Assembly (NCBI RefSeq): GCF_001192835.1
Contig: NZ_DF968182.1
Location: forward strand, 905,748 to 969,747
Length of the DNA: 64,000 nucleotides
Direction of reading: 5' to 3'
DNA from: Lentimicrobium saccharophilum
GTDB taxonomy: Bacteria > Bacteroidota > Bacteroidia > Bacteroidales > Lentimicrobiaceae
The stretch's first letter is position 1. Each line of letters opens with the position of its first letter. This document shows positions 1-64,000 of the stretch, piece after piece. Made by a program: the position numbers and the translations under genes. The notes beneath the pieces were generated by a model. It was not told the origin of the DNA and ran no database searches. It saw nothing but the letters and a program-made list of their open reading frames with translations.

Positions 1-194
1 GGACCTGCATATTCACCACCAACCACCTGCATGAAGCTGAACTGATAAAGGGTATGCTTGAAGAGCACCAGATTATGGCAATTACAGTTAATAAGCAGGA
101 TTCTGTCTACCTGATAGGAGAAGTGGAACTTTATGTACAGGTGGATGAAGCATTCCTTGCTATGCAAATCATCAATAAGCTGAATCGTGAATAA
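1..194 (+). CDS. DUF2007 family protein, 3' end only (partial at window edge)
   Basis: An open frame enters from the left edge and stops at 192-194, giving about 63 residues. The pattern HEAELIKGMLEEH followed by a beta-rich stretch with YLIGEVELYV and then AMQIINKL fits the DUF2007 family (putative signal-transducing proteins that resemble PII-like or ACT-like small domains). The family is short, usually 70-150 residues, so most of the domain is visible. The stop overlaps the GTG start of cdsA by 8 bases, so the two genes are probably co-translated. The function of the family is not established. The N-terminus lies outside the window. Confidence 0.7.
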   Translation, partial: TCIFTTNHLHEAELIKGMLEEHQIMAITVNKQDSVYLIGEVELYVQVDEAFLAMQIINKLNRE

Positions 195-1005
195 TTTTAT
201 AAAACGTACCATTACGGGTACTTTCTTCGTAATATTTATCATTGGATCAGTATTGCTGTGCCCGTGGGTATTTGCATCATTGTTTTTGCTTGTTTCGGTT
301 GGTGGGATGCTTGAATATTTCAGGGTGATGGCCCGCCTTGATTTATACCCTGCAAGGGCAGCTTCACTGCTTGCTTCAATCCTGGTATATGCAGGTGTGG
401 TAGCGGTCATGACAGGTTTGTTATCGCCGGATTACCTGAGGGCCGGATTTTTGATTGTTCCGTTACTGCTGATCGCTGAACTTTTCCGGAATACCGGCAA
501 GCCTTTCAGCAACGTGGCCGCTTCGCTGCTGGGAATTACCTGGATTGTGCTTCCGCTGGCCTTGCTGAATGGATTCTTCAATCCTGAAGCTGATCGCGGA
601 TGGATACACGGAGGCGCCCTGCTCGGATTCTTTCTGATTCTATGGATCTATGATTCAGGAGCTTACATAGTAGGTTCTATGGCTGGCAAAAGGAAAATGC
701 TTGAACGGATCAGCCCCGGGAAATCATGGGAAGGATTTGCCGGTGGAACGGTGGCCGGATTACTCACTGCATATATGATTTCTGCCTCCTTTCTTGAATT
801 TTCTTCCCTTGAATGGATGCTGGTTGCACTTGTAATCATTATTTTTGGCACGCTGGGCGATCTGATTGAATCCATGCTGAAACGAAGTGCCGGGATTAAA
901 GACTCAGGTTCCCTGCTGCCGGGCCACGGAGGAATACTTGACAGGTTTGATGCCGTTTTGGTTGCTGCTCCATTTGTATACCTGATTATTAGTTTTCTCA
1001 GGTAG
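187..1005 (+). CDS. cdsA: Phosphatidate cytidylyltransferase (CDP-diacylglycerol synthase)
   Basis: Makes CDP-diacylglycerol from phosphatidic acid and CTP in the inner membrane, the branch point of bacterial phospholipid synthesis. The protein has 272 residues with about eight hydrophobic segments. The C-terminal CdsA signature is clear at residues 229-258: SMLKR, then GIKDSG, then LLPGHGGILDRFD, with the conserved Lys, Asp and His-Gly-Gly residues. The start is GTG at 187, overlapping the end of the DUF2007 gene by 8 bases; no in-frame ATG lies nearby. psd follows 87 bases downstream, so the segment groups two steps of phosphatidylethanolamine synthesis. Confidence 0.95.
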   Translation: MNNFIKRTITGTFFVIFIIGSVLLCPWVFASLFLLVSVGGMLEYFRVMARLDLYPARAASLLASILVYAGVVAVMTGLLSPDYLRAGFLIVPLLLIAELFRNTGKPFSNVAASLLGITWIVLPLALLNGFFNPEADRGWIHGGALLGFFLILWIYDSGAYIVGSMAGKRKMLERISPGKSWEGFAGGTVAGLLTAYMISASFLEFSSLEWMLVALVIIIFGTLGDLIESMLKRSAGIKDSGSLLPGHGGILDRFDAVLVAAPFVYLIISFLR

Positions 1006-1024
1006 TAATGAGAGATGATCGTTC

Positions 1025-1048
1025 CGGCAGATAATCAATAATCTGCCG
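1025..1048 (+). terminator. Hairpin between cdsA and psd
   Basis: Eight-base arms CGGCAGAT and ATCTGCCG enclose an 8-base loop. There is no T tract after it, so it may be a weak terminator, a processing site or a stability hairpin that sets the relative levels of cdsA and psd. Confidence 0.3.
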
Positions 1049-1092
1049 TTCGGCAAGGGTTAATCATTTCATTTATAAAGATTCGACGGATC

Positions 1093-1746
1093 ATGGGAAT
1101 ACATAAAGAGGGATACCTGATTATTCTTATTGCATTTATTGCCCTTGGGATAATTTCGCCGGTTACCGGGTTGATTCCCATGCCTTTGTGGCTTCACTAT
1201 GTTGTCTGGGGGCTGCTGGTCCTGATGTTTGTCTGGATAGTGCGGTTTTTCAGGTCCCCGAAAAGATTGGTCGTGCCTGATGAATCTCTGGTTCTCAGCC
1301 CGGCCGACGGTAAAATTGTTGCCATTGAGGAAGTCGCCGAACCGGAATTTTTTCAAGGGAAGAGAAGGCAGATTTCGGTGTTTATGTCACCGAACAATGT
1401 GCATGTAAACTGGGCTCCTGTTTCCGGTTCCGTGTGTTATATGAAATACCATCCAGGTAAATACCTTGTGGCATGGCATCCCAAATCATCCGTTGAAAAT
1501 GAACGGACTACCATAGTAATTGAAAATGCACGTGGAACGCAGGTCCTGGTCAGACAGATTGCCGGTGCCATGGCGCGCCGGATCGTTTGCTATGCAAGGG
1601 AGGGCAATAATATCCGACAGGGTGATGAAATCGGATTTATAAAGTTTGGCTCCCGGGTGGATGTATTTCTTCCGTTGGATGCAGTTGTTAAAGTCAGCCT
1701 TAATCAAAAGGTAAGCGGAAAACTGACCGTTCTGGCAGAAATGTAG
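1093..1746 (+). CDS. psd: Phosphatidylserine decarboxylase, short type
   Basis: Converts phosphatidylserine to phosphatidylethanolamine using a pyruvoyl group made by self-cleavage. The 217-residue length fits the short PSD-A class. Two hydrophobic helices lie at residues 8-55, then LSPADGKIV at about 75-83, FMSPNNVHVNW with the conserved His, and the self-processing site FGSRVD, where cleavage would be between Gly186 and Ser187. The start ATG at 1093 gives a plausible membrane-anchored N-terminus. A partner pssA is not present in the window. It sits downstream of cdsA in the same orientation, with a hairpin between them. Confidence 0.93.
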   Translation: MGIHKEGYLIILIAFIALGIISPVTGLIPMPLWLHYVVWGLLVLMFVWIVRFFRSPKRLVVPDESLVLSPADGKIVAIEEVAEPEFFQGKRRQISVFMSPNNVHVNWAPVSGSVCYMKYHPGKYLVAWHPKSSVENERTTIVIENARGTQVLVRQIAGAMARRIVCYAREGNNIRQGDEIGFIKFGSRVDVFLPLDAVVKVSLNQKVSGKLTVLAEM

Positions 1747-1829
1747 TTTTCCCATTGCAAAATCTTGCCAAATCAGTACTTTAACAAAATATTAACATTT
1801 TTGAATATATGGATTCTGCGAACAGGTCG

Positions 1830-1837
1830 TATCTTTG
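1830..1837 (+). promoter_or_regulatory. Bacteroidota -7 box for the small Cys-rich secreted protein
   Basis: TATCTTTG matches the TAnnTTTG consensus exactly and lies 24 bases before the ATG at 1862. A TTTG at 1800-1803 is 26 bases upstream, longer than the usual spacing, so the -33 element is uncertain. Confidence 0.6.
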
Positions 1838-1861
1838 CGACAAATCTAACGCCAATCCTCT

Positions 1862-2164
1862 ATGAAAAAATTTGCAATTCTGTTTTCTGTTGTTTCGCTG
1901 ACTTTTGCTTTTGCCGTATCAACAGTTAATGCACAAAATGCTCCTGCAAAAAAGTCTACTGAAAAAGTAGTTTCTGCCAAAACCGATGCTGCTGCTGCTC
2001 CTGCAGTTGAGAAGAAAGATGCCAAAGGATGCTGCACAAGCGCCAAATCTACCGAAGCAAAAGCCGGTTGCGCAACTCCTTGCTCCAGCGAAAAAGCCAA
2101 GGCATGCTGCAGCGGCGACAAAGCCAAAGCCGCTAAACCGGTTCCGGCTCCTCAAAGCAAGTAA
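1862..2164 (+). CDS. Small secreted Ala/Lys-rich, Cys-containing protein of unknown function
   Basis: 100 residues. A clear signal peptide (MKKFAILF, then hydrophobic, ending VNAQ at about residue 25) is followed by a low-complexity Ala/Lys-rich chain with no predicted fold. Cysteines come in clusters: GCC at about 57, GC and PC at about 70-74, and ACC at about 86. I do not recognise a family. The clusters could bind metal or form disulfides in the periplasm, but this is inference. It has its own promoter box and a strong terminator, so it is a monocistronic gene. Frames +2 and -1 also stay open here because of the repetitive GC-rich codons; the signal peptide marks this frame as real. Confidence 0.75.
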   Translation: MKKFAILFSVVSLTFAFAVSTVNAQNAPAKKSTEKVVSAKTDAAAAPAVEKKDAKGCCTSAKSTEAKAGCATPCSSEKAKACCSGDKAKAAKPVPAPQSK

Positions 2165-2183
2165 TACACGCTGAAATAGATCT

Positions 2184-2210
2184 AAAGGCTGCCCTCGGGC
2201 GGCCTTTTTT
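2184..2210 (+). terminator. Rho-independent terminator after the Cys-rich gene
   Basis: Arms of 11 bases starting AAAGGC and ending GCCTTT, with one G-T wobble and a 2-base apex, followed by a T run (T6). It ends 2 bases before the stop of the convergent HAD gene and may serve both. Confidence 0.85.
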
Positions 2211-2211
2211 A

Positions 2212-2913
2212 TTACAACAGACTGAACAGTTCGCTGAGTTTGCAGATACGGAATGTCGCTTTTGAATCCTGAGCTTCTCCGTTATAGTCAACCAGTACCT
2301 GGTCCATTCCCACCGACAGGGCGCCAAGTATATCAACTTCTTCATCATCGCCGATCATCAGGCTCTCTTCAGATTCTGCACCTGACCGCTGCAATGCATA
2401 TTCAAAAATCCGGGGCTCTGGTTTCCTGGCTCCTGCGTCCTCGGAGGTAATCACGGATGTAAAATATTTCATTAACCCGGCATTGTTAAGCTTCTTATAC
2501 TGTACTTCTTCAAATCCGTTGGTGATGATGTGAAGTTTGTATTTATCCCCCAGGTATTCAAGAATTGCATGTGTATCAGGGAAGAGGTTGGTTTTGGTCG
2601 GACTGAGGGTAACATAGTCGTTGGCCATATTGCTGCTCAGCAGGTTGTCAACGATCCCGAATTCGTGAAGGGTAAGTGCAAACCGGCGGATGTTGAGTAC
2701 TTCCTTTACAATTTCTCCCTGCCGGTAGAACTCCCACAACATCAGGTTATGGTAATTATACCTTTCAAGAAACCGGTCAAATGAATCCACCCCCTTCTCC
2801 GCCAGCCTGTATTTGCTGAATATTTCCCTGAATGTCTCCACACTGTTGGTTTCGAAATCCCATAGGGTTTTATCGAGGTCGAAAAATATATGCCGGTAGG
2901 TTTTTCTTTTCAC
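2212..2913 (-). CDS. HAD-family hydrolase, YjjG-type nucleotidase
   Basis: 233 residues with the full set of haloacid dehalogenase motifs. Motif I is FFDLDKTLW with nucleophile Asp12 and Asp14, motif II is ITNGF, motif III has the Lys in ARKPEPRIF, and motif IV is MIGDDEEVDI. The helical cap after motif I and the ITNGFEEVQ motif fit the YjjG-like noncanonical pyrimidine nucleotidases, which remove phosphate from modified or damaged dUMP/dTMP analogues. Substrate is inferred from family only. It is divergent from the SPFH gene across a 133-base intergenic region carrying a promoter for each direction. Confidence 0.85.
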   Translation of the reverse strand: MKRKTYRHIFFDLDKTLWDFETNSVETFREIFSKYRLAEKGVDSFDRFLERYNYHNLMLWEFYRQGEIVKEVLNIRRFALTLHEFGIVDNLLSSNMANDYVTLSPTKTNLFPDTHAILEYLGDKYKLHIITNGFEEVQYKKLNNAGLMKYFTSVITSEDAGARKPEPRIFEYALQRSGAESEESLMIGDDEEVDILGALSVGMDQVLVDYNGEAQDSKATFRICKLSELFSLL

Positions 2914-2938
2914 AAATCAATTCAATTGAAAGTATGAA

Positions 2939-2946
2939 CAAAAGTA
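2939..2946 (-). promoter_or_regulatory. -7 box for the HAD hydrolase
   Basis: On the minus strand this reads TACTTTTG, a match to TAnnTTTG, 26 bases upstream of the ATG. A minus-strand TTTG at 2970-2973 lies 23 bases upstream and could be the -33 element. Confidence 0.5.
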
Positions 2947-2993
2947 AAAGTTTGGACGGAAAATCTTTTCAAAAAAAATATTTTCTGAAAGTC

Positions 2994-3025
2994 TTGACAA
3001 AGGTAAATCTTAAATAGTATATTTG
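2994..3025 (+). promoter_or_regulatory. Promoter of the SPFH gene
   Basis: A TTG (in TCTTGAC) at 2994-2996 and TATATTTG at 3018-3025 are separated by 21 bases, a good Bacteroidota -33/-7 pair. The final TTG of the -7 box is also a possible start codon at 3023, but it lies upstream of the expected transcript start, which supports the ATG at 3047. A short tandem repeat (ATATCAAAATG twice) spans 3028-3049. Confidence 0.8.
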
Positions 3026-3046
3026 CAATATCAAAATGATATCAAA

Positions 3047-3919
3047 ATGGAACCTAAAGAAAAATTTGTCCGCCCCATGTCGGGTTATTTGATGCTGGTT
3101 GTTGTACTGGCAATGATTGCATTATTTATCTACAATGTGGTCATCTACAATGAGGTTGTATGGCTGATGATTGTTTCAGGCGCTGTACTTCTTGTCGCTT
3201 TTTTCCTGATGCCCGGCTTCCTGGTTGTCAATCCAAACGAGTCGAGTGTGCTGGTTTTGTTCGGTGATTATATCGGTACGGTGAAACACAACGGTTTTTT
3301 CTGGGTGAATCCGTTTTACACTAAAAAGAAAATTTCGCTCCGTGCACGAAACCTGAACAGCGATCCCATCAAGGTGAACGACAAGATCGGAAACCCGATC
3401 ATGATCGGTATTGTGCTGGTATGGAAAGTGCAGGACACTTTCAATGCGGCTTTTGAAGTTGACGACTACATTCATTATGTAGAAATTCAGAGTGAGGCGG
3501 CCATCCGCAAACTGGCCGGGCATTATCCGTATGACAATTTCGACGATGAGCAGTCAGAGATTACGCTCAGGGCCGGTGGTGAGGAAGTCAACCATGTGCT
3601 CGAGCAGGAGCTTTCGGAAAGGCTGGAGCGCGCAGGTATAGATGTTATTGAAGCCAGGATCAGTTATCTGGCGTATTCTTCGGAGATTGCCGGCGCTATG
3701 CTGCGCCGCCAGCAAGCCTCTGCCATTATAGCAGCCCGCGTTAAGATTGTTGAAGGCGCTGTCAGTATGGTTGAAATGGCGCTGGCCCAGCTTTCGGAAA
3801 AGAAACTTGTTGATCTGGACGAAGAGAAGAAAGCAGCCATGGTGAGCAATCTGATGGTAGTGCTCTGTTCCGATAAGGATGCCAGCCCTGTAATTAATAC
3901 AGGAACTTTACATCAGTAG
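3047..3919 (+). CDS. SPFH/Band 7 domain membrane protein
   Basis: 290 residues from ATG 3047. Two adjacent hydrophobic helices at about residues 13-55 are followed by VNPNESSVLVLFGDYIGT, the typical opening of an SPFH (stomatin/prohibitin/flotillin/HflK) domain, and then a long helical region with the RRQQASAIIAARVKIVEG stretch. Proteins of this fold form cage-like oligomers on membranes and often act with proteases or as lipid-domain scaffolds; the specific role here is unknown. It heads a three-gene group with the unknown protein at 3949 and the ribbon-helix-helix protein at 4482, spaced 29 and 38 bases apart. Confidence 0.88.
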   Translation: MEPKEKFVRPMSGYLMLVVVLAMIALFIYNVVIYNEVVWLMIVSGAVLLVAFFLMPGFLVVNPNESSVLVLFGDYIGTVKHNGFFWVNPFYTKKKISLRARNLNSDPIKVNDKIGNPIMIGIVLVWKVQDTFNAAFEVDDYIHYVEIQSEAAIRKLAGHYPYDNFDDEQSEITLRAGGEEVNHVLEQELSERLERAGIDVIEARISYLAYSSEIAGAMLRRQQASAIIAARVKIVEGAVSMVEMALAQLSEKKLVDLDEEKKAAMVSNLMVVLCSDKDASPVINTGTLHQ

Positions 3920-3948
3920 TAATCACAAAGGCGGGAGCGGTGCTAGCA

Positions 3949-4443
3949 ATGAAAGCCATAACCATTGATGCTAAAAATATTGCCTATCAGGAAGGAGATG
4001 AGCGCCTGGCTACGCTGACATATCTCAAACGGATGTCATACCAGGCGACCATCCGCCTTTCCGGCGGAGATGAATATGAAATCAGGCCGCTTGATATCTG
4101 GAGAAGCAAATTTGAAATTCTCCATAACAGCAAGGCTGAGATTGCCTTTAACAGGAAGTGGAACGGGAAAACCCTGATTGATGTGATCCGTCAGGGCCAC
4201 AGGCAATCTTACATTTTTCAGCCCAAAGGATTTTTTGATTACCGTTATGTTCTTATGGACAACGATAAGCGGGAGATGGCGGTGCTGCGGACAAAATTCC
4301 TTTGGAAGGGGTTTAAATATGATTTCGACCTTCAGGTCAGTGACAGCCTGAAACGCCGTGAAGAATGGCTGTTGCTGGTGGTTTTACAAACTTACCTTTC
4401 ACGATACATTATGCACCAGCACCGTAAAGGACACGGAATTTAG
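3949..4443 (+). CDS. Conserved hypothetical protein in the SPFH cassette
   Basis: 164 residues from ATG 3949 (a GTG at 3940 is also in frame, less likely). No signal peptide or clear membrane helix. It looks beta-rich with many aromatic and charged residues, ending in a helix rich in Leu (EEWLLLVVLQTYLSRYI). I do not recognise the family; the alternating strands and length could fit a LURP-one/Tubby-like barrel, but that is a guess. Placement between an SPFH protein and an RHH protein suggests that it works with the SPFH scaffold. A purine-rich AAGGCGGGAG lies 12-21 bases before the ATG. Confidence 0.7.
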   Translation: MKAITIDAKNIAYQEGDERLATLTYLKRMSYQATIRLSGGDEYEIRPLDIWRSKFEILHNSKAEIAFNRKWNGKTLIDVIRQGHRQSYIFQPKGFFDYRYVLMDNDKREMAVLRTKFLWKGFKYDFDLQVSDSLKRREEWLLLVVLQTYLSRYIMHQHRKGHGI

Positions 4444-4481
4444 CTGATAATACGCAAGGAAGCAAAAAGAAAGCTGATACA

Positions 4482-4664
4482 ATGGGGCAGAAGAAATCCT
4501 TTGCTTTACGAATTGATGCTGAATTGATGGAAGCCCTTGAGAAATGGGCGGCAGACGAATTCAGAAGCACCAACGGACAGATTGAGTGGATCATCAGCCG
4601 TGCGCTGAAAGAGGCCAAACGGTTGAAACCTGACCGGGCCATTCAACAGGGAGAGAAGAGGTAG
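4482..4664 (+). CDS. Arc/CopG-type ribbon-helix-helix protein
   Basis: 60 residues. The pattern KKSFALRID (beta strand), AELMEALEKWAADEF (helix 1), RSTNGQIEWIISRALKEAK (turn and helix 2) is that of Arc-family ribbon-helix-helix DNA-binding proteins, which dimerise through the strand. It is the last gene of the SPFH trio. It may autoregulate the cassette; the inverted or tandem repeats near 3028-3049 would be a site to test. Another view is that it acts as a small adaptor rather than a repressor. No toxin-like partner is visible next to it. Confidence 0.78.
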   Translation: MGQKKSFALRIDAELMEALEKWAADEFRSTNGQIEWIISRALKEAKRLKPDRAIQQGEKR

Positions 4665-4719
4665 CAGGAAATTATCCATATCCTGCGGTCTGGCTCTAAC
4701 TGGTTACAGGATTCCCTGA

Positions 4720-5667
4720 TCAGAGTTGTGGCCGAAAATACCTTCCCTGCCAGGTATCCCGTTTTGTCAGTTCTTCTTCAATCATTATTGCTACCTGATC
4801 AGCACGCAGGTTGCTCCAGGGCTGGCTTTCCAGAAAGCGGGGCGGCACTTCTCCGGTAAAGCGTTCAATTACAAAAGATGGATTCAGCCGTTCGATAAAC
4901 GATACAATAAAGCTGATGTATTCTTCCAGGCTGAAAAGGGAGAACATTCCGGGTTGTTCCCGGAATTGCATGGCCATTTTCGTGCCTTTTACAATCTGAA
5001 GCTGATGAAACTTTACGGTTGTCAGCGGAAGCGCGGAGATGATACCGGCCCTGTCGAGCATCTCCTGCCTGGTCTCGCCCGGCAGCCCGAAAATCAGGTG
5101 GATGCCGGTTTTGAGTCCGTAATCTGCCGTTTTCCTGATCATAGCTGCAGCCTGGGCCATAGTATGCCCACGGTTGATGGCCATAAGGGTTTGCTCGTTG
5201 GTCGTTTCCAGTCCGTACTCAATCATCACATAATAATTATCTGAAAGCCGGCTGAAATAGGCCAGTTTTTCATCATCCATGCAATCGGTGCGGGTGCCGA
5301 TCACCAGGCCTGCCACATCGGGATGTTGCAGCGCTTCCTCATAAATCTCTTTCAGGTGGGCAAGGGGGGCATAGGTATTTGAGTACGTCTGGAAATAAGC
5401 CAGGTACTTCATCGCCCTGCGGTACCTTACTTTGTGAAATGCGATGCCCTCTTCGATCTGTTGGGTTATGCTTTTAGAAGGGATGCAGTACGAAGGATTG
5501 AAGGCGTCGTTGTTGCAATAGGTACAGCCTCCGGAACCGGCGGTACCGTCGCGGTTGGGGCAGGTGAAACCGGCATCAATGGATACTTTCTGCACCCTGC
5601 TTCCGAAGGTGCGCTTAAAGTATTCGTTGTAACTGTTGTAACGTTTATTGCCGGGAAAAATATTCAT
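4720..5667 (-). CDS. TIGR01212-family radical SAM protein (YhcC-like)
   Basis: 315 residues. Cys36, Cys48 and Cys51 (in FTCPNRDG and GGCTYCNN) form the unusual Cx11CxxC iron-sulfur motif of the TIGR01212/YhcC branch of the radical SAM superfamily. Further typical elements are YLAYFQTYSNTYAP, VIGTRTDC, EYGLETTNEQTL and HLIFGLPGET. The natural substrate is not firmly known; related family members act on tRNA. The gene stands alone, convergent with the RHH gene with 55 bases between them. Confidence 0.9.
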   Translation of the reverse strand: MNIFPGNKRYNSYNEYFKRTFGSRVQKVSIDAGFTCPNRDGTAGSGGCTYCNNDAFNPSYCIPSKSITQQIEEGIAFHKVRYRRAMKYLAYFQTYSNTYAPLAHLKEIYEEALQHPDVAGLVIGTRTDCMDDEKLAYFSRLSDNYYVMIEYGLETTNEQTLMAINRGHTMAQAAAMIRKTADYGLKTGIHLIFGLPGETRQEMLDRAGIISALPLTTVKFHQLQIVKGTKMAMQFREQPGMFSLFSLEEYISFIVSFIERLNPSFVIERFTGEVPPRFLESQPWSNLRADQVAIMIEEELTKRDTWQGRYFRPQL

Positions 5668-5775
5668 GCAGAAATACTGGTAAATATCTGAAACTGCAAA
5701 ATTGCATTAATTTGGTTTACAATGTAGTCTCATTTTTTATACCGGAGTTACTGAAAGCATTCAGAAAATTAAAAG

Positions 5776-5804
5776 AAGAGGCTGTCCAACCCGGACAGCC
5801 TCTT
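5776..5804 (-). terminator. Terminator of the POT transporter gene
   Basis: Perfect 12-base arms (AAGAGGCTGTCC and its complement) with a 5-base loop, followed on the minus strand by CTTTTAATTTTC. It lies 22 bases after the transporter stop. Confidence 0.9.
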
Positions 5805-5826
5805 ACAGGTTCAAGGGAATGCAATA

Positions 5827-7635
5827 TTATTTGGTTGCAGCTTCAAGCCGTTTCATAATCGAGAAAATAAATACGGCCGACAGGATACAACAGACAATGA
5901 AAATTGCCCAGAGTTGCCACAGGTCAAGCTGACCCCAGAATTTACTTCCTACAAAAAGGAATTTGTTACCAACTGCCGTAGCGAGGAGCCATCCTCCCTG
6001 CATCAGACCCTGGAACCGTGCCGGTGCAACTTTCGAAACAAACGACAGACCCATGGGGCTAAGGAATAATTCAGCAATGGTCAGGATCAGGTAACTGCTG
6101 ATCAGCCAGTAAGGTACAACCCTTGAGGAGTCGGGTACCGGGTTGTATTTTGTTACCCCGTTTTCAACGAACTGCAGTTCGTGAGGAGAAACAAGACCAA
6201 CAGAAGCAACAAGGATAACCACGAATCCGATGGCAGCGATGATCATTCCGATACCAATCTTCTTGGGTGTTGAGGGTTCCATGTTTTTCTTCTGAAGCCA
6301 GGTAAAGACTGCCATTACCGGGAATGTCAGTGATACGATAAACAGCGGGTTAAATGACTGGAATACTTCCGGGGCAATGGGATTGCTGGCAGAACTTCTG
6401 GAGATAAAATACCAGGTCAAAGCGCCAAAAACCAGGGTCATGGCGCCGCCAATCAGTCTGTTGCTGTTTTTCTTGTTGAAGAGTAATAAAATAACACCGG
6501 CAACAGCACCGATGAATGCAAGAATGGATTCGAGCTTAAAGAAGATATTGGTAAAAGGTCCGACTTCTTTAACGGTATAATCGCGGGCGAAGAAAGTAAG
6601 GGTAAGTCCGTTTTGGTGGAATGACATCCAGAAGAAGATCACAACAAAAAATACGAGGATCAGTGAGGTCACCCTTGGACGTTCTTCTTTGGTAGATATC
6701 TGGAACATCATGGCCACAAAGCCGACGAAAAGACCGACGGCAGCACCCAGTGCAACATCATCCATAACAAAATAGAATATTACGGAAGTGGTCACCATTA
6801 ATCCGGCGGCCAGCAGGAAACTGACAATGTTCGTTTTGGCTTTGCCCTGATCATTGTCGGTTTTGGCAACTTTCTCAACGCTGGGGAGCAGCTTGTTGAA
6901 GACAATGTAAACAAGCAGGGAAATAACCATCGCTATGGCAGCAATACCAAAGGCGTAATTATATCCTTTGGCAAAAGCATTGATGTAATCGTTGGCAAAA
7001 GCCCCGAGATCAGAAACTACCGAGCCTGAAACTGAGTTGGCCAACTCCTGAAATTTTGAGACATCTTCAAGGGTTCCATTGGTGTAGGCATGGCACATTG
7101 CCGGAAGGCTGCCGTCATGCTCGAATCCCTGGGTTCTGAGAAACCAGTTGCGGATGCCGGTTGCTACAAAAGGCGCAAAGAACGCGCCGATGTTGATACC
7201 CATGTAGAAAATCATGAATGCCGTATCGCGAACCTTCGAATAAGCGGGGTTATCGTACATCTGACCAACAACAGCCTGGAGATTACCTTTGAAAAGGCCG
7301 TTACCCAGCGCGATGGTGAATAATCCGGTGAGTGTGATGGCCAGAGGGTTGCCGGGAATCGCCATAACAACATATCCGGCAAACATGATCACAATGCCCA
7401 TCAGGATCACAAATTTGTACTTTCTTGTAGCATCAGCAAGGATTCCTCCGATCAGTGCGAGGGCGTAGATTCCGAAGTAGAACCATGAATAGTACTCGCC
7501 GGCCTGAGATTCTGTCAAGCCATATTTGGCCTGCAGAAACAATACCAGTATCGCCATCATGGTGTAAAAGCCGAAGCGTTCCCCCATATTGGAGAAAAAC
7601 GCCACCAGCAGCCCTTTAGGATGTTCTTTTAACAT
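5827..7635 (-). CDS. POT-family proton-dependent di/tripeptide transporter
   Basis: 602 residues with about 14 hydrophobic helices. The N-terminal NMGERFGFYTM is the ExxERF-Y proton-coupling motif of the POT/PTR2 family, and GNGLFKGNLQAVVGQMY is the PTR2 signature in helix 4-5. MGINIGAFFAPF follows. It takes up small peptides driven by the proton gradient across the inner membrane. The family is usually 450-600 residues; the extra length is in the loop after helix 6 and in the C-terminal helices. It has its own promoter and a strong terminator, so it is monocistronic. Confidence 0.93.
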   Translation of the reverse strand: MLKEHPKGLLVAFFSNMGERFGFYTMMAILVLFLQAKYGLTESQAGEYYSWFYFGIYALALIGGILADATRKYKFVILMGIVIMFAGYVVMAIPGNPLAITLTGLFTIALGNGLFKGNLQAVVGQMYDNPAYSKVRDTAFMIFYMGINIGAFFAPFVATGIRNWFLRTQGFEHDGSLPAMCHAYTNGTLEDVSKFQELANSVSGSVVSDLGAFANDYINAFAKGYNYAFGIAAIAMVISLLVYIVFNKLLPSVEKVAKTDNDQGKAKTNIVSFLLAAGLMVTTSVIFYFVMDDVALGAAVGLFVGFVAMMFQISTKEERPRVTSLILVFFVVIFFWMSFHQNGLTLTFFARDYTVKEVGPFTNIFFKLESILAFIGAVAGVILLLFNKKNSNRLIGGAMTLVFGALTWYFISRSSASNPIAPEVFQSFNPLFIVSLTFPVMAVFTWLQKKNMEPSTPKKIGIGMIIAAIGFVVILVASVGLVSPHELQFVENGVTKYNPVPDSSRVVPYWLISSYLILTIAELFLSPMGLSFVSKVAPARFQGLMQGGWLLATAVGNKFLFVGSKFWGQLDLWQLWAIFIVCCILSAVFIFSIMKRLEAATK

Positions 7636-7686
7636 AAAAAGTTGTGTTAGTGATTAATATTATTGTTGATTAGAATTTTCCCGGAG

Positions 7687-7716
7687 CAAAAATAACCAAA
7701 AATCCGGGTTTGCAAA
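7687..7716 (-). promoter_or_regulatory. Promoter of the POT transporter gene
   Basis: Minus-strand TTTG (7713-7716), 18-base spacer, TATTTTTG (7687-7694). The -7 box is 52 bases from the ATG. Confidence 0.75.
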
Positions 7717-7750
7717 ATCTGTTGATAAGTCGTTGAAACTACTTCCCGGG

Positions 7751-9862
7751 CTATAACCGCAAACGGATCTGGACCTTGATATCAGATTTGTTGTTTCCAT
7801 CGATCTGGTCCAATCCGGAACCTATGGTAGTTCTATTGGCATAATAGGTAAGTGAATATCTGATCCACAGGTCGAGCCTGCGGCCGAAACTGTATTTGCC
7901 CATCAGGTAGAAGCGGCTTCCTTTGTAATAATAGGCGGGGATGGAGAATGCATACAGCACATCGCTTTCGTAGGCATAGAGGCGTTCGTTGTAAGTATCG
8001 GTATCAAAAAGTGCAAAACGCGCATTTAGCAGCCAGGGTTTCTCAGGTTCGTTGTATATAAAGTCCTGATAGACCAGATATCCTTTTTTTCTATCGAAGC
8101 CGGGCATAGTCCATTGTGTGGTTTCAATCCGGCTTTTGAGGGTGATGGCCCGGGTAGCTTTCAGGCTGAGGTGCAGCCGGAAATTCTCCCGTGTTTCAGC
8201 CTCGGGATAATCCGTGTATCCGGTACCCCCCGACGGATTGATCTGCTTTTGCTGATAGCGGTACCTGAAGTGGATTTCGGCGTAACGGGCGGGGGTATAG
8301 GTGAGCTGGGCGAGGTATTCGCTGCCACGCGAAGGGGCGTCAACCCGGTAACGCAGCCAGCCAAAACGGAAGTGATCGGCATAAGCCGACAGGCTCCACC
8401 TGCGGTGCAGTTGGGCAAACATCCCCAGGTACAATCCTTTCTCATTTGCATTCCGGCTTCCTTCCGCGAAGGCGTTGCTGAAAAAGCTCTGGTAGTCCTT
8501 GCCGTAATTTCTGTAGATCGCCGAAATGGCCAGGTGCGGATCAGGTGTGGCAGTCGCACCGACCAGCATTGCCTTCCCACCGTTACCGCTTCCCGAAACC
8601 TCGCCGAAAATGGTAAGTGAACGCAGGATGGCGGCAAAATCAAAACCAAAATTATTCAGGCTTTTACCGCTGAAGTCGAATTTATTATATAGAGCTTCTC
8701 GCCTTTCCAGATCCGCACCCAATTCAGTATGGTATGCGGTCGCCCCCAGGCGGAACATTTTGATCCGGGTTTGCAGGTTTCCTCCGTAAACGGTTTGCTG
8801 AATGGCGTTTTTTCCCCTCAGTTCATTCGGAGTCCTATGGTAGCCGGTTTCCTGCAATGAGCTTATGAATAATGTTTCTGCCGTGAGTGAGTCGGTGGCG
8901 CCGATCCCGGCATCTACCTTCTTGTCGGAGTAAAAAACAGTTAAGTCTGTATTTTTCAGCGGTGTAATGGTTGCTGCCGCCCCCCGCATAAAGAGGTTTT
9001 CATTTGCTCCGGTATTTGGCCTTACCTGCTGCGCAATCCGGCGGGTGGTAATGGCCCCGGCTGATTTGCCGAAAGCCAGGCTGCTGTACATGGTCAATCC
9101 CTGCCCGAAGGCGAGATGGTAATCACCGACTGCCAGGTATTTTAAAAATTTATCTCCTGAATAGAAAAAATGCGCCGAGTAGAAGTCAAATCCCTTTTTC
9201 AGGCTGTCGGTTGAAGGCCAGAAAGGTTCTCCGGGATCTTTCTCCATGGTAATGCCGAACCTGATTTTGTTGTAAAAACTGTATCCATATCTCAGGTAAA
9301 GTTTTTCCGGGCCTCCGAGATAACGAGAATTGGGTTTCAATTGCAAAGCCGAGTCGGAGACTGGCGCGAAGCCCGATTGCTCTTCAAGCACCTGCTGATA
9401 GCGCATCAGTACCTGGTGACGGCCATATCTTGCAAGGTTTGACAGGGTAGGTTTTGCCCCCGGCGGTTGAAGCCCAAATGTAATAAACGGAGCAAGCGAT
9501 GATACAAGCACGGAATCGAATCCTTCGATCAAATTTAATTCATAAATGCTTGTCAGCTCTCCGAATTTCTGGATATAACCGGTAAGGTTGCTTATCTGCA
9601 GGTCGTTAAGCTGGAGTTGACGGAGCTCCCTTTCTGAAGCCTGGTTCACGTTTACCGGCTGATGAATGTATTGCAATAATTCATCAACCAGTTCCGAATA
9701 GTCGAGTTCAGTGTCTGTTTGCCCTGATAGTTGTTCAATTTTATCTTCCAGTTGAGTGGTGTTGACTGATTCCGGCTTAACAGGCTCCTGTCCAAGGAGC
9801 GTGTGGGTTGAGAGAAGCAAGATGAAAATCTGCACGAAGACCGGTCGGATCAGGGCTTTCAT
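7751..9862 (-). CDS. Secreted helix-hairpin-helix protein with C-terminal outer-membrane barrel
   Basis: 703 residues. A signal peptide (to about residue 24, ending LLGQE) is followed by a Gln/Glu-rich linker and, at about 60-135, two helix-hairpin-helix units: QPVNVNQASERELRQLQL and the ELTSIYELNLIEGFD segment, as in ComEA-like proteins. From about 150 to the end the chain is rich in alternating aromatic and polar residues and ends in VQIRLRL, typical of a beta-barrel. The combination is common in Bacteroidota and its role is unknown. HHH units usually bind DNA backbone, so a DNA-handling role at the cell surface is possible. It lies 4 bases after the PorV-like gene, so the two are one operon. 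Confidence 0.8.
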   Translation of the reverse strand: MKALIRPVFVQIFILLLSTHTLLGQEPVKPESVNTTQLEDKIEQLSGQTDTELDYSELVDELLQYIHQPVNVNQASERELRQLQLNDLQISNLTGYIQKFGELTSIYELNLIEGFDSVLVSSLAPFITFGLQPPGAKPTLSNLARYGRHQVLMRYQQVLEEQSGFAPVSDSALQLKPNSRYLGGPEKLYLRYGYSFYNKIRFGITMEKDPGEPFWPSTDSLKKGFDFYSAHFFYSGDKFLKYLAVGDYHLAFGQGLTMYSSLAFGKSAGAITTRRIAQQVRPNTGANENLFMRGAAATITPLKNTDLTVFYSDKKVDAGIGATDSLTAETLFISSLQETGYHRTPNELRGKNAIQQTVYGGNLQTRIKMFRLGATAYHTELGADLERREALYNKFDFSGKSLNNFGFDFAAILRSLTIFGEVSGSGNGGKAMLVGATATPDPHLAISAIYRNYGKDYQSFFSNAFAEGSRNANEKGLYLGMFAQLHRRWSLSAYADHFRFGWLRYRVDAPSRGSEYLAQLTYTPARYAEIHFRYRYQQKQINPSGGTGYTDYPEAETRENFRLHLSLKATRAITLKSRIETTQWTMPGFDRKKGYLVYQDFIYNEPEKPWLLNARFALFDTDTYNERLYAYESDVLYAFSIPAYYYKGSRFYLMGKYSFGRRLDLWIRYSLTYYANRTTIGSGLDQIDGNNKSDIKVQIRLRL

Positions 9863-9866
9863 AACA

Positions 9867-10688
9867 TCAGAACTTATAGGCTATGGATGCCTGGGGAGAA
9901 AACCCGAGCACATAATGGTAGGAGGTGCTGATATCAATAACGAAGTCACCGGCAAAAATGCCTACCCCGAAAGCATTGGAAGCAGGGTTGGTTGAGATAC
10001 CTCCCCTGAGATGCAGCATGGGAATAAGCTTATACTCAATTCCGGCTTTGAAATTGGCTTCGTGGTTAATGTCTTTTTCTGTTTCTGCCGTTAGCAGAAA
10101 TTTGGGTGTAATTTCATAGGCGGCACCCAGCCTGAAAATCACGGGCGCCCTTTCATCATTATACTCAGAGAGTTTTGCACTAACGGGATTGTAAATATGT
10201 GCGCCAATGGCCAGCTGCGGGGTGATGTTCGCCAGCACACCGGCTTCGAAGGTGATGAAGTTCCGGTTGCCGTAGCTTTCTGCCAGGCGCGCCATATTGT
10301 AGTCCAGCTGAAGTCCGAAGGCTATGTGTTTTCCAAATGCTTTCGCGAAAGCGAGGCCGATTTTACTTTCATTGTAGGCTGAATAACCGAAATGTCCGAA
10401 ACTTAACCCGATGGTTCCCGCCTTAACGGGAAGGGCGAAAGCGCCGGCTTTATAACCAAGCTCTTTCAGCAGAAACCGGTTCTCATAGTAAACAGCTGCT
10501 GAAGCATCGCTGAGCCGCGCAAGCCCCGCCTGATTGTTGAACGCTGACCAGATATCATTCAAAGCCACAGATGCGGTCCCCAGGGCTGCAGACCTGCTTC
10601 CGGCCGGCCTGTTTTCTCCGCCGGCGATCAGTTCAGCCCCCTGCATCAGCAGTAAACCCGATAAAATAATGATGAATCTGAATTTCAT
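9867..10688 (-). CDS. PorV/PorQ-like outer-membrane protein
   Basis: 273 residues. A signal peptide (to about residue 22) precedes SRSAALGTASVALNDIWSAFNNQAGLA, close to the opening of the PorV/PorQ/UPF0164 barrel family (FadL-related), and the C-terminus ends in ASIAYKF, a typical barrel end with a final Phe. PorV shuttles type IX secretion cargo and PorQ is a related factor. This copy is not in a gliding or por gene cluster, so the specific partner is more likely the HHH barrel protein 4 bases downstream. Operon and co-function are inferred from spacing. Confidence 0.75.
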   Translation of the reverse strand: MKFRFIIILSGLLLMQGAELIAGGENRPAGSRSAALGTASVALNDIWSAFNNQAGLARLSDASAAVYYENRFLLKELGYKAGAFALPVKAGTIGLSFGHFGYSAYNESKIGLAFAKAFGKHIAFGLQLDYNMARLAESYGNRNFITFEAGVLANITPQLAIGAHIYNPVSAKLSEYNDERAPVIFRLGAAYEITPKFLLTAETEKDINHEANFKAGIEYKLIPMLHLRGGISTNPASNAFGVGIFAGDFVIDISTSYHYVLGFSPQASIAYKF

Positions 10689-10938
10689 TTGAGGAGATGT
10701 GTAAAACTTTGTGTGCCGGTTTATTTTATCATATTTGTAAATTTCACCGATATTAGCAGCGACTAAATTTAATTCCGGTCAGGATAACCAATCTGTTTCA
10801 CTTCGAAAGTAACTGTCCTGTTTTCCGGTGTTAAATATAGTGGTTTTCTTCCTTTGAGGGAAATCACAACCGATTTTTAACCATGTATTTGATCATTTCG
10901 GAAAGAATGATGTTAATATTCTAAAATTACAAAGCCGA

Positions 10939-11604
10939 ATGAAACATATAATAGAATTCCTTACGGATTTAGGTTCTAACAATAACCGGGATTGGTTTGA
11001 AAAGAATAAACCTGTTTACAACAAAGTAAAGGCGGATTTTGAAACCTTTATCAACGGCCTGATCGCTGATATTCTGCTTTTTGACCCTTCTCTTGGTGGT
11101 TTGCAGGCTAAAGACTGTACTTTCCGCATTTACCGCGATGTGCGTTTTTCGCATGATAAATCACCTTACAAGACCAATATCGGTGCTTTCATGGCCAGAG
11201 GCGGAAGGAAATCGACCGGTTCGGGTTATTACCTTCACCTGGAGCCGGGAAAGTCATTTGTGGGAGGCGGAATCTATATGCCTGGCCCTGAAGTGCTGAA
11301 AAGGATACGTCAGGAGATTTACTTCAATCCGGGAGCATTCCGTTCAATTATCGAAGAAAGGGAGTTTAAGCGGATTTTCGGGAAACTGTCGGAAGAAGAC
11401 AAACTGAAACGGCCTCCCAGAGACTTCCCGGCTGATTATCCTGATATGGACCTGCTCATGTATAAGAGCTATGTATGCGGTCATTCAATCTCCGATCAGG
11501 ATATCGTGTCTTCCGGATTTACAGGTAAGGTGACAGAAGCATTCCGGGCGATGAAGGACCTGAATCATTTTTTGAATAATGCAGTGGAGGCGGGCAGCCA
11601 TTAA
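10939..11604 (+). CDS. DUF2461 (TIGR02453) family protein
   Basis: 221 residues. The pattern FLTDLGSNNNRDWFEKNK, FRIYRDVRFSHDKSPYKTN, GYYLHLEPGKSFVGGGIYMP and EEDKLKRPPRDF is that of the TIGR02453/DUF2461 family, which is widespread in bacteria and fungi and has no assigned activity. No signal peptide. The upstream 250 bases hold no clear -7 box. A 35-base hairpin follows the gene at 11634. Confidence 0.88.
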   Translation: MKHIIEFLTDLGSNNNRDWFEKNKPVYNKVKADFETFINGLIADILLFDPSLGGLQAKDCTFRIYRDVRFSHDKSPYKTNIGAFMARGGRKSTGSGYYLHLEPGKSFVGGGIYMPGPEVLKRIRQEIYFNPGAFRSIIEEREFKRIFGKLSEEDKLKRPPRDFPADYPDMDLLMYKSYVCGHSISDQDIVSSGFTGKVTEAFRAMKDLNHFLNNAVEAGSH

Positions 11605-11633
11605 GAAAGAAATGCAGCAGCAAAAAATGCTCA

Positions 11634-11668
11634 TCCCGGTAATGAGTTACTCAGGCTCACTACCGGGA
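11634..11668 (+). other. Long stem-loop after the DUF2461 gene
   Basis: Arms of 13 bases (TCCCGGTAATGAG against CTCACTACCGGGA, one mismatch) around a 9-base loop. It lies 30 bases after the DUF2461 stop and has no T tract, so it is either a weak terminator or a stabilising mRNA hairpin. The next gene starts 162 bases further on. Confidence 0.45.
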
Positions 11669-11829
11669 CGAAGACTTGTTTAGCTTAATGTGACTTTAAA
11701 GGTAAGGCAGGATCAGGGGTTTCCGGATAGAGAAAGTGATTTTTAATGGAATTTTAATAGTGATTTTTGAATCGGAGCGTGCCAGTGTCTTGTTAAAGTA
11801 TTGAAGATCAAATGCTAAATATTTACTGA

Positions 11830-12255
11830 ATGGATAAAGGTTTACAAAATCCCAAACCCCGTCCCCAACGCAATCCTGTAGTCAGGTCGCTCCTGATGAC
11901 TTCAGGCGTAATTTCTGCCTTGCTTGGTTTTGCAGGAATTTTTCTTCCGTTGCTGCCAACCACGCCGTTTCTGTTACTTTCTTCCTGGTGTTTTATGCGT
12001 TCATCCGAAAAAATGAACCACCGCCTGCTTCATAACCGCTACCTTGGCCCGTATATCAGAAATTACAAATCGGGCAGGGGGATTACGTTAAGAAACAAGG
12101 TGTACAGCCTCGTTTTTCTCTGGCTGACACTGAGTATTTCATTTGTATTTTCTCCTCCATACTGGTGGCTGCATACCGGCCTGGCCTTTATCGGGATTAC
12201 GGTGACCATTCATATACTCAGGTTTAAGACGCTTCACAGGGATGATAATGAGTGA
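11830..12255 (+). CDS. DUF454 (YbaN) family inner-membrane protein
   Basis: 141 residues with three to four hydrophobic helices. The core LLGFAGIFLPLLPTTPFLLLSS, then CFMRSSEKMNHRLLHN, then LGPYIRNYKSGRGI, matches the DUF454/YbaN family of small membrane proteins of unknown function. The N-terminal 18 residues are basic and Pro-rich and should stay in the cytoplasm. It stands alone and is convergent with the M3 peptidase gene, sharing the hairpin at 12317. Confidence 0.88.
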   Translation: MDKGLQNPKPRPQRNPVVRSLLMTSGVISALLGFAGIFLPLLPTTPFLLLSSWCFMRSSEKMNHRLLHNRYLGPYIRNYKSGRGITLRNKVYSLVFLWLTLSISFVFSPPYWWLHTGLAFIGITVTIHILRFKTLHRDDNE

Positions 12256-12316
12256 TTTCCGGAGGCCTACATGTTTGTACAGACACTTTTTAAATAGTTG
12301 ACTTGAAACCAAAACA

Positions 12317-12344
12317 AAAGGCTGCATCATCCGACGCAGCCTTT
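12317..12344. terminator. Bidirectional terminator between DUF454 and M3 peptidase genes
   Basis: Arms AAAGGCTGC and GCAGCCTTT with a 10-base loop. The minus-strand side is followed by TTGTTTTGG and the plus-strand side by ATTGTT, so it mainly ends the peptidase transcript. Confidence 0.8.
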
Positions 12345-12368
12345 ATTGTTAAAGATAATGTTCAGGTT

Positions 12369-14486
12369 TTAACTTTCGAGCAGTCCCCTGCGTTTCAGCA
12401 GCGGTTTGATGTCCGGTTCAGCGCCCCTGAACTTTTTGTACAATACCATCGGATCTTCAGTCCCGCCGCGTTCCAGGATGTTTTTACGGAAGGATTCAGC
12501 GGTTGCATGGTCAAAGAGGCCATGCTCCTTAAAAGCTTCAAAAGCATCGGAGTCGAGGATGCCTGACCAGATATAGCTGTAATAACCTGAAGAGTAGCCA
12601 CCGCTGAAGATATGGTTGAAATAGGTGCTGCGGTAGCGCGAGGTGATCTCCGGAATCAGCCCGATCTGCGCGAGGGTGGCATCTTCAAATGAACTGACAT
12701 CGGTAAGGCTGAACTCCTTCATGTTATGATAGCCCATATCAAGGAAAGACGCTGCCAGGTATTCAACGGTGGCAAAGCCCTGGTTAAAGTAGGCGCTGTT
12801 CTGGATTTTTTCGATCAGTTCATCGGGGATCACTTCACCTGTCTGGTAATGTTTGGCATATAACTTCAGCACCTCAGGCTCAGAGGCCCAGTTTTCCATG
12901 ATTTGAGAGGGTAACTCCACAAAGTCGCGGGGTACGGAAGTGCCGCTCAGGCTGAAATAGGTTGAATTGGAAAGCAATCCGTGAAGGGCGTGTCCGAACT
13001 CATGGAAAAAGGTGCTGGTTTCGTCAAAGGTGAGCAAGGAGGGCTGACTGGCAGTGGGTTTGGTGAAGTTACATACAATGGTAATCACGGGACTGATCTT
13101 TTCTCCGTTTTTCACGTATTGTTTGCGATAACTGCTCATCCAGGCGCCGCCCCTTTTGCTTTCGCGCGGATGGAAATCCATATAAAGCACACCGATGTGA
13201 TCGCCGTTGGCTTCTTTAACTTCATAGGCAACAGCTTCAGGATGGTACACCGGGATGTCTTTCTGCTCGTTGAAGGTAATTCCATAGAGATTATTGCAAA
13301 CGGTAAATATTCCCTGTTTCACATTTTCGAGGGAAAAATATGGCTTTAACTGCTCATCGTCCAGGTCATACTGTTCTTTGCGCAGTTTCTCGGCATAGTA
13401 GCTCCAGTCCCAGGGTTGCAGCTTAAAGCTGCCGCCTTCCTTGTCGATGATTGCCTGCAGCTGGGCAACCTCTCCTTTGGCACGTTTCAGGGCCGGGGTC
13501 CAGAGCTTGTTTAAGAGGTCAAGCACATTGCCGGCATTTTTTGCCATGTTTTCCTCAAGGATAAAGGCTGCATGGCTTTCATAACCAAGCAGGTTTGCAC
13601 GTTCGAGCCTGAGGGCTGCAATTTTTCCGATCAGCTCTTTGTTGTCCTTATCATTATTATTATTTCCGCGGTTAATGTATGCTTTATATATTTTCTCGCG
13701 TAATTCCCTTTTGGCAGAATACTGCAGGAAAGGCATGATGCTGGGATTGTGCAGGGTGTATACCCATTTCCCTTCCATTCCGGCCGCTTTGGCTGTTTCG
13801 GCACCCTGATCGATCAGCCCCTGGGTCAGTCCTTCGAGGTCATCCTGGTTTTCGATCACCAGTTTGAAGGCATTGGTTTCGGCAAGTACATTTTCGCCAA
13901 ACCGGAGCGTAAGTACTGATAATTCCTGGTTGATTTCACGGAACCGGGCCTGTGCTGAACTATCCAGGGCTGCACCACCCCTTACAAAATCCTTGTAGGT
14001 GTCTTCCAGCAACCGGGCCTGCTCCCCGCTCAGATTAAGCGAGTTGCGGTTTTCATATACCGTTCTGACTCTTTCAAACAGGTCGGGATTCAGGTTGATA
14101 TTGTCATAATGCGCCGATAGTTTCGGAGCAATCTCCTTGGCAAGTGCCTGAATTTCATCGTTTGTGTTGGATGAGTTGTAGTTGTAGAAAACTCCGGTAA
14201 CTTTCCTGATCAACTCCCCGCTGTAATCAAAGGCGGCGATGGTGTTTTCAAAATCAGCCGGCTCCGGATTACTGACAATGGCAGCAATCTCTGCGGTCTG
14301 TTCTACAATCCCCTTTTCAATGGCAGGTAAAAAGTGTTCATTTTTTATTTCACCGAAAGGTGGTACTCCAAAAGGGGTATTGTATTCAGTAAGAAAGGGG
14401 TTTTCAACGGCAGATTTCTCATTTCCACCTGTTTTACAAGCTGTTATCATAGTGGCAGCCAATAAGATTAAGGTTAGTTTTTTCAT
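12369..14486 (-). CDS. dcp: M3-family metallopeptidase lipoprotein (peptidyl-dipeptidase Dcp-like)
   Basis: 705 residues, the usual size of Dcp/oligopeptidase A. The zinc motif HEFGH lies at about residue 494 within FFHEFGHALHGLLS, and the downstream zinc ligand region is FVELPSQIMENW. A lipoprotein signal (MKKLTLILLAATMITAC, lipobox ITAC) shows that it is exported and lipid-anchored, so it trims peptides in the periplasm or at the outer membrane. It may feed the POT peptide transporter 5 kb away, which is inference. The choice of Dcp rather than PrlC is by overall resemblance, not by a defining motif. Confidence 0.88.
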   Translation of the reverse strand: MKKLTLILLAATMITACKTGGNEKSAVENPFLTEYNTPFGVPPFGEIKNEHFLPAIEKGIVEQTAEIAAIVSNPEPADFENTIAAFDYSGELIRKVTGVFYNYNSSNTNDEIQALAKEIAPKLSAHYDNINLNPDLFERVRTVYENRNSLNLSGEQARLLEDTYKDFVRGGAALDSSAQARFREINQELSVLTLRFGENVLAETNAFKLVIENQDDLEGLTQGLIDQGAETAKAAGMEGKWVYTLHNPSIMPFLQYSAKRELREKIYKAYINRGNNNNDKDNKELIGKIAALRLERANLLGYESHAAFILEENMAKNAGNVLDLLNKLWTPALKRAKGEVAQLQAIIDKEGGSFKLQPWDWSYYAEKLRKEQYDLDDEQLKPYFSLENVKQGIFTVCNNLYGITFNEQKDIPVYHPEAVAYEVKEANGDHIGVLYMDFHPRESKRGGAWMSSYRKQYVKNGEKISPVITIVCNFTKPTASQPSLLTFDETSTFFHEFGHALHGLLSNSTYFSLSGTSVPRDFVELPSQIMENWASEPEVLKLYAKHYQTGEVIPDELIEKIQNSAYFNQGFATVEYLAASFLDMGYHNMKEFSLTDVSSFEDATLAQIGLIPEITSRYRSTYFNHIFSGGYSSGYYSYIWSGILDSDAFEAFKEHGLFDHATAESFRKNILERGGTEDPMVLYKKFRGAEPDIKPLLKRRGLLES

Positions 14487-14521
14487 TATAAACCGGTTAA
14501 GTTCAATAATTTCCTTTCGGG

Positions 14522-14529
14522 CAAAAATA
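14522..14529 (-). promoter_or_regulatory. -7 box for the M3 peptidase gene
   Basis: Minus-strand TATTTTTG, 35 bases upstream of the ATG. No clear -33 element. Confidence 0.5.
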
Positions 14530-14606
14530 CTGTTTTTTCGATAAAAAATTCACTTAAATGATAATAAATCAACAATATAGCTTTTCTCAAGGATTTGGGC
14601 GGGGCG

Positions 14607-14639
14607 AAAAAAAACGGGCCCGTGATTACGGACCCGTTT
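14607..14639 (-). terminator. Terminator of the 2-oxoacid dehydrogenase E1 gene
   Basis: Arms AAACGGGTCCG and CGGGCCCGTTT with a 6-base loop and one mismatch, read on the minus strand and followed by a run of eight Ts. It starts 18 bases after the stop. Confidence 0.9.
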
Positions 14640-14656
14640 GCTTTTGTACTATCAAT

Positions 14657-16702
14657 TCAGAAATTCAGCAATTCCATGGCTGCCTTGTAAATCTTTTCCT
14701 GATCAGGGAGGATGGCTTTTTCAAGGATACGGTTAAAGCCAACCGGAGTAAATGTTGACCCGACACGTTTTACAGGGGCATCGAGGAAAGTAAAGGCTTC
14801 TTCGGTAATCATGGCGGCAATTTCTCCTCCAAAACCGCCGAACACCTTGTCTTCATGAACCACAAGAGCGCGGTTGGTTTTTTTTACTGAATTGAGGATA
14901 CCTTCCTTGTCCAGCGGAATCAGAGAACGGATGTCCACCACTTCAATGCTTTTTCCGGTTTCTGAGGCAATGCGTTCAGCTACGGCAAGGCTCATGTGAG
15001 TGGTGTTTCCGTATGTGATGATGCTGAGGTCGGTGCCTGTTCTTCGTATGCGGGCCTTCCCGAAAGGAACTTCGAAATCTTCCGGGACGTACGTTTCGGA
15101 AAGCGGATCGTTGTAAAGTGCTTTGGGTTCCAGGAACATGGTAGGTCCTTCGGAGCGGACAGAGGTCCTGAGCAGCCCCGCAGCATCGTCGGCAAATGAC
15201 GGGTAAACGATGCGGATGCCCGGGAATGTTGCCAGAGCGCCTTCTATGGTCTGGGAATGGTACAAACCTCCGCCGATATAACCGCCCGAAGCCAGGCGAA
15301 CCGTTACATTCGGGGCAAAGGCCCCGTTGCTGCGCCAGTAGTCATGGGTCAGTTCCACAAATTGTTCCATTGCCGGCCAGAAATAATCTGCAAACTCAGC
15401 TCCTTCTATGACAATTCTGAGTTTTTTATTGAAACGGCTCATGCCATTGGCAGTACCAACGATAAAATCTTCGGCGATGGGGCCGTTGAATACGCGCTCA
15501 ATGCCGAATTCCTGCTGCAGGCCTTTACTCACATTGAATATGCCGCCTTTTTCCTTATTGGCAATGTCCTGACCCCAGATGTAAGTGTCGGGATTGTGAC
15601 GGAATTCGGCTTTAAGAGTCTGGTTAAGCGCCTGGATCAGTTTCAGTTTTTCACCCGATTGTAAATTGTGTGTACCGTCCGGATATTTTGAAGCGGGATA
15701 AGGGGCCGGAACAACAAAGTCAAAAATGCTTGCAGGATCCGGATCAGGCGCTGTCATAGCCTTTTTGTGTGCCTTAGAGACTTCCTCTTTGGCCTGTTTG
15801 TCTAGTTCATCGAGTTCTGCTTCAGTTACCCTGCCCGAAATGATCAGCGTCTTCCGGTAACGGTCGAAGGGGTCGTTGGCCATAGCGCAAAAACGCTCGT
15901 TGTCGTCGCGGTAGAGTTCGTGTTTGTCGGAATTGGAATGTGAATGGATCCTGATGGTGGATGCGTGCACAATGACAGGCGTCTGATGCTCAATGGCATA
16001 GTTTCTGGCTTCTGTCATCGCGTTCATGGAATCAAAAACATTTTTTCCGTCGCAGTAAATGATCCTCAGGTTCTTAAAGCCCCTGAAGTTATCTGCGGCC
16101 CTCCAGTTGGCAGTCTGGTCCCTTTTATGGACAGAAATTCCGTAATTGTTGTCCTGAAAAACAAATACAACAGGAAGTTTTTCATTACTGGCCCCGTTAA
16201 TGGCTTCATATACATAACCTTCGCTGGTGGAGGATTCGCCCTGTGAACTGATGGCGACTGCCTTTACTCCGTATTTTTTGATGGCTCGGGCAACGCCGGT
16301 TGCATGCAGGGTATGGTTTCCGGTGGCGGATGAGACATTGTGTATATTCCACGCCGGCTTGGCAAAGTGATTCGACATATGCCTGCCTCCGCTTGCAATG
16401 TCGGTGCCTTTGGAAATGCCATTGAGGATAATCTCTTCAGCCGTGATACCGGCCGAAATGGCGGTGAGCATATCCCTGTAATAGGGGAACAGGTGATCAT
16501 TGTTCTTTTCAAAAACCTGGCCGATGGCAAGTTGTATCCCATCATGCCCGGCATAAGGGGCGTGGTATGACCAGCCCAGGGCTTGTTTAAGGTAGTTCGG
16601 AGCACGGTCATCAAGTTTTCGCCCGAGCGTCATCAGGTAGTACCATTTTTTAAGCGTTTCCTTGTCGGTAGTCTTGATTCCGAAAGCTTTTGTTCTTTCC
16701 AT
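14657..16702 (-). CDS. 2-oxoacid dehydrogenase E1, fused alpha and beta subunits
   Basis: 681 residues from ATG 16702 (a TTG 9 bases upstream is less likely). The N-terminal half is an E1-alpha: GRHMSNHFAKP, and the thiamine diphosphate motif from SSQGESSTSEG to QDNNYGIS. The C-terminal half, from about residue 340, is an E1-beta: IWGQDIANKEKGG, IAEDFIVGTANGMS, PYGK-like FGKARIRR and VVDIRSLIPLD. Bacteroidota carry this fused form as the branched-chain 2-oxoacid (2-oxoisovalerate) dehydrogenase E1 and also as a general pyruvate-type E1; substrate cannot be fixed by eye. No E2 or E3 gene is adjacent. It has a strong terminator. Confidence 0.88.
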   Translation of the reverse strand: MERTKAFGIKTTDKETLKKWYYLMTLGRKLDDRAPNYLKQALGWSYHAPYAGHDGIQLAIGQVFEKNNDHLFPYYRDMLTAISAGITAEEIILNGISKGTDIASGGRHMSNHFAKPAWNIHNVSSATGNHTLHATGVARAIKKYGVKAVAISSQGESSTSEGYVYEAINGASNEKLPVVFVFQDNNYGISVHKRDQTANWRAADNFRGFKNLRIIYCDGKNVFDSMNAMTEARNYAIEHQTPVIVHASTIRIHSHSNSDKHELYRDDNERFCAMANDPFDRYRKTLIISGRVTEAELDELDKQAKEEVSKAHKKAMTAPDPDPASIFDFVVPAPYPASKYPDGTHNLQSGEKLKLIQALNQTLKAEFRHNPDTYIWGQDIANKEKGGIFNVSKGLQQEFGIERVFNGPIAEDFIVGTANGMSRFNKKLRIVIEGAEFADYFWPAMEQFVELTHDYWRSNGAFAPNVTVRLASGGYIGGGLYHSQTIEGALATFPGIRIVYPSFADDAAGLLRTSVRSEGPTMFLEPKALYNDPLSETYVPEDFEVPFGKARIRRTGTDLSIITYGNTTHMSLAVAERIASETGKSIEVVDIRSLIPLDKEGILNSVKKTNRALVVHEDKVFGGFGGEIAAMITEEAFTFLDAPVKRVGSTFTPVGFNRILEKAILPDQEKIYKAAMELLNF

Positions 16703-16973
16703 TGTCTGCAATTAAAACAGGATAGTCGTAAATGAATTAGCAGTCCATATAACAACCCATGTACGGGTTTGTTCAACCATTCACCTGATGAGGATAAGCA
16801 GGAGTTAATTCATTATTTAACAATGATTTGCGATTGACATCGCCATACCTTGATACCATTAAGAATCATTTAATCAGGATGCTGCCGGTCTGAAATGGTG
16901 CTTCCTGAGTAAAAATGGTAACTTCATGCAATGCTGGCCGGATATGGATGGCGGTACCTGATATCAGCGATGA

Positions 16974-17690
16974 TCAGAGTGTCACTCCGAAAGAAAAGTG
17001 AAATTTGTCAGCGTAGGGATTATAAGCCAGTTTCACGATGGCGGGAATGTTGACTTTACGGGCCAGTTTTAAAATTCTGGATGCTGACAGACCCGTATTG
17101 ACAAAAGCAAATCTGCTTGCGTAATAACTCTTTACCGGAGTAAATCCGGACACTACCTTCATGTCGGATTTCAGCAATCTGAAACGGAAGGAGGGCTCAA
17201 TGTACGTGGAGTAGTAATTGCGGCCGGATTCCGGATTGATATCATCTCCGTAAATCATGGTGGCAACGAGCAATCCGAAAGGATGCTTTTCGGGGCGGGC
17301 ATAAGCCACATTCAGATCTAAGGTGTGACGGGTGGTACCCTGCCTGATTTCGAAAAACTCGAATTCTTTTACAGGATTGACAGGACAGAAGTAATCGTAC
17401 AAAGTGACGCTGAAACTACCGAGGCTGTAAGCGGCATAAAGGTCCAGCTCGGTATAGCTTCCGTCAATACTCCAGGCGCCCCATGCTCCTGCGCTGAAAT
17501 TGCCGTAACTGTATTCCACCGACGGCTGCAGACTGACAGAGGTGCCATTGGCGGCACCCCTCCACAAATGATGGGTATAAATATCCAACGAAGCATCCAG
17601 CTTATGCCGGCGCAGACTGTCCTGGGCAGACAGCAGTCCGGGTAAGCCTGAAAGCAATATCAACGTAAGATATAATACCCTTTTAATCAT
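16974..17690 (-). CDS. Small outer-membrane beta-barrel protein
   Basis: 238 residues. A signal peptide (ending LLSAQ at about residue 22) is followed by a chain of alternating strands, including THHLWRGAANGTSVSLQPSV and YTELDLYAAYSLG, and ends in FHFSFGVTL. The W/Y-RG motif near the start is like that of the TorF/Gcw_chp putative porins. Length fits a barrel of 10-12 strands. Its ligand is unknown. It lies alone between the E1 gene and tsaC, with 271 bases after it and 159 bases before it that hold nothing I can identify. Confidence 0.65.
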   Translation of the reverse strand: MIKRVLYLTLILLSGLPGLLSAQDSLRRHKLDASLDIYTHHLWRGAANGTSVSLQPSVEYSYGNFSAGAWGAWSIDGSYTELDLYAAYSLGSFSVTLYDYFCPVNPVKEFEFFEIRQGTTRHTLDLNVAYARPEKHPFGLLVATMIYGDDINPESGRNYYSTYIEPSFRFRLLKSDMKVVSGFTPVKSYYASRFAFVNTGLSASRILKLARKVNIPAIVKLAYNPYADKFHFSFGVTL

Positions 17691-17849
17691 AAAGATGAAC
17701 CCTTCCTGAAAACGGCCGCGAAATTACAGCTATTTTCTCAAACAGCAAAGGGTGCACTGAAAAGAATTTCCGGGAACGGAACAGGGAAATAGGTCAGATA
17801 AGATATTGATAAATAAATGGTTAGTAAAGCCGGGTTTATTACAATGAAC

Positions 17850-18428
17850 CTAATCCCTGATGACTTTGTAATCACCGTTGGAAAAAAGCCTGATGATGGT
17901 GGATGCTTTGGCCTGGTTGAACTGATCATGATAAAGCTGAACGCAATAGTCAACTTTATTCATGATGTCCGGGGTAATCTGGCTGAAGACCAATGGTGTC
18001 GGCTCACCGGATATATTGGCAGAGGATGAAACCAGCGGACGGCCAAGGGCAGCAATCAGGTTTTTGCAGAACACATCCCTTACTACCCTGATGGCAATGG
18101 TTCCGTCAGGTGCTGAAATATTTCTGGGCAGGTTACGTGCATTGTCATAAATAACGGTAACCGGCTTTTCAATGCTGCTGATCAGGTCTTCCGCGATCTC
18201 AGGAACTTTCACTACATATTCGTTCAATGCTTCGAAACTATCGAGCAGTATGATCAGGCTTTTGCTCTCCTGCCTTTTTTTTATTTTATAAATTTTGTCA
18301 ACTGCCCTGGCGTTCAGAGCGTCGCAGCCAAGGCCCCAGACTGTATCAGTGGGATAAAGAATGACGCCCCCGTTTTTGAGCACCTTTACTGTTTTCTGAA
18401 TCTCTTCTTTTTCCTTATCATTCATCAT
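17850..18428 (-). CDS. tsaC: L-threonylcarbamoyladenylate synthase (TsaC/Sua5/YrdC)
   Basis: Makes threonylcarbamoyl-AMP from threonine, bicarbonate and ATP, the first step of the t6A modification at position 37 of tRNAs that read ANN codons. 192 residues from the ATG at 18428, which overlaps the end of the glycosyltransferase gene by 11 bases; a second ATG sits one codon later. Motifs: PTDTVWGLGCDA, IKKRQESKSLIILLDS, SIEKPVTVIYDN, IAIRVVRD and RPLVSSSANISGEPT. Length fits the single-domain YrdC type. The overlap indicates translational coupling in the dapD-glycosyltransferase-tsaC operon. Confidence 0.93.
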   Translation of the reverse strand: MMNDKEKEEIQKTVKVLKNGGVILYPTDTVWGLGCDALNARAVDKIYKIKKRQESKSLIILLDSFEALNEYVVKVPEIAEDLISSIEKPVTVIYDNARNLPRNISAPDGTIAIRVVRDVFCKNLIAALGRPLVSSSANISGEPTPLVFSQITPDIMNKVDYCVQLYHDQFNQAKASTIIRLFSNGDYKVIRD

Positions 18429-19428
18429 CTGACGGCAGGATTTTAAGCAATTGATTTGTCTGTATTTTCTCAGCGCAATCAAAATGACCCAAGGGGCATT
18501 TCTTTTGTCCGTGCAGGCCGCATGGCCTGCATGCGGGACTCGGTCCGGCTTCTATGATATGCGAAACATCCGACAGCGGCCCGAAGCCAAAAGCGGGCAC
18601 CGTAGAGCAGAAGATGCCTGCAACCGGGGCATTCACGGCCGAAGCCAGATGCTGGGGCGCCGAATCGTTTACATAATTCATGATGGCAAACTGCATAAGG
18701 GCTGCAGATTGCAACAATGAGAGCCTGCCTGCCAGGTTAACGATATCGTCCCTTTCCGATTTGCCGGCGATCCTTGTACATAGTCCGGTGTCGGCCGCTG
18801 ACCCTAACAATATAACAGCAATACCTGCCGGAATGTTGTTGGTCAGTTCAACCCATTTGTGTTCGGGGTATTGTTTGGTGAACCAGAGTGATGCGGGCGA
18901 AATCGTAATAAATTTTCCTTTTGCCCAGTGCCTGGATGTTTCGATGTCCGTTTCAGCCGGGTAGAGGCGGGGGCGCGAAGGTCCGCCGTCAACAAGATGA
19001 TCAATCAGCCGGTGGTTCCTGATGATTTCATGTTCGGGATTATCGGATATATCGATGCGATGTTCAGACTTCTTTGTGAAGCAAAAAGATAAAGGATTTT
19101 TACTGAATCCGGATCTGATTGCGGCACCGGAAAGCACAGTTATCAGACCCGATGAAGCAAACCTTTGCACATTGACAACCGCATCAAAACGGATGCTTCT
19201 GATTTTCAGGATCAGCTTGAGCAGATGGAGGTATTTCCCCCCTTTCTTATCCCAAACCAGCACCTGACTTAAAAACGGGTGTCCGTGAAATAACGGCTCG
19301 TGCCCTTTTCGGACAAGGACACTGATTTCTGCATGCGGCAGAGCCTGATGCAGTGTTTCGGCAAGGGCAGTCGACAGTATTACATCGCCAATTGATGCGG
19401 TTTGTATGATCAGGATCTTTTTCAGCAC
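18418..19428 (-). CDS. Glycosyltransferase family 9 (heptosyltransferase-like)
   Basis: 336 residues with the GT-B heptosyltransferase pattern: ILIIQTASIGDVILSTALAE at the start, VLVWDKKG, FDAVVNVQRF, then FITISPASLWFTKQYPEHKW and FAIMNYVNDSAPQHLASAVN, where the last Asp/His region lines the ADP-sugar site. Such enzymes add heptose to the lipopolysaccharide inner core in the cytoplasm. The exact acceptor is unknown. It is the middle gene of the operon with dapD (58 bases upstream) and tsaC (overlapping). Confidence 0.87.
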   Translation of the reverse strand: MLKKILIIQTASIGDVILSTALAETLHQALPHAEISVLVRKGHEPLFHGHPFLSQVLVWDKKGGKYLHLLKLILKIRSIRFDAVVNVQRFASSGLITVLSGAAIRSGFSKNPLSFCFTKKSEHRIDISDNPEHEIIRNHRLIDHLVDGGPSRPRLYPAETDIETSRHWAKGKFITISPASLWFTKQYPEHKWVELTNNIPAGIAVILLGSAADTGLCTRIAGKSERDDIVNLAGRLSLLQSAALMQFAIMNYVNDSAPQHLASAVNAPVAGIFCSTVPAFGFGPLSDVSHIIEAGPSPACRPCGLHGQKKCPLGHFDCAEKIQTNQLLKILPSDDE

Positions 19429-19486
19429 GATGGTCTGTTTGTGGTTTTCGGGCAGATCTGCTCAATTAAACGATCATGGTTAATTT

Positions 19487-20302
19487 TCACGCCTGTATTC
19501 CATAGTCCCGCAAGGCGTCGTTCAGCGAGGTTTTCAGGTCTGTAGATGCTTTGCGCTGCCCGATGATCAGGGCGCAGGAAACCTGGAACTCTCCTGCAGG
19601 AAATTGTTTGGGATAAGATCCGGGGATTACCACCGAACGGGGCGGGACAAAACCCTTGTATTCAACAGGTACGTTGCCTGAAACATCGATGATGCGGGTG
19701 CTCCGGGTGATAACCACATTGGCGCCCAGCACAGCTTCCCGGCCGATTCTGACCCCTTCCACAACGATGCTGCGTGACCCGATAAAACAATCATCTTCAA
19801 CAATCACCGGAGAGGCCTGGACCGGCTCCAGCACACCTCCGATGCCGACGCCTCCCGATAAATGAACATTTTTACCTATCTGGGCGCAGGAACCAACGGT
19901 TGCCCAGGTATCGACCATGGTATTGCTGTCGACAAAAGCGCCGATGTTCACATAGGACGGCATCATGATTACTCCGGGAGCCAGGTAGGAACCATAACGG
20001 GCAACGGCATGCGGAACCACCCTTACCCCCAGTTCTGCATAATTGTGCTTCAGGGGGATTTTATCATGAAACTCCAGCGGGCCGGCTTCCATAACTTCCA
20101 TCCGGCGCAGGGGAAAATACAAAATTACAGCCTTCTTAATCCATTCGTTCACAACCCAGCCGTCATCGCCAGGGGTGGCAACCCTCAGGCTTCCCTCGTC
20201 AAGCCGGGCAATCACCTCGTTCACAGCATCCATTACCGGGCTGTGCTCAAGCAATCTCCTGTCATTCCAGGCATTTTCAATTGTTTGTTGAAGCAGTAGC
20301 AT
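19487..20302 (-). CDS. dapD: Tetrahydrodipicolinate N-succinyltransferase
   Basis: Transfers succinyl from succinyl-CoA to tetrahydrodipicolinate in the lysine and diaminopimelate route. 271 residues from ATG 20302; the longer frame to 20323 runs into the -7 box, so it is not a real start. The left-handed beta-helix hexapeptide repeats are visible (VGSCAQIGKNVHLSGGVGIG, VIVEDDCFIGSRSIVVEGV), with the DapD-specific YFPLRRMEVMEAGP and FVPPRSVVIPGS. It heads the operon dapD-glycosyltransferase-tsaC. Confidence 0.95.
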   Translation of the reverse strand: MLLLQQTIENAWNDRRLLEHSPVMDAVNEVIARLDEGSLRVATPGDDGWVVNEWIKKAVILYFPLRRMEVMEAGPLEFHDKIPLKHNYAELGVRVVPHAVARYGSYLAPGVIMMPSYVNIGAFVDSNTMVDTWATVGSCAQIGKNVHLSGGVGIGGVLEPVQASPVIVEDDCFIGSRSIVVEGVRIGREAVLGANVVITRSTRIIDVSGNVPVEYKGFVPPRSVVIPGSYPKQFPAGEFQVSCALIIGQRKASTDLKTSLNDALRDYGIQA

Positions 20303-20320
20303 TTTCAGCGAATTATGGGT

Positions 20321-20328
20321 CAAATTTA
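20321..20328 (-). promoter_or_regulatory. -7 box for dapD
   Basis: Minus-strand TAAATTTG, 19 bases upstream of the ATG at 20302. No clear -33 element. It is divergent from the ruvX box 31 bases away. Confidence 0.6.
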
Positions 20329-20359
20329 GCTATTTTTTATTCCTTATTGGCTTTATTGC

Positions 20360-20367
20360 TAATTTTG
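20360..20367 (+). promoter_or_regulatory. -7 box for ruvX-def
   Basis: TAATTTTG matches the consensus and lies 41 bases upstream of the TTG start of ruvX. The -33 region is not obvious. Confidence 0.55.
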
Positions 20368-20407
20368 CAGAACCAAATGACAGCGATTTACATTTAATAA
20401 CAAGACT

Positions 20408-20851
20408 TTGGGAAGAATACTGGCGATCGATTACGGACAAAAAAGGGTAGGGCTTGCAGTTACCGATGAAAACCGGATCATTGCCTCTCCGCTCACCACT
20501 GTTCATTCAAAGGACATCATCGTTTTCCTGAAGGAATATACGAAACGTGAGCGGGTTGACTTGTTCGTAGTGGGTGAGCCCCGGCAGATGAACAATCAGG
20601 TGTCGGAGTCGGTTAAATTCATCGATCCGTTTGTCAGGCTGCTTGCCCGTGAGTTCCCTGAAATTCCAGTGGAACGTGTTGATGAGCGGTTCACCTCAAA
20701 AATGGCTCAGCGCAGTATGCTTGAGTCCGGTTTAAAGAAAAAGGACAGGAGGGATAAAAGCATTGTGGACATGGTTAGTGCCGCAATTATACTTCAGTCC
20801 TTTCTCGAAATGCAGTCATTCAAACTTGACCGTAAAGGAATTGCTGAATGA
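20408..20851 (+). CDS. ruvX: RuvX/YqgF-family Holliday junction resolvase
   Basis: 147 residues. RNase H-like fold with the opening RILAIDYGQKRVGLAVTD, the central VVGEPRQMNNQ and the C-terminal VERVDERFTSKMAQ and DRRDKSIVDMVSAAIIL. YqgF proteins act in pre-16S rRNA 5' end processing in some bacteria and are also annotated as resolvases; which applies here cannot be read from sequence. The start must be TTG at 20408, since the frame is closed by a TGA at 20378 and holds no ATG or GTG at the right place. def follows 31 bases later. Confidence 0.9.
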   Translation: MGRILAIDYGQKRVGLAVTDENRIIASPLTTVHSKDIIVFLKEYTKRERVDLFVVGEPRQMNNQVSESVKFIDPFVRLLAREFPEIPVERVDERFTSKMAQRSMLESGLKKKDRRDKSIVDMVSAAIILQSFLEMQSFKLDRKGIAE

Positions 20852-20882
20852 CAGTTTATTGCAATTTTAAGACAGTTGAAAA

Positions 20883-21449
20883 ATGATTATGCCTATTGTA
20901 GCCTACGGGCATCCGACCCTGCGTAAGAAAGCAGTCGACATTGATAAGGATTATCCCGGTCTTCAGCAATTTATTGCGGATATGTTTGAAACCATGTACG
21001 CCTCCAACGGAGTGGGTTTGGCTGCCCCGCAGGTTAACAGGAGTATACGGTTGTTTGTCATAGATGCAACCCCTTATGCCGAAGACTTCCCCGGAGAAAC
21101 CAACCTGAAAAGGGTTTTTATCAATCCCCGCATCATTGAGGAAAAAGGGGAAGAATGGTCATTTAATGAGGGTTGCCTGAGTATTCCCGAAATCAGGGAG
21201 GATGTGCTCAGGAAGACAGAACTTCATATGCAGTATTATGACGAGCACTTTAATTACCATGATGAAGTCATAAGCGGAGTGCTGGCGAGGGTGATGCAAC
21301 ATGAATATGATCACCTCGAGGGGATATTGTTTGTTGACAGAATCAATCCATTGCGCAGAATTATGCTTAAGCGGAAACTGACTGACATCACCAAAGGCCT
21401 GGTAAAAACCGATTACAGAATGATTTTTCCCCTGGCAAAGAAAAAATAA
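20883..21449 (+). CDS. def: Peptide deformylase
   Basis: Removes the formyl group from the N-terminal methionine of new proteins. 188 residues with the three defining motifs: GVGLAAPQV at 43-51, EGCLS with metal ligand Cys98, and HEYDH with His140, Glu141 and His144. The start ATG at 20883 is followed two codons later by a second ATG; the conserved MIMPIVAYGHPTLR fits either. It lies 31 bases after ruvX, so the two are an operon. Confidence 0.96.
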   Translation: MIMPIVAYGHPTLRKKAVDIDKDYPGLQQFIADMFETMYASNGVGLAAPQVNRSIRLFVIDATPYAEDFPGETNLKRVFINPRIIEEKGEEWSFNEGCLSIPEIREDVLRKTELHMQYYDEHFNYHDEVISGVLARVMQHEYDHLEGILFVDRINPLRRIMLKRKLTDITKGLVKTDYRMIFPLAKKK

Positions 21450-21545
21450 CTACAGATCCTGAATCCCTTTCTTAATCTGAAATTCCCTTGCAGACTGTTG
21501 ACAATTAATGTATGGTCATAATTAGCGGATTTGCAGGGTCTGCCG

Positions 21546-21553
21546 TATCTTTG
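21546..21553 (+). promoter_or_regulatory. -7 box for the lipoprotein gene
   Basis: TATCTTTG, 70 bases upstream of the ATG at 21624. A TTTG lies only 12 bases upstream, so no good -33 element is seen. Confidence 0.5.
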
Positions 21554-21623
21554 CCCGGGAGGGGACTTTTTTCCGGTTCAATCATGATTGGTAGTAAGTT
21601 TGTCTAACCTAATTATATAAAGG

Positions 21624-22154
21624 ATGAAAAGTACACTTTTTCCGTTGGTTGCTTTTTCGATCATGGTCTTTGCATTTGCATGCACTTCGGGTATAAAGAA
21701 GGAAATGACTGCCATTGAAACTCTTGAAAAAGAGCTGACCGACCAGGCTGCACGGCCTGATCCCGATAAACTGGCAAGCCTGCTGGATGCATATACGGCT
21801 TTTGTGGATAATCATCCTGCTGATTCCATGGCGCCGCAATATCTCTATAAAGCGATAAATCTGAGTATGGGGGTGAACAATGGCGTAAAGGCGATGCAGT
21901 TGACCGACCGAATGCTGAATGAATACCCGAAAGACTCCCGGATGCCTGAAGTAATATTTCTGAAAGCGTACATTTATGAGAATCAGCTGAGTAATCTTGG
22001 GTTGGCACTCAAAACCTACCAGGATTTTCTTTCACGTTTTCCGGAACATGAATTGGCTGATGATGCACAAGCTGCTATTGACAATCTGGGCAAGTCACCC
22101 GAAGAACTGATCAGGGAATTTGAGGCGCGCGCAGCAAAGCAGGCCGGAAACTGA
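21624..22154 (+). CDS. TPR-like lipoprotein
   Basis: 176 residues. A lipoprotein signal ends with FAFAC at residue 20. The rest is helical, with two or three tetratricopeptide-like units: LLDAYTAFVDNHPADSMAPQYLYKA, LTDRMLNEYPKDSRMPEVIFLKA and ALKTYQDFLSRFPEHELADDAQA. Such proteins often act as scaffolds at the outer membrane, as YfiO/BamD-like or UzcR-like partners do, but at this length it is not BamD itself. It is convergent with cdaA with 35 bases between stops. Confidence 0.8.
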   Translation: MKSTLFPLVAFSIMVFAFACTSGIKKEMTAIETLEKELTDQAARPDPDKLASLLDAYTAFVDNHPADSMAPQYLYKAINLSMGVNNGVKAMQLTDRMLNEYPKDSRMPEVIFLKAYIYENQLSNLGLALKTYQDFLSRFPEHELADDAQAAIDNLGKSPEELIREFEARAAKQAGN

Positions 22155-22189
22155 TCCGGTCTTTTAGTCCTTCCGGTGAACGTTTGAGT

Positions 22190-23005
22190 TTATTGCCGGT
22201 TACTCCCCGCTTCGGGATTAAATTCTTCTTCGAGCAGCGTCTTTAGTTTCGAAGGCTGTATCCCCGGGCTCATCTTACCTTCCTTTACCCAGGAAATTTT
22301 CCCCGTCTGTTCGGATACCACAATGGCAATGGCATCGGACTTTTCAGTAATACCAACTGCAGACCTGTGCCTCAGCCCGACATGCACCGGCAGTTCCTCA
22401 CTTTTTGAAACAGGAAGAATACAACTGGCTGCTTTGATCTTGTTGTTGATGATGATCATAGCCCCGTCATGTAAAGGCGAGTTTTTAAAAAAGATATTTT
22501 CGATGAGTTGTTCCGAAATTTTGGCATCCAGAATTTCGCCTGTATTGATGTATTCTTCAAGTTCATGAATTTTTCCGATCACAATCAGTGCGCCTGTTTT
22601 TGAATTGGCCATTTTGTGGCACGCCTGTACGATGGGGTCAATGCTCAGGTTTTCATCGTTTGCATACCGGATCTTCCAGAACAGGAAACGGCGGTGGTTT
22701 TTTCTGATGAAGGCCGGTGTGCCCAGAAGCAACAGGAATTTTCTGATTTCGGGCTGAAATACCACAATCAAGGCGATAAATCCGACGCTGATGAATGCCC
22801 CCAGAATTTCCGTCAACAGTTCCATTTCAAGGATTCTCACCAGTCGCCATGCCAGGAAAATGGCCACGATGCCAAGCAGGATATTGATGGCTGCTGTGCC
22901 TTTTACCAGGTTGTATAACTCGTAAAGCATAAATGCGACCAGAATGATATCAATGATATCGAGCAGCCGCAGGTTAATAAAGAAAGGAATCAGCAGTTCG
23001 GGCAT
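22190..23005 (-). CDS. cdaA: Diadenylate cyclase
   Basis: Makes cyclic di-AMP from two ATP at the membrane. 271 residues from ATG 23005; an upstream ATG at 23026 is also possible. Two or three N-terminal membrane helices are followed by a DisA_N catalytic domain with SPLHDGAMI (DGA, about residue 180) and GLRHRSAVG (RHR, about residue 212). This is the CdaA architecture, not DisA. It follows folP with 27 bases between, a pair that is common in Bacteroidota. No glmM or cdaR is next to it. Confidence 0.93.
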   Translation of the reverse strand: MPELLIPFFINLRLLDIIDIILVAFMLYELYNLVKGTAAINILLGIVAIFLAWRLVRILEMELLTEILGAFISVGFIALIVVFQPEIRKFLLLLGTPAFIRKNHRRFLFWKIRYANDENLSIDPIVQACHKMANSKTGALIVIGKIHELEEYINTGEILDAKISEQLIENIFFKNSPLHDGAMIIINNKIKAASCILPVSKSEELPVHVGLRHRSAVGITEKSDAIAIVVSEQTGKISWVKEGKMSPGIQPSKLKTLLEEEFNPEAGSNRQ

Positions 23006-23032
23006 TACAGCGTTACTTTTTTGCAAACTTAG

Positions 23033-23923
23033 TTATTTTCGGCCGGATTGTTTCATGGCGGCTACCAATTTAATGGCTTCCGCTGCCGGTTTAACATCGT
23101 GAACCCTGAGGATAAGGGCGCCCTTGAGCAGGGCAATGGTGTTCAGCACGGTGGTCCCGTTCAGCGCTCCGGCGGGAGAGGTGTTTAAAACCCGGTTAAT
23201 CATCGATTTCCTGGAAACCCCTGCCATCAATGGATAGGGATAATCGCAAAAGCTTTCAAGATTATTCAGCAGTTCATAATTATGGGCAACCGACTTCCCG
23301 AAACCGAATCCCGGATCAAGAATGATATTTGACTTGCCCAGAGATGTGAGGCTTTCCAGCTGCCGGTCGAAAAACCGGGCAACCTCTCTGCTGACATCCT
23401 CATATTCCGGATTGTCCTGCATATTTTCCGGGGTTCCCTGAATGTGCATTAACACGTAAGCAGCATCCAGTCCGGCAAGGGTTTCGTGCATCAGCGGATC
23501 CATGGTTCCTCCGGAAATGTCGTTGATGATATGGGCGCCCTGCGCTGCGGCCATCCGTGCCACCTGCGAACGGTAAGTGTCAACCGAAATGATGGCTTCA
23601 GGAAACTGAACAGCAATGGTTTTTACCGACTTAACAATCAGGGATAATTCATCGCCGGCTGAAACGGCCTTTGATCCGGGTCTTGTGGAAACGGCCCCGA
23701 TATCTATGATCGAAGCCCCTTCGTCAAGCATAGTTTCAACCCGGCTGAGCATGGCCTTTTCTGTGAGGTATTTGCCACCATCGAAAAATGAATCAGCAGT
23801 GATGTTCAGAATCCCCATCACCACCGGCTCAGAGAGGTCCAGTTGCAACCTGCCACATCTGATTGATCGCTTTTGCGAAAATTCTGTACCTTTATCGGGC
23901 GAATTGGTTGAAGAAACCGGCAT
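23033..23923 (-). CDS. folP: Dihydropteroate synthase
   Basis: Condenses para-aminobenzoate with 6-hydroxymethyldihydropterin diphosphate in folate synthesis. 296 residues; VVMGILNITADSFFDGGKYL is the first pterin-binding signature, followed by GASIIDIGAVSTRPGS, ISVDTYRS and INDISGG, then ILDPGFGFGKS and PLMAGVSRKSMIN. The TIM-barrel set is complete. It is the first gene of the folP-cdaA operon, divergent from the DUF1599 gene across 36 bases. Confidence 0.95.
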   Translation of the reverse strand: MPVSSTNSPDKGTEFSQKRSIRCGRLQLDLSEPVVMGILNITADSFFDGGKYLTEKAMLSRVETMLDEGASIIDIGAVSTRPGSKAVSAGDELSLIVKSVKTIAVQFPEAIISVDTYRSQVARMAAAQGAHIINDISGGTMDPLMHETLAGLDAAYVLMHIQGTPENMQDNPEYEDVSREVARFFDRQLESLTSLGKSNIILDPGFGFGKSVAHNYELLNNLESFCDYPYPLMAGVSRKSMINRVLNTSPAGALNGTTVLNTIALLKGALILRVHDVKPAAEAIKLVAAMKQSGRK

Positions 23924-23959
23924 TACAAAAAGGATTAATTATATAATAATCAAATAAAT

Positions 23960-24517
23960 ATGGCTGTTGACACCAACAAACAATACAATACGGCAATACT
24001 TGCATGCAAAGATATATTTTTAACCAAGATGAAGGATTACGGGACTGCCTGGAGGGTGCTGAGGCCTGAATCGCTTACCGACCAGATCTACATCAAAGCC
24101 AACCGTATCCGGAGTATTCAGGGTAAGGGCACCCATAAAATCGGTGAAGACGAATGGCCGGAGTTTATCGGGATTGTAAACTATGCCGTAATTGCGCTGA
24201 TTCAACTCGAACTCGGGGATGGCGAGGACCTCGATATGAATCATGGTGAAGTTGAAAAACTGTATGATAAATATGTCAGCCAGGCTAAGTCACTGATGAT
24301 GGATAAAAACCATGATTACGGCGAAGCCTGGCGAAACATGAGGGTGAGCTCGCTTGCCGATATCATTCTTATGAAACTTTTGAGAGTCAAACAGATAGAG
24401 GATAATAAAGGGAAAACCTTTATTTCAGAGGGAGTAGATGCAAACTACTATGATATTATAAATTATGCAGTGTTTGCGTTGATCAAATTAAGTGAAGTGA
24501 AACATGAGGATAATTAA
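23960..24517 (+). CDS. DUF1599 protein with a duplicated domain
   Basis: 185 residues made of two related halves. The first has KDIFLTKMKDYGTAWRVLR with NYAVIALIQLE about 60 residues later; the second has KSLMMDKNHDYGEAWRNMR and NYAVFALIKLS. This is the DUF1599 / nucleotide-modification-associated domain 1 pattern, thought to be related to nucleotide or nucleic-acid modification enzymes. Activity is unknown. It is divergent from folP with a 36-base gap and is followed by the BT_3928-like gene 43 bases later. Confidence 0.9.
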   Translation: MAVDTNKQYNTAILACKDIFLTKMKDYGTAWRVLRPESLTDQIYIKANRIRSIQGKGTHKIGEDEWPEFIGIVNYAVIALIQLELGDGEDLDMNHGEVEKLYDKYVSQAKSLMMDKNHDYGEAWRNMRVSSLADIILMKLLRVKQIEDNKGKTFISEGVDANYYDIINYAVFALIKLSEVKHEDN

Positions 24518-24560
24518 ATCTTAACTATATTTTGATGTTAATCTACTAAAATTGCTTAAA

Positions 24561-25682
24561 ATGAAGCTGTTGCATTTTATTTCAAGAATCATTGTCGGGT
24601 TTGTTTTTATTTTTTCAGGATTTGTAAAAGGAATTGATCCATTGGGAATGGCATACCGGCTTGAAGATTATTTTATCGCCTGGGGTGCCGAATGGATGAT
24701 GCCAATGGCGCTGGTGCTTTCGATACTGCTCAGCACCATGGAATTCGTGATGGGCGTTGTGGTGCTCTTCAACCTCAAACCCAGGGTAAATGCCTGGTTT
24801 CTGATGGGAATAATGACGTTTTTTACCATTCTTACCTTTTTTGATGCTATTTATAATCCGGTGCCCGATTGCGGATGTTTCGGGGATGCCATAACTTTAA
24901 CAAACTGGCAGACGTTTTATAAAAACCTGATCTTGTTGGGCTTTTCAATCCTGCTTTTTTTCTGGCGGAAGAAAACCAGGGATTTGTACGGCAATTTATC
25001 CTCCTACGGAACAGCGCTGGTTTCAGCCATCCTGTTTGCAGGATTATGCATCTATTGCTACAGGCATCTTCCGTTGATAGATTTTATGGAATGGAAGGCC
25101 GGCAACAAAATGTATGTTGAGAATCCGGAGCCTGTGAGGTATTATCTGACCTACAGAAATAAAATCACCGGTGAAACAAAGGAATATTTGTCGCCTGATT
25201 ACCCTTATAATGATTCAGTATGGATGTCGCAGTGGGAGTTTGTTGACCAGCGTGTTGAAGATCCGAACACCTTCCTGGGGCACGATCTGCAGATTCTGGA
25301 TGCTGAAGGCAACGATTATACGGAAACTTTTATCAGAAACCCTGATTTTCAGTTCCTGCTGGTTGCCTGGGATATTGAAAAGGCGAGCAGTAAGGGCCTG
25401 AAAGAAATGGTCTCATTTGCCGCCCTTGCTGAGTCGGAAGGTTATGGTTTTATTGCACTCACCAGCTCGCTGCAGCCGGAGATAGATTCAGTGAAAGCGG
25501 CGCTGGGACTGAATTATGATTTCTTTCTTGCCGACGATATCGCGCTTAAAACAATGGTCAGGGCAAATCCCGGACTCCTGGTGCTTAAGGACGGGATTGT
25601 TATCGATAAATGGCATTATAACGATTTTCCCGAATATCCGGAATTTAAGCAGGATCATTCAAGCCTGATAAACACCCAGTAA
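24561..25682 (+). CDS. BT_3928-like protein: DoxX/MauE membrane domain fused to a thioredoxin-like domain
   Basis: 373 residues from ATG 24561 (the frame runs open to a TTG at 24552). Four hydrophobic helices in the first 150 residues carry FIFSGFVKGIDPLG and PVPDCGCFGDAITLTNW, the DoxX/MauE-type signature with a Cys-x-Cys pair. The last 130 residues look like a thioredoxin fold (FLLVAWDIEKAS to GLLVLKDGIVIDKWHY) but lack CxxC. MauE-type proteins act in disulfide handling. It heads a same-strand run with the permease gene 6 bases after it. Confidence 0.82.
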   Translation: MKLLHFISRIIVGFVFIFSGFVKGIDPLGMAYRLEDYFIAWGAEWMMPMALVLSILLSTMEFVMGVVVLFNLKPRVNAWFLMGIMTFFTILTFFDAIYNPVPDCGCFGDAITLTNWQTFYKNLILLGFSILLFFWRKKTRDLYGNLSSYGTALVSAILFAGLCIYCYRHLPLIDFMEWKAGNKMYVENPEPVRYYLTYRNKITGETKEYLSPDYPYNDSVWMSQWEFVDQRVEDPNTFLGHDLQILDAEGNDYTETFIRNPDFQFLLVAWDIEKASSKGLKEMVSFAALAESEGYGFIALTSSLQPEIDSVKAALGLNYDFFLADDIALKTMVRANPGLLVLKDGIVIDKWHYNDFPEYPEFKQDHSSLINTQ

Positions 25683-25688
25683 GCTGAA

Positions 25689-26768
25689 ATGCACAGATTT
25701 ATTCTGAAAAGATTGTATTACGGATTATTTGTGCTTTTTGGGGTAATTACCCTGGTTTTTCTGCTTTTTAATGTACTTCCGGGTGATCCGGCAAGGATGA
25801 TGCTGGGGCAGCGGGCCGATATGGCTTCGGTGGAAGCCATCAACAGGGAACTGGGGCTTGACCGGCCGCTTATGGTTCAGTATCTCGGGTTTCTGAATGA
25901 TCTTTCTCCGGTTTCATTACATAGTGTTGCGGATCATTCGTCGATGTGGTTTCCCGACAGTGCTCGTTATGCGCCGTTTATCACATTGGTTTCTGCCGGT
26001 GATGCCAGGGTACTGCTCAAAAAGCCCTACCTGAGGCGTTCCTATCAGAGTAAGCGTAAGGTTTCGGAGATCATTTCGCAGGCATTTCCGAATACCATGC
26101 TGCTGGCCTTGGTGGCCATGGGCTTTGCTGCCATTGCGGGAATATTTACCGGAATTGTTTCAGCCGTCCGCAAAGGTTCCTGGATCGACCGTGTTTCGCT
26201 GATTGTTTCCGTTTTCGGGATGTCATTGCCTTCCTTTTTTGCTGCAATCCTGATGGCGTGGATATTTGCCTTTGTGCTGGCTGATTTCACCGGTCTGAAT
26301 ATGTTCGGTTCTCTTTTTACGGTGGATGATTTCGGGCGGGGTGAATACCTGGACCTGAAGAACCTGATCCTGCCGGCCCTGACCCTCGGCATCAGACCAC
26401 TTGCCGTGATTTCCGGGCTTACGCGAAATTCGATGCTTGAAGTGCTTTCGCAGGATTATATCCGGACTGCCAGGGCAAAAGGGCTGAGCTATTACAGGGT
26501 GATTACCCGCCATGCCCTCCGCAATGCATTGAATCCCGTGGTTACTGCTGTCTCGGGATGGTTTGCCTCGTTGATGGCCGGGGCTGTCTTTGTGGAATAC
26601 GTGTTTGACTGGAAAGGGATAGGGGTTGTTATCGTGAACGGTCTTGAGAAGTATGATTTCCCCGTGGTAATGGGTGCCGTACTTTTCATTGCAGTGATGT
26701 TGGTGATTATTAATATTTTTGTGGATATTATTTACGGTCTGCTTGATCCGCGCGTGAGGCTGGCCTGA
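25689..26768 (+). CDS. DppB/OppB-type ABC transporter permease
   Basis: 359 residues with about six membrane helices. The N-terminal MHRFILKRLYYGLFVLFGVITLVFLL and LPGDPARMMLGQ are typical of DppB/OppB permeases, and the EAA loop is in SVLSQDYIRTARAKGLS (here EVLSQDYIRTARAKGL) followed by HALRNALNPVVT. It would form half of the membrane channel of a peptide or nickel transporter, but no DppC, ATPase or binding-protein gene is adjacent. A large periplasmic insert lies at about residues 65-115. It follows the BT_3928-like gene by 6 bases. Confidence 0.88.
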   Translation: MHRFILKRLYYGLFVLFGVITLVFLLFNVLPGDPARMMLGQRADMASVEAINRELGLDRPLMVQYLGFLNDLSPVSLHSVADHSSMWFPDSARYAPFITLVSAGDARVLLKKPYLRRSYQSKRKVSEIISQAFPNTMLLALVAMGFAAIAGIFTGIVSAVRKGSWIDRVSLIVSVFGMSLPSFFAAILMAWIFAFVLADFTGLNMFGSLFTVDDFGRGEYLDLKNLILPALTLGIRPLAVISGLTRNSMLEVLSQDYIRTARAKGLSYYRVITRHALRNALNPVVTAVSGWFASLMAGAVFVEYVFDWKGIGVVIVNGLEKYDFPVVMGAVLFIAVMLVIINIFVDIIYGLLDPRVRLA

Positions 26769-26795
26769 ATTCTTAAACTGTTTAAAATCTGAATT

Positions 26796-27554
26796 ATGAA
26801 AAAGAAAATTGTTGCCGGCAACTGGAAAATGAATAAAACTTTTAAGGAGGCAGAGGACCTGCTTTTTGGTATTGCGGATGCATTGATCAGCGGACGCCCT
26901 GACGATGTTGAAGTGGTTGTTTGTCCGCCGGCCCTTTACCTTGAACTGGCCACTGATGTTGCCACTGAACATGATTTCAGCTGTGGTGCACAGAACCTGA
27001 GCGAACATGAGGCAGGCGCTTATACCGGAGAAATTTCAGCAGCCATGATCCGTTCCACCGGAGCAGCGTATGTAATTCTGGGACATTCCGAACGCCGCAC
27101 CTATTATGGTGAGCATGACCAGCTGATCGGTAAAAAGATACTGCAGGCGCTCAGGCATGAACTTATCCCCATTTACTGCTGTGGCGAAGTGCTTGAAGAG
27201 CGTGAAGCCGGCAGGCATTTCCAGGTTGTTGAAAAACAAATTTCCGATGCTTTGTCAGGACTTGATGCTGATGCATTTTCGAAAGTTGTGATCGCTTATG
27301 AACCGGTATGGGCCATCGGAACAGGCCGCACTGCAAGTCCTGAGCAGGCGCAGGAGATGCATGCCTTTATCCGGAAGGTGCTTGCTTCGCATTTTGGTGA
27401 ACATGCCGCAAACGATACAACCATCTTATATGGCGGTAGCTGTAATGCTGCAAATGCCCGTGAACTCTTTGCCAATCCCGATGTCGATGGCGGCCTGATC
27501 GGCGGTGCATCGCTCAAAGCGGAAGACTTTGTTAAGATTGTGAACAGCTTCTGA
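26796..27554 (+). CDS. tpiA: Triosephosphate isomerase
   Basis: Interconverts glyceraldehyde 3-phosphate and dihydroxyacetone phosphate. 252 residues, usual size. Catalytic residues are visible: Asn9 and Lys11 in GNWKMN, His97 in GHSERR, and Glu169 in AYEPVWAIGTG; the phosphate-binding LYGGSCNAANA and GLIGGASL follow. It lies between the DppB-type permease and prmA, all on the plus strand with gaps of under 30 bases. Confidence 0.97.
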   Translation: MKKKIVAGNWKMNKTFKEAEDLLFGIADALISGRPDDVEVVVCPPALYLELATDVATEHDFSCGAQNLSEHEAGAYTGEISAAMIRSTGAAYVILGHSERRTYYGEHDQLIGKKILQALRHELIPIYCCGEVLEEREAGRHFQVVEKQISDALSGLDADAFSKVVIAYEPVWAIGTGRTASPEQAQEMHAFIRKVLASHFGEHAANDTTILYGGSCNAANARELFANPDVDGGLIGGASLKAEDFVKIVNSF

Positions 27555-27572
27555 TTTTTAAACCTTCCGGTT

Positions 27573-28406
27573 ATGGAATATATTGAACTGAACTGCAGCC
27601 TTCCGGCAGGGGAGACTGCTTTTGCTGAAATCCTGATGGCCCGGTTGGGTGAGCTCGGCTTCGAGAGCTTCGAAGAAACCAAGGAAGGCCTCCTGGCTTA
27701 CATTCCCGCACATGACTTCGATCCGTCAATACTTAATACAGAGGAGTTGTGGCCTGCAGATATAGAGGTAAACTATACCTGGCGGCTGGTGCCTGATGAG
27801 AACTGGAATGCCATTTGGGAATCGAATTTCGAGCCGGTGACCATCGCCGGGCGTTGCCATATCAGGGCGCCGTTCCATCCGGTAAAAAGCGATGTGGAAT
27901 TCGAGATTGTGATTGAACCGAAAATGTCGTTCGGTACGGCACACCATGAAACCACTTCACTGATGATTGAGGTGATGCTTGAGACTGAAATGGCCGGCAG
28001 GAGGGTGCTCGATATGGGCTGCGGTACCGGTGTGCTGGCCATCCTTGCCGCAATGCGCCGGGCTGCAGAAGTGACCGCCATCGACAATGATGAATGGGCT
28101 TATCAAAACGCCCTTGAAAATGTTCAAAGAAATAAACAGCCCGGGATAAACGTTTATCAGGGTGATGCCGGCATGCTGACAAACCTGAAGTTTGACGTGA
28201 TCATTGCCAATATCAACCGGAATATCCTGCTCAACGATATGCAGTCATACGTGAACTGCCTTGATAGCGGCGGATTGCTGCTGATGAGCGGATTTTACCA
28301 GGAAGATCTTCAACTGATCACCGGAAAGGCTTCAGCATTAAATATGCTATACACAGGTCACAGGGTCAGGAACAACTGGGTTGTTGCCTGTTATACAAAA
28401 GCCTGA
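27573..28406 (+). CDS. prmA: Ribosomal protein L11 methyltransferase
   Basis: Methylates lysine side chains and the N-terminus of ribosomal protein L11. 277 residues; N-terminal L11-binding domain with NWNAIWESNFEPV, linker KMSFGTAHHETTSLM, then the SAM-binding motif RVLDMGCGTGVLAI and DVIIANINRNILL, where the N-[IV]-N-R motif is typical of PrmA. It follows tpiA by 18 bases, and the large unknown gene follows it after 52 bases. Confidence 0.95.
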   Translation: MEYIELNCSLPAGETAFAEILMARLGELGFESFEETKEGLLAYIPAHDFDPSILNTEELWPADIEVNYTWRLVPDENWNAIWESNFEPVTIAGRCHIRAPFHPVKSDVEFEIVIEPKMSFGTAHHETTSLMIEVMLETEMAGRRVLDMGCGTGVLAILAAMRRAAEVTAIDNDEWAYQNALENVQRNKQPGINVYQGDAGMLTNLKFDVIIANINRNILLNDMQSYVNCLDSGGLLLMSGFYQEDLQLITGKASALNMLYTGHRVRNNWVVACYTKA

Positions 28407-28458
28407 ATTTGCTGATGCCGTTGCGTCAAATGGTTATTAATCACTGAACTTGATTGGG

Positions 28459-31400
28459 ATGGCTTATCGGAAGTTTTTGTTTTTTCTTACAGGAATAACC
28501 CTGGTTTTTGTTTCCGTGATTTACGCACAGGATCTGAAGAACTTTTCAGATGATCCCGCTGTCTTTGTTGTTGAAATGACAACTTTTATGAAGCCAGCTT
28601 CGGATCGTGAGACGAAAGAAGCCGTGCAGCAGTTTACAGCCTCATGGAGCAGCGGTACGTATTCTGTAAAACTTCAACAGGAAGTGATCGCTGTTTTCAA
28701 CCGCATGCTTGGCCAGCGGATGAGGCCAACCCCGGGGTTCAGGGATTATCTGCAGGCGTTGAATTCGTTCCCCGCCGGCGCTCAGGAATCCTCCATACTG
28801 GCCTGGCATAAAGGACTTGAGCCTTTTGTGGATTCAAAGGGTTTGCGTCAGTTATCGGGCTTTCTGGGCAATACGGTAGAACTGAACCGGCGAAAAATAC
28901 TTTTTAAATCGAAGGGTAATTCCTGGCAGTTCCGGAACGGGAGTTATTCGTTTGCTTATGATTCCGTGTTGTCAGTTGTTTTTAAAAATGTCGACCTTGT
29001 CTGCATTTCAGGCAGGGATAGCATACGCATACATGAAACCTCCGGTACTCATTTTCCCCTGGCTGACCGGTTTACCGGACTGGGCGGGAAGGTTTACTGG
29101 GAAGCATTCGGATTTGACCCTCAAAAGGTTTATGCGCTCATCAACAGGTATGAAATTAACCTGAAGCAAACGGCATGGTCGGCCGATTCTGTCAATTTTT
29201 ATCATAAGGACTTTTTCAGCTTTCCATTGGCTGGTAAATTTGAAGACAGGGTTTTGGTAGGTGTTTCTGCCGACCGGGCTACTTTTCCCAGATTTGTTTC
29301 CTATCAGACAGACATTGAGATCAGAGAAGTTTTCAAAGATATGAACTACCGGGGAGGCTTTACCCTTGAAGGTCCCCGCATCATTGGCTCAGGATACGGC
29401 GAGAAGGATGCCACCATCTGGATCAACAGGAAAGGCTCGCCATTTATTAAGCTGACTTCCAGGAGTTTCGTCATCCGTCCCGACAAGATCGCATCCCAAC
29501 GGGCTGCAGCCACCATTTATCATGAGACTGACTCAATTTTTCATCCCGGCATACAGCTCCGGTATATTGATGAAGATAAGGAAGTGCTGTTGCTGCGGTC
29601 AGGCGAGGGGGCTTCTGCAAGTCCGTTTTTCAACTCTTATCACCGGGTCGACATGTATTTTGAAGCGCTCTATTATCCCATGGGCGCCGACAGCATGAAC
29701 TTCGAGATGCTCAGGGGAGTAAAACAAACCGGGGATGCCGTTTTTGAATCATCCAATTTTTATTCCGAGGCCAGGTACCACCGTTTGCAGGGGATAGATG
29801 AACTCAACCCGATCAACGTGGTTTACAATTTTACCGAACGGCGGAAATCCAGATCGTTTTATCTGACGGAACTGACAGAATACATGCAGAAACCCATTGA
29901 ACAGGTGAAAGTAATGGTCATAAACCTTTCAAATGCCGGTTATATTATCTACAATCTTGATAATGAACGGATAGAGGTAAATGAACGCCTGTTCGACTAC
30001 CTCAGTGCAAGGAGCAAAAAGAAAGACTACGACGTAATACAGATCAGTTCACAGGTTACCCGTACCAGCAATGCCGTGCTGAATCTCAATACTTTTGACC
30101 TTCTCATCAAGGGGGTGTCACAGGTGTCAATCAGCGATTCCCAGGCAGTTTATATTTATCCCCGCGACAAGGAAATCCTATTGCGGAAAAACCGTGATTT
30201 TGTATTTACCGGGCTCGTCAGGGCAGGTTATTTTGACTTTTTCGCCAACAAGAGCTCTTTCGAATATGATAAGTTCAAGTTAAGCATGCCTCAGATTGAT
30301 TCCATTTCATTTAAAGTGGATACGGTTTCAAAAAAAACAAAACGGATCGAACAGGTTGTTGTTAAAAATGTGCTTGCTAACCTAAGCGGGGAACTCCTGA
30401 TTGATGATCCCCAGAATAAATCCGGTATTACAAAATTTCCTGCTTATCCGGTGTTTATCAGTGAGAATGATGCTTATGTTTACTACGATCAGCGCAGGGT
30501 TGAAAAGGGGGTTTACAAAAGGGATAACTTCTACTACACCGTGTATCCGTTTACCCTCGACAGCCTGAACAGCTTTACAACCGAGGGCCTTAAGTTTGAA
30601 GGACATCTGTATTCCGGAGGAATTATGCCTGATATCAGGGAGCCCCTGCGGGTGATGAGCGATTTCTCCCTGGGCTTCACGCGCCAGCTTCAGGATGCCG
30701 GATTGCCGGTTTATGAGGGGAGGGCAAATTTCTTTCACAGCATAAGATTAAGCAATAATGGACTGGAGGGGAAGGGGATTCTGGACTTTATGACATCCAC
30801 CTCGGCTTCCGACCGCTTCATGTTCTATCCGGATTCACTGGTTGCTGACCTCAAGAGTTTTATAATAAAGGAGCAATCCGGGCCTCCGGCTTTTCCGGCT
30901 GTTACTGCGGAGAAAGTACATCAGTACTGGTTGCCGTATCTTGACGTAATGCGGCTGAATACAATTTCGGATAAAGACTTCTTTACCATGTACAATGAAA
31001 AATCATTGCACAGCGGTACGCTTTCACTCACCTCGGCCGGTTTGCTGGGCAGAGGTCAGAGCCGGCTAGATAATGCGGATATCGGATCGGGAACCTTTGT
31101 CTTCAGCAACCAATCCTTTACTACTGACACTACAGATTTCAGGCTTTATTACCCCGATCGCCCCAGTCTGTCGCTGATGGCGAAAGTATATCCGGGAAAA
31201 GTCGATTTCAGGACCAAGTCTGCCTCTTTTGGCACACAGGGAAAGAGCGTGCGCATCGCGTTGCCGCTGAGCAAGTACATTTGTTACATGGATAAGATTC
31301 AATGGCGGATGGATGAGGAGGAGCTTTATCTCACCAATTCCCTGGCCAGCAGGTCGTCACTTGCCGATACGGTTAACCTGAAGCAGCTGGTTGATTTTGA

Positions 31401-32943
31401 TTTTTCCGGTTCGGAGTTTATGTCGACCGATCCCGCCCGCGACTCCCTCCAGTTTTTCGCGATGGAAGCCACTTACCGGATGAAGGAGAATATCATCAAT
31501 GCCCGGGAGGTCAAGATGATCAGGGTAGCCGATGTTGCGGTTTTCCCCGGTGACGGAAAGGTAACCATCCTTTCTGACGGGGATATGAAGCCGCTCACAG
31601 GCGCCACCATCATCGCCAACCGCAAAAACAAATATCACCGGATTTACGACGCATCGGTCAGCCTGAAATCACGCCGCGATTATTTTGCATCGGGATTTTA
31701 TGATTACACGGATGATGCCGGTGGCGTTCAGCCCTTGTATTTCAAGGAGATTTTTGTAGGAGATGACGGTCATTCAAAAGGCAGATCAACGGTGAAGGCG
31801 GAAGATGGCTTTACCCTGAGTGCATTCTTTGACTTTATCGGCCAGATTGATTTTAAGGCTCAGGAAGAGTTCCTGACATTCTCGGGCGCTTATCACCTGC
31901 GCAATGAATGTCTGGATGATAAGGGCGCGTGGGTAAGTTTCACCGCCCCGGTTGATCCGGCGGAGGTGCGTCTCCCGGTTTCGCCGGTTATGAGGGATAC
32001 CATTGGTGATCCGGTGTTTGCCGCCATCGTTTATTCCGATTTTTTTGGCAGTGTTTACCCGGCTATGTTCCGCAAACCAAAAGCCTGGGGTGATACCCTG
32101 GTAGCTTCGGCCAGCGGATTTATAAAATATGACAGGGCCATGGAAGCCTATCTGATCGGTTCGGTTAACAGGCTCGACAATAAGGGAAAAAATGGAAACC
32201 TGCTGAGTCTGGACACCCGTCAATGCATCGTAACCGCCGAAGGTTCCATTGAGCCGGGCGCAGGGTTGGGTCAGGTCAGCATGAAAACATTCGGGAAGGC
32301 TGTTCATTATTCCATTGCGGATTCTACGCGTTTTTCCCTGGGCATTGCCCTTGATTTCTTCTTCTCCGATCCGGCTTTGGACAGGCTGAAGGACAATCTG
32401 CTGAAAAGTGAGCTGCCTGCCCTGGATGTAAATTCCGGAATATATCAGGAACTGCTCAATGGACTGCTGGGCTCCGGCCAGGCGACCGAGGTAGTGAATG
32501 AGCTGAACCTGAGCGGTCAGCTCAGGCGTCCCCCTGCGGATCTGGTTAAAACCCTCCTGCTTGCGGATGTAAATATGGTATGGGACCCGCGTCTCAAATC
32601 ATACATCAGCGAAGGCTCCATTGGTATCGCAGGAATCCGGCGCGACATGGTCAACCGGAAAGTGAATGGCTACCTCGAGATCGGAAAAAGGCGCACGGGC
32701 GATATCCTGAATCTCTATATCGAGATCAGTAATACCGAATGGTATTTCTTTACATACGGAAACGGCATTATGCAGGCCATTTCATCAAACAATGATTTTA
32801 ACAACATCATCGCGGGGATCAAAGAGGATAAACGTACGTTGAAGGGAAGTCAGGAAGGGGAAGGCTATCAGTTTATTATTTCTACGCCTGACCGCCGGAT
32901 TGCTTTCCTGCGGAAAATGCAATCGCGCGAAGCCGGGTATTAA
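28459..32943 (+). CDS. Very large secreted protein of unknown function (1494 residues)
   Basis: The start is ATG 28459; the frame runs on to a TTG at 28450. A signal peptide (ending VIYAQ at about residue 24) is followed by nearly 1470 residues without a membrane helix. The first 110 residues are helical (KEAVQQFTASWSSG region). Most of the rest has short alternating strands, with frequent segments such as GRDSIRIHETSG and SLSLMAKVYPG, compatible with a long beta-solenoid or beta-sheet scaffold. No catalytic or binding motif is recognised. It is not flanked by a SusC/SusD pair or by type IX tail sequence (no C-terminal T9SS domain that I can see). The C-terminal end is FLRKMQSREAGY. plsY follows 12 bases later, so the two may be co-transcribed. 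Confidence 0.7.
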   Translation: MAYRKFLFFLTGITLVFVSVIYAQDLKNFSDDPAVFVVEMTTFMKPASDRETKEAVQQFTASWSSGTYSVKLQQEVIAVFNRMLGQRMRPTPGFRDYLQALNSFPAGAQESSILAWHKGLEPFVDSKGLRQLSGFLGNTVELNRRKILFKSKGNSWQFRNGSYSFAYDSVLSVVFKNVDLVCISGRDSIRIHETSGTHFPLADRFTGLGGKVYWEAFGFDPQKVYALINRYEINLKQTAWSADSVNFYHKDFFSFPLAGKFEDRVLVGVSADRATFPRFVSYQTDIEIREVFKDMNYRGGFTLEGPRIIGSGYGEKDATIWINRKGSPFIKLTSRSFVIRPDKIASQRAAATIYHETDSIFHPGIQLRYIDEDKEVLLLRSGEGASASPFFNSYHRVDMYFEALYYPMGADSMNFEMLRGVKQTGDAVFESSNFYSEARYHRLQGIDELNPINVVYNFTERRKSRSFYLTELTEYMQKPIEQVKVMVINLSNAGYIIYNLDNERIEVNERLFDYLSARSKKKDYDVIQISSQVTRTSNAVLNLNTFDLLIKGVSQVSISDSQAVYIYPRDKEILLRKNRDFVFTGLVRAGYFDFFANKSSFEYDKFKLSMPQIDSISFKVDTVSKKTKRIEQVVVKNVLANLSGELLIDDPQNKSGITKFPAYPVFISENDAYVYYDQRRVEKGVYKRDNFYYTVYPFTLDSLNSFTTEGLKFEGHLYSGGIMPDIREPLRVMSDFSLGFTRQLQDAGLPVYEGRANFFHSIRLSNNGLEGKGILDFMTSTSASDRFMFYPDSLVADLKSFIIKEQSGPPAFPAVTAEKVHQYWLPYLDVMRLNTISDKDFFTMYNEKSLHSGTLSLTSAGLLGRGQSRLDNADIGSGTFVFSNQSFTTDTTDFRLYYPDRPSLSLMAKVYPGKVDFRTKSASFGTQGKSVRIALPLSKYICYMDKIQWRMDEEELYLTNSLASRSSLADTVNLKQLVDFDFSGSEFMSTDPARDSLQFFAMEATYRMKENIINAREVKMIRVADVAVFPGDGKVTILSDGDMKPLTGATIIANRKNKYHRIYDASVSLKSRRDYFASGFYDYTDDAGGVQPLYFKEIFVGDDGHSKGRSTVKAEDGFTLSAFFDFIGQIDFKAQEEFLTFSGAYHLRNECLDDKGAWVSFTAPVDPAEVRLPVSPVMRDTIGDPVFAAIVYSDFFGSVYPAMFRKPKAWGDTLVASASGFIKYDRAMEAYLIGSVNRLDNKGKNGNLLSLDTRQCIVTAEGSIEPGAGLGQVSMKTFGKAVHYSIADSTRFSLGIALDFFFSDPALDRLKDNLLKSELPALDVNSGIYQELLNGLLGSGQATEVVNELNLSGQLRRPPADLVKTLLLADVNMVWDPRLKSYISEGSIGIAGIRRDMVNRKVNGYLEIGKRRTGDILNLYIEISNTEWYFFTYGNGIMQAISSNNDFNNIIAGIKEDKRTLKGSQEGEGYQFIISTPDRRIAFLRKMQSREAGY

Positions 32944-32955
32944 AAAACAGTAATA

Positions 32956-33606
32956 ATGATCAATGCTGAAGTTTTAGTTGCTGCACTACTGGCATACCTG
33001 CTGGGATCCATCCCGACATCAGTATGGGTTGGGAAGTGGTTCTTTAATCTGGATATCCGCACCCAGGGGAGCGGAAATGCCGGAGCCACCAATACAATCA
33101 GGGTATTCGGACTGAAGGCGGGCCTGCCTGTTCTTGTGTTTGATGTGTTTAAAGCCTGGCTGGCCGTAACCTTGTCATATTGGCTCGGGAACGACAGTTT
33201 TACCGCCAATCAGGAAGTAATATACAGGATCATACTAGGCGGTCTGGCAGTGATCGGGCATGTTTATCCGGTTTTTGCCGGATTCCGCGGCGGAAAGGGT
33301 GTTGCCTCGCTGGTAGGTGTGGTTATTGCATTGTTTCCGGCTGCTTTCCTTGTGATACTGGTCTTTTTTATCCTGGTGTTTCTTGTCACCCGAATCGTTT
33401 CAGTTTCCTCGATGAGCAGCGCACTGGTCTTTCCCTTTGTCGTGATCTTTGTTTTTGATGAAAAAAGCCTTCCGCTGATCATACTTGCGGTAGCTGTTGC
33501 CCTGTTCGTACCTTATACCCACCGCGAAAATATCAAAAGGCTGATCAACGGAACCGAGAAGAAATTTGACTTCGGCAAAAACCGGATAACAAAAGAAAAT
33601 GGTTAA
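32956..33606 (+). CDS. plsY: Glycerol-3-phosphate acyltransferase PlsY
   Basis: Transfers acyl from acyl phosphate to glycerol-3-phosphate, the first committed step of phospholipid synthesis. 216 residues with five membrane helices. Motif 1 is GSIPTSVWVGKW, motif 2 is GSGNAGATNTIRV, and motif 3 is GFRGGKGVASL. The protein acts before CdsA in the pathway. It follows the large unknown gene by 12 bases. Confidence 0.96.
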   Translation: MINAEVLVAALLAYLLGSIPTSVWVGKWFFNLDIRTQGSGNAGATNTIRVFGLKAGLPVLVFDVFKAWLAVTLSYWLGNDSFTANQEVIYRIILGGLAVIGHVYPVFAGFRGGKGVASLVGVVIALFPAAFLVILVFFILVFLVTRIVSVSSMSSALVFPFVVIFVFDEKSLPLIILAVAVALFVPYTHRENIKRLINGTEKKFDFGKNRITKENG

Positions 33607-33623
33607 CAGGGTGTTGATAATTT

Positions 33624-33631
33624 TATTTTTG
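33624..33631 (+). promoter_or_regulatory. Possible -7 box for dnaN
   Basis: TATTTTTG, 91 bases upstream of the dnaN ATG. No good -33 element; low support. A second, weaker candidate (TAATTTTA) lies nearer the gene at about 33671. Confidence 0.35.
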
Positions 33632-33722
33632 CCCGCGTAAGGTTTGTTGGTGGATTGTAAATATATTTTCTAATTTTACCGTGAACATTTAATGGATCAG
33701 TTACAAAGAAAATTACTTTAAT

Positions 33723-34844
33723 ATGAGATTCATAGTATCAAGCCAGAGCCTGCTCAAAAGCCTGCAGTCAATCAGCGGCGTATTAAATTCAAGCAATACA
33801 CTGCCCATCCTTGATGACTTTTTGTTTGAACTCAATGGCAGCACGCTGAAAATTACCGCCTCGGACCTGGAAACAACCATGACGGTTACCGTTGAAACCA
33901 ATATGGCTGATGATGAGGGCTCAGTGGCGATTCCTGCAAAAATTCTGCTTGAGCTTCTGAAGACTTACGGTGAAACCCCGATGACATTCACGGTTGACAA
34001 CGCACTCGGAATTGAAATTGCCGCCGATGAAGCCAAATTCAGGATTGCCGGGCACAATGCAGATGAGTTTCCCCGCGCACCCCGTATGGAAAGCGTTTCA
34101 GCGCTTGATTTGCCGGCTGACCTGCTGCTTACGGCCATCAACAAAACTATTTTCGCTACCGGAAACGACGATCTCAGGCCGGCGATGTCAGGAGTTTACT
34201 GTGATCTTTCAACTGACTCGGTCATCTTTGTTGCCACCGATGCCCACAAGCTGGTAAGGTATAAACGCTCCGATGTAAGCGCTGAGAACAATTCTACCTT
34301 TATTATGCCCAAAAAGCCGCTGAATCAGCTGAAAGGAATCCTGCCCTCTGATACCACCCCGGTGAGTATAGAATACAACGATACCAATGCACGTTTCACC
34401 TTTAAAAACATTGATCTGGTCTGCCGCCTGATCGAGGGACGTTATCCTAATTATGAAGCTGTTATTCCTTCAGATAACCCGAATACGCTGATAGCTGACC
34501 GTCTCTCCCTGATCACTACCCTGCGCCGCGCATCTTTCTTTGCAAACAAATCCACCAACCAGATCCGGCTGACCATCACCGGGCAGGAACTTTTCGTGGA
34601 TGCCGAGGATATTGATTTTGCCCATGAATCACGGCAGCGGCTGAGCTGTAACTACAGCGGTGAGGATATGGAAATTGGTTTTAATTCACGGTTCCTTGTG
34701 GAAATGCTCACCAACCTCAGTACAGAAAATATCCGTCTGGAAATGTCAGCGCCTAACCGCGCCGGAATTCTCCGCCCCGTGGAAGGTGAAAATCCGGCAG
34801 AGGATATCCTGATGCTGGTAATGCCGGTGATGCTGAATTCATAA
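33723..34844 (+). CDS. dnaN: DNA polymerase III beta sliding clamp
   Basis: 373 residues, typical size. The three clamp domains follow in order, with MRFIVSSQSLLKSLQSISGVL at the start, the TATDAHKL region (here VATDAHKLVRYKRS) in domain 2, and LMPVML near the C-terminus (VMPVMLNS), the conserved MPM[RK]L variant. It dimerises to a ring around DNA and tethers polymerase III. No dnaA or recF gene is adjacent, so it is not in the usual oriC group. A strong terminator follows. Confidence 0.97.
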   Translation: MRFIVSSQSLLKSLQSISGVLNSSNTLPILDDFLFELNGSTLKITASDLETTMTVTVETNMADDEGSVAIPAKILLELLKTYGETPMTFTVDNALGIEIAADEAKFRIAGHNADEFPRAPRMESVSALDLPADLLLTAINKTIFATGNDDLRPAMSGVYCDLSTDSVIFVATDAHKLVRYKRSDVSAENNSTFIMPKKPLNQLKGILPSDTTPVSIEYNDTNARFTFKNIDLVCRLIEGRYPNYEAVIPSDNPNTLIADRLSLITTLRRASFFANKSTNQIRLTITGQELFVDAEDIDFAHESRQRLSCNYSGEDMEIGFNSRFLVEMLTNLSTENIRLEMSAPNRAGILRPVEGENPAEDILMLVMPVMLNS

Positions 34845-34866
34845 TTGATAAGACTTATTTATTTAC

Positions 34867-34900
34867 AGGGCAACGTATGGAAATGTTGCCCTTTTCTTTT
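34867..34900 (+). terminator. Terminator of dnaN
   Basis: Arms AGGGCAAC and GTTGCCCT with a 10-base loop, followed by TTTCTTTTATTTT. It begins 22 bases after the stop. Confidence 0.88.
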
Positions 34901-34959
34901 ATTTTAGGCTGAAATTCACTATCTTAGTAAGCTATTTTTCTTTTTAAATTGTAAAAACC

Positions 34960-35517
34960 ATGAAAACAAGGATCAGACTCCTTCCATTGGTGCTGTTGTC
35001 AGCCGGTTTACTGCTTGGTCTTGCCATGCCTTCATGTGATAAGGTTAAGGAATTGGCCGAGTTTGATATTAACTACGATAATCCGGATATCCGCTTTACA
35101 TTAGATTCGCTGGATTATCTGCCCAAGAGTGAATCACTGCTGGTTGAGGAGACCCTCTCAATCAATATCGACAGCATCATACAGAAACATGAACTTGAAG
35201 GGATCAGAAATGCATCGTTCGAGCAGGTGCGTCTTGAGGTGGAAACGCCGCCACAGGTGAATTTCAACTGGTTGAATTCGGCCCGTGTAACAGTGAGCGC
35301 AACCGGACTGACCGAAACACAGATCGCTGCTACCGTGGCCATTTCGCCGGATGGCCGTGCCGTAGACCTTGAGCTGGGCAATATGGAGGTGCTTTCATTT
35401 ATTTCAGCCGGGCCCTTTACCCTCAGGGTATACGGAAGCATTAACCCGCCATTGCCGGCCAATATGGTTGTGCTTCTGCTGAAAACAAAAATAAAAATGA
35501 CCGTTCAGCCGGTTTGA
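34960..35517 (+). CDS. Lipoprotein of unknown function
   Basis: 185 residues with a lipoprotein signal (ending AMPSC at about residue 26). The rest is beta-rich with repeated strands and ends in KTKIKMTVQPV. I do not recognise the family. It may be a soluble beta-sandwich on the inner face of the outer membrane. A TATCTTAG box at 34920 resembles a -7 element with one change. The DUF3795 gene starts 17 bases later. Confidence 0.65.
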   Translation: MKTRIRLLPLVLLSAGLLLGLAMPSCDKVKELAEFDINYDNPDIRFTLDSLDYLPKSESLLVEETLSINIDSIIQKHELEGIRNASFEQVRLEVETPPQVNFNWLNSARVTVSATGLTETQIAATVAISPDGRAVDLELGNMEVLSFISAGPFTLRVYGSINPPLPANMVVLLLKTKIKMTVQPV

Positions 35518-35534
35518 TTTCTTTCTGATTTGCT

Positions 35535-35951
35535 GTGCCCGGATATACTGCCTCTGTAATCAGCCCCTGCGGCATCAACTGCACCACCTGTTATGCTTTT
35601 CAGCGAAGCAAAAACCGCTGTTCAGGCTGCCGAAATCAGTCAGGGTACAAGCCGAATTATTGTGTTGTATGTAAAATTGTCAACTGCGAAAGGCTGGCAA
35701 TGACCCGTTCAGGCTTCTGCCACGAATGTGATCAGTTTCCCTGTGCCAGGCTGAAGCAACTTGACAAACGCTACCGCAACAAATACCATAGCAGCCTTGT
35801 CGGAAATCTCAGGGACCTGAAGACGATGGGACCTGAAGCTTACATGGAGCGGGAAGACATACGCTGTCACTGTGCCGGATGCGGGGCAGTCATCTGCATT
35901 CATTCAAATGTCTGTCAGCAATGCGGCCTGGTGCTGCCCGGGCGCATCTGA
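35535..35951 (+). CDS. DUF3795 Cys-rich protein
   Basis: 138 residues with 16-17 cysteines in paired motifs (CGINCTTCYAF, CSGCRNQ, YCVVCKIVNC, CHECDQFPCARL, CHCAGCGAVIC, CQQCGLVLPG). This fits the DUF3795 family, seen as small zinc-binding or iron-sulfur proteins of unknown function. The C-terminal CHCAGCG and CQQCG form a zinc-ribbon-like module. The start is GTG at 35535; no nearby ATG is in frame. Convergent with the ABC-F gene. Confidence 0.82.
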   Translation: MPGYTASVISPCGINCTTCYAFQRSKNRCSGCRNQSGYKPNYCVVCKIVNCERLAMTRSGFCHECDQFPCARLKQLDKRYRNKYHSSLVGNLRDLKTMGPEAYMEREDIRCHCAGCGAVICIHSNVCQQCGLVLPGRI

Positions 35952-35991
35952 TTCAGGGAAAATGCCTTTTATGGCAGGATAAATTCCTTCT

Positions 35992-37878
35992 TTATTCAAA
36001 TAATTCGCTGAGTTCCAGCCACCGGTTGGTTTTCTCTTCAAGGGCGCTTTCCGTTTCCTGATAATTCCGGCTGAGTTTTTCCAGTTCGTCAGGCCCGCAG
36101 GCACCGCTGTTCATTTTGTCCAGGATCTCTTTCTTGCGCGCTTCGAGCGATTGAATCTGCCCGTCGAGTGCTTCAAACTCGGTTTTTTCCTTATAACTTG
36201 GTTTCCGGGGTTTGTTCTCCTGAATCGATGCGATTGCTTTCGGGGGCGTCACCGGGCTTTTCTGCCGCGCCAGCCGGGCTTCTTCAGCAAGCTTTAGTTT
36301 GTAGTAATCGGTGTAGTTTCCGTAATAATCCTTGATTTTTCCCTCACTCCCGAAAACAAATACATGATCCACAATTTTATCCATAAAATACCGGTCGTGC
36401 GAAACCACCAACAGGCAACCTTCGAAGTTGATCAGGAAATCTTCGAGCAGGTTGAGTGTATGAATATCCAGGTCGTTGGTCGGCTCGTCGAGAATCAGAA
36501 AGTTGGGATTTTTCAGCAGTTGCATCAGCAGAAATAACCTGCGTTTCTCCCCGCCGCTGAGACTGGAGAAATAATTATACTGCAGCGTATGGGGAAAATT
36601 GAAGTGTGAAAGGAAGGCCGAAGCGGAAATGCGGCCTTTGCCCAGCGGCATCTCTTCTGCTATATCTTTGGCAATGTCAATCACCCGCTTGTCCTCTTTG
36701 GGCTGAAAGCCCTCCTGGGAATAGTATCCGAAAACAATCGTCTGCCCAGTGGTAATCTTTCCCATATCCGGATGCAGGCTGCCGGTAATCATATTAAGCA
36801 GGGTAGTCTTGCCGGAACCATTGCGGCCGACAATCCCGGCTTTTTCTCCTTTTTTGAAGATATAGGAGAAATTGTCAACAACCTTATTTTCTCCGAAAGC
36901 TTTATGTATATTATTTAATTCCAGTATTTTACCGCCGATCCGCGTCATTTTCACCTGGAGGGGCCCGGTATCCTTTTCAACCCTTTTATTGGCTTTTTCC
37001 TGAATTTCGTAAAAGTTGTCAACCCTTGCTTTCGCTTTGGTACCGCGCGCCTGGGGCATACGCCTCATCCACTCGAGTTCTGTACGGTAGAGGCTTTTGG
37101 CTTTTTCCGTTTCCGTAAGTTCAATGGCTTCGCGTTCGGCTTTTTTCCCGATGAAATAGGAATAGTTGCCCTTGTAACGGTAAATTCTGTTGTTGTCGAG
37201 CTCAAGGATCTCATCGCAGACGTGGTCGAGGAAGTAGCGGTCGTGGGTAACAATCAGCAGGCTCAGGTTCTGACGTGTGAGATAGTCTTCGAGCCATTCT
37301 ATCATTTCAATGTCCAGATGGTTGGTAGGTTCATCAAGGATCAGAAGGTCGGTTTCTTCGATCAGCGCTTTGGCAAGCGAAACTTTCTTGCGCTGACCTC
37401 CCGATAATTCACCAATTTTCTGATCCAGGTCCGCAATTTTAAACCGCCCGAGAATTTCTTTAATTCTAACGTCGTAATCCCATCCGCCGATCAGTTCCAT
37501 TTTGCTGGTACTGTTTTCGAGCATGCGGTGGGCTTCAGGTGAATCATCATGTTTAATCAGGTTCAGGCTGTATTCATAATCACGGATGGTGCGCATGAAT
37601 TCATTCTCGGCGTGGAAGAGAATGTCAAAAATCGTCTGATCCTCATTCATCTCAGGGTTTTGCGGAAGGTAGGCCCACCTGATGTCGCGGCGGAAGGTTA
37701 CTGCGCCGCTGTCGGGCAGTTCTTTGCCGCAGATAATGTTCAGCAGGCTGCTCTTTCCCGCGCCGTTGCGGGCAATAAGCGCTACTTTCGCTCCCTGGTC
37801 AATTCCAAAAGTGATTTCGGAGAAAAGTTCTTTCTCTCCGTATGATTTACTGAGTTGTTCAACAAGAAGATAATTCAA
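35992..37878 (-). CDS. ABC-F family ATPase (Uup/EttA-like)
   Basis: 628 residues from TTG 37878. The family motif NYLLVEQLSKSYGEKELF starts right there, and a longer start at 37902 lies inside the -7 box. Two complete ATPase cassettes are present: Walker A ARNGAGKSS and GRNGSGKTT, signature LSGGQRKKVS and LSGGEKRRLF, Walker B LLILDEPTNHLD and FLILDEPTNDLD, with the ABC-F linker between. The C-terminus has a coiled coil (about 560-628). Such proteins act on the ribosome; this coil type fits the Uup branch. Resistance-type ABC-F function is possible but not supported. Confidence 0.93.
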   Translation of the reverse strand: MNYLLVEQLSKSYGEKELFSEITFGIDQGAKVALIARNGAGKSSLLNIICGKELPDSGAVTFRRDIRWAYLPQNPEMNEDQTIFDILFHAENEFMRTIRDYEYSLNLIKHDDSPEAHRMLENSTSKMELIGGWDYDVRIKEILGRFKIADLDQKIGELSGGQRKKVSLAKALIEETDLLILDEPTNHLDIEMIEWLEDYLTRQNLSLLIVTHDRYFLDHVCDEILELDNNRIYRYKGNYSYFIGKKAEREAIELTETEKAKSLYRTELEWMRRMPQARGTKAKARVDNFYEIQEKANKRVEKDTGPLQVKMTRIGGKILELNNIHKAFGENKVVDNFSYIFKKGEKAGIVGRNGSGKTTLLNMITGSLHPDMGKITTGQTIVFGYYSQEGFQPKEDKRVIDIAKDIAEEMPLGKGRISASAFLSHFNFPHTLQYNYFSSLSGGEKRRLFLLMQLLKNPNFLILDEPTNDLDIHTLNLLEDFLINFEGCLLVVSHDRYFMDKIVDHVFVFGSEGKIKDYYGNYTDYYKLKLAEEARLARQKSPVTPPKAIASIQENKPRKPSYKEKTEFEALDGQIQSLEARKKEILDKMNSGACGPDELEKLSRNYQETESALEEKTNRWLELSELFE

Positions 37879-37899
37879 CGGATGTGGTTTTAGCAGCGG

Positions 37900-37907
37900 C
37901 AAAGATA
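37900..37907 (-). promoter_or_regulatory. -7 box for the ABC-F gene
   Basis: Minus-strand TATCTTTG. Its last TTG is the longest possible start, so the real start must be the TTG at 37878, giving a leader of about 15 bases. No clear -33 element. Confidence 0.6.
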
Positions 37908-37955
37908 CGCTTTATCGGCCAATCGGATATTGACTGATTGGGCGTGCCCTAAAGC

Positions 37956-37982
37956 AAAAAGCCTCAGGGAATGAGGCTTTTT
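37956..37982 (-). terminator. Terminator of the cold-shock gene
   Basis: Perfect 11-base arms (AAAAAGCCTCA and its complement) around GGGAA, with A/T runs on both sides. It lies 21 bases after the cold-shock stop. Confidence 0.9.
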
Positions 37983-38002
37983 AGCAGAACTGAAAAGAAA
38001 AA

Positions 38003-38194
38003 CTAAATCTTTTTAACGTCAACAGCTTTCTTTCCTCTTTTGTCCTCGGCAATTTCGAAAGAAACGAGATCATTTTCATTTACTTTCTCGGTAAGGCCTG
38101 TGGCATGAACAAAAACATCATGCTGGGTTTCATCGTCGATAATAAAACCAAAGCCTTTGCGCTCATTGAAGAATTTAACTTTACCGGTAGGCAT
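38003..38194 (-). CDS. Cold-shock domain protein
   Basis: 63 residues forming a single OB fold: GKVKFFNERKGFGFI (RNP1 KGFGFI), DVFVHATGL (RNP2 VFVH), and the final VSFEIAEDKRGKKAVDVKKI. Small proteins of this type bind single-stranded RNA or DNA and act as RNA chaperones. It has a complete promoter and terminator and is monocistronic. Whether it responds to cold cannot be told; the leader is only about 20 bases, unlike the long thermosensing leader of E. coli cspA. Confidence 0.95.
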   Translation of the reverse strand: MPTGKVKFFNERKGFGFIIDDETQHDVFVHATGLTEKVNENDLVSFEIAEDKRGKKAVDVKKI

Positions 38195-38222
38195 AACAAT
38201 TGAAAATTAGAGATTAACAACA

Positions 38223-38253
38223 CAAATATAGTAAAAAAAACAGGGAAATCAAA
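38223..38253 (-). promoter_or_regulatory. Promoter of the cold-shock gene
   Basis: Minus-strand TTTG (38250-38253), 19-base spacer and TATATTTG (38223-38230). This is the best match to the Bacteroidota promoter consensus in the window. Confidence 0.85.
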
Positions 38254-38352
38254 TTTAAGTTCGATCCTGATTGATCAAACTTATGGAGAAGGCCGGCAAT
38301 CAACATATATAGATATGCCTGAACCCTTTATCAATGCGGAATAACTGCTTGT

Positions 38353-38601
38353 TCAGTCTGTATCCAGCAACCAGCGAAAAATCTTTTCAGCTTCGGCTGC
38401 TGAATCGCCGCAGAATGATGGTTCCGGCTGAAAACCCGAGCAAACGGCCGGGCGTTCCGGTTTGCCGAATAAAGCGCACTTCAGGTCACCGGTAAGTTGA
38501 ACACATCGCACAAATGCAGGTTTACCCGCCGGCATACCCGGGATGGGTGAACTGATGGAAGGAAAGATACAGCAGGCGGCGCATCCGGGGCGGCACTCCA
38601 T
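38353..38601 (-). CDS. Small YkgJ-type Cys-cluster protein
   Basis: 82 residues from ATG 38601 (an ATG at 38613 is in frame but would leave a leader of about 3 bases). Cysteines are in MECRPGCAACCIFPSISSPIP, FVRCVQL, KCALFGKPERPAVCSGF and SFCGD, the YkgJ/zinc- or iron-chelating domain pattern. The family is thought to bind Fe-S or Zn and its function is unknown. It stands alone with a -7 box at 38623; a larger YkgJ-type gene lies at 39631. Confidence 0.82.
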   Translation of the reverse strand: MECRPGCAACCIFPSISSPIPGMPAGKPAFVRCVQLTGDLKCALFGKPERPAVCSGFQPEPSFCGDSAAEAEKIFRWLLDTD

Positions 38602-38622
38602 AAAAAACGGCATTTAAATTTG

Positions 38623-38630
38623 CAAAGCTA
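38623..38630 (-). promoter_or_regulatory. -7 box for the small YkgJ gene
   Basis: Minus-strand TAGCTTTG, 21 bases upstream of the ATG at 38601. No clear -33 element. Confidence 0.5.
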
Positions 38631-38936
38631 ATGGATTAAAGGATGACTCATGCAGCCCCTGCAAACACTTTTATAATGATGGGCCCATAAGGGGGGATAT
38701 TCTTACCTCATTTGATGCGGCCTTTTTGAATTCTCTAAAGATAAATTTAATCTTCGCCTTCGTTTCTGCTGACAGCTTTAACTTTTAATACCTTTGCACC
38801 TGAAGCGGGTGTTGACAGATAGCGGAAGGTTTTCATTGAACAACCGGAAATTTGCGGCAAAGGTTTCAATAATTGTTTTACCCGGTAATATCAAGGTATT
38901 TGTAACATATTTCCTAATTTCTACATTCAACGTTTA
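38631..38936. other. Intergenic region between divergent YkgJ and TerB-DnaJ genes
   Basis: About 300 bases without a supported gene. A plus-strand TACCTTTG at 38789-38796 could be the -7 box of the TerB-DnaJ gene, giving a leader near 135 bases. A short reading frame starting at 38646 has only 15 codons and no support. No repeat or riboswitch is recognised. Confidence 0.5.
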
Positions 38937-39662
38937 ATGGCATCATTTGGCAAATGGATCGGAGGCGGCCTGGGTTGGGCGCTGGGTGGCCCCATCGGAG
39001 GAATTCTTGGTTTTGTGTTCGGATCGATTTTCGACAGCATGCAAAGCGGTCAGTATGAGCACAAAGGATTTACGCCGACCCAGGAAGGAGATTTTAAGGT
39101 CAGCCTGCTGGTTATGATTGCCGCCATCATGAAGGCCGATGGCAGGATTATGAAGTCAGAACTGGAATATGTGAAGCGGTTTTTGCTGGGTCAGTTCGGG
39201 GAGCAGGAGGCTGAGCGGTTGCTGCTGTTGCTCAGGGAGATACTACGGCAGGATCTGGACGTGGATGAAATCTGCGAGCAGATTCAGGAGAATATGGAAT
39301 ACCCGTCGAGGCTGCAACTGGTCCATTTCCTGTTCGGTGTTGCTGCCGCCGATGGCGAGCCACATGCAGCCGAAGCGGACTTGCTGAAACGCATATGTCT
39401 TCACATGGGTATCCGCCAGAAAGATTTCGACTCCATCAAAGCCATGTTTATAAGGGATACCGGCAGCGCTTACCGCATTCTTGAAATCTCCCCCGATGCC
39501 AGTGATGATGAGGTGAAGAAAGCTTACCGAAAGATGGCACTTAAATATCATCCTGATAAAGTGGCCCATCTGGGAGAGGATGTGCAGAAGGCGGCAAAAG
39601 AGAAATTCCAGCAACTGAACCAGGCTTACAATGAGATCAAGCAGCAGCGCGGATTTAACTGA
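38937..39662 (+). CDS. TerB-like plus DnaJ-domain protein (DjlA-like)
   Basis: 241 residues. The first 35 residues form a glycine-zipper segment ([21 protein letters not shown]). Residues about 48-165 are a TerB-like helical domain ([24 protein letters not shown] and [20 protein letters not shown]). Residues about 178-241 are a J-domain with the HPD motif in [12 protein letters not shown]. This is the DjlA layout. The J-domain would stimulate an Hsp70 at the membrane. The downstream YkgJ-type gene overlaps its end by 32 bases. Confidence 0.88.
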
Positions 39663-40167
39663 TCTGAAGATCGTTGAAGCCGATGTCCCCCGGCCTGAAC
39701 AACTCAAAACTTTATTTCGCGCCAATCAATCCCTGTTGCTGAAAGCCACAAAGAGACTGGCAAAAATCAATCCGCGGTCACTGGATTCCGCGGTTCATTC
39801 CATGCATGATCAGGCCTTTGGTTTTTACGATTGCCTTTTGTGTGCCAACTGCTGCCGCAGCATCAGCCCTGCCATCCGCTACAGCGATGTGGATGATATG
39901 GCAAAAAAGCTGAGGATAAAACCTTCGGAAGTCGTTGAGAAATATCTGAGAACAGACAGCGACGGGGATTTTGTATTTCATTCGGCTCCCTGTCCGTTTA
40001 TTGACGGGGATAACTATTGCAGCATTTACAGTCACCGGCCGAAAGCGTGCAGGGAATATCCGCATACCGACCGCAGCCGGTTTTACCAGTTGCTTAAGCT
40101 TTCGTTGAAAAATGCAGAGATATGTCCGGTAGTTTACGCCATTCTGCTTAAGCTGAGCGCCGTTTAA
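39631..40167 (+). CDS. YkgJ-type Cys-cluster protein
   Basis: 178 residues as given; the first ATG at 39631 overlaps the TerB-DnaJ gene by 32 bases. A later start (CTG or TTG near 39670) is possible because the conserved core begins only at about residue 66. The core has [39 protein letters not shown] and NAEICPVVY, the YkgJ/Fe-S or zinc-chelating pattern, longer than the gene at 38353. Function unknown. Its stop overlaps the end of the convergent methyltransferase gene by 4 bases. Confidence 0.82.
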
Positions 40168-41039
40168 AACCTTAACACAGTGCCCAGGGGCAGTTTTTTG
40201 CCAAAGTTGTCTGCCAGAAAGAGTTCCCCCGATTCCAGGGTTTCCCTGTTTCCAAAAGCTGACCTGATCAGATTTTCCCCGATCAGCGAAGAAAACCCCA
40301 TCGAATACAGGCTCATTATCAGGAAGTTTTCATGTTCATCGAGCAATTCGCTGCACTGTTTGATCATTTCATTGATATGTTCCTCAAGCACCCATTTCTC
40401 GCCGTCCGCCCCGCGGCCGTAAGCGGGCGGATCGAGTATAATGCCCTGGTAGCTGTTGCCGCGGCGAACCTCCCTTTTTACAAATTTTAATGCATCTTCA
40501 ACCACCCAGCGGATTCCGTCAAGTCCGCTGAGTTCCATATTTTCACGGGCCCATGTAATCACAGGCTTCACCGAATCCACATGCACCACTTCGGCACCTG
40601 CCGCGCAGGCGGCAAGGGATGCGCCGCCCGTATAGGCAAACAGGTTCAGAACTTTCGGGCGGTTTGTTTTCATGGCGCTGATGCGGTCATAAATAAAATC
40701 CCAGTTGTCGCCCTGCTCCGGAAAAACACCGATATGCCTGAAACTGGTAAGCCCCAGCCGCAACTTCAGGTTCATCTTTTTATAGCTGTAGCCGATCTGC
40801 CACTGCTCACGGCAGCCCTTTTTCAGGATCCATTTCCCTTTTTCGGGATCATTCTTTTCTTTCCTGAAAATAGCCTGTGCACGTGCCGCCCACTCTTCCG
40901 CTGCCAGCGATTTGTCCCATACCGCCTGCGGTTCGGGGCGTATCAGCACCTGGCTGCCGAAACGTTCCAGTTTCTCAAAATTGCCGGAATCCAGCAATTC
41001 GTAGTCTTTCCAGTTCTCGGGGGAGAGCAGTTTTATCAT
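40164..41039 (-). CDS. RlmI-like SAM-dependent RNA methyltransferase
   Basis: 291 residues. SAM-binding motif VLNLFAYTGGASLA, acidic VVHVDSVK, WVVEDALKFV, and the catalytic-type motif IILDPPAYGRG, as in the RlmI/RlmK group of 23S rRNA methyltransferases and related enzymes. The N-terminal PUA-like domain is shortened to a beta-rich segment (residues 1-100). The target base is unknown. It is convergent with the YkgJ-type gene, overlapping by 4 bases. Confidence 0.85.
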   Translation of the reverse strand: MIKLLSPENWKDYELLDSGNFEKLERFGSQVLIRPEPQAVWDKSLAAEEWAARAQAIFRKEKNDPEKGKWILKKGCREQWQIGYSYKKMNLKLRLGLTSFRHIGVFPEQGDNWDFIYDRISAMKTNRPKVLNLFAYTGGASLAACAAGAEVVHVDSVKPVITWARENMELSGLDGIRWVVEDALKFVKREVRRGNSYQGIILDPPAYGRGADGEKWVLEEHINEMIKQCSELLDEHENFLIMSLYSMGFSSLIGENLIRSAFGNRETLESGELFLADNFGKKLPLGTVLRF

Positions 41040-41107
41040 AATCCCGGGGATTTTTTCTGATCCGGGGTCCGTAATCCCTTCACAACTGCAAAGATGCGAA
41101 TTTTCCC

Positions 41108-41115
41108 TAACTTTG
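41108..41115 (+). promoter_or_regulatory. -7 box for the TrmH-type methyltransferase gene
   Basis: TAACTTTG, 20 bases upstream of ATG 41136. An upstream in-frame ATG at 41094 would be ahead of the transcript start, so the start at 41136 is chosen. Confidence 0.6.
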
Positions 41116-41135
41116 TCCTGTCAATTCCCCGCCCG

Positions 41136-41933
41136 ATGTCAGAACTTATCACCAGCCCGCAAAATGCCAGGATCAAAAACCTTCTGCTGCTTCAGCAGAA
41201 ATCGCGGGAGCGCAGGAAGCAAAATCTGGTAGTGGTTGAAGGGCTGCGCGAAACAGCCATCGCAGTGGAAAACGGCTACAGGATGACTGAATTTTTCGTT
41301 TGTCCGGAGATCAGCAACCAAACCGGTTTTGTGGATTTGGTTGGTAATGCAAGGGTTACGGAAGTAAGCGCAGCCGTGTTTGAAAAACTGGCTTACCGCG
41401 AAGGCTCCGATGGCTGTATTGCGCTGTTTGAACCACGCTGGCTGAAAATCGGTGAGGTAAAATTACGTCCCGATCCCCTGGTGGTGATCCTTGAATCGGT
41501 GGAGAAACCCGGCAATCTGGGCGCAATCCTTCGTACTGCCGATGCCGCCGGTCTTGACGCCGTGATTGTGTGTGATCCGTTGACCGATATATATAACCCC
41601 AATGTAATCCGTTCAGGAGTGGGTTGCGTGTTTTCGAGGCAGGTGGTAGCCTGCTCCACTGAAGAAGCGCAGCAATGGCTCAAAGATAAAGGAATCCGCA
41701 GCTATGCTGCTGAATTGCAGGCCTCCTCGCACTATCATCTTCACAGCTACCAGGGGCCGACCGCCTTTGTGATGGGAACGGAAGCCGACGGGCTTACACG
41801 GAAATGGATAGACTTCTGCGATGAGCGCATCATCATACCCATGCTGGGCAGTATCGACTCGCTGAATGTGTCGGTTTCGGCGGCGGTGTTGGTTTTTGAA
41901 GCCATGCGGCAGCGGGGCTTCAGCATTCCATAG
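41136..41933 (+). CDS. TrmH/SpoU-family RNA methyltransferase
   Basis: 265 residues. The N-terminal substrate-binding domain (ELITSPQNARIKNLLLLQQK) precedes a SPOUT knot with VVILESVEKPGNLGAILRTADAA (motif 1), AFVMGTEADGL (motif 2) and IIIPMLGSIDSLNVSVSAAVLV (motif 3). It would make 2'-O-methyl groups on rRNA or tRNA. It could be RlmB-like or TrmH-like; the family member cannot be fixed by eye. It is divergent from the RlmI-like gene. Confidence 0.9.
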   Translation: MSELITSPQNARIKNLLLLQQKSRERRKQNLVVVEGLRETAIAVENGYRMTEFFVCPEISNQTGFVDLVGNARVTEVSAAVFEKLAYREGSDGCIALFEPRWLKIGEVKLRPDPLVVILESVEKPGNLGAILRTADAAGLDAVIVCDPLTDIYNPNVIRSGVGCVFSRQVVACSTEEAQQWLKDKGIRSYAAELQASSHYHLHSYQGPTAFVMGTEADGLTRKWIDFCDERIIIPMLGSIDSLNVSVSAAVLVFEAMRQRGFSIP

Positions 41934-41970
41934 AGATATAGCCGGGCGCAGCGGATCCGAATGATGATAA

Positions 41971-43206
41971 TCAGAAACTGTAAACGGCTCCGAGTCCGAT
42001 GCGGAGGTTCCCGGTTTCCCGGCTGCTGATCACCCTGTATTTTTCATCATTCTCCCCATATGCGGCTGTAGTATATTCCATCTCGGCGATCAGGCTGAAT
42101 TTTCCGGTAATATAAGTTATCATGGGTGCTAAACGGTATACGTATCCGATATCGGCATCGCGGGCGTAAACGGGACCCGTCAGCTCCTCAGCGGAACCGT
42201 CGTTTTTGGTGAAGCCGGCAAACAGCGAAGGTTGCCACTGCCCGAGGTTGAGCTGTGTATTTATCCAAACGGAATGATAATTCAAGGGGCTGTACTCCCG
42301 CTGCTTTGTCAGCGGATCGGTTTTACTCACCCCGAAACCGCCCATCATCAGGTGGTCGTTTAACGCCTGTCCGTAAACGTACTGAGTTTTGATGGCAGCC
42401 TTTCCGGGATTCCATGAAATAAAGACGGTGTATGAAAGGCAATTCAGGGATTCGTCAGCTTTATACAAGCTGTCGGTAACCAGACGAGGTGTCAGTTTTT
42501 TAAAATCAATTCCTGCTCCGGCAAATATTTTTTCTGTCTTAACCTGAATCTGTCCGTGCAGGTTGGGGATTATGCTGTTTCTCAGGTAAACGGAAGTGCT
42601 GCCCTGGGGGCCGTTGTTGACGTAGTCGCGCTGGGCGGCGGCGACCGCCACCAGGTTAAAAAACCCGGTTCTGTAATCCATCCTGAGTTGCGGCTGGCGG
42701 CTGAAAGAGTGAAACGGCGCGCCGGTATTGAGTGAGAGTACGTTGGGGATCATTTCGGGCAGGTCGAGGGGGTGCCAGTATTGTCCGGCCAGCAGCCGTG
42801 TTTTCTTCCACTGCAGTGATATGTAGCCATGGCGCAGGCGAAGGCTGTTGTTTTCGCTGTTGGAGGCTCCGGTGAAATCCGCTTCAATAAAGCCCAGCAC
42901 TTTCGCACCGAGTACATCAGGGCCGGTTGCCCGGGCATTGATGCGCGTAGTCATGGCGTACTGGTTAAATGTCGGGTGCGCGTTCAGATCATTTCCGTTC
43001 CGGTCGTAAACTGGTTTTTTGGGGTAGAAAAGTAAAAAACCTTCCCGCGCTTCCACTACCTGACGGCTGTCGAAAATCGCATCTGCCCTGACAAATCCGG
43101 CAAAATGAAGGCTGTAGGGGCTGCTTTCCTGTTGGGCTGTCAACTGATTGAAACTTAATAACAGGCTACAGGTTGCCGTGATCAGGAGGCGGAAAAATGA
43201 ATGCAT
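41971..43206 (-). CDS. Porin-like outer-membrane barrel protein (DcaP-type)
   Basis: 411 residues from ATG 43206, where a signal peptide (MHSFFRLLITATCSLLLSFN, ending LTAQ) begins; a longer frame to 43287 puts 27 residues ahead of it. The mature chain begins with YSLHFAGFVRADAIFDSRQVV and continues with strand-rich segments (LAGQYWHPLDLPEM, FSRQPQLRMDYRTG), ending in GNLRIGLGAVYSF. This resembles DcaP/porin-type barrels that take up small anions. The substrate is unknown. Convergent with the TrmH-type gene. Confidence 0.75.
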   Translation of the reverse strand: MHSFFRLLITATCSLLLSFNQLTAQQESSPYSLHFAGFVRADAIFDSRQVVEAREGFLLFYPKKPVYDRNGNDLNAHPTFNQYAMTTRINARATGPDVLGAKVLGFIEADFTGASNSENNSLRLRHGYISLQWKKTRLLAGQYWHPLDLPEMIPNVLSLNTGAPFHSFSRQPQLRMDYRTGFFNLVAVAAAQRDYVNNGPQGSTSVYLRNSIIPNLHGQIQVKTEKIFAGAGIDFKKLTPRLVTDSLYKADESLNCLSYTVFISWNPGKAAIKTQYVYGQALNDHLMMGGFGVSKTDPLTKQREYSPLNYHSVWINTQLNLGQWQPSLFAGFTKNDGSAEELTGPVYARDADIGYVYRLAPMITYITGKFSLIAEMEYTTAAYGENDEKYRVISSRETGNLRIGLGAVYSF

Positions 43207-43356
43207 CTTTTTTCGGGCAAAGTAAGGCAATGTAATCTGTTTGTGCAACAGGCCCGCTTTGGTTTTAAGGTGAAGCATCATAGTCATGCTGCCGGTTTAT
43301 ACAGGTATAGCAGGCAATTATTGCAGTGAGCCATTTTAAGGCTGGATTTTTTTTTA

Positions 43357-43364
43357 TAGGTTTG
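43357..43364 (+). promoter_or_regulatory. -7 box for mtgA
   Basis: TAGGTTTG, 26 bases upstream of ATG 43391, just after an 11-base T run. No clear -33 element. Confidence 0.5.
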
Positions 43365-43390
43365 CACCATTCAATATTAATCTCAAATTG

Positions 43391-44089
43391 ATGATTACCG
43401 CAAAGTCTGTCACCAGAAAGCTTTTCCGTCTGATCCGCTTTGCCGTTTTCTTTTTTTTCTTTTCCACGGTTCTTGTTACCATTATATACAGGTTTGTTAG
43501 ACCTCCCGTAACGCCTTTGCAACTGATCAGGGTTGCTGAACAAATTGCAGAAGGCGAAAAGGTGAAGATGAACCGCGACTGGGTGAAACTCAGGGATATT
43601 TCCCCGCACATGGTTCAGGCGGTGGTTGCTGCTGAGGACAACAATTTCATGAAGCATCACGGTTTTGACCTGGAAGCGATTAAAAAAGCCAGGGAACTCA
43701 ATAAAAAGAGGAAAAACAAGTTGGGGGCCAGCACCATTTCGCAGCAGACGGCCAAGAATGTTTTCCTATGGCCCGACCGGACATGGCTCAGAAAGGGACT
43801 GGAGGTCTATTTCACCGGACTGATTGAAATATTCTGGGGGAAGCGGCGCATTATGGAGGTGTATCTCAATGTAATTGAGATGGGCGACGGTATTTATGGG
43901 GTTGAAAAGGCCGCCGGCAAGTATTACCGGAAACCCGCGTCAGACCTTAACCGTGCCGAGGCCGCGATGATTGCCGCCGTGCTGCCCAATCCGCGCCGGT
44001 GGAGCCCTGCCTCACCAACAGCTTATATTCAGCGGAAACAACAGCGGATTATGCGGGTGATGAATCAAATGGAGAAGGTGAAATTTTAA
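43391..44089 (+). CDS. mtgA: Monofunctional biosynthetic peptidoglycan transglycosylase
   Basis: Polymerises lipid II glycan strands. 232 residues from ATG 43391 with one N-terminal membrane helix (very Phe-rich). GT51 motifs: EDNNFMKHHGFD (catalytic Glu), GASTISQQTAKN, RKGLEVYFTGLIE, KRRIMEVYLNVIEMGDGIYG, and AAVLPNPRRWSP. There is no transpeptidase domain, so it is the monofunctional type. It has its own promoter box; the DUF4476 gene starts 168 bases later. Confidence 0.95.
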   Translation: MITAKSVTRKLFRLIRFAVFFFFFSTVLVTIIYRFVRPPVTPLQLIRVAEQIAEGEKVKMNRDWVKLRDISPHMVQAVVAAEDNNFMKHHGFDLEAIKKARELNKKRKNKLGASTISQQTAKNVFLWPDRTWLRKGLEVYFTGLIEIFWGKRRIMEVYLNVIEMGDGIYGVEKAAGKYYRKPASDLNRAEAAMIAAVLPNPRRWSPASPTAYIQRKQQRIMRVMNQMEKVKF

Positions 44090-44257
44090 GAATGTCAGCT
44101 TGAAACTACCGGTGTTTTTTTTCTGAACTCAGCCAGCGGCACAATATTTGAATAAAATTGTTGTCACACGGGATTACGAATGGAATTGCCGGGTATTAAT
44201 ATCTGTCTTCTGAAATCTGTTTAAAATAATTTATATCCATCAAACTCACTGACCCAC

Positions 44258-45250
44258 ATGAAGCAAAAATTTCCCCTTCTGCTGATCATCGCAGCGCTAT
44301 TCCTTAATCTCAGTGCCTTTGCACAACTCAAAACCAACCTTGTCTTTTTTACTGAGCAGGGCGAAAGGTTTACCCTGATCCTGAACGGTATCCGTCAGAA
44401 TCCGGCTCCCGAGACCAATGTGAAGGTTACCGATCTGATTGCTCCGACTTATAAGGTAAAGATCATCTTCGATGAGCAGGGGATACCCGATCTGGATAAA
44501 ACCCTGACGTTTAACCAGGGGACTGAAACTACATTTGTCATAAAGCGGAACAATAAAAACGAGTATGTGATGCGCTGGATGAACGAGGTGCCCATTGAGC
44601 AGGCTTTGCCTCCGGCCACGGGTCAGCAGGTGGTTGTTTATACCACCCAGCCTCCGGCGCCCTCCACGGTCACCCAAACCACCACTACCTACACGGAAAC
44701 CTACGGCGAGCCTCAGGGAAATGTATCCATGGGAGTCAGCATCAATGATCCTGAACTGGGCGTGAATATGAACATCAATGTCGGAGGGGCCATTCCGTCA
44801 GGCTCGCAGGCAGTCACCACCCAAACCACTACCACCACTTACTCCACCACCACTACCGCTTCTGACGGGTATTATCAGGAGCCGGTCCGGCAACAGCCGG
44901 TGCCGCAGCAGCAGGCGTATGTAATGCCGGGGTATAATGGACCAGTGGGATGTCCGTATCCAATGCATCCATCTGAATTCCAGGAAGTAAAGAGATCAAT
45001 TGAAAGCAAATCCTTTGACGATACCCGCCTCACCATCGCCAAACAGGTCATCGCCTCTAACTGTTTGCTCAGCGCACAGGTGAAGGAGATTATGCTCCTC
45101 TTCACCTTCGAGGATACCCGCCTCGACCTGGCAAAATATGCCTATGGATATACCTACGACACCGGAAATTATTACAAACTGAATGATGCTTTCACCTTTG
45201 AATCGACCATTGAGGAACTTGATGAATACATCAATGGCTTTCGAAGGTAA
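44258..45250 (+). CDS. Secreted DUF4476 protein with a Thr-rich linker
   Basis: 330 residues. A signal peptide (ending LSAFAQ at about residue 22) is followed by a beta-sandwich of about 90 residues (FTLILNGIRQNP), a Thr/Pro/Gln-rich low-complexity linker (about 130-230) and a C-terminal DUF4476 domain (FQEVKRSIESKSFDDTR, then VKEIMLLFTFEDTRLDLAKYA). The domain is found in many Bacteroidota secreted proteins and its role is unknown. The linker region shows compositional repeats. A strong terminator follows. Confidence 0.85.
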   Translation: MKQKFPLLLIIAALFLNLSAFAQLKTNLVFFTEQGERFTLILNGIRQNPAPETNVKVTDLIAPTYKVKIIFDEQGIPDLDKTLTFNQGTETTFVIKRNNKNEYVMRWMNEVPIEQALPPATGQQVVVYTTQPPAPSTVTQTTTTYTETYGEPQGNVSMGVSINDPELGVNMNINVGGAIPSGSQAVTTQTTTTTYSTTTTASDGYYQEPVRQQPVPQQQAYVMPGYNGPVGCPYPMHPSEFQEVKRSIESKSFDDTRLTIAKQVIASNCLLSAQVKEIMLLFTFEDTRLDLAKYAYGYTYDTGNYYKLNDAFTFESTIEELDEYINGFRR

Positions 45251-45279
45251 TACGAGCTGTATTTTTGCATTTAACCAGG

Positions 45280-45309
45280 GCCGGGAAGATTTTTCCCGGC
45301 TTTTGTTTT
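45280..45309 (+). terminator. Terminator of the DUF4476 gene
   Basis: Arms GCCGGGAA and TTCCCGGC with a 5-base loop, followed by TTTTGTTTTTC. It lies 30 bases after the stop. Confidence 0.88.
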
Positions 45310-45366
45310 TCATTTTAGCATTCTTTTAACAGGCTGATTTTGATAATTCACTGAATTTTTTTTTTG

Positions 45367-45374
45367 TACCTTTG
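45367..45374 (+). promoter_or_regulatory. -7 box for ppdK
   Basis: TACCTTTG, 80 bases upstream of the ATG at 45455. A TTTG at 45339-45342 lies 24 bases upstream, longer than usual. The leader contains a small GC-rich inverted repeat (CGCG region) just after the box. Confidence 0.6.
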
Positions 45375-45454
45375 CACCCGCGTTTGCGCGGGGTTAACCT
45401 GCAAAGAATCAAGCATTGATATTACTAACCTTAATTCAATAAAAACTAAGACAA

Positions 45455-48283
45455 ATGGCAAAAGAGAAGACCAGAAAATCGGTTTATACTTTCGGTAACA
45501 AGAAAGCCGAAGGTGATGCCAGCATGAAGAACCTGCTGGGAGGTAAAGGTGCCAACCTTGCCGAGATGAACCTGATCGGGGTTCCCGTACCTCCGGGATT
45601 CACCATCACCACCGAAGTATGTACCGATTACAACAAATACGGCCGTGAGAAAGTAGTAGAAATGATCCGCCCCGAGGTGGAAGCCGCTGTAAAATATGTT
45701 GAAAAGATTATGGGTTCAGGTTTTGGCGACAAAAAGAATCCCCTGCTGCTTTCCGTACGTTCAGGTGCCCGCGCTTCGATGCCCGGCATGATGGATACTG
45801 TATTGAATCTGGGTCTTAACGATGAAGCCGTTGAAAGCATTGCCAAAAAATCAGGCAACGAGCGTTTTGCATGGGACTCATACCGCCGTTTCGTGCAGAT
45901 GTTCGGCGATGTGGTGCTTGGCATGAAGCCCGCTTCGAAGGAAGATATAGATCCTTTTGAAGAGATCATGGAACATATGAAGGAGGAGAAGGGCATTCAC
46001 CTGGATACCGAGTTCACCGTTGCAGATCTCAAAGAGTTGGTAAAGCGCTTTAAGAAAGCCGTGAAAAAAGTTACCGGTCATGACTTCCCCACCGATCCGT
46101 GGGAGCAGTTGTGGGGTTCCGTGATGGCTGTTTTCGACAGCTGGATGAACGAGCGGGCTGTTTATTACCGTAAGTTGAACAACATTCCCGCTGAATGGGG
46201 AACTGCCGTTAATGTGCAGGCGATGGTATTCGGAAACATGGGCCAGAATTCGGGAACCGGTGTTGCCTTTACCCGCGATGCCGCTACCGGCGAGGATATC
46301 TTCAACGGTGAATACCTGATCGACGCCCAGGGCGAAGACGTGGTAGCCGGTATCCGTACCCCTCAGCAGATTACCAAAGAAGGTTCAAAACGCTGGGCGA
46401 AACTGGCCAATGTATCTGAAAAAGAACGCGCTTCTAAATATCCTTCACTTGAAGAAGCAATGCCTGCCATTTATAAGGAATTGCTCGATATCCAGCAGAA
46501 ACTTGAGGACCACTACCGCGATATGCAGGACCTCGAGTTTACCATTCAGGATGGCAAACTGTGGATGCTGCAGACCCGTAACGGAAAGCGCACCGGTGCT
46601 GCCATGGTGAAAATTGCCATGGATATGCTGAAACAGGGCATCCTTACCGAGAAAGAAGCCCTGCTCCGCTGCGAGCCGGCCAAGCTCGACGAACTGCTGC
46701 ACCCCGTATTTGATCCCACCGCTGTTACAAAAGCCAAGGTGCTGGCTAAAGGCCTCCCCGCTTCACCCGGTGCTGCAACCGGTCAGGTTGTGTTCCATGC
46801 TGATGAAGCCGAGAAATGGGTGGAAAAAGGACATAAGGTGGTGCTGGTGCGCATCGAGACATCTCCTGAAGACCTCAAGGGGATGAATGTAGCAGAAGGA
46901 ATCCTCACCGCCCGTGGCGGCATGACCTCACACGCCGCCGTTGTTGCCCGCGGAATGGGTAAGTGCTGTGTATCAGGCGCCGGTAACCTCAAGATTGATT
47001 ACAAAGCCCGTACCCTCACAATTGACGGAGTTAAACATAAGGAAGGCGACTGGATTTCGCTCAACGGCAGCACCGGAGAGGTGTATGACGGTAAGATCGA
47101 AACACGCGATCCGGAACTGAGTGGTGATTTTGGCAAGCTGATGAAACTGGCCGACAAATATTCCCGGATGCTGGTGCGCACCAATGCTGACACGCCGCGC
47201 GATTCACAGGTTGCCCGTAATTTCGGGGCAAAAGGGATTGGTTTGTGCCGTACCGAGCATATGTTCTTCGAAGGTGACCGTATCAAGGCCATGCGCGAAA
47301 TGATCCTCGCCAACGACGAAGAAGGCCGCCGCAAAGCGCTCAAAAAACTGCTTCCGATCCAGCGTGCCGACTTTGAAGGTATTTTCGAAGCCATGCAGGA
47401 CCTGCCGGTAACCGTTCGTTTGCTCGATCCGCCTTTGCATGAATTCGTGCCTCACGAAGAAGCAAACCAGAAGGAAATGGCAAAAGAGATGGGCATCTCT
47501 GTGGAGGAAGTAAAACAGAAAGTGCATGACCTTGCAGAATTCAATCCCATGCTTGGTCACCGTGGATGCCGTCTTGGTAATACCTATCCCGAAATTTCAG
47601 AAATGCAGGCCCGTGCAATTATTGAGGCCGCGCTGAACCTGAAGAAGAAGGGAATCAAGGCAATCCCCGAGATTATGATCCCACTCACGGGAACTTTGGA
47701 GGAGATGAAGTTACAGGAAAAGATCGTTCGCGAAACAGCAGAGAAGGTGTTTGCCGAGCGTAAAGAGAAGATCGATTACCTGGTAGGGACCATGATCGAA
47801 ATCCCGCGTGCAGCGCTGATCGCTGACCGCATCGCCGAATCGGCCGAGTTCTTCTCGTTCGGAACCAACGACCTTACTCAGATGACGTTTGGTTACTCCC
47901 GCGATGACGCCGGTAAATTCCTCCCTGTATATTATGAAAAGGGAATCCTTAAACACGATCCGTTCCAGATTCTGGATCAGGAAGGTGTCGGACAGCTTGT
48001 GCGCATGGGCGTTGAGCGTGGCCGCAGCACCCGTCCTAACCTGAAAGTCGGGATCTGTGGTGAGCACGGCGGAGAGCCTTCATCGGTTGAGTTCTGCCAT
48101 TCTGTGGGTATGAACTACGTAAGCTGCTCACCTTACCGTGTGCCCATCGCCCGTCTGGCTGCGGCACAGGCAGTAATTAAGGAAGAGGCCGCTTTAGCCA
48201 AATCCAAAAAGACTGAGACCAAAGCAAAGAAGTCCAAAAAGGATGAAGGAAAAGGCAAAAAAGCAGCCAAAAAGAAAAAATAA
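45455..48283 (+). CDS. ppdK: Pyruvate, phosphate dikinase
   Basis: Interconverts pyruvate, ATP and phosphate with PEP, AMP and diphosphate. 942 residues. An ATP-grasp domain ([21 protein letters not shown] at the start, [21 protein letters not shown]), the swivelling phospho-His domain with [15 protein letters not shown] (catalytic His near 493), and the PEP/pyruvate-binding TIM barrel ([34 protein letters not shown]). The last ~30 residues form an extra Lys-rich tail ([19 protein letters not shown] and on). Together with pckA next to it, it sets flux at the PEP node. Confidence 0.97.
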
Positions 48284-48311
48284 TCCCTTTTTCTGACAAC
48301 TGAAATTTAAG

Positions 48312-48345
48312 GAGGCAGCCCAAATTTTGGCTGCCTCTTTTGTAT
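48312..48345 (+). terminator. Terminator of ppdK
   Basis: Arms GAGGCAGCC and GGCTGCCTC with an 8-base loop, then TTTTGTATTTATTTTT. The right arm overlaps the likely -33 region of the pckA promoter. Confidence 0.85.
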
Positions 48346-48360
48346 TTATTTTTAACTTTG
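48326..48360 (+). promoter_or_regulatory. Promoter of pckA, overlapping the ppdK terminator
   Basis: TTTG at 48326-48329 and TAACTTTG at 48353-48360, spaced 23 bases, a little long. The -7 box lies 84 bases upstream of the ATG. Confidence 0.6.
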
Positions 48361-48444
48361 CAATCGTTTGAAATCAACCCTATGGATTGAGCAGTCATAT
48401 TTAGATGAATCAATATAAACGTTTATAATCAAACCACCAACACA

Positions 48445-50079
48445 ATGACCAACCAACCAGACAGTGTGTCAGCAGAAATCGGGAAATCGATTGATCTTTC
48501 CCAATACGGGATCACAGATGTGAAGGAGATTTATTACAATCCTTCCTATGAATTGTTGTTCGAGCATGAAATGGATCCTGCGCTTGAAGGATTTGAGCGT
48601 GGAGTGCTTACCAAATCGGGGGCCGTCTCCGTGGATACCGGTGTATTTACAGGGCGTTCACCCAAGGACAAGTATATTGTCCGCGATGAGGTCAGTGAAG
48701 ATACCGTCTGGTGGTCAACCATCGGGAAGAACGACAACCGGCCTTTAGACCCTGCCATCTGGGATCACCTCAAGGGAATTGTGGTCAGGCAGTTGTCGGG
48801 CAAAAAACTGTATGTGCTGGATGCTTTTGCCGGCGCCAATCCCGATTCAAGACTCAGCATCCGTTTTATCGTGGAAGTTGCCTGGCAGGCGCATTTTATC
48901 AAAAACATGTTTATCCGCCCCAGCGAAGAAGAATTGAAGGTTTTCAAGCCTGATTTTGTCCTGATGAACGGATCAAAGGCCATCAATCCACAGTGGAAGG
49001 AACAGGGGATGCATTCCGAGAACTTCGTGGTTTTCAACCTGAAAGAACGCATGCAGATCATCGGTGGATCCTGGTATGGAGGAGAGATTAAGAAAGGCAT
49101 CTTCACCATGATGAACTATTATCTTCCTTTGAAGGGCATTGCCGCCATGCATTGTTCCGCCAATATGGGCAAGGAGGGGGATGTAGCGATCTTTTTCGGG
49201 CTTTCCGGAACCGGGAAAACAACCCTTTCGGCCGATCCCAAGCGCGCCCTGATCGGCGATGATGAGCACGGGTGGGATGATGACGGCGTGTTTAACTTCG
49301 AGGGCGGTTGTTATGCAAAGTGCATCAACCTGAGCGAGGAAAATGAGCCGGATATCTACCATGCCATCCGCCGCGACGCGCTGCTTGAGAACCTGGTGGT
49401 TTTGCCTGATGGCACCATTGATTTCGCGGATGCTTCCAAAACGGAAAATACCAGGGTATCCTATCCCATTTATCATATTGATAATATCGTAAAACCGGTA
49501 TCCAAGGGCGGGCACGCCTCAAAGGTTATCTTCCTTACGGCGGATGCTTTCGGTGTTCTGCCTCCGGTTTCAAAACTTACGCCTGACCAGACTGAGTATC
49601 ACTTCCTTTCAGGGTTTACTGCAAAACTGGCTGGTACCGAACGCGGCGTTACCACGCCACAGCCCACCTTCTCAGCCTGCTTTGGCAATGCGTTTCTTGC
49701 ACTCCACCCGACAAAGTATGCCCTCGAGCTGGTGAAGCGGATGAAACAATCCGGCGCCAAAGCATATCTGGTCAACACAGGCTGGAACGGCACCGGCAAG
49801 CGAATTTCAATCAAGGATACGCGCGCCATCATCGATGCCATCCTGGATGGATCCATCGATCATGCCCCGACGAAAATGATTCCTTATTTTAACCTGGAGG
49901 TGCCCACCGAACTGCACGGGGTGAATCCCGGCGTGCTGGATCCGCGCGACACCTACCCTTCGGCAGAGATATGGAATGAAAAGGCCAGAGACCTTGCGAA
50001 AAAGTTTATCGATAATTTCGATAAGTATACCGATAACGCGGAAGGTAAACGACTGGTTGCAGCAGGGCCGGAGTTGTAA
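48445..50079 (+). CDS. pckA: Phosphoenolpyruvate carboxykinase (ATP)
   Basis: Interconverts oxaloacetate and PEP with ATP; in fermenting Bacteroidota it often runs toward oxaloacetate. 544 residues, usual size. [11 protein letters not shown] near the start, AMHCSANMG, the kinase-1a motif [11 protein letters not shown] at about 252-262, GDDEHGWDD, and [12 protein letters not shown]-like ([15 protein letters not shown]). Arg, Lys and Asp ligands for Mn2+/Mg2+ are in place. It follows ppdK and is convergent with the saccharopine reductase gene. Confidence 0.97.
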
Positions 50080-50145
50080 TCGAAAAGTTTTTCTGAAACC
50101 GGGTGTCGTTTTTTTTTACAGACTTTCCGGTAACTTTGAGTGTTG

Positions 50146-50185
50146 AAAAAAAACGGCTGCCTGATTTTTTGGCAGCCGTTTTTCA
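50146..50185. terminator. Bidirectional terminator between pckA and the saccharopine gene
   Basis: Perfect 11-base arms (AAACGGCTGCC) with a 9-base loop, A tract before and T tract after, so it works on both strands. It starts 66 bases after the pckA stop and 16 bases after the other. Confidence 0.9.
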
Positions 50186-50200
50186 TTAAGTAAAGCTTGT

Positions 50201-51538
50201 TTATCTGATATTCTCGCTTTCCGGAAGTCCGTATTCTTCTTCCATGCGGATATCCAGTTTTTCCAGGGCGTCGAGCACCGGGTTGTAGATTTCGGGGATT
50301 ACCGGGCGGAAAACACCTTTCACGCCGATTTCTCCGTTCAGGATCATTTCCACCCCAATGGCGGCCGGAAGGGCCACGGTACGGGCAATGGATGTGTCGG
50401 TGGCCGGGGTGCCGAAATCGAGCATGCGGGAGCGGATCACCTCCTTGCTGCCATCGGGGTAAGAAGCCAGGAAGGTGTGCTGCATCACCACCATGTCGCG
50501 TTCGGTATGGCCAAGTTCCATCTTGCCGATCATCAGGTCACTGGTGACTTCAAACGGGGAATCTTCGCCGCGTCCCATGGGCTTGTCGTCGAACAGGCCC
50601 AGCCATTCCATGGCTTTGATGGCATGTGCGTTTACGTCGGTTTTCAGGAAGCCTGCAACTTTCTCTTTAATGTTTGTGGCATCGGCAGCGCCGATCTGGC
50701 GGGCGATGAAACCTGCGTAGGTCATGCCGCTCATGTCGAACTTGTCGTATGAGATAAGGTTGAGCTGCTTCATGGCATCAATGCTTTCGCACCATCCCGG
50801 GAAACGGAAAGTGCCGCGCATCATGGTCTTTGTTTCCGGAATGCCGTAAATGTCGATGTAGGAAATCGAATCGCGGTTGGGGTAAACTTCCAGCTTTCCG
50901 ACATTGGTAAAGTCGACCTTAAGCGGATTTTTAAAGAGGTCCTGTGTCGGCACTTCAATCACTTTTCCGTAGCGCAGGTATTTGCCGTCGTTGTTACCGG
51001 CCATTACCACGCCTTTGGGGCTCCAGGAGAATTTATACATAAATGGATTGTCGGCAGCTTCGGGTGCCGGCAATGCGCCGCAGATTGAGTAGAATTCTTC
51101 AATTTTGCCGTTGCGGTTGCGTACATTGTCGATGATGCGCATGGCCGACATATGGTCAATACCCGGATCGAGGCCCAGCTCATTCAGGATAATGATGCCG
51201 GCTTCCTTTGCCTGTGCGTCGAGCGCCTGCATTTCGGGTTTCACATAAGAAGTGGTGACCATATTCTTTTTGTGCTTCAGGCAGTATTTTGCCACCAGCA
51301 GGTGATGGGCATAGGGGAGGAGGCTTACAGAGAGGTCGTGCCCGGCCACCATGGTGTCGAGGGCTGCTTCGTCTTCAACCGTCCAGGCAATGGCCGTGCC
51401 GTTGGGATGGCCCGAGATCATGGCTTCGGCTTTTGATTTGGTACGCGTGGCAACCGTTACATGGATTCCTTTGCTAAGCAGGTGTTTTACAATGGGCTTT
51501 ACCACAAGACCGGCGCCCAGGATCAGAACTTTCTTCAT
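50201..51538 (-). CDS. Saccharopine dehydrogenase (glutamate-forming), LYS9-like
   Basis: 445 residues. A Rossmann start (KKVLILGAGLVVKPIVKHLL) and VVTTSYVKPEMQAL (here MVTTSYVKPEM), NELGLDPGIDHMSAM, and FSWSPKGVVMAG, all typical of the saccharopine reductase/dehydrogenase family that in animals forms the C-terminal half of AASS. It would oxidise saccharopine to glutamate and aminoadipate semialdehyde. The upstream gene codes for the matching LKR half, 78 bases away with a terminator-like hairpin in between. Confidence 0.9.
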   Translation of the reverse strand: MKKVLILGAGLVVKPIVKHLLSKGIHVTVATRTKSKAEAMISGHPNGTAIAWTVEDEAALDTMVAGHDLSVSLLPYAHHLLVAKYCLKHKKNMVTTSYVKPEMQALDAQAKEAGIIILNELGLDPGIDHMSAMRIIDNVRNRNGKIEEFYSICGALPAPEAADNPFMYKFSWSPKGVVMAGNNDGKYLRYGKVIEVPTQDLFKNPLKVDFTNVGKLEVYPNRDSISYIDIYGIPETKTMMRGTFRFPGWCESIDAMKQLNLISYDKFDMSGMTYAGFIARQIGAADATNIKEKVAGFLKTDVNAHAIKAMEWLGLFDDKPMGRGEDSPFEVTSDLMIGKMELGHTERDMVVMQHTFLASYPDGSKEVIRSRMLDFGTPATDTSIARTVALPAAIGVEMILNGEIGVKGVFRPVIPEIYNPVLDALEKLDIRMEEEYGLPESENIR

Positions 51539-51576
51539 TTGTGTCAGTAGTTAAGGGTTGTTGTTGATTTTTTATT

Positions 51577-51607
51577 AAAAACCTGCCCGGTTTTGATTTC
51601 AGGCAGG
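51577..51607 (-). terminator. Hairpin with T run between LKR and SDH genes
   Basis: Minus-strand arms CCTGCC and GGCAGG with a 14-base loop, followed by TTTTTAATAAAAAA. It sits between two genes that must work together, so it may be a partial terminator or attenuator. Confidence 0.55.
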
Positions 51608-51616
51608 CCTGTTTGT

Positions 51617-52924
51617 TTACCTGAGGTAAGTTTCGAGGTATTTAAAGTCATTGGTGAGCTCGCCATTGTGCAGGATCAGTGCTTTTTTGATGGCCCTGGG
51701 AAGGTCCAGGTCTTCAAATGCCTCCGAGAAATCGCAGTCGGCAATGGGTTTGATAAAGTTGATCAGTGCGTCGGCAAAGCCGTTGCTCGAATCGCGGGGA
51801 AGCTCGCTTGGCAGGATGTCCACCGCCATCACCAGCATCCCTTCCCCCTTATGACCCATCATTGGTTCGCGGGTAAACGGGTTGTAAACAAAGATGGGGT
51901 CTTCAATTTCGGTGCCCTTATGGGTGATTTCGATGCTGCCGTCCGGATCGCAGGTAACGTCACCGATAACGGTAAGCTTCGGCCTGCCTTCGCTGAAAGC
52001 CTTTTCGAGATAGTCTTTGGTTACAATCCTCGGATAGCGTGCATCCCAGTACATGCAGTTCATCAGCACACTGAGGTGGGGGATGTACTGCTCAAATACA
52101 CTTTGATAGTTTTCCGGATGAGCATAGTAATCGTGCAGGTCGAAACCGCGGCCGTCTTTATGGGCCGAGAGGTGCTCCTCTTTAAACACCACTTTGTAGA
52201 TCAGGTTGTCTGGCAGGTAATCGCGCTGGCTGAGATCGGTCAGTTTGTCCGGCGAAATTTCCTTCACCGGCAACAGCCCGAGGATTTCCTGGGCACCCTG
52301 CGAAACATTGCCATAGCCGGTAAATCCTACCGTAAAAGGACGAAGTTCGGCCGGAAGGCCTTTTTCGGCAATTTCCTGACCTACTTCCGAAATTACTTTT
52401 TTGGCTTCATCGAGTGAAGCATAATGATGGGCCTGTGAAATTTTCAGGAAAGGAGTGTCAAAGCCATGTTCTTTCAGTCGCAGTCCCAGCGACCACAGGG
52501 AGTTGATCATCCCTGCAAGTCCGGCGTAGCGCCCGAAGAAAATCAGGCGGCGGCCCTGCTCATCCACGATCTTTTCATAATCAATCAGGTTGCAGCCCAT
52601 TTCCATCATGCGTTTCAGCATAGGCATATTGTACGACTGCCCCTTAATTACATGCGAGAAGAAAACATAAGTTTTGCCCGGTTCGAAAAAGGATTCCGGC
52701 ATTTCCTTCACACCCAGAATTACCGAGCATTCTCCGAGGTTATCGGCAATGCGGGCACCCGCCTGCCGGTACTCCTCATCGGTAAAAATGCGCTTGGGCG
52801 AGGACTGCACCACGATGTCGAGATGCTTTCCTTTGATTAATCTTTCCACATGACGCGGGGTAAGGGGTGCGCGCCTTTCCATTACATACTTGTCCTCATG
52901 CCTGATTCCGATAAACTTACTCAT
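51617..52924 (-). CDS. Lysine-ketoglutarate reductase domain protein (AASS N-terminal half)
   Basis: 435 residues. The N-terminal half is AlaDH/PNT-like (IGIRHEDKYVMERRAPLTPRHV), then VFFSHVIKGQSYNMPML, and YEKIVDEQGRRLIFFGRYAG; the C-terminal half has the NAD-binding FTVGFTGYGNVSQGAQEIL and later VIGDVTCDPDGSIE. This matches the LKR half of animal and plant LKR/SDH enzymes (about 450 residues). It would condense lysine with 2-oxoglutarate to saccharopine. The SDH gene follows downstream. Start ATG 52924 with -7 box at 52971. Confidence 0.9.
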   Translation of the reverse strand: MSKFIGIRHEDKYVMERRAPLTPRHVERLIKGKHLDIVVQSSPKRIFTDEEYRQAGARIADNLGECSVILGVKEMPESFFEPGKTYVFFSHVIKGQSYNMPMLKRMMEMGCNLIDYEKIVDEQGRRLIFFGRYAGLAGMINSLWSLGLRLKEHGFDTPFLKISQAHHYASLDEAKKVISEVGQEIAEKGLPAELRPFTVGFTGYGNVSQGAQEILGLLPVKEISPDKLTDLSQRDYLPDNLIYKVVFKEEHLSAHKDGRGFDLHDYYAHPENYQSVFEQYIPHLSVLMNCMYWDARYPRIVTKDYLEKAFSEGRPKLTVIGDVTCDPDGSIEITHKGTEIEDPIFVYNPFTREPMMGHKGEGMLVMAVDILPSELPRDSSNGFADALINFIKPIADCDFSEAFEDLDLPRAIKKALILHNGELTNDFKYLETYLR

Positions 52925-52970
52925 GATTTCCGTTATTGATTAAGTATTTCACCGCTGAAGCGCAGCGGGG

Positions 52971-52978
52971 CAAACTTA
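52971..52978 (-). promoter_or_regulatory. -7 box for the LKR-SDH operon
   Basis: Minus-strand TAAGTTTG, 46 bases upstream of the ATG. The expected transcript start lies in a 6-base inverted repeat (CCGCTG/CAGCGG, 52952-52968), a possible operator or leader hairpin. Confidence 0.55.
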
Positions 52979-53140
52979 AAAAAATTAGTTCATTTTGTTG
53001 ATCTGAATGACAGGATTTATTTTTCACCGGAAAAATGAATACAAAAGCCCCCCGGGCCGGGAGCATCAGTTAACGGCCAGCCTCAATCTTTAAGTGGGAA
53101 AGGGAAACAATTTCAGGGTTTAATAAACGGGTGGTCCTGT

Positions 53141-53767
53141 TCAGCCGCCCAGCAGTTCAAAGTGGCCTGAACCTGCATTGTACTGGTAAATATCTCCGGA
53201 ATGTATCATGTAATGCCATCCGATAAGTTGCAGGGCTTTGTTTTCCACCTTTTCGCGGATGTAGGGATAGGTCATGAGATGACTCAATTGCTCTGTAACA
53301 TTGATCTGTTCGGTGAGCCATTCGCGCGCGGCATGGTCGGCGGATTTCAGGGTGAGGGTGACTTTATCTTTGACTGAAGCGGCCAGTTCCAGCCATTTCC
53401 GGGTGTGCGGAATATGGGAGAGGTTTTCCGGATTTTCCCACAAAGCCGCGCAGCCCCCGCAGTTGGAGTGGCCGCACACGATAATATTTTTAACATTCAG
53501 TATCTGCACGGCATATTCAATGGCGGAGGTAGTGGCAAGAAATTCAACCGATTCACGATACATAGGAACCAGGTTGGCGATATTTCTGACGATAAACAAT
53601 TCGCCGGGCATGGTCTGGGTGATCAGCGAAGGCACCACCCTGGAGTCGGAACACCCGATAAACAGGGTGTGCGGGTTCTGTTTGCGTCCGAGTTTGCCAA
53701 AATGTTCGCGGTTGGCTTCAAAATCCTTTTCTCTGAAGCGTTTTACATCATCTTCAAAACCGTGCAT
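53141..53767 (-). CDS. Beta-class carbonic anhydrase
   Basis: 208 residues. Zinc ligands and the Asp-Arg dyad are visible: Cys39, Asp41 and Arg43 in FIGCSDSRV, then His100 and Cys103 in VCGHSNCGGC. Hydrates carbon dioxide to bicarbonate, likely to supply carboxylating enzymes such as PckA in the cytoplasm. No signal peptide. It stands alone between the LKR gene and the tRNA region; the 216 bases after it and 177 bases before it hold nothing recognised. Confidence 0.95.
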   Translation of the reverse strand: MHGFEDDVKRFREKDFEANREHFGKLGRKQNPHTLFIGCSDSRVVPSLITQTMPGELFIVRNIANLVPMYRESVEFLATTSAIEYAVQILNVKNIIVCGHSNCGGCAALWENPENLSHIPHTRKWLELAASVKDKVTLTLKSADHAAREWLTEQINVTEQLSHLMTYPYIREKVENKALQLIGWHYMIHSGDIYQYNAGSGHFELLGG

Positions 53768-53944
53768 GACTTTTATTTTGTATTATTAACAGTTTTCGGT
53801 TGGCAATGTTGGAAAGGCCTCAATTCAAGATAATTTATTTTTGAAGTGCGTTCGTTTAAAGGTTTTAATACATTTAGTAGTGGTTAACAATAAAAGTCAA
53901 ATTTTTAAAATCGAATCTTAAGTTCTTGGTTAATCCTGAAAATG

Positions 53945-53973
53945 AAAAAAGCTCCCTTTTGAGGAGCTTTTTG
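53945..53973 (-). repeat. Downstream copy of the 29-bp terminator repeat
   Basis: Identical in all 29 bases to 54306-54334. Minus-strand hairpin arms AAGCTCC and GGAGCTT with a CAAAA-type loop, then T6. It follows the tRNA-like remnant just as the other copy follows tRNA-Asp. Confidence 0.9.
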
Positions 53974-54061
53974 TCTCGTCAAACAGCCTGTTTGACGAGA
54001 GACGGGATTCGAACCCGTCTTGTCACGTTGAAAAGACGTGACGAGATGACAGGCCCTTATT
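53974..54061 (-). pseudogene. Degenerate tRNA-like remnant, related in part to tRNA-Asp
   Basis: Minus strand. The T arm is intact (GACGGGTTCGAATCCCGTC, 54001-54019). Just before it are a 7-base stem with a CTTTTCA loop (54022-54042), like an anticodon arm, and, further 5', GGCCTGTCA at 54046-54054. This and GGTTAGAATA (54057-54066) also occur in the intact tRNA-Asp at 54335. After the T arm comes a near-perfect 27-base palindrome (53974-54000). No 5' acceptor strand or D arm is found at the expected place, so I read it as a broken or chimeric copy, not as a working tRNA. It starts next to the stop of the GIY-YIG gene. Confidence 0.6.
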
Positions 54062-54301
54062 CTAACCATTCACAAGTAGTTCAATTGACCTGCGATTGAG
54101 CGATTTTAATCTTCGTTCTCCAATAAGTGCTTCTCTTTTTGAAGGAAAGCCTTTCAAATAGACCAGTTCCCATGGCCCTTTTCCACTTGTAAACCGGCTT
54201 TTATTGTTGTTGTGTTCCCACAACCTCTGATCAGGATTTTCAGTTATCCCTTTGTAGTAAATTTTGAAGACAGCAGAATAGAGAATGTAAGTATAATACA
54301 T
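54062..54301 (-). CDS. Small GIY-YIG nuclease (UPF0213-like)
   Basis: 79 residues with the GIY-YIG pattern: YYTYILYS (GIY strand), FKIYYKGITENPDQRLWEHN (YKG in place of YIG, with Arg26 and His30), and GERRLKSLN near the C-terminus, where Glu62 is the likely metal ligand. It is a free-standing catalytic domain with no DNA-binding extension. The ATG follows the terminator of tRNA-Asp by 4 bases and no promoter box is seen, so it may be made only by read-through. The stop TAG is part of a tRNA-Asp-like sequence, GGTTAGAATA, so the gene end is fused to tRNA-derived DNA. Confidence 0.85.
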   Translation of the reverse strand: MYYTYILYSAVFKIYYKGITENPDQRLWEHNNNKSRFTSGKGPWELVYLKGFPSKREALIGERRLKSLNRRSIELLVNG

Positions 54302-54305
54302 AATT

Positions 54306-54334
54306 AAAAAAGCTCCCTTTTGAGGAGCTTTTTG
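54306..54334 (-). repeat. Upstream copy of the 29-bp terminator repeat, after tRNA-Asp
   Basis: Minus-strand hairpin (arms AAGCTCC and GGAGCTT) with T6, starting right after the discriminator base of tRNA-Asp. Identical to 53945-53973; the two copies are 361 bases apart. Confidence 0.9.
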
Positions 54335-54408
54335 CGGTCCGGACGGGACTCGAACCCGCGACCCCGTGCGTGACAGGCACGTATTCTAACCAACTGAACT
54401 ACCGGACC
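54335..54408 (-). tRNA. tRNA-Asp (GTC)
   Basis: 74 bases on the minus strand. Acceptor GGTCCGG pairs with CCGGACC, D arm GTTCAGTTGGTTAGAAT, anticodon stem CGTGC/GCACG with loop CTGTCAC (anticodon GTC), and T arm CGGGTTCGAGTCCCG. The discriminator is G and no CCA is encoded, so CCA must be added after transcription. A strong promoter lies 34 bases upstream. Confidence 0.97.
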
Positions 54409-54441
54409 AATATTTATAAGAACGTTTCTCAAATGAGAGTG

Positions 54442-54471
54442 CAAAGATAAATAGAAAAATCAATTGCACAA
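54442..54471 (-). promoter_or_regulatory. Promoter of tRNA-Asp
   Basis: Minus-strand TTG (54469-54471), 19-base spacer, TATCTTTG (54442-54449). The transcript would start about 27 bases upstream of the mature tRNA. Confidence 0.8.
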
Positions 54472-54717
54472 GCGACAGTAAAAATTTTTCTGAAAATTTT
54501 TCAGTCAGTCCTGCAAATGTTACGGATTCATGGCTTAACGGGGGTTGGGTGTGTCTCAGGCTTGCCAAAGGAAGTGTGAAACTATGGCTGGACATAGCTC
54601 GTTTTGCTTTTCTGCTGAAAAACGGGGGTATGTCCAGGAAAAAATATCTCTGCAGAGGGTTGAAGATGCGGACAATATGCGGATGTGCCGTTTAGTATAA
54701 AAGAACTGACGATGTAT
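54472..54717. other. Intergenic DNA between tRNA-Asp promoter and the AddB-like gene
   Basis: About 250 bases with no gene or structure that I can support. It contains an A/T-rich imperfect repeat (AAAAATTTTTCTG) near 54480 and no clear terminator for the AddB-like gene. Confidence 0.5.
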
Positions 54718-57579
54718 TCACCATCCCTTCACCTCGTCCCTGTTGCAAATGGCTTTAAAAGGGCAGTTGCTGCAATGCTCCCTGAAAGTGGTCTGTGCGA
54801 AGGGAATCCCGGGATCGAATAGCTCTTCCAGCAGCCGGGTCAGCTCATCTTCAAAAGCTTCTGATACAGGCTGAGAGTCGTTATTCTGGAGCAACAACGG
54901 CAGATACCCGTCTTTAAGTGAGCGGAAGGTGATGATTCCGGCACTGAAATCACCCGTTGCAATATTTTCCCTTCCGGCAAGGTAGAGGTAAAATAATAAC
55001 TGAAACGCTTTTTCCTTTATTTCTTTGGCGGGCGCAAACACTGCCGCGACATCATTGATTTTCAGTGATCTTGGCTCAACTTTCCCGGTTTTGTAGTCGA
55101 TGATCCGGGTGTGTCCGTTTATGCGGTCGATGCGGTCGGCGGTGCCTTTCAGGGTTACGGATATTTTCCCTTGCCCGGGGGCTTCAATGGTCAGGGGGGC
55201 TGTCAGTTGTTTTTCCAGCGCGATCAGATGGTCCCCGTTGGCAGGATTGTATCCGGCTTCAACTTCCATTTCGAGGAAACGCCTGATCCATACCTCCGCG
55301 ACTTTGATGATCAGCAGGTTGCGCCCTTTGGTGGTTTCTCCTCCCGGGAAGTGTTTCTGCAGGGCTTCGGCTATGGCCTGTCCCGCCTGTTGCTGCATCT
55401 GACTGTAGTCATGCTCCAGCGGGAAGCTCCCCACAAAGGGTTCAAAGAAGCGCTGAACCACTTCATGGATGATGGTACCCAGGGTGCGGAAGTCCATGGT
55501 TTCTTCAACCTCCTCAGTTTCGCCAAGCCCGAGCACATAATTGAAGTAGTATTTAAGGGAGCAGTTCAGGTATTGGGTGATCGCGGTAGGGGAGATGCCT
55601 TTTCTGGAAATGCTGATCAGTTTTTCGAGAATGGCTTCATCTTTATGCACCGTAATTTCACCGGGGGTGCCCAACTTTGCGTCGAAAGCCGGTCTGATTT
55701 CCCTGATTTGATTCAGCAGGCTGTAGGCCGGTAATTCATGCATGATCTGACTCAGAAACCTGCTCTTTTCTCCTCCGCCGAGTTCGTCGGCTTCCGCATT
55801 GTAGATCAGCCAGGCATTGGTGCAACGCTGCAGCAACCGGTAAAAATGGTAGGCGAAAACAGCCTGTTGTTCGTGGTGTGTCGGAAGCCCGAACTCACGC
55901 CTGATTTCGAACGGAATAAAGGAGTTGTGATTCCTGGCGGATGGCAGTATGTCTTCGTTGGCCGAAATCAGGATGATATTTTCGAAATCCAGCACCCGGG
56001 TTTCAAGCATCCCCATCACCTGTATTCCTTTGAGTGGTTCACCGTAGAAAGCTACCGGACTGGCTGCCGCCGATTCCCGGAACAGGGTGTGCAGGGTGCG
56101 CAGTTCACCGATATATTCTGCCTGGCCGGTGAAAATCTGTAGCCTGTTGATTATTAATGCAATATTGTAGAGTATTTCATTCTCGGCCTGATTTATCTTT
56201 CGTTCTTTCTCTGCGCCTGACGTCAGCCCGCTTTTCAGGGTATTGATGATTCCGGCAAGCTGTTGCGTGAAACCATAAACGGAAGCGGGCTTTTTCATCA
56301 GCAGATGCAGCAGTTCGCCCAGACTGTTTGTTTCACCGCTGTCTGCCTTAAGGTCAGAAATTCCGATAAAAGGCTTGTTGCTGTTCCGGATGTTTGCGAT
56401 GATGGAGGTCAGCGCCTGGTGGCCGGCCAGGTATTGTATGTAGCTGTGCTGCAGTACTGCCAGCAGATGACGGAAATAAAACCGGGGTTCACCGGCTGTT
56501 CTCCCTTCAGTTGCATGCACATGCATTTCAATTATGCTGTCGAACAGGTTGTAAACCGGCGATTGCTGTAGCGGGAAGCCCATGGTGATATTGAAATCGC
56601 CTGCTTCCGGAGGTATGGCGTTGAGCAGTGGAAGCAGCAGGGATTCGTCGGCCAGCACCACTGCCGTTTTGTTGAGGATAGCCGGGTCTCCCGTTTCCGT
56701 GAGATTTCTGAGAATGCTTCCGGCCAGGTTGGCCTGTGCGGTGAAACGTGGCACCCCTGCTATGGTGATATTCCGTGCGGATGTTTTAAAATAGTCGGTG
56801 ATTTCATCAAATCTGCCCAGGTCCCGGTCTTCCCTGTATTTTCTGAGAAATAGTCCGGCTTCCTGATGGGCATTTTCCAGGTAGTAAGCGTCAGCGTCCC
56901 ACAGGATTTCAGCTTTTTCAGCTTTGATAAAATACCGGATCATCGTGCGTTGCGCAGGCGTTAGTGCATTGAATCCGGCAAAGATGATATGATTCCATTG
57001 AACAGCATCGCAGTAAGCTTCAGGCGTTTCAGCAATGGTACGGCAGGCAAGTCCGTGATAGGCATTTTTTCTGCCGAGCAGATCCCGGGTGTATTCTTGA
57101 TAATAAGCAGTCAGCGAATTGAAGAATCTGAGGTATTTTGATTCAAAGTCCGTGAGCGGGCGTTGATCCATGTTCCAGAGCGTCATGGCTTTGGATTCGC
57201 TCAGGTAGGTAAACAAAGTGTCCGGTTTGATCAGGTACTGGTCAATGTCTTCGAAATCACGGATCAGCCCGCGTCCCCAGCCGTAAAATCCGTCGAAGTC
57301 CGAAGCGGCACTGCCTTCGGTTTTCCGGTGTGCTTCATACAGCGTGGTCATCAGTTCCAGTGGATCGGCTACCTGAAGCCCGGAGAGCCTGGCGGCAAAA
57401 TCCTCCATAGAAAAGATGGATGGCGCCCACACCGGGGCTCCTCCGGCCGGGACCAGATGACGCTTCAGGAAGAGTCCGGCCCTGCGGTTGGGAAGGACGA
57501 TACACAGGCGCTGTCCCAGACCGGGGTGCTTTTCGCGGATATGAAGGGCAAGTTTTTCAAGAAACGGCTGATGCATCAT
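54718..57579 (-). CDS. AddB-like PD-(D/E)XK nuclease of the helicase-nuclease repair complex
   Basis: 953 residues. The N-terminal part has PNRRAGLFLKRHL and further inactive-helicase blocks (IFAGFNALTPAQRTMIRYF, AVVLADESLLLPLL, LISANEDILP). The C-terminal part is a PDDEXK_1 nuclease: SPTAITQYLNCSLKYYFNYV, LGTIIHEVVQRFF, KGTADRIDRI and RIIDYKTGKV. Cys near 672 with Cys936, Cys939 and Cys945 (CSNCPFKAIC) form the AddB-type iron-sulfur staple. It would process double-strand breaks with an AddA partner that is not in the window. It overlaps murU by 4 bases (ATGA). Confidence 0.88.
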   Translation of the reverse strand: MMHQPFLEKLALHIREKHPGLGQRLCIVLPNRRAGLFLKRHLVPAGGAPVWAPSIFSMEDFAARLSGLQVADPLELMTTLYEAHRKTEGSAASDFDGFYGWGRGLIRDFEDIDQYLIKPDTLFTYLSESKAMTLWNMDQRPLTDFESKYLRFFNSLTAYYQEYTRDLLGRKNAYHGLACRTIAETPEAYCDAVQWNHIIFAGFNALTPAQRTMIRYFIKAEKAEILWDADAYYLENAHQEAGLFLRKYREDRDLGRFDEITDYFKTSARNITIAGVPRFTAQANLAGSILRNLTETGDPAILNKTAVVLADESLLLPLLNAIPPEAGDFNITMGFPLQQSPVYNLFDSIIEMHVHATEGRTAGEPRFYFRHLLAVLQHSYIQYLAGHQALTSIIANIRNSNKPFIGISDLKADSGETNSLGELLHLLMKKPASVYGFTQQLAGIINTLKSGLTSGAEKERKINQAENEILYNIALIINRLQIFTGQAEYIGELRTLHTLFRESAAASPVAFYGEPLKGIQVMGMLETRVLDFENIILISANEDILPSARNHNSFIPFEIRREFGLPTHHEQQAVFAYHFYRLLQRCTNAWLIYNAEADELGGGEKSRFLSQIMHELPAYSLLNQIREIRPAFDAKLGTPGEITVHKDEAILEKLISISRKGISPTAITQYLNCSLKYYFNYVLGLGETEEVEETMDFRTLGTIIHEVVQRFFEPFVGSFPLEHDYSQMQQQAGQAIAEALQKHFPGGETTKGRNLLIIKVAEVWIRRFLEMEVEAGYNPANGDHLIALEKQLTAPLTIEAPGQGKISVTLKGTADRIDRINGHTRIIDYKTGKVEPRSLKINDVAAVFAPAKEIKEKAFQLLFYLYLAGRENIATGDFSAGIITFRSLKDGYLPLLLQNNDSQPVSEAFEDELTRLLEELFDPGIPFAQTTFREHCSNCPFKAICNRDEVKGW

Positions 57580-58325
57580 GCTGGATTTCTATCGCTAAAA
57601 GTAATCAGTTTTGCTATCTCACCGGCCTGTTTCAGGCTTTCCGGCTTTCCGGCGTCCGCCCATAGTTGACTTTCGTCAAGGTAACCTGTAATGAGATTAT
57701 TTCCGGCCAGCGCAAGATAGGTGTCGATGATGGAGAATCTGCCTTTTGTCCGGATAAGCGGGAATATTTCCGGATTAATCACATGTATGCCGCTGAAGGC
57801 CAGTTGTATAAGTGAAGTAGAACCAGCACGGGCCATGCGCTGTTCGCCGGTTTTCAGGTTTTCCCATCCGGAAAGACGCAATTTTTGGTCGAAAAGCAGA
57901 TAGCGGTTTGTTTCCCTTCTGCGTACCACCAGCGTGGCAAGGCTCTGCTGTTGCAGGTGCATGGCATAAAGTGCAGAGAGGTCGAGGCCGCCGATAATAT
58001 CTGCGTTATACACCAGGAATGGTTGCCCGTCGCTGAAGAACCAGGATGCTTTCTGAATTCCTCCGCCCGTGTCGAGGAGCTGATCCGACTCATCTGAAAT
58101 GCTGATTTCGCAGCCGAAATTCAGGTTTTTCTTAAGATAACTGATGATCATGGGTGCATGATGATGCACGTTGATGATCAATTCGTTAAATCCGGCTGCT
58201 TTCAGTTTGCGGATGGCAAATTCGAGCAGGGTGTAGGGACCGGCCTGCAGGAGCGCCTTCGGGCAGTGGTCGGTCAGCGGTTTCAGCCTGGTGCCCAGTC
58301 CGGCCGCCAGTATCATCGCTTTCAT
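57576..58325 (-). CDS. murU: MurU-like sugar-1-phosphate nucleotidyltransferase
   Basis: 249 residues. MKAMILAAGLGTRLKPLTDHCPKALL is the nucleotidyltransferase nucleotide-binding motif, with DTGGGIQKA and FLVYNADII (metal-binding Asp) after it. MurU makes UDP-MurNAc from MurNAc-1-phosphate in peptidoglycan recycling, and its partner kinase AmgK appears in the same operon. Other sugar phosphates cannot be excluded by sequence. It overlaps both the AddB-like gene and the 126-residue gene by 4 bases. Confidence 0.85.
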   Translation of the reverse strand: MKAMILAAGLGTRLKPLTDHCPKALLQAGPYTLLEFAIRKLKAAGFNELIINVHHHAPMIISYLKKNLNFGCEISISDESDQLLDTGGGIQKASWFFSDGQPFLVYNADIIGGLDLSALYAMHLQQQSLATLVVRRRETNRYLLFDQKLRLSGWENLKTGEQRMARAGSTSLIQLAFSGIHVINPEIFPLIRTKGRFSIIDTYLALAGNNLITGYLDESQLWADAGKPESLKQAGEIAKLITFSDRNPA

Positions 58326-58702
58326 TCTGCGGGAGAATCGTCGAGTTTATAATATTTATAGTAATTCCTGAAAATCACCTTTTTGAGTTCCCGGTAGATC
58401 ACCAGTTCGGCGATTACCTGCGAATGGGAAAATTCGGGATGGGCCTCCCAGGCTTTCAGGATACTCTTCTCGGGAATGTCAATCTGGTAAAGCAGGGCCA
58501 TCAGCTTCTGCACGTTTCCCGTCAGCAGTCCTGAAACATGAAAATCCAGCTGATTGAATAGTTCGGTATAGGCCATATTCATGTTCAGTGGAAAATCCAC
58601 ATCAAGCCCGAACATGGCAAAATCCTTTCTGATTTGCTCTACGGTTTGCCTGATGACTTCGGCTTCGGCCTTAAAAGGCTCGATATCGAATGGTTCTTTC
58701 AT
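58322..58702 (-). CDS. Unknown 126-residue protein in the recycling operon
   Basis: 126 residues, mostly helical, with no signal peptide or membrane segment. Two helical blocks, AEAEVIRQTVEQIRKDFAMF and LFNQLDFHVSGLLTGNVQKLMALLYQI, are followed by KAWEAHPEFSHSQVIAELV. No family recognised. The 4-base overlap with murU (ATGA) and the 18-base gap to the 42-residue gene put it firmly in the operon, which suggests a function with AmgK or MurU. Confidence 0.75.
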   Translation of the reverse strand: MKEPFDIEPFKAEAEVIRQTVEQIRKDFAMFGLDVDFPLNMNMAYTELFNQLDFHVSGLLTGNVQKLMALLYQIDIPEKSILKAWEAHPEFSHSQVIAELVIYRELKKVIFRNYYKYYKLDDSPAE

Positions 58703-58720
58703 GCATTGATAAGTTCAAAA

Positions 58721-58849
58721 TTATAATTCCTTTGGTTTACAGACCTGCTTCTCTTTTTTTACCAGGGCACCGCATTTTTTGCATTTGTACTTTGGTTCGT
58801 TGGTATCTTTTTCTCCCTTTTTCCCTCTTTCACACATGGTCTTGCTCAT
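58721..58849 (-). CDS. Small zinc-ribbon-like protein (42 residues)
   Basis: Below most gene-size cut-offs. From ATG 58847-58849 the frame reads MSKTMCERGKKGEKD, then EPKYKCKKCGALVKKEKQVC, then KPKEL and TAA. Four cysteines (Cys6, Cys23, Cys26 and Cys37) suit one zinc site, with CKKCG as a typical knuckle. The chain is strongly basic. It fits the gap between the AmgK-RapZ gene (77 bases) and the 126-residue gene (18 bases), on the same strand. A role in nucleic acid or protein binding is possible; no function is known to me. Confidence 0.7.
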   Translation of the reverse strand: MSKTMCERGKKGEKDTNEPKYKCKKCGALVKKEKQVCKPKEL

Positions 58850-58926
58850 GATCAATGGAATTTTTTATCTGTTGTTGTCCTTTAATATAAAAAGTTAACG
58901 GTTGACTGACTTTGGATAAACAGATT

Positions 58927-60342
58927 TTATGCAATCCAGTTTGCGCGTTGGGTATGATCGGGCTGTATCTGCATGCCGAATCTTTTATTCAGGTGTTTGG
59001 CAAGCTGTCCGGCGCAGTATACCGAGCGGTGCTGTCCGCCGGTGCAGCCAAAGCTTACCATCAGGTGCTGAAACCCGCGCGAAATGTAATTTTCCACGGC
59101 CTGGTCCACCAGGGTAAAGACACTGGCGAGGAAAATGCCGGTCTCAGGCTGAGCGCTGAGGTAACGGATCACCGGATCATCCTGACCGCTGAGCTTTTTG
59201 TATTCATCGAGTCTGCCCGGGTTGGGCAGGGCCCTGCAGTCGAATACAAAGCCGCCACCGTTACCTGTGGGGTCTTCAGGAATACTGTTTCTGTATGAAA
59301 AACTGTTCACACTGACTTTCAGGGCTGGTTTTGCATGGCTTCTCAGGCTTTCGCTGGTGATAAACCTGTGCAACAGTTTCTCCAGCGCAGGCATTTCAAT
59401 TTCCGGATGATGATGGGTCAGCAGATGGTCGAGATTGTCGAGTGCAAAGGGAATACTTTGAAGAAAATGTTCCTTTTTCTGATAGAAGCCCCTGAAACCA
59501 TAGGCGCCCAACGCCTGAAGGATGCGGATAAGCACGAATCCGTAAAAATACTTCAGGAATGATTCCCGGTCAATTTTTGTAAGCAGGGAAGCTTCCTGAA
59601 TGTAAAGGTTGAGCAACTCGTCCCTGAAGATGTTGGGCAGATTGGCTTTGGCATCGAAAAGAAGTGAGGCGATGTCGTACTGCAGCGGCCCCTGCCGGCC
59701 TCCCTGGAAGTCGATAAAGAACGGATTGCCGCCGGTAATCATGATGTTGCGCGACTGAAAGTCCCTGTAAAGGAAATAATCTGAATCAGCCTGAAGCAGA
59801 AAGGATGTCAGCCGGTCGAAATCATCCTCGAGCGCCTGTTCATCAAAATTAAACCCGGAGAGCCTGACAAAATAGTATTTGAAATAATTCAGGTCCCACA
59901 TCATACTTTGCCGGTCGAATGCCCGTCGCGGATAGCAGAGTGAATAATCGAGGCCATCGCCGCCGCTGATCTGAAAACGCGGGAGCCAGCGGACCACCTG
60001 CCGGTAGAGCCCTTTCACGCGTTCGGACAAGCCTTCTTCGCTGAGTATCCCGAAAAGGTTCTGATCGCCCAGGTCGGTTTGCAGGTAAGCCATTCCTGAT
60101 ACATCATTCAGATAGACTTCAGGTACCGGTAAGCCTTTCGCGGCAAAGTGGCGCGAAAAGGCCGTAAAGGCAATATTTTCACGTTTGTCCGGATTCCATG
60201 CACCAATAGCGGTAATGTCCTGCCCCGAAATGCGGTAATAAACACGGTCAGAGCCTGAAGCCGGCAATATTTCTGTTTTGATGGCTTCCTTTCCGCTCCA
60301 TTGGTTGAAAAGGGTATTCAGTATGCTGATATTTCCGCTCAT
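58927..60342 (-). CDS. AmgK-like kinase fused to a RapZ C-terminal domain
   Basis: 471 residues. Residues 1-340 form an aminoglycoside-phosphotransferase-type kinase as in AmgK: SGSDRVYYRISG, the catalytic FLYRDFQSRNIMI, and FFIDFQGGRQGPLQYD (metal-binding Asp). From about 345 a RapZ C-terminal domain follows (VSVNSFSYRNSIPEDP, then FDCRALPNPGR, and VSFGCTGGQHRSVYCAGQL at about 429-447). AmgK phosphorylates MurNAc/GlcNAc at C1; the RapZ C domain binds GlcN6P in E. coli. The RapZ N-terminal ATPase is absent. It heads the operon to murU and the AddB-like gene. Confidence 0.88.
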   Translation of the reverse strand: MSGNISILNTLFNQWSGKEAIKTEILPASGSDRVYYRISGQDITAIGAWNPDKRENIAFTAFSRHFAAKGLPVPEVYLNDVSGMAYLQTDLGDQNLFGILSEEGLSERVKGLYRQVVRWLPRFQISGGDGLDYSLCYPRRAFDRQSMMWDLNYFKYYFVRLSGFNFDEQALEDDFDRLTSFLLQADSDYFLYRDFQSRNIMITGGNPFFIDFQGGRQGPLQYDIASLLFDAKANLPNIFRDELLNLYIQEASLLTKIDRESFLKYFYGFVLIRILQALGAYGFRGFYQKKEHFLQSIPFALDNLDHLLTHHHPEIEMPALEKLLHRFITSESLRSHAKPALKVSVNSFSYRNSIPEDPTGNGGGFVFDCRALPNPGRLDEYKKLSGQDDPVIRYLSAQPETGIFLASVFTLVDQAVENYISRGFQHLMVSFGCTGGQHRSVYCAGQLAKHLNKRFGMQIQPDHTQRANWIA

Positions 60343-60392
60343 GCCGCTTGTGGATTGCTTTTTCTGATAGTGCCTGAATCCGGCTGGTCATG

Positions 60393-60400
60393 CAAATTTA
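60393..60400 (-). promoter_or_regulatory. -7 box for the AmgK-RapZ operon
   Basis: Minus-strand TAAATTTG, 50 bases upstream of the ATG. No clear -33 element. Confidence 0.55.
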
Positions 60401-60466
60401 GCGATTAATTCCGGCTTCGGTCTAAACTTTATTCGGGCCTTCATGTTTTTTATCAGGGTAATTTTG

Positions 60467-60474
60467 TAGGTTTG
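60467..60474 (+). promoter_or_regulatory. -7 box for the rubrerythrin-like gene
   Basis: TAGGTTTG, 44 bases upstream of ATG 60519. Confidence 0.5.
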
Positions 60475-60518
60475 TAAGGGATTGCCTTTTGCTGCGAAAC
60501 ATCAAATACAATATAGTT

Positions 60519-61016
60519 ATGGAGAACAAAAAATCTACCGAAATCCTCAAGACTGCCATTCTGATGGAGAAAAGGGGAAAGGCATTTTATGAGAAGGTTG
60601 CCGAGCAGGCATCAAGCGAAGAGGTGAAAAAAATCTTCAGCATGATGGCTGAAGAGGAACAAACGCATGTGGAATTCCTTTCAAAGCAGTTTGCAAGCTA
60701 CAGCAAGGATCAGAAATTCGGGAAAATCGACCTGAAGGCCGATCCCGGTGTGGTGGAGTTGATCCTTTCGGACAATATCAGGAAGCAGATCAGTGCCGCC
60801 AGCTTTGAAGCTGCAGCCATTTCCGCAGCCATCGATATGGAAACCAAAGCCATTGAAGTATATTCGAGGCAGGCGGCAGAAGCGACAGATGTCAACGAAA
60901 AGGAGTTGTATTCCTGGCTTGCCGACTGGGAGAAGGGCCACCATAAGATTCTGCATGAACTGAATGAACAGCTGAAGGAAGACATCTGGTACGACAACCA
61001 GTTCTGGCCATTCTGA
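60519..61016 (+). CDS. Ferritin-like/rubrerythrin-type diiron protein
   Basis: 165 residues from ATG 60519 (the frame extends to a TTG at 60489). A four-helix ferritin-like fold with metal-ligand motifs EKRGKAFYEKVAEQ, EEEQTHVEFL, DMETKAIEVYSRQA and DWEKGHHKILHEL, i.e. two ExxH-type sites. There is no C-terminal rubredoxin (no CxxC), so it is the short type. It probably handles peroxide or stores iron in an anaerobe, but the substrate is not certain. It is divergent from the AmgK-RapZ gene. Confidence 0.88.
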   Translation: MENKKSTEILKTAILMEKRGKAFYEKVAEQASSEEVKKIFSMMAEEEQTHVEFLSKQFASYSKDQKFGKIDLKADPGVVELILSDNIRKQISAASFEAAAISAAIDMETKAIEVYSRQAAEATDVNEKELYSWLADWEKGHHKILHELNEQLKEDIWYDNQFWPF

Positions 61017-61035
61017 GTTTTGGATGGTATCAGCT

Positions 61036-61056
61036 GAGAGAAAGCGGTTTTCTCTC
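61036..61056 (+). terminator. Hairpin after the rubrerythrin-like gene
   Basis: Arms GAGAGAAA and TTTCTCTC with a 5-base loop, 20 bases after the stop. No T run follows, so this is a weak terminator call. Confidence 0.35.
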
Positions 61057-61149
61057 TGTTCTGAAGTTGACGATACCTGCCGGTTGATTGTTACCTGATG
61101 TTTTCATCATCTGTTAAGATCCATGCCGCAATTGGAAGACTTCAAAGAT

Positions 61150-61183
61150 AAACGCCCGCCGGGACATTTTCCGGCGGGCGTTT
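61150..61183. terminator. GC-rich terminator, mainly for the HEYGH gene
   Basis: Arms AACGCCCGCCGG and CCGGCGGGCGTT with an 8-base loop. On the minus strand it is followed by TATCTTTG. It starts 20 bases after the stop of the HEYGH gene and may also stop plus-strand transcripts. Confidence 0.85.
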
Positions 61184-61202
61184 ATTATCGGGGATTCCCC
61201 TG

Positions 61203-62207
61203 CTACCTGTTTTTTAAATTGAACGCCGCGATCACCCCGGCAGTCATCAGCCAGGCGCCGGCTCCCGCCGCCGGGCCACCCCAAAGCGCAGCCGCGGTAA
61301 TGGCGATAATCATCAGTGCAAACTCCCACCAGGCCGGCTTGATTTTTTGATAAGTGTTTCCGTAACTTTTAAAAAGCGGGGTGGTTCCGTTTTGGATAAG
61401 AAGATGTCTGTCGGAGCGGAATTCTGCATCTTTTTCCGGCCAGACGATCATCCCGGCGCTGGGAATACCGTATTTAAAAAGATACAGCCATCCGCTCTCC
61501 CTGTTTTGCAGATAGTGCCCGTATTCATGCCTGAGCAGCTTGAGCAGGGGGGATTGTCTGCCGGGTACCAGCATTTTCTCAACTACCGGTCCGCCCATAT
61601 CATTCACTAAAATAAAAGATCCGAAAGTGACACCGTTGGCCATGGGGACTTTTCCCTGCATAAAAGTTGCCCCGCCCCCGGCAATGGTTTTCTCGAATAA
61701 CCATACGCTGTTAAGCAGATGGGCAACGGCATTGCCGAGCAGGGTCTGGGGTTGCTCCCAGAATTGCCGGCCAAGCCCCTGCTGAATTCCCCTTAATAAA
61801 GGTTGCCCGGGTTCTATATAAAAGTTGCCTGCCAGGATGCGCAAGGCATTGTCCATGACATTCCCTTTGCCGGTTGTAACTATCCTGAGCAACCCGCTGA
61901 TAAAACCCAGCATCGCGGGCACCAGGGTGATCCACAGCCAGACAAGCACCAAAACCGGTGCAATGGCAAAAATCACCCCTGTGAGTAATCCGCTCAGCAC
62001 ACCGGTTAACAGTCCCTGAAACATCAGGTTTTGTTTTATCTTGCCGGCTTCAACCTGTTCTTTTCCGGGAAAGTAAAAGGGCAGAAAAAGCAGGTAAAGC
62101 AATACCCAGCCTGCAATTATCAGCGTCCAGGGGGCATCAGCCAGGTCGTGCCTGAATAATTTCAGCCATTGCTGTGCATCTGTAAATACATCCATGAAGT
62201 TGATCAT
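61203..62207 (-). CDS. Multi-spanning membrane protein with an HEYGH motif
   Basis: 334 residues. One or two N-terminal hydrophobic segments and a glycine-rich pair (GLLTGVLSGLLTGVIFAIAP) are followed by LVWLWITLVPAMLG. At about residue 227 the sequence LLRHEYGHYLQNRESG carries HEYGH, which resembles the HExxH zinc-protease motif, in a polar region. Two more helices lie near the C-terminus. I do not recognise the family. It starts 5 bases after the alpha-2-macroglobulin stop, so the two are co-transcribed. Confidence 0.65.
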   Translation of the reverse strand: MINFMDVFTDAQQWLKLFRHDLADAPWTLIIAGWVLLYLLFLPFYFPGKEQVEAGKIKQNLMFQGLLTGVLSGLLTGVIFAIAPVLVLVWLWITLVPAMLGFISGLLRIVTTGKGNVMDNALRILAGNFYIEPGQPLLRGIQQGLGRQFWEQPQTLLGNAVAHLLNSVWLFEKTIAGGGATFMQGKVPMANGVTFGSFILVNDMGGPVVEKMLVPGRQSPLLKLLRHEYGHYLQNRESGWLYLFKYGIPSAGMIVWPEKDAEFRSDRHLLIQNGTTPLFKSYGNTYQKIKPAWWEFALMIIAITAAALWGGPAAGAGAWLMTAGVIAAFNLKNR

Positions 62208-62212
62208 ATCCT

Positions 62213-64000
62213 TTATTTTACCCTGACTTCTCCTGATCCATGGTAGGAATAATACTGTCCGTTATACATGGCATCCGCGCTTACCGGTCCCTGCTTAAAG
62301 GTTCCTTTGGAGGTTGCCCTGACCATATAATAGAATTTCTGCTGTTTGCCGCCTGCATTGACAAACAGATTGATCCTGTCGTCCCTGATATCGGTGTAGT
62401 CGGGAACCGATTGTTCTTTGGCCCAGTCAATGCCTCTGTCGGCAGTCAGGCGGGTGTTTTCCACTTCGAAACAGGCCGGCAGGATATCGGTGATCACAAC
62501 ATTTTCAACGGTGCTGTTGTCGTTGGTCGAAAGGGTGATTTCAACCACGATCAGGTCATTCTGCCTGATCTCATGCGGGTCGACCTGAGCACCGTTGCGG
62601 TTGAGCAAACGCCGTCTGACGGATAATACCCTGTCTTCTTCCCTGCTTTTTCCCGGCAACGGAATGCCCTCCGTTTCGAGATAATAGTATAGCGTGCCTG
62701 TGCCGCTTGTGGTAATTGTTGCTTCTGAGCCGGTTATATCCAGCGAAAGGTCATCTCCCTTGAAGGATACTGTTTGCCGGCCTTTTACAGCGATACCGGC
62801 GGAGATGCTACCGGATTTTGCTTGTCCGGCCAGCCTGCCTAATGCCAGCAGAGAGAACGCTCTTTCCTGGGTGGACATCCAGCGGGAAGCGTTCATCATC
62901 TCACCCACCTGCCGTGCAAGCATGGCAACCTGCGGATGGTCAGGATCAGCGCTTACCAGGGTATAGAGGGCCACGGCTCTGTCGCGCAATGGCGAGCTGT
63001 AACTGCCACCGTTCATTACGGCGGGTTCTGTGCTGTTATCCCAGGAGCGGGGTAAAAGATCCTCGAAACTTCTGCGGTCGCCGGCAAGGGCATAGGCACA
63101 GGCAAGCATAAAGCGGCTGTCGGTGCTCAACTCTCCCGCCATTGCCTTATAGTAGTTCATAGTGGGCAAATGCTGCTTTCCTGCCAATGCAAGTATATAG
63201 AGCGAATAGAAGGTTTCGCGGTTTGGCTGGTATCTCCGCTGCCATTGGTTGTTGCCTTCGGTTTTATAGAAATATTCTGTTACCGGTTTCTGTTTGATTT
63301 TTTCAGTGAGGTAGCGGTAGATATTGCCGGCCACAACGGGGTTGACTGTATACCCGGCATTTTCGGCTTCATAGAGGAAGTGGGCAGCATAGGCTGAGTT
63401 CCACCAATGCGCTTCTCCGCCCGAAGGCCAGGAGACAAGGCCGCCGTTGTACTGCTGAAGGGCAGCGATTTTCATGATGGCCTCGTTGATATTTTCCGCA
63501 GTATTGAATTTCCCGGCCAAATGTCCCTGCTTCAGCATCCCGGCAAGGTCGTCGAAATAGAGCTGGGGGAAGGCTGCCGAAATGGTCTGCTCGAGGCATC
63601 CATAAGGATAATTCACCAATTCGCTCAGGTTGCGGGCATAACGTCCGGCTGGTGACCGGGTGAGCAGCAGTTTTGCCGAGGCCGTTCCCTCCATGAATGC
63701 TGTCGCCGGTTTAAGTGCAACTTTCTGCCCGCCTTTTATACTTCCTGCCTCCGCTGTTTTCTCCAGACTTACAGCCGGCCTTACACCGATTTCTGTTAAT
63801 TCGGTAAAGGTTTCGCCTGCCGCTGCCGCATTTACGGTAATTTCAGCCTTGCCGGTAGCCCCCCCGGCTGTAAGGGGATAGAACAGCTGCTTTTCACTGT
63901 TGGGCGGTAACCTGAATTCCGGTTCACTGAGTTTCCCTGCCTTCAGCGGGCCTGAAATCTTGATGGCCGGTTTCACGGTCATCGGTTTATCTGTGGTATT
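62213..64000 (-). CDS. Alpha-2-macroglobulin family protein, C-terminal part (partial)
   Basis: The frame runs open to the right window edge, so the N-terminus lies outside; about 595 residues are visible. NYPYGCLEQTISAAFP carries the thioester motif CLEQ, as in bacterial alpha-2-macroglobulins, and is followed by the alpha/alpha toroid of the thioester domain (EAHWWNSAYAAHFLYEAENAGY) and the C-terminal receptor-like domain (VVITDILPACFEVENTRL). Bacterial A2Ms trap attacking proteases in the periplasm and are often paired with pbpC, which is not seen here. The HEYGH protein gene follows 5 bases later. Confidence 0.88.
   Translation of the reverse strand, partial: NTTDKPMTVKPAIKISGPLKAGKLSEPEFRLPPNSEKQLFYPLTAGGATGKAEITVNAAAAGETFTELTEIGVRPAVSLEKTAEAGSIKGGQKVALKPATAFMEGTASAKLLLTRSPAGRYARNLSELVNYPYGCLEQTISAAFPQLYFDDLAGMLKQGHLAGKFNTAENINEAIMKIAALQQYNGGLVSWPSGGEAHWWNSAYAAHFLYEAENAGYTVNPVVAGNIYRYLTEKIKQKPVTEYFYKTEGNNQWQRRYQPNRETFYSLYILALAGKQHLPTMNYYKAMAGELSTDSRFMLACAYALAGDRRSFEDLLPRSWDNSTEPAVMNGGSYSSPLRDRAVALYTLVSADPDHPQVAMLARQVGEMMNASRWMSTQERAFSLLALGRLAGQAKSGSISAGIAVKGRQTVSFKGDDLSLDITGSEATITTSGTGTLYYYLETEGIPLPGKSREEDRVLSVRRRLLNRNGAQVDPHEIRQNDLIVVEITLSTNDNSTVENVVITDILPACFEVENTRLTADRGIDWAKEQSVPDYTDIRDDRINLFVNAGGKQQKFYYMVRATSKGTFKQGPVSADAMYNGQYYSYHGSGEVRVK

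Follow-up and report, generated by a model that had tools for sequence, protein, structure and literature searches.

A short GIY-YIG nuclease gene lodged in tRNA genes of Bacteroidota: a candidate homing-like, tRNA-restoring selfish element

In this study, we asked why a GIY-YIG nuclease gene of Lentimicrobium saccharophilum lies between an intact tRNA-Asp gene and a broken second copy of the same tRNA, and whether this arrangement is a minimal mobile unit. Short GIY-YIG genes of this kind are at present presumably filed simply as GIY-YIG family proteins. The window, i.e. the whole stretch of 64 kb that was analysed, contains the following parts of the locus, listed from high to low coordinates:

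54334..54408, minus strand: intact tRNA-Asp gene, anticodon gtc (ARAGORN; Rfam RF00005, 67.9 bits)
54302..54334, minus strand: terminator copy 1 (33-nt direct repeat D1)
54062..54301, minus strand: GIY-YIG nuclease gene, 79 aa (ORF list; PF01541, 60.6 bits)
54047..54068, minus strand: part of the tRNA-Asp copy, D loop to anticodon (22-nt repeat D2, 91%; overlaps the end of the ORF)
54018..54046, minus strand: junction palindrome H1, TCTCGTC type, 29 nt, one stem mismatch (placed by hand on the sequence)
54001..54017, minus strand: T arm of the putatively displaced tRNA-Asp half (17-nt repeat D3, 94%)
53974..54000, minus strand: palindrome H2, perfect, 27 nt, 13-bp stem (inverted repeat I1)
53941..53973, minus strand: terminator copy 2 (33-nt repeat D1)

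The tRNA-Asp(gtc) gene is the sole tRNA gene detected by ARAGORN in the window and also its sole Rfam match at the gathering score (67.9 bits), and the ORF from 54301 to 54062 scored 60.6 bits against Pfam PF01541 (cut-off 22.6). A preliminary description of the locus had listed the intact tRNA-Asp, the 79-residue GIY-YIG gene and two terminator copies 361 nt apart, all of which are present on the minus strand. It had also placed the stop codon of the nuclease gene inside GGTTAGAATA, and this TAG indeed lies there, as part of GGTTAG in the D arm of the tRNA copy. Its degenerate tRNA-like segment is real and is, more specifically, a copy of tRNA-Asp: the intact tRNA and the remnant share a repeat from the D arm to the anticodon (22 nt, 91%, spacing 324) and a second one in the T arm (17 nt, 94%, spacing 341), and the terminator copies at 54302-54334 and 53941-53973 agree to 97% over 33 nt (spacing 361). 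Missed at that stage were the junction palindromes, the most unusual feature of the locus. In the tRNA-Asp copy, H1 replaces 12 nt past the anticodon (29 in, 12 out) and H2 replaces the acceptor 3′ end (27 in, 7 out), thereby explaining the repeat spacings exactly (324 + 17 = 341 for H1, 341 + 20 = 361 for H2). The pattern TCTCGTCN{1,25}GACGAGA occurs once in the window (53974-54000), with 0.00 occurrences expected from 100 shuffles. Because the 27-nt palindrome at 53974-54000 stands where the acceptor end belongs, the second terminator has no tRNA 3′ end next to it, and the earlier statement that both repeats abut one holds for the first. Since the ORF begins one base past the terminator repeat, expression of the nuclease at a low level by read-through of the tRNA terminator is possible.

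The locus is one copy of an element that is widespread in Bacteroidota. The closest relatives found are Lentimicrobium MAGs, the protein of one of them (L005) being 87% identical. Four GIY-YIG matches including the window copy were found in the source genome, among them a tandem nuclease pair after tRNA-Val with a TCCCGG palindrome (L002/L003) and a longer GIY-YIG protein with no tRNA found nearby (L004). An early set of 123 distinct hits, a biased sample seeded by the window protein and other queries, comprised 64 loci in which the intact tRNA lies upstream and its second copy downstream, 13 with the mirror layout and 46 with neither, a second tRNA copy being called if its alignment score exceeded the best of 100 shuffles by more than 4. 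Since these loci were seeded from the window protein, 158 Bacteroidota genomes were drawn and searched by profile. A nuclease match (E up to 1e-8) was found in 100 of them, with 22 copies in one genome. Among the best matches listed, this draw provided 114 distinct copies on 90 fetched stretches (window included), three of 117 rows being duplicates. Among these matches listed, a tRNA on the same strand lies within 600 nt of 91 of the 114 copies, and no copy has one on the opposite strand within 400 nt, the association expected by chance being about 1% as estimated from one tRNA per 64-kb window. A second copy of the same tRNA was detected across the nuclease gene in 82 of these 114 listed copies (78 partial, 4 near full length), and the remnant lies downstream in 63, upstream in 19 and on neither side in 32. 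The sample covers 12 tRNA isotypes. Loci without a recognised remnant (32 of 114 and 46 of 123) are situated near a contig or stretch end in 9 and 14 cases, respectively. The mirror layout, in which a displaced 5′ half, a hairpin, the nuclease gene and the intact tRNA follow each other, was first met in L031, L032, L044 and L045; the MAGs with this layout belong to CPR, Omnitrophota and Nitrospiraceae, and L040 looks similar by eye with a value below the score.

A comparison of related genomes for the GIY-YIG family beside tRNA genes and for empty sites had been proposed before. The association was found, empty sites are present in relatives, and thus the outcome named as speaking against mobility, a lack of any empty site, did not occur. 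Strong matches to tRNA-Asp were obtained in 15 of 19 genomes of the same genus. Six of these are occupied at tRNA-Asp (G000, G005, G011, G012, G013, G018), seven have no element after it (G004, G006, G008, G009, G014, G016, G017), and G002 and G010 end too soon past the tRNA to be classified. In G006, tRNA-Asp and its terminator are followed by the gene that is found beyond the element in the window and that we take to be carbonic anhydrase-like. The upstream flank of the empty site in G004 is nearly the same as that of the occupied site in G013, and by eye a short stretch resembling the ORF start is retained in G004, which looks like decay. In G009, contig C62 carries, at ~80.5 kb (L136, L154), a nuclease copy and a palindrome-marked tRNA-Asp remnant with no intact tRNA adjoining, and the intact tRNA-Asp is located ~8.5 kb away on the same contig; units can therefore separate from their tRNA. 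Copies far from any tRNA, the other outcome named against mobility, do exist, e.g. L054 in G009, as a minority.

In Flavobacterium, 13 of 37 loci are occupied at tRNA-Asp, 12 of the 13 coming from genomes picked for occupancy. For the comparison, 12 occupied and 13 empty loci of the 37 were used, while occupied L199 and eleven loci with a single or differently arranged tRNA-Asp were omitted. The best pair (L176/L184) differs by a 387-bp insert inside the tRNA-Asp gene, from T arm to T arm, with 458 identical, 34 mismatched and 16 gap positions after the insert and 245, 30 and 50 before the tRNA. Three further pairs with inserts of 377-386 bp are in agreement. In all four pairs, the terminator that follows the remnant agrees with the one at the empty site, whereas the one that follows the intact tRNA is distinctly unlike it in three; the exception is L170/L189, where it is close to that of the empty site (51 identical, 6 mismatched). 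Because the terminator after the tRNA is unlike the empty site and the stretch after the remnant agrees with it, supply of a new 3′ half by the element is the best reading in three pairs, the test of polarity being partial since the terminator in L170/L189 is near that of the empty site and the terminators in the window are alike. With the polarity from Flavobacterium, the tRNA-Asp of the window would be a hybrid of a native 5′ part and an element-supplied 3′ part, and terminator copy 2 would be the native terminator, displaced by insertion; within the window itself the native terminator is not assignable because both copies are too alike. The broken tRNA copy is thus better read as the displaced native half. 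Insertion beside the tRNA by duplication of its 3′ flank, as suggested in the preliminary description, gives way to probable insertion inside the tRNA gene with supply of a replacement half. Second palindromes comparable to H2 were also seen in Flavobacterium, and nuclease and remnant are missing together from the empty sites. Gain and loss look alike in occupied and empty pairs, as recombination across the repeated tRNA sequence would remove the unit and produce an identical empty site; we infer gain rather than loss of the element and, likewise, which half is element-borne outside Flavobacterium.

Palindromes of the types TCTCG, TCCCG, CACGC, CCTGCC and others stand at the junctions, and six families were scored. 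A palindrome of these families was detected beside 93 of 150 ORFs (regions of 160-180 nt), compared to 8 of 715 control windows (160 nt), and none at 57 of the 150 loci. For 70 of 94 palindromes, both edges could be positioned on the tRNA; at the window locus the scripted placement picked H2, and H1 was set by hand. Among these 70, the palindrome replaces the anticodon arm in 30, distributed over 10 isotypes (edges within 2 nt; 25 exact), and the 12 nt after the anticodon in 16, all of them tRNA-Asp and 15 of the TCTCG type, which is also the position of H1. In 10 cases 8 nt of the T arm are replaced, and in three the palindrome is inserted in the D loop without loss. The pieces replaced appear to be mostly tRNA arms or loops. 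By eye, clean insertions into the D loop were seen at the tRNA-Arg loci L112, L113, L119 and L130. Palindromes of the CCTGCCTGCC type stand in the D loop of 5′ copies of tRNA-Arg or tRNA-Leu before GIY-YIG genes (L112, L113, L119, L130, L260; L078, L120), in L078 and L120 as an inverted-repeat pair around ~30 unrelated bases.

The palindrome family tracks the nuclease lineage, with 13 changes compared to 37.8 after shuffling and to 24.2 after shuffling within isotype (0 of 500 as low), which would fit co-inheritance or recognition. TCTCGTC palindromes were found at 36 sites in the genus, two of which were left unread, and by eye 30 of the other 34 lie within tRNA copies (Asp, Gly, Arg, Thr), many of these sites having no nuclease gene. 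Palindromes of the TCCCG type are common also away from tRNA genes, and TCCCGA..TCGGGA was found at 41 sites in the source genome (control 1). Confinement of the palindromes to tRNA genes was therefore rejected for the TCCCG type, and it is largely true for TCTCGTC in the genus. The density of TCCCGA palindromes correlated with the nuclease copy number in 158 genomes (Spearman 0.42; reversed-pattern control -0.14; within-family permutation p 0.004), a correlation that follows in part trivially from the palindromes carried by the elements, that is absent in some families and that is not relied on here.

Repeated units and dispersed sites were also observed. At L143 (1501-1903; C1:2148163-2148565 of the source genome), four tandem 126-bp units follow tRNA-Thr(cgt) with no nuclease gene, each consisting of the palindrome TCTCGTCGCGCAAAGCGTGACGAGA, a tRNA 3′ part and a terminator. 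At L149 (838-1000; C2:178637-178799 of the source genome), three ~71-bp units, each a tRNA-Gly 5′ part with a TCTCGTC palindrome, directly precede an intact tRNA-Gly(ccc), again with no nuclease gene. Dispersed TCCCGA..TCGGGA sites, e.g. L296 and L308, have another repeated context, which is ACTCAGAAGAACAC-like.

The nuclease is under purifying selection. Its catalytic residues Y16, G18, R26, H30, E62 and K66 are retained in 148-150 of 150 proteins, the median dN/dS was 0.097 in 52 of 55 Flavobacterium pairs (those with dS above 0.05), and the window protein and L005 differ with dN 0.073 and dS 0.725. In one occupied Flavobacterium copy (L023/L176), the nuclease is broken by an early stop codon, a decay as expected of a selfish gene. 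PF01541 is the only domain matched, covering residues 1-71 of 79 without a separate DNA-binding domain, and an AlphaFold2 model of the protein (mean pLDDT 96.4) shows a compact single domain. A separate DNA-binding domain is usual in free-standing GIY-YIG homing endonucleases and not strictly required. The closest matches in a profile search of PDB sequences were UPF0213 (1zg2, E 7.6e-16) and SLX1 (7cq2, E 7.5e-8), and Foldseek returned the same structures with E 2.2e-5 and 9.9e-4, respectively; by sequence profile and predicted fold, the protein resembles UPF0213/SLX1-like GIY-YIG nucleases. Action on hairpins or cruciforms is plausible, since the nearest solved relatives include SLX1, a structure-specific nuclease of branched DNA.

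A lineage tree was built from 150 distinct proteins, leaving out those below 60 aa or with more than one inner stop. In this tree, which is short (86 columns in a like tree) and includes near-copies, the nuclease lineages cluster by tRNA isotype with 39 changes compared to 103.8 after shuffling (0 of 200 as low). Among 76 nucleases, no pair from different isotypes exceeds 60% identity, and isotype jumps are therefore old or rare. Such isotype-bound lineages would fit a homing enzyme with its expected specificity. Phages and plasmids were rejected as carriers, as the window protein has distant matches only, in 12 of 50,697 phage records and 2 of 72,556 plasmid records (E up to 1e-3). With regard to the SegB subfamily, the protein gave just one weak hit, limited to residues 5-39, to phrog_3312 'endonuclease' (E 2.8e-4). 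Distant GIY-YIG relatives (matches H3-H12) were seen in large Rhizobium phages, e.g. MN988525 107623-107823.

With moderate confidence, we read these observations as a homing-like, tRNA-restoring selfish element living in tRNA genes. The earlier idea of a minimal tRNA-linked mobile unit with the nuclease as its only protein is well supported by the same-strand tRNA association, the occupied and empty sites, the kept catalytic residues and the median dN/dS near 0.1. The element would be inserted inside a tRNA gene, in the region of the D, anticodon or T arm depending on the lineage. In the common layout, its left end would bring a replacement tRNA 3′ half and a terminator, whereby the host tRNA would be rebuilt at once; next would come the GIY-YIG gene, a short tRNA 5′ piece and the palindrome, and last the native 3′ half, displaced together with its terminator. 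In the mirror layout, found in CPR, other phyla and some Bacteroidota, the order would start with the displaced 5′ half and the palindrome, and the element would bring a new 5′ half. For its movement, we infer that the nuclease, a bare SLX1/UPF0213-type GIY-YIG domain, would break an unoccupied tRNA gene, and that repair from an occupied copy, with tRNA sequence on both sides as homology arms, would copy the element in. A palindrome in the place of an arm would protect the displaced copy from cutting or from maturing into a bad tRNA, and it may be the recognition structure of the nuclease itself. The restored tRNA half would make the insertion harmless. A puzzle for homing is how the intact tRNA, which still carries the presumed target, would escape cutting. 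Also counting against this reading are the loci without a recognised remnant, the 57 loci lacking a palindrome of the six families and the TCCCG palindromes away from tRNA genes.

The replacement of tRNA arms by palindromes may also be read with the nuclease as a hairpin-exchanging enzyme, which we consider possible though rather unlikely. Acting on stem-loop DNA, it would swap an arm of a tRNA gene for the palindrome of its own lineage, and a tRNA half would be duplicated to keep the host alive. The true mobile unit would then be the ~16-30-bp palindrome, movable in trans without the gene. If so, a palindromic element family would owe its mobility to a GIY-YIG nuclease rather than to a Y1 transposase, and tRNA genes would be among the main landing sites of palindromes.

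Tandem duplication of a tRNA gene, with decay of one copy, landing of palindromes in it and a GIY-YIG repair-type gene (UPF0213/SLX1-like) kept alongside, would do without selfish movement. Equal-size tandem units as in L249 (three, 317 bp apart), palindrome units without a nuclease and the near-full-length second tRNA copies in 4 of 82 loci are as such duplication would give, the last also counting against the element reading, and purifying selection would fit a host function as well. This explanation is nevertheless unlikely, as order and strand are repeated across the 12 isotypes of a single sample, the tRNA copy starts ahead of the last base of the ORF stop codon in 35 of the 64 early loci with a downstream copy, nuclease and remnant are absent together from empty sites, and the terminator after the intact tRNA is unlike that of the empty site in three of the four Flavobacterium pairs.

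Quite unlikely, in our assessment, is that the palindromes are REP-like and were moved into tRNA copies by HUH Y1 (RAYT/IS200-type) transposases, with the GIY-YIG gene as a separate rider. Y1 transposases (PF01797) are encoded in all 11 genomes checked, and both the genome-wide TCCCGA palindromes and the units without a nuclease would agree with such movers. However, 20 Y1 stretches (of 55 matches; 37,420 bases) contain a single TCCCG match and nothing of the five remaining families, compared to 16 matches to the same patterns in the 64 kb of the window, and several Y1 genes adjoin other hairpins. Also against it are the tracking of nuclease lineage by palindrome type within isotype and the position of the TCTCGTC palindromes within tRNA copies. 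REP/RAYT was therefore rejected as palindrome mover and is kept as a rival because Y1 proteins may act in trans. A regulatory or RNA device, in which the partial tRNA would be recognised by RNase P/Z or by toxins that cleave tRNA, as a signal for processing or as a decoy, and RNA would be the substrate of the nuclease, would be in line with a displaced half that reaches the last 10 nt of the tRNA in 46 of 64 early loci and with palindromes in the place of the anticodon arm (30 of 70), which would preserve a tRNA-like shape, and is very improbable given that the usual layout lacks one acceptor strand and allows no mature tRNA shape, that terminators stand before and after the window unit, that mirror layouts retain opposite halves and that Rfam revealed no other known RNA family in the window.

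If these loci are selfish, tRNA-invading and tRNA-rebuilding elements, few self-sufficient mobile units would be smaller; the elements would account for a class of partial tRNA copies and would provide a simple system for studying how a nuclease targets an essential gene without host death. The junction palindrome makes it testable which enzymes move short palindromic repeats.

Several known systems can be compared with this tRNA-restoring element. Genomic islands and ICEs that integrate at tRNA genes restore the tRNA 3′ end and use integrases. In contrast, the inserts described here are below 400 bp (377-387 bp in the four Flavobacterium pairs) and contain one GIY-YIG ORF, and an island of the integrase type was rejected since the ORF list of the window has no integrase in the unit. 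REP elements with RAYT are short dispersed palindromes that also occur without a protein gene. The present units differ in having no Y1 transposase, and beyond one match their palindromes were not found by the Y1 genes (20 of 55 examined). The Y1 genes L320, L332 and L329 are flanked by their own hairpins (CTCCGTCC.., CATCAGGC.. and TCATCTGC.., respectively) and may represent REP/RAYT pairs of Bacteroidota. In profile and predicted fold (1zg2, 7cq2), the nuclease is like UPF0213 (BH0048, EF2693) and SLX1, whereas SLX1 chains are longer and bind SLX4 according to the structure titles. To our knowledge, there are no tRNA-linked mobile units among UPF0213/SLX1 nucleases.

Group I introns in tRNA anticodon loops likewise have a tRNA target, and some carry homing endonucleases (see also PMC3984707). 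Such an intron was rejected here, because no Rfam intron match was obtained at the gathering score and the tRNA is intact in the DNA and not split. The passages covered of a 2006 survey of the GIY-YIG superfamily (PMC1564403) make no mention of such elements. The part covered of the searched literature, which includes few subscription journals and no preprints, contained no description of this arrangement in bacterial chromosomes, and three of the palindromes, searched as text, had no match in it. As in free-standing GIY-YIG homing endonucleases, the catalytic residues are kept, the gene lies outside introns and inteins, and occupied and empty alleles exist; the separate DNA-binding domain usual among them is absent.

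The closest functional precedent is SegB of phages T4 and T6. As described in the covered part of the corresponding study (PMC13096335), it is a free-standing GIY-YIG homing endonuclease of the tRNA region with a wide isotype range, the 5′ end of tRNA-Tyr and the 3′ end of segB share microhomology, and the enzyme drives the tandem amplification of tRNA and nuclease genes. To the extent of that description, both systems have a GIY-YIG nuclease near tRNA genes of many isotypes. Unlike SegB, which belongs to phage genomes, the elements described here are chromosomal, their protein is little more than a catalytic domain, and the element would restore a tRNA half and carries a palindrome at the junction.
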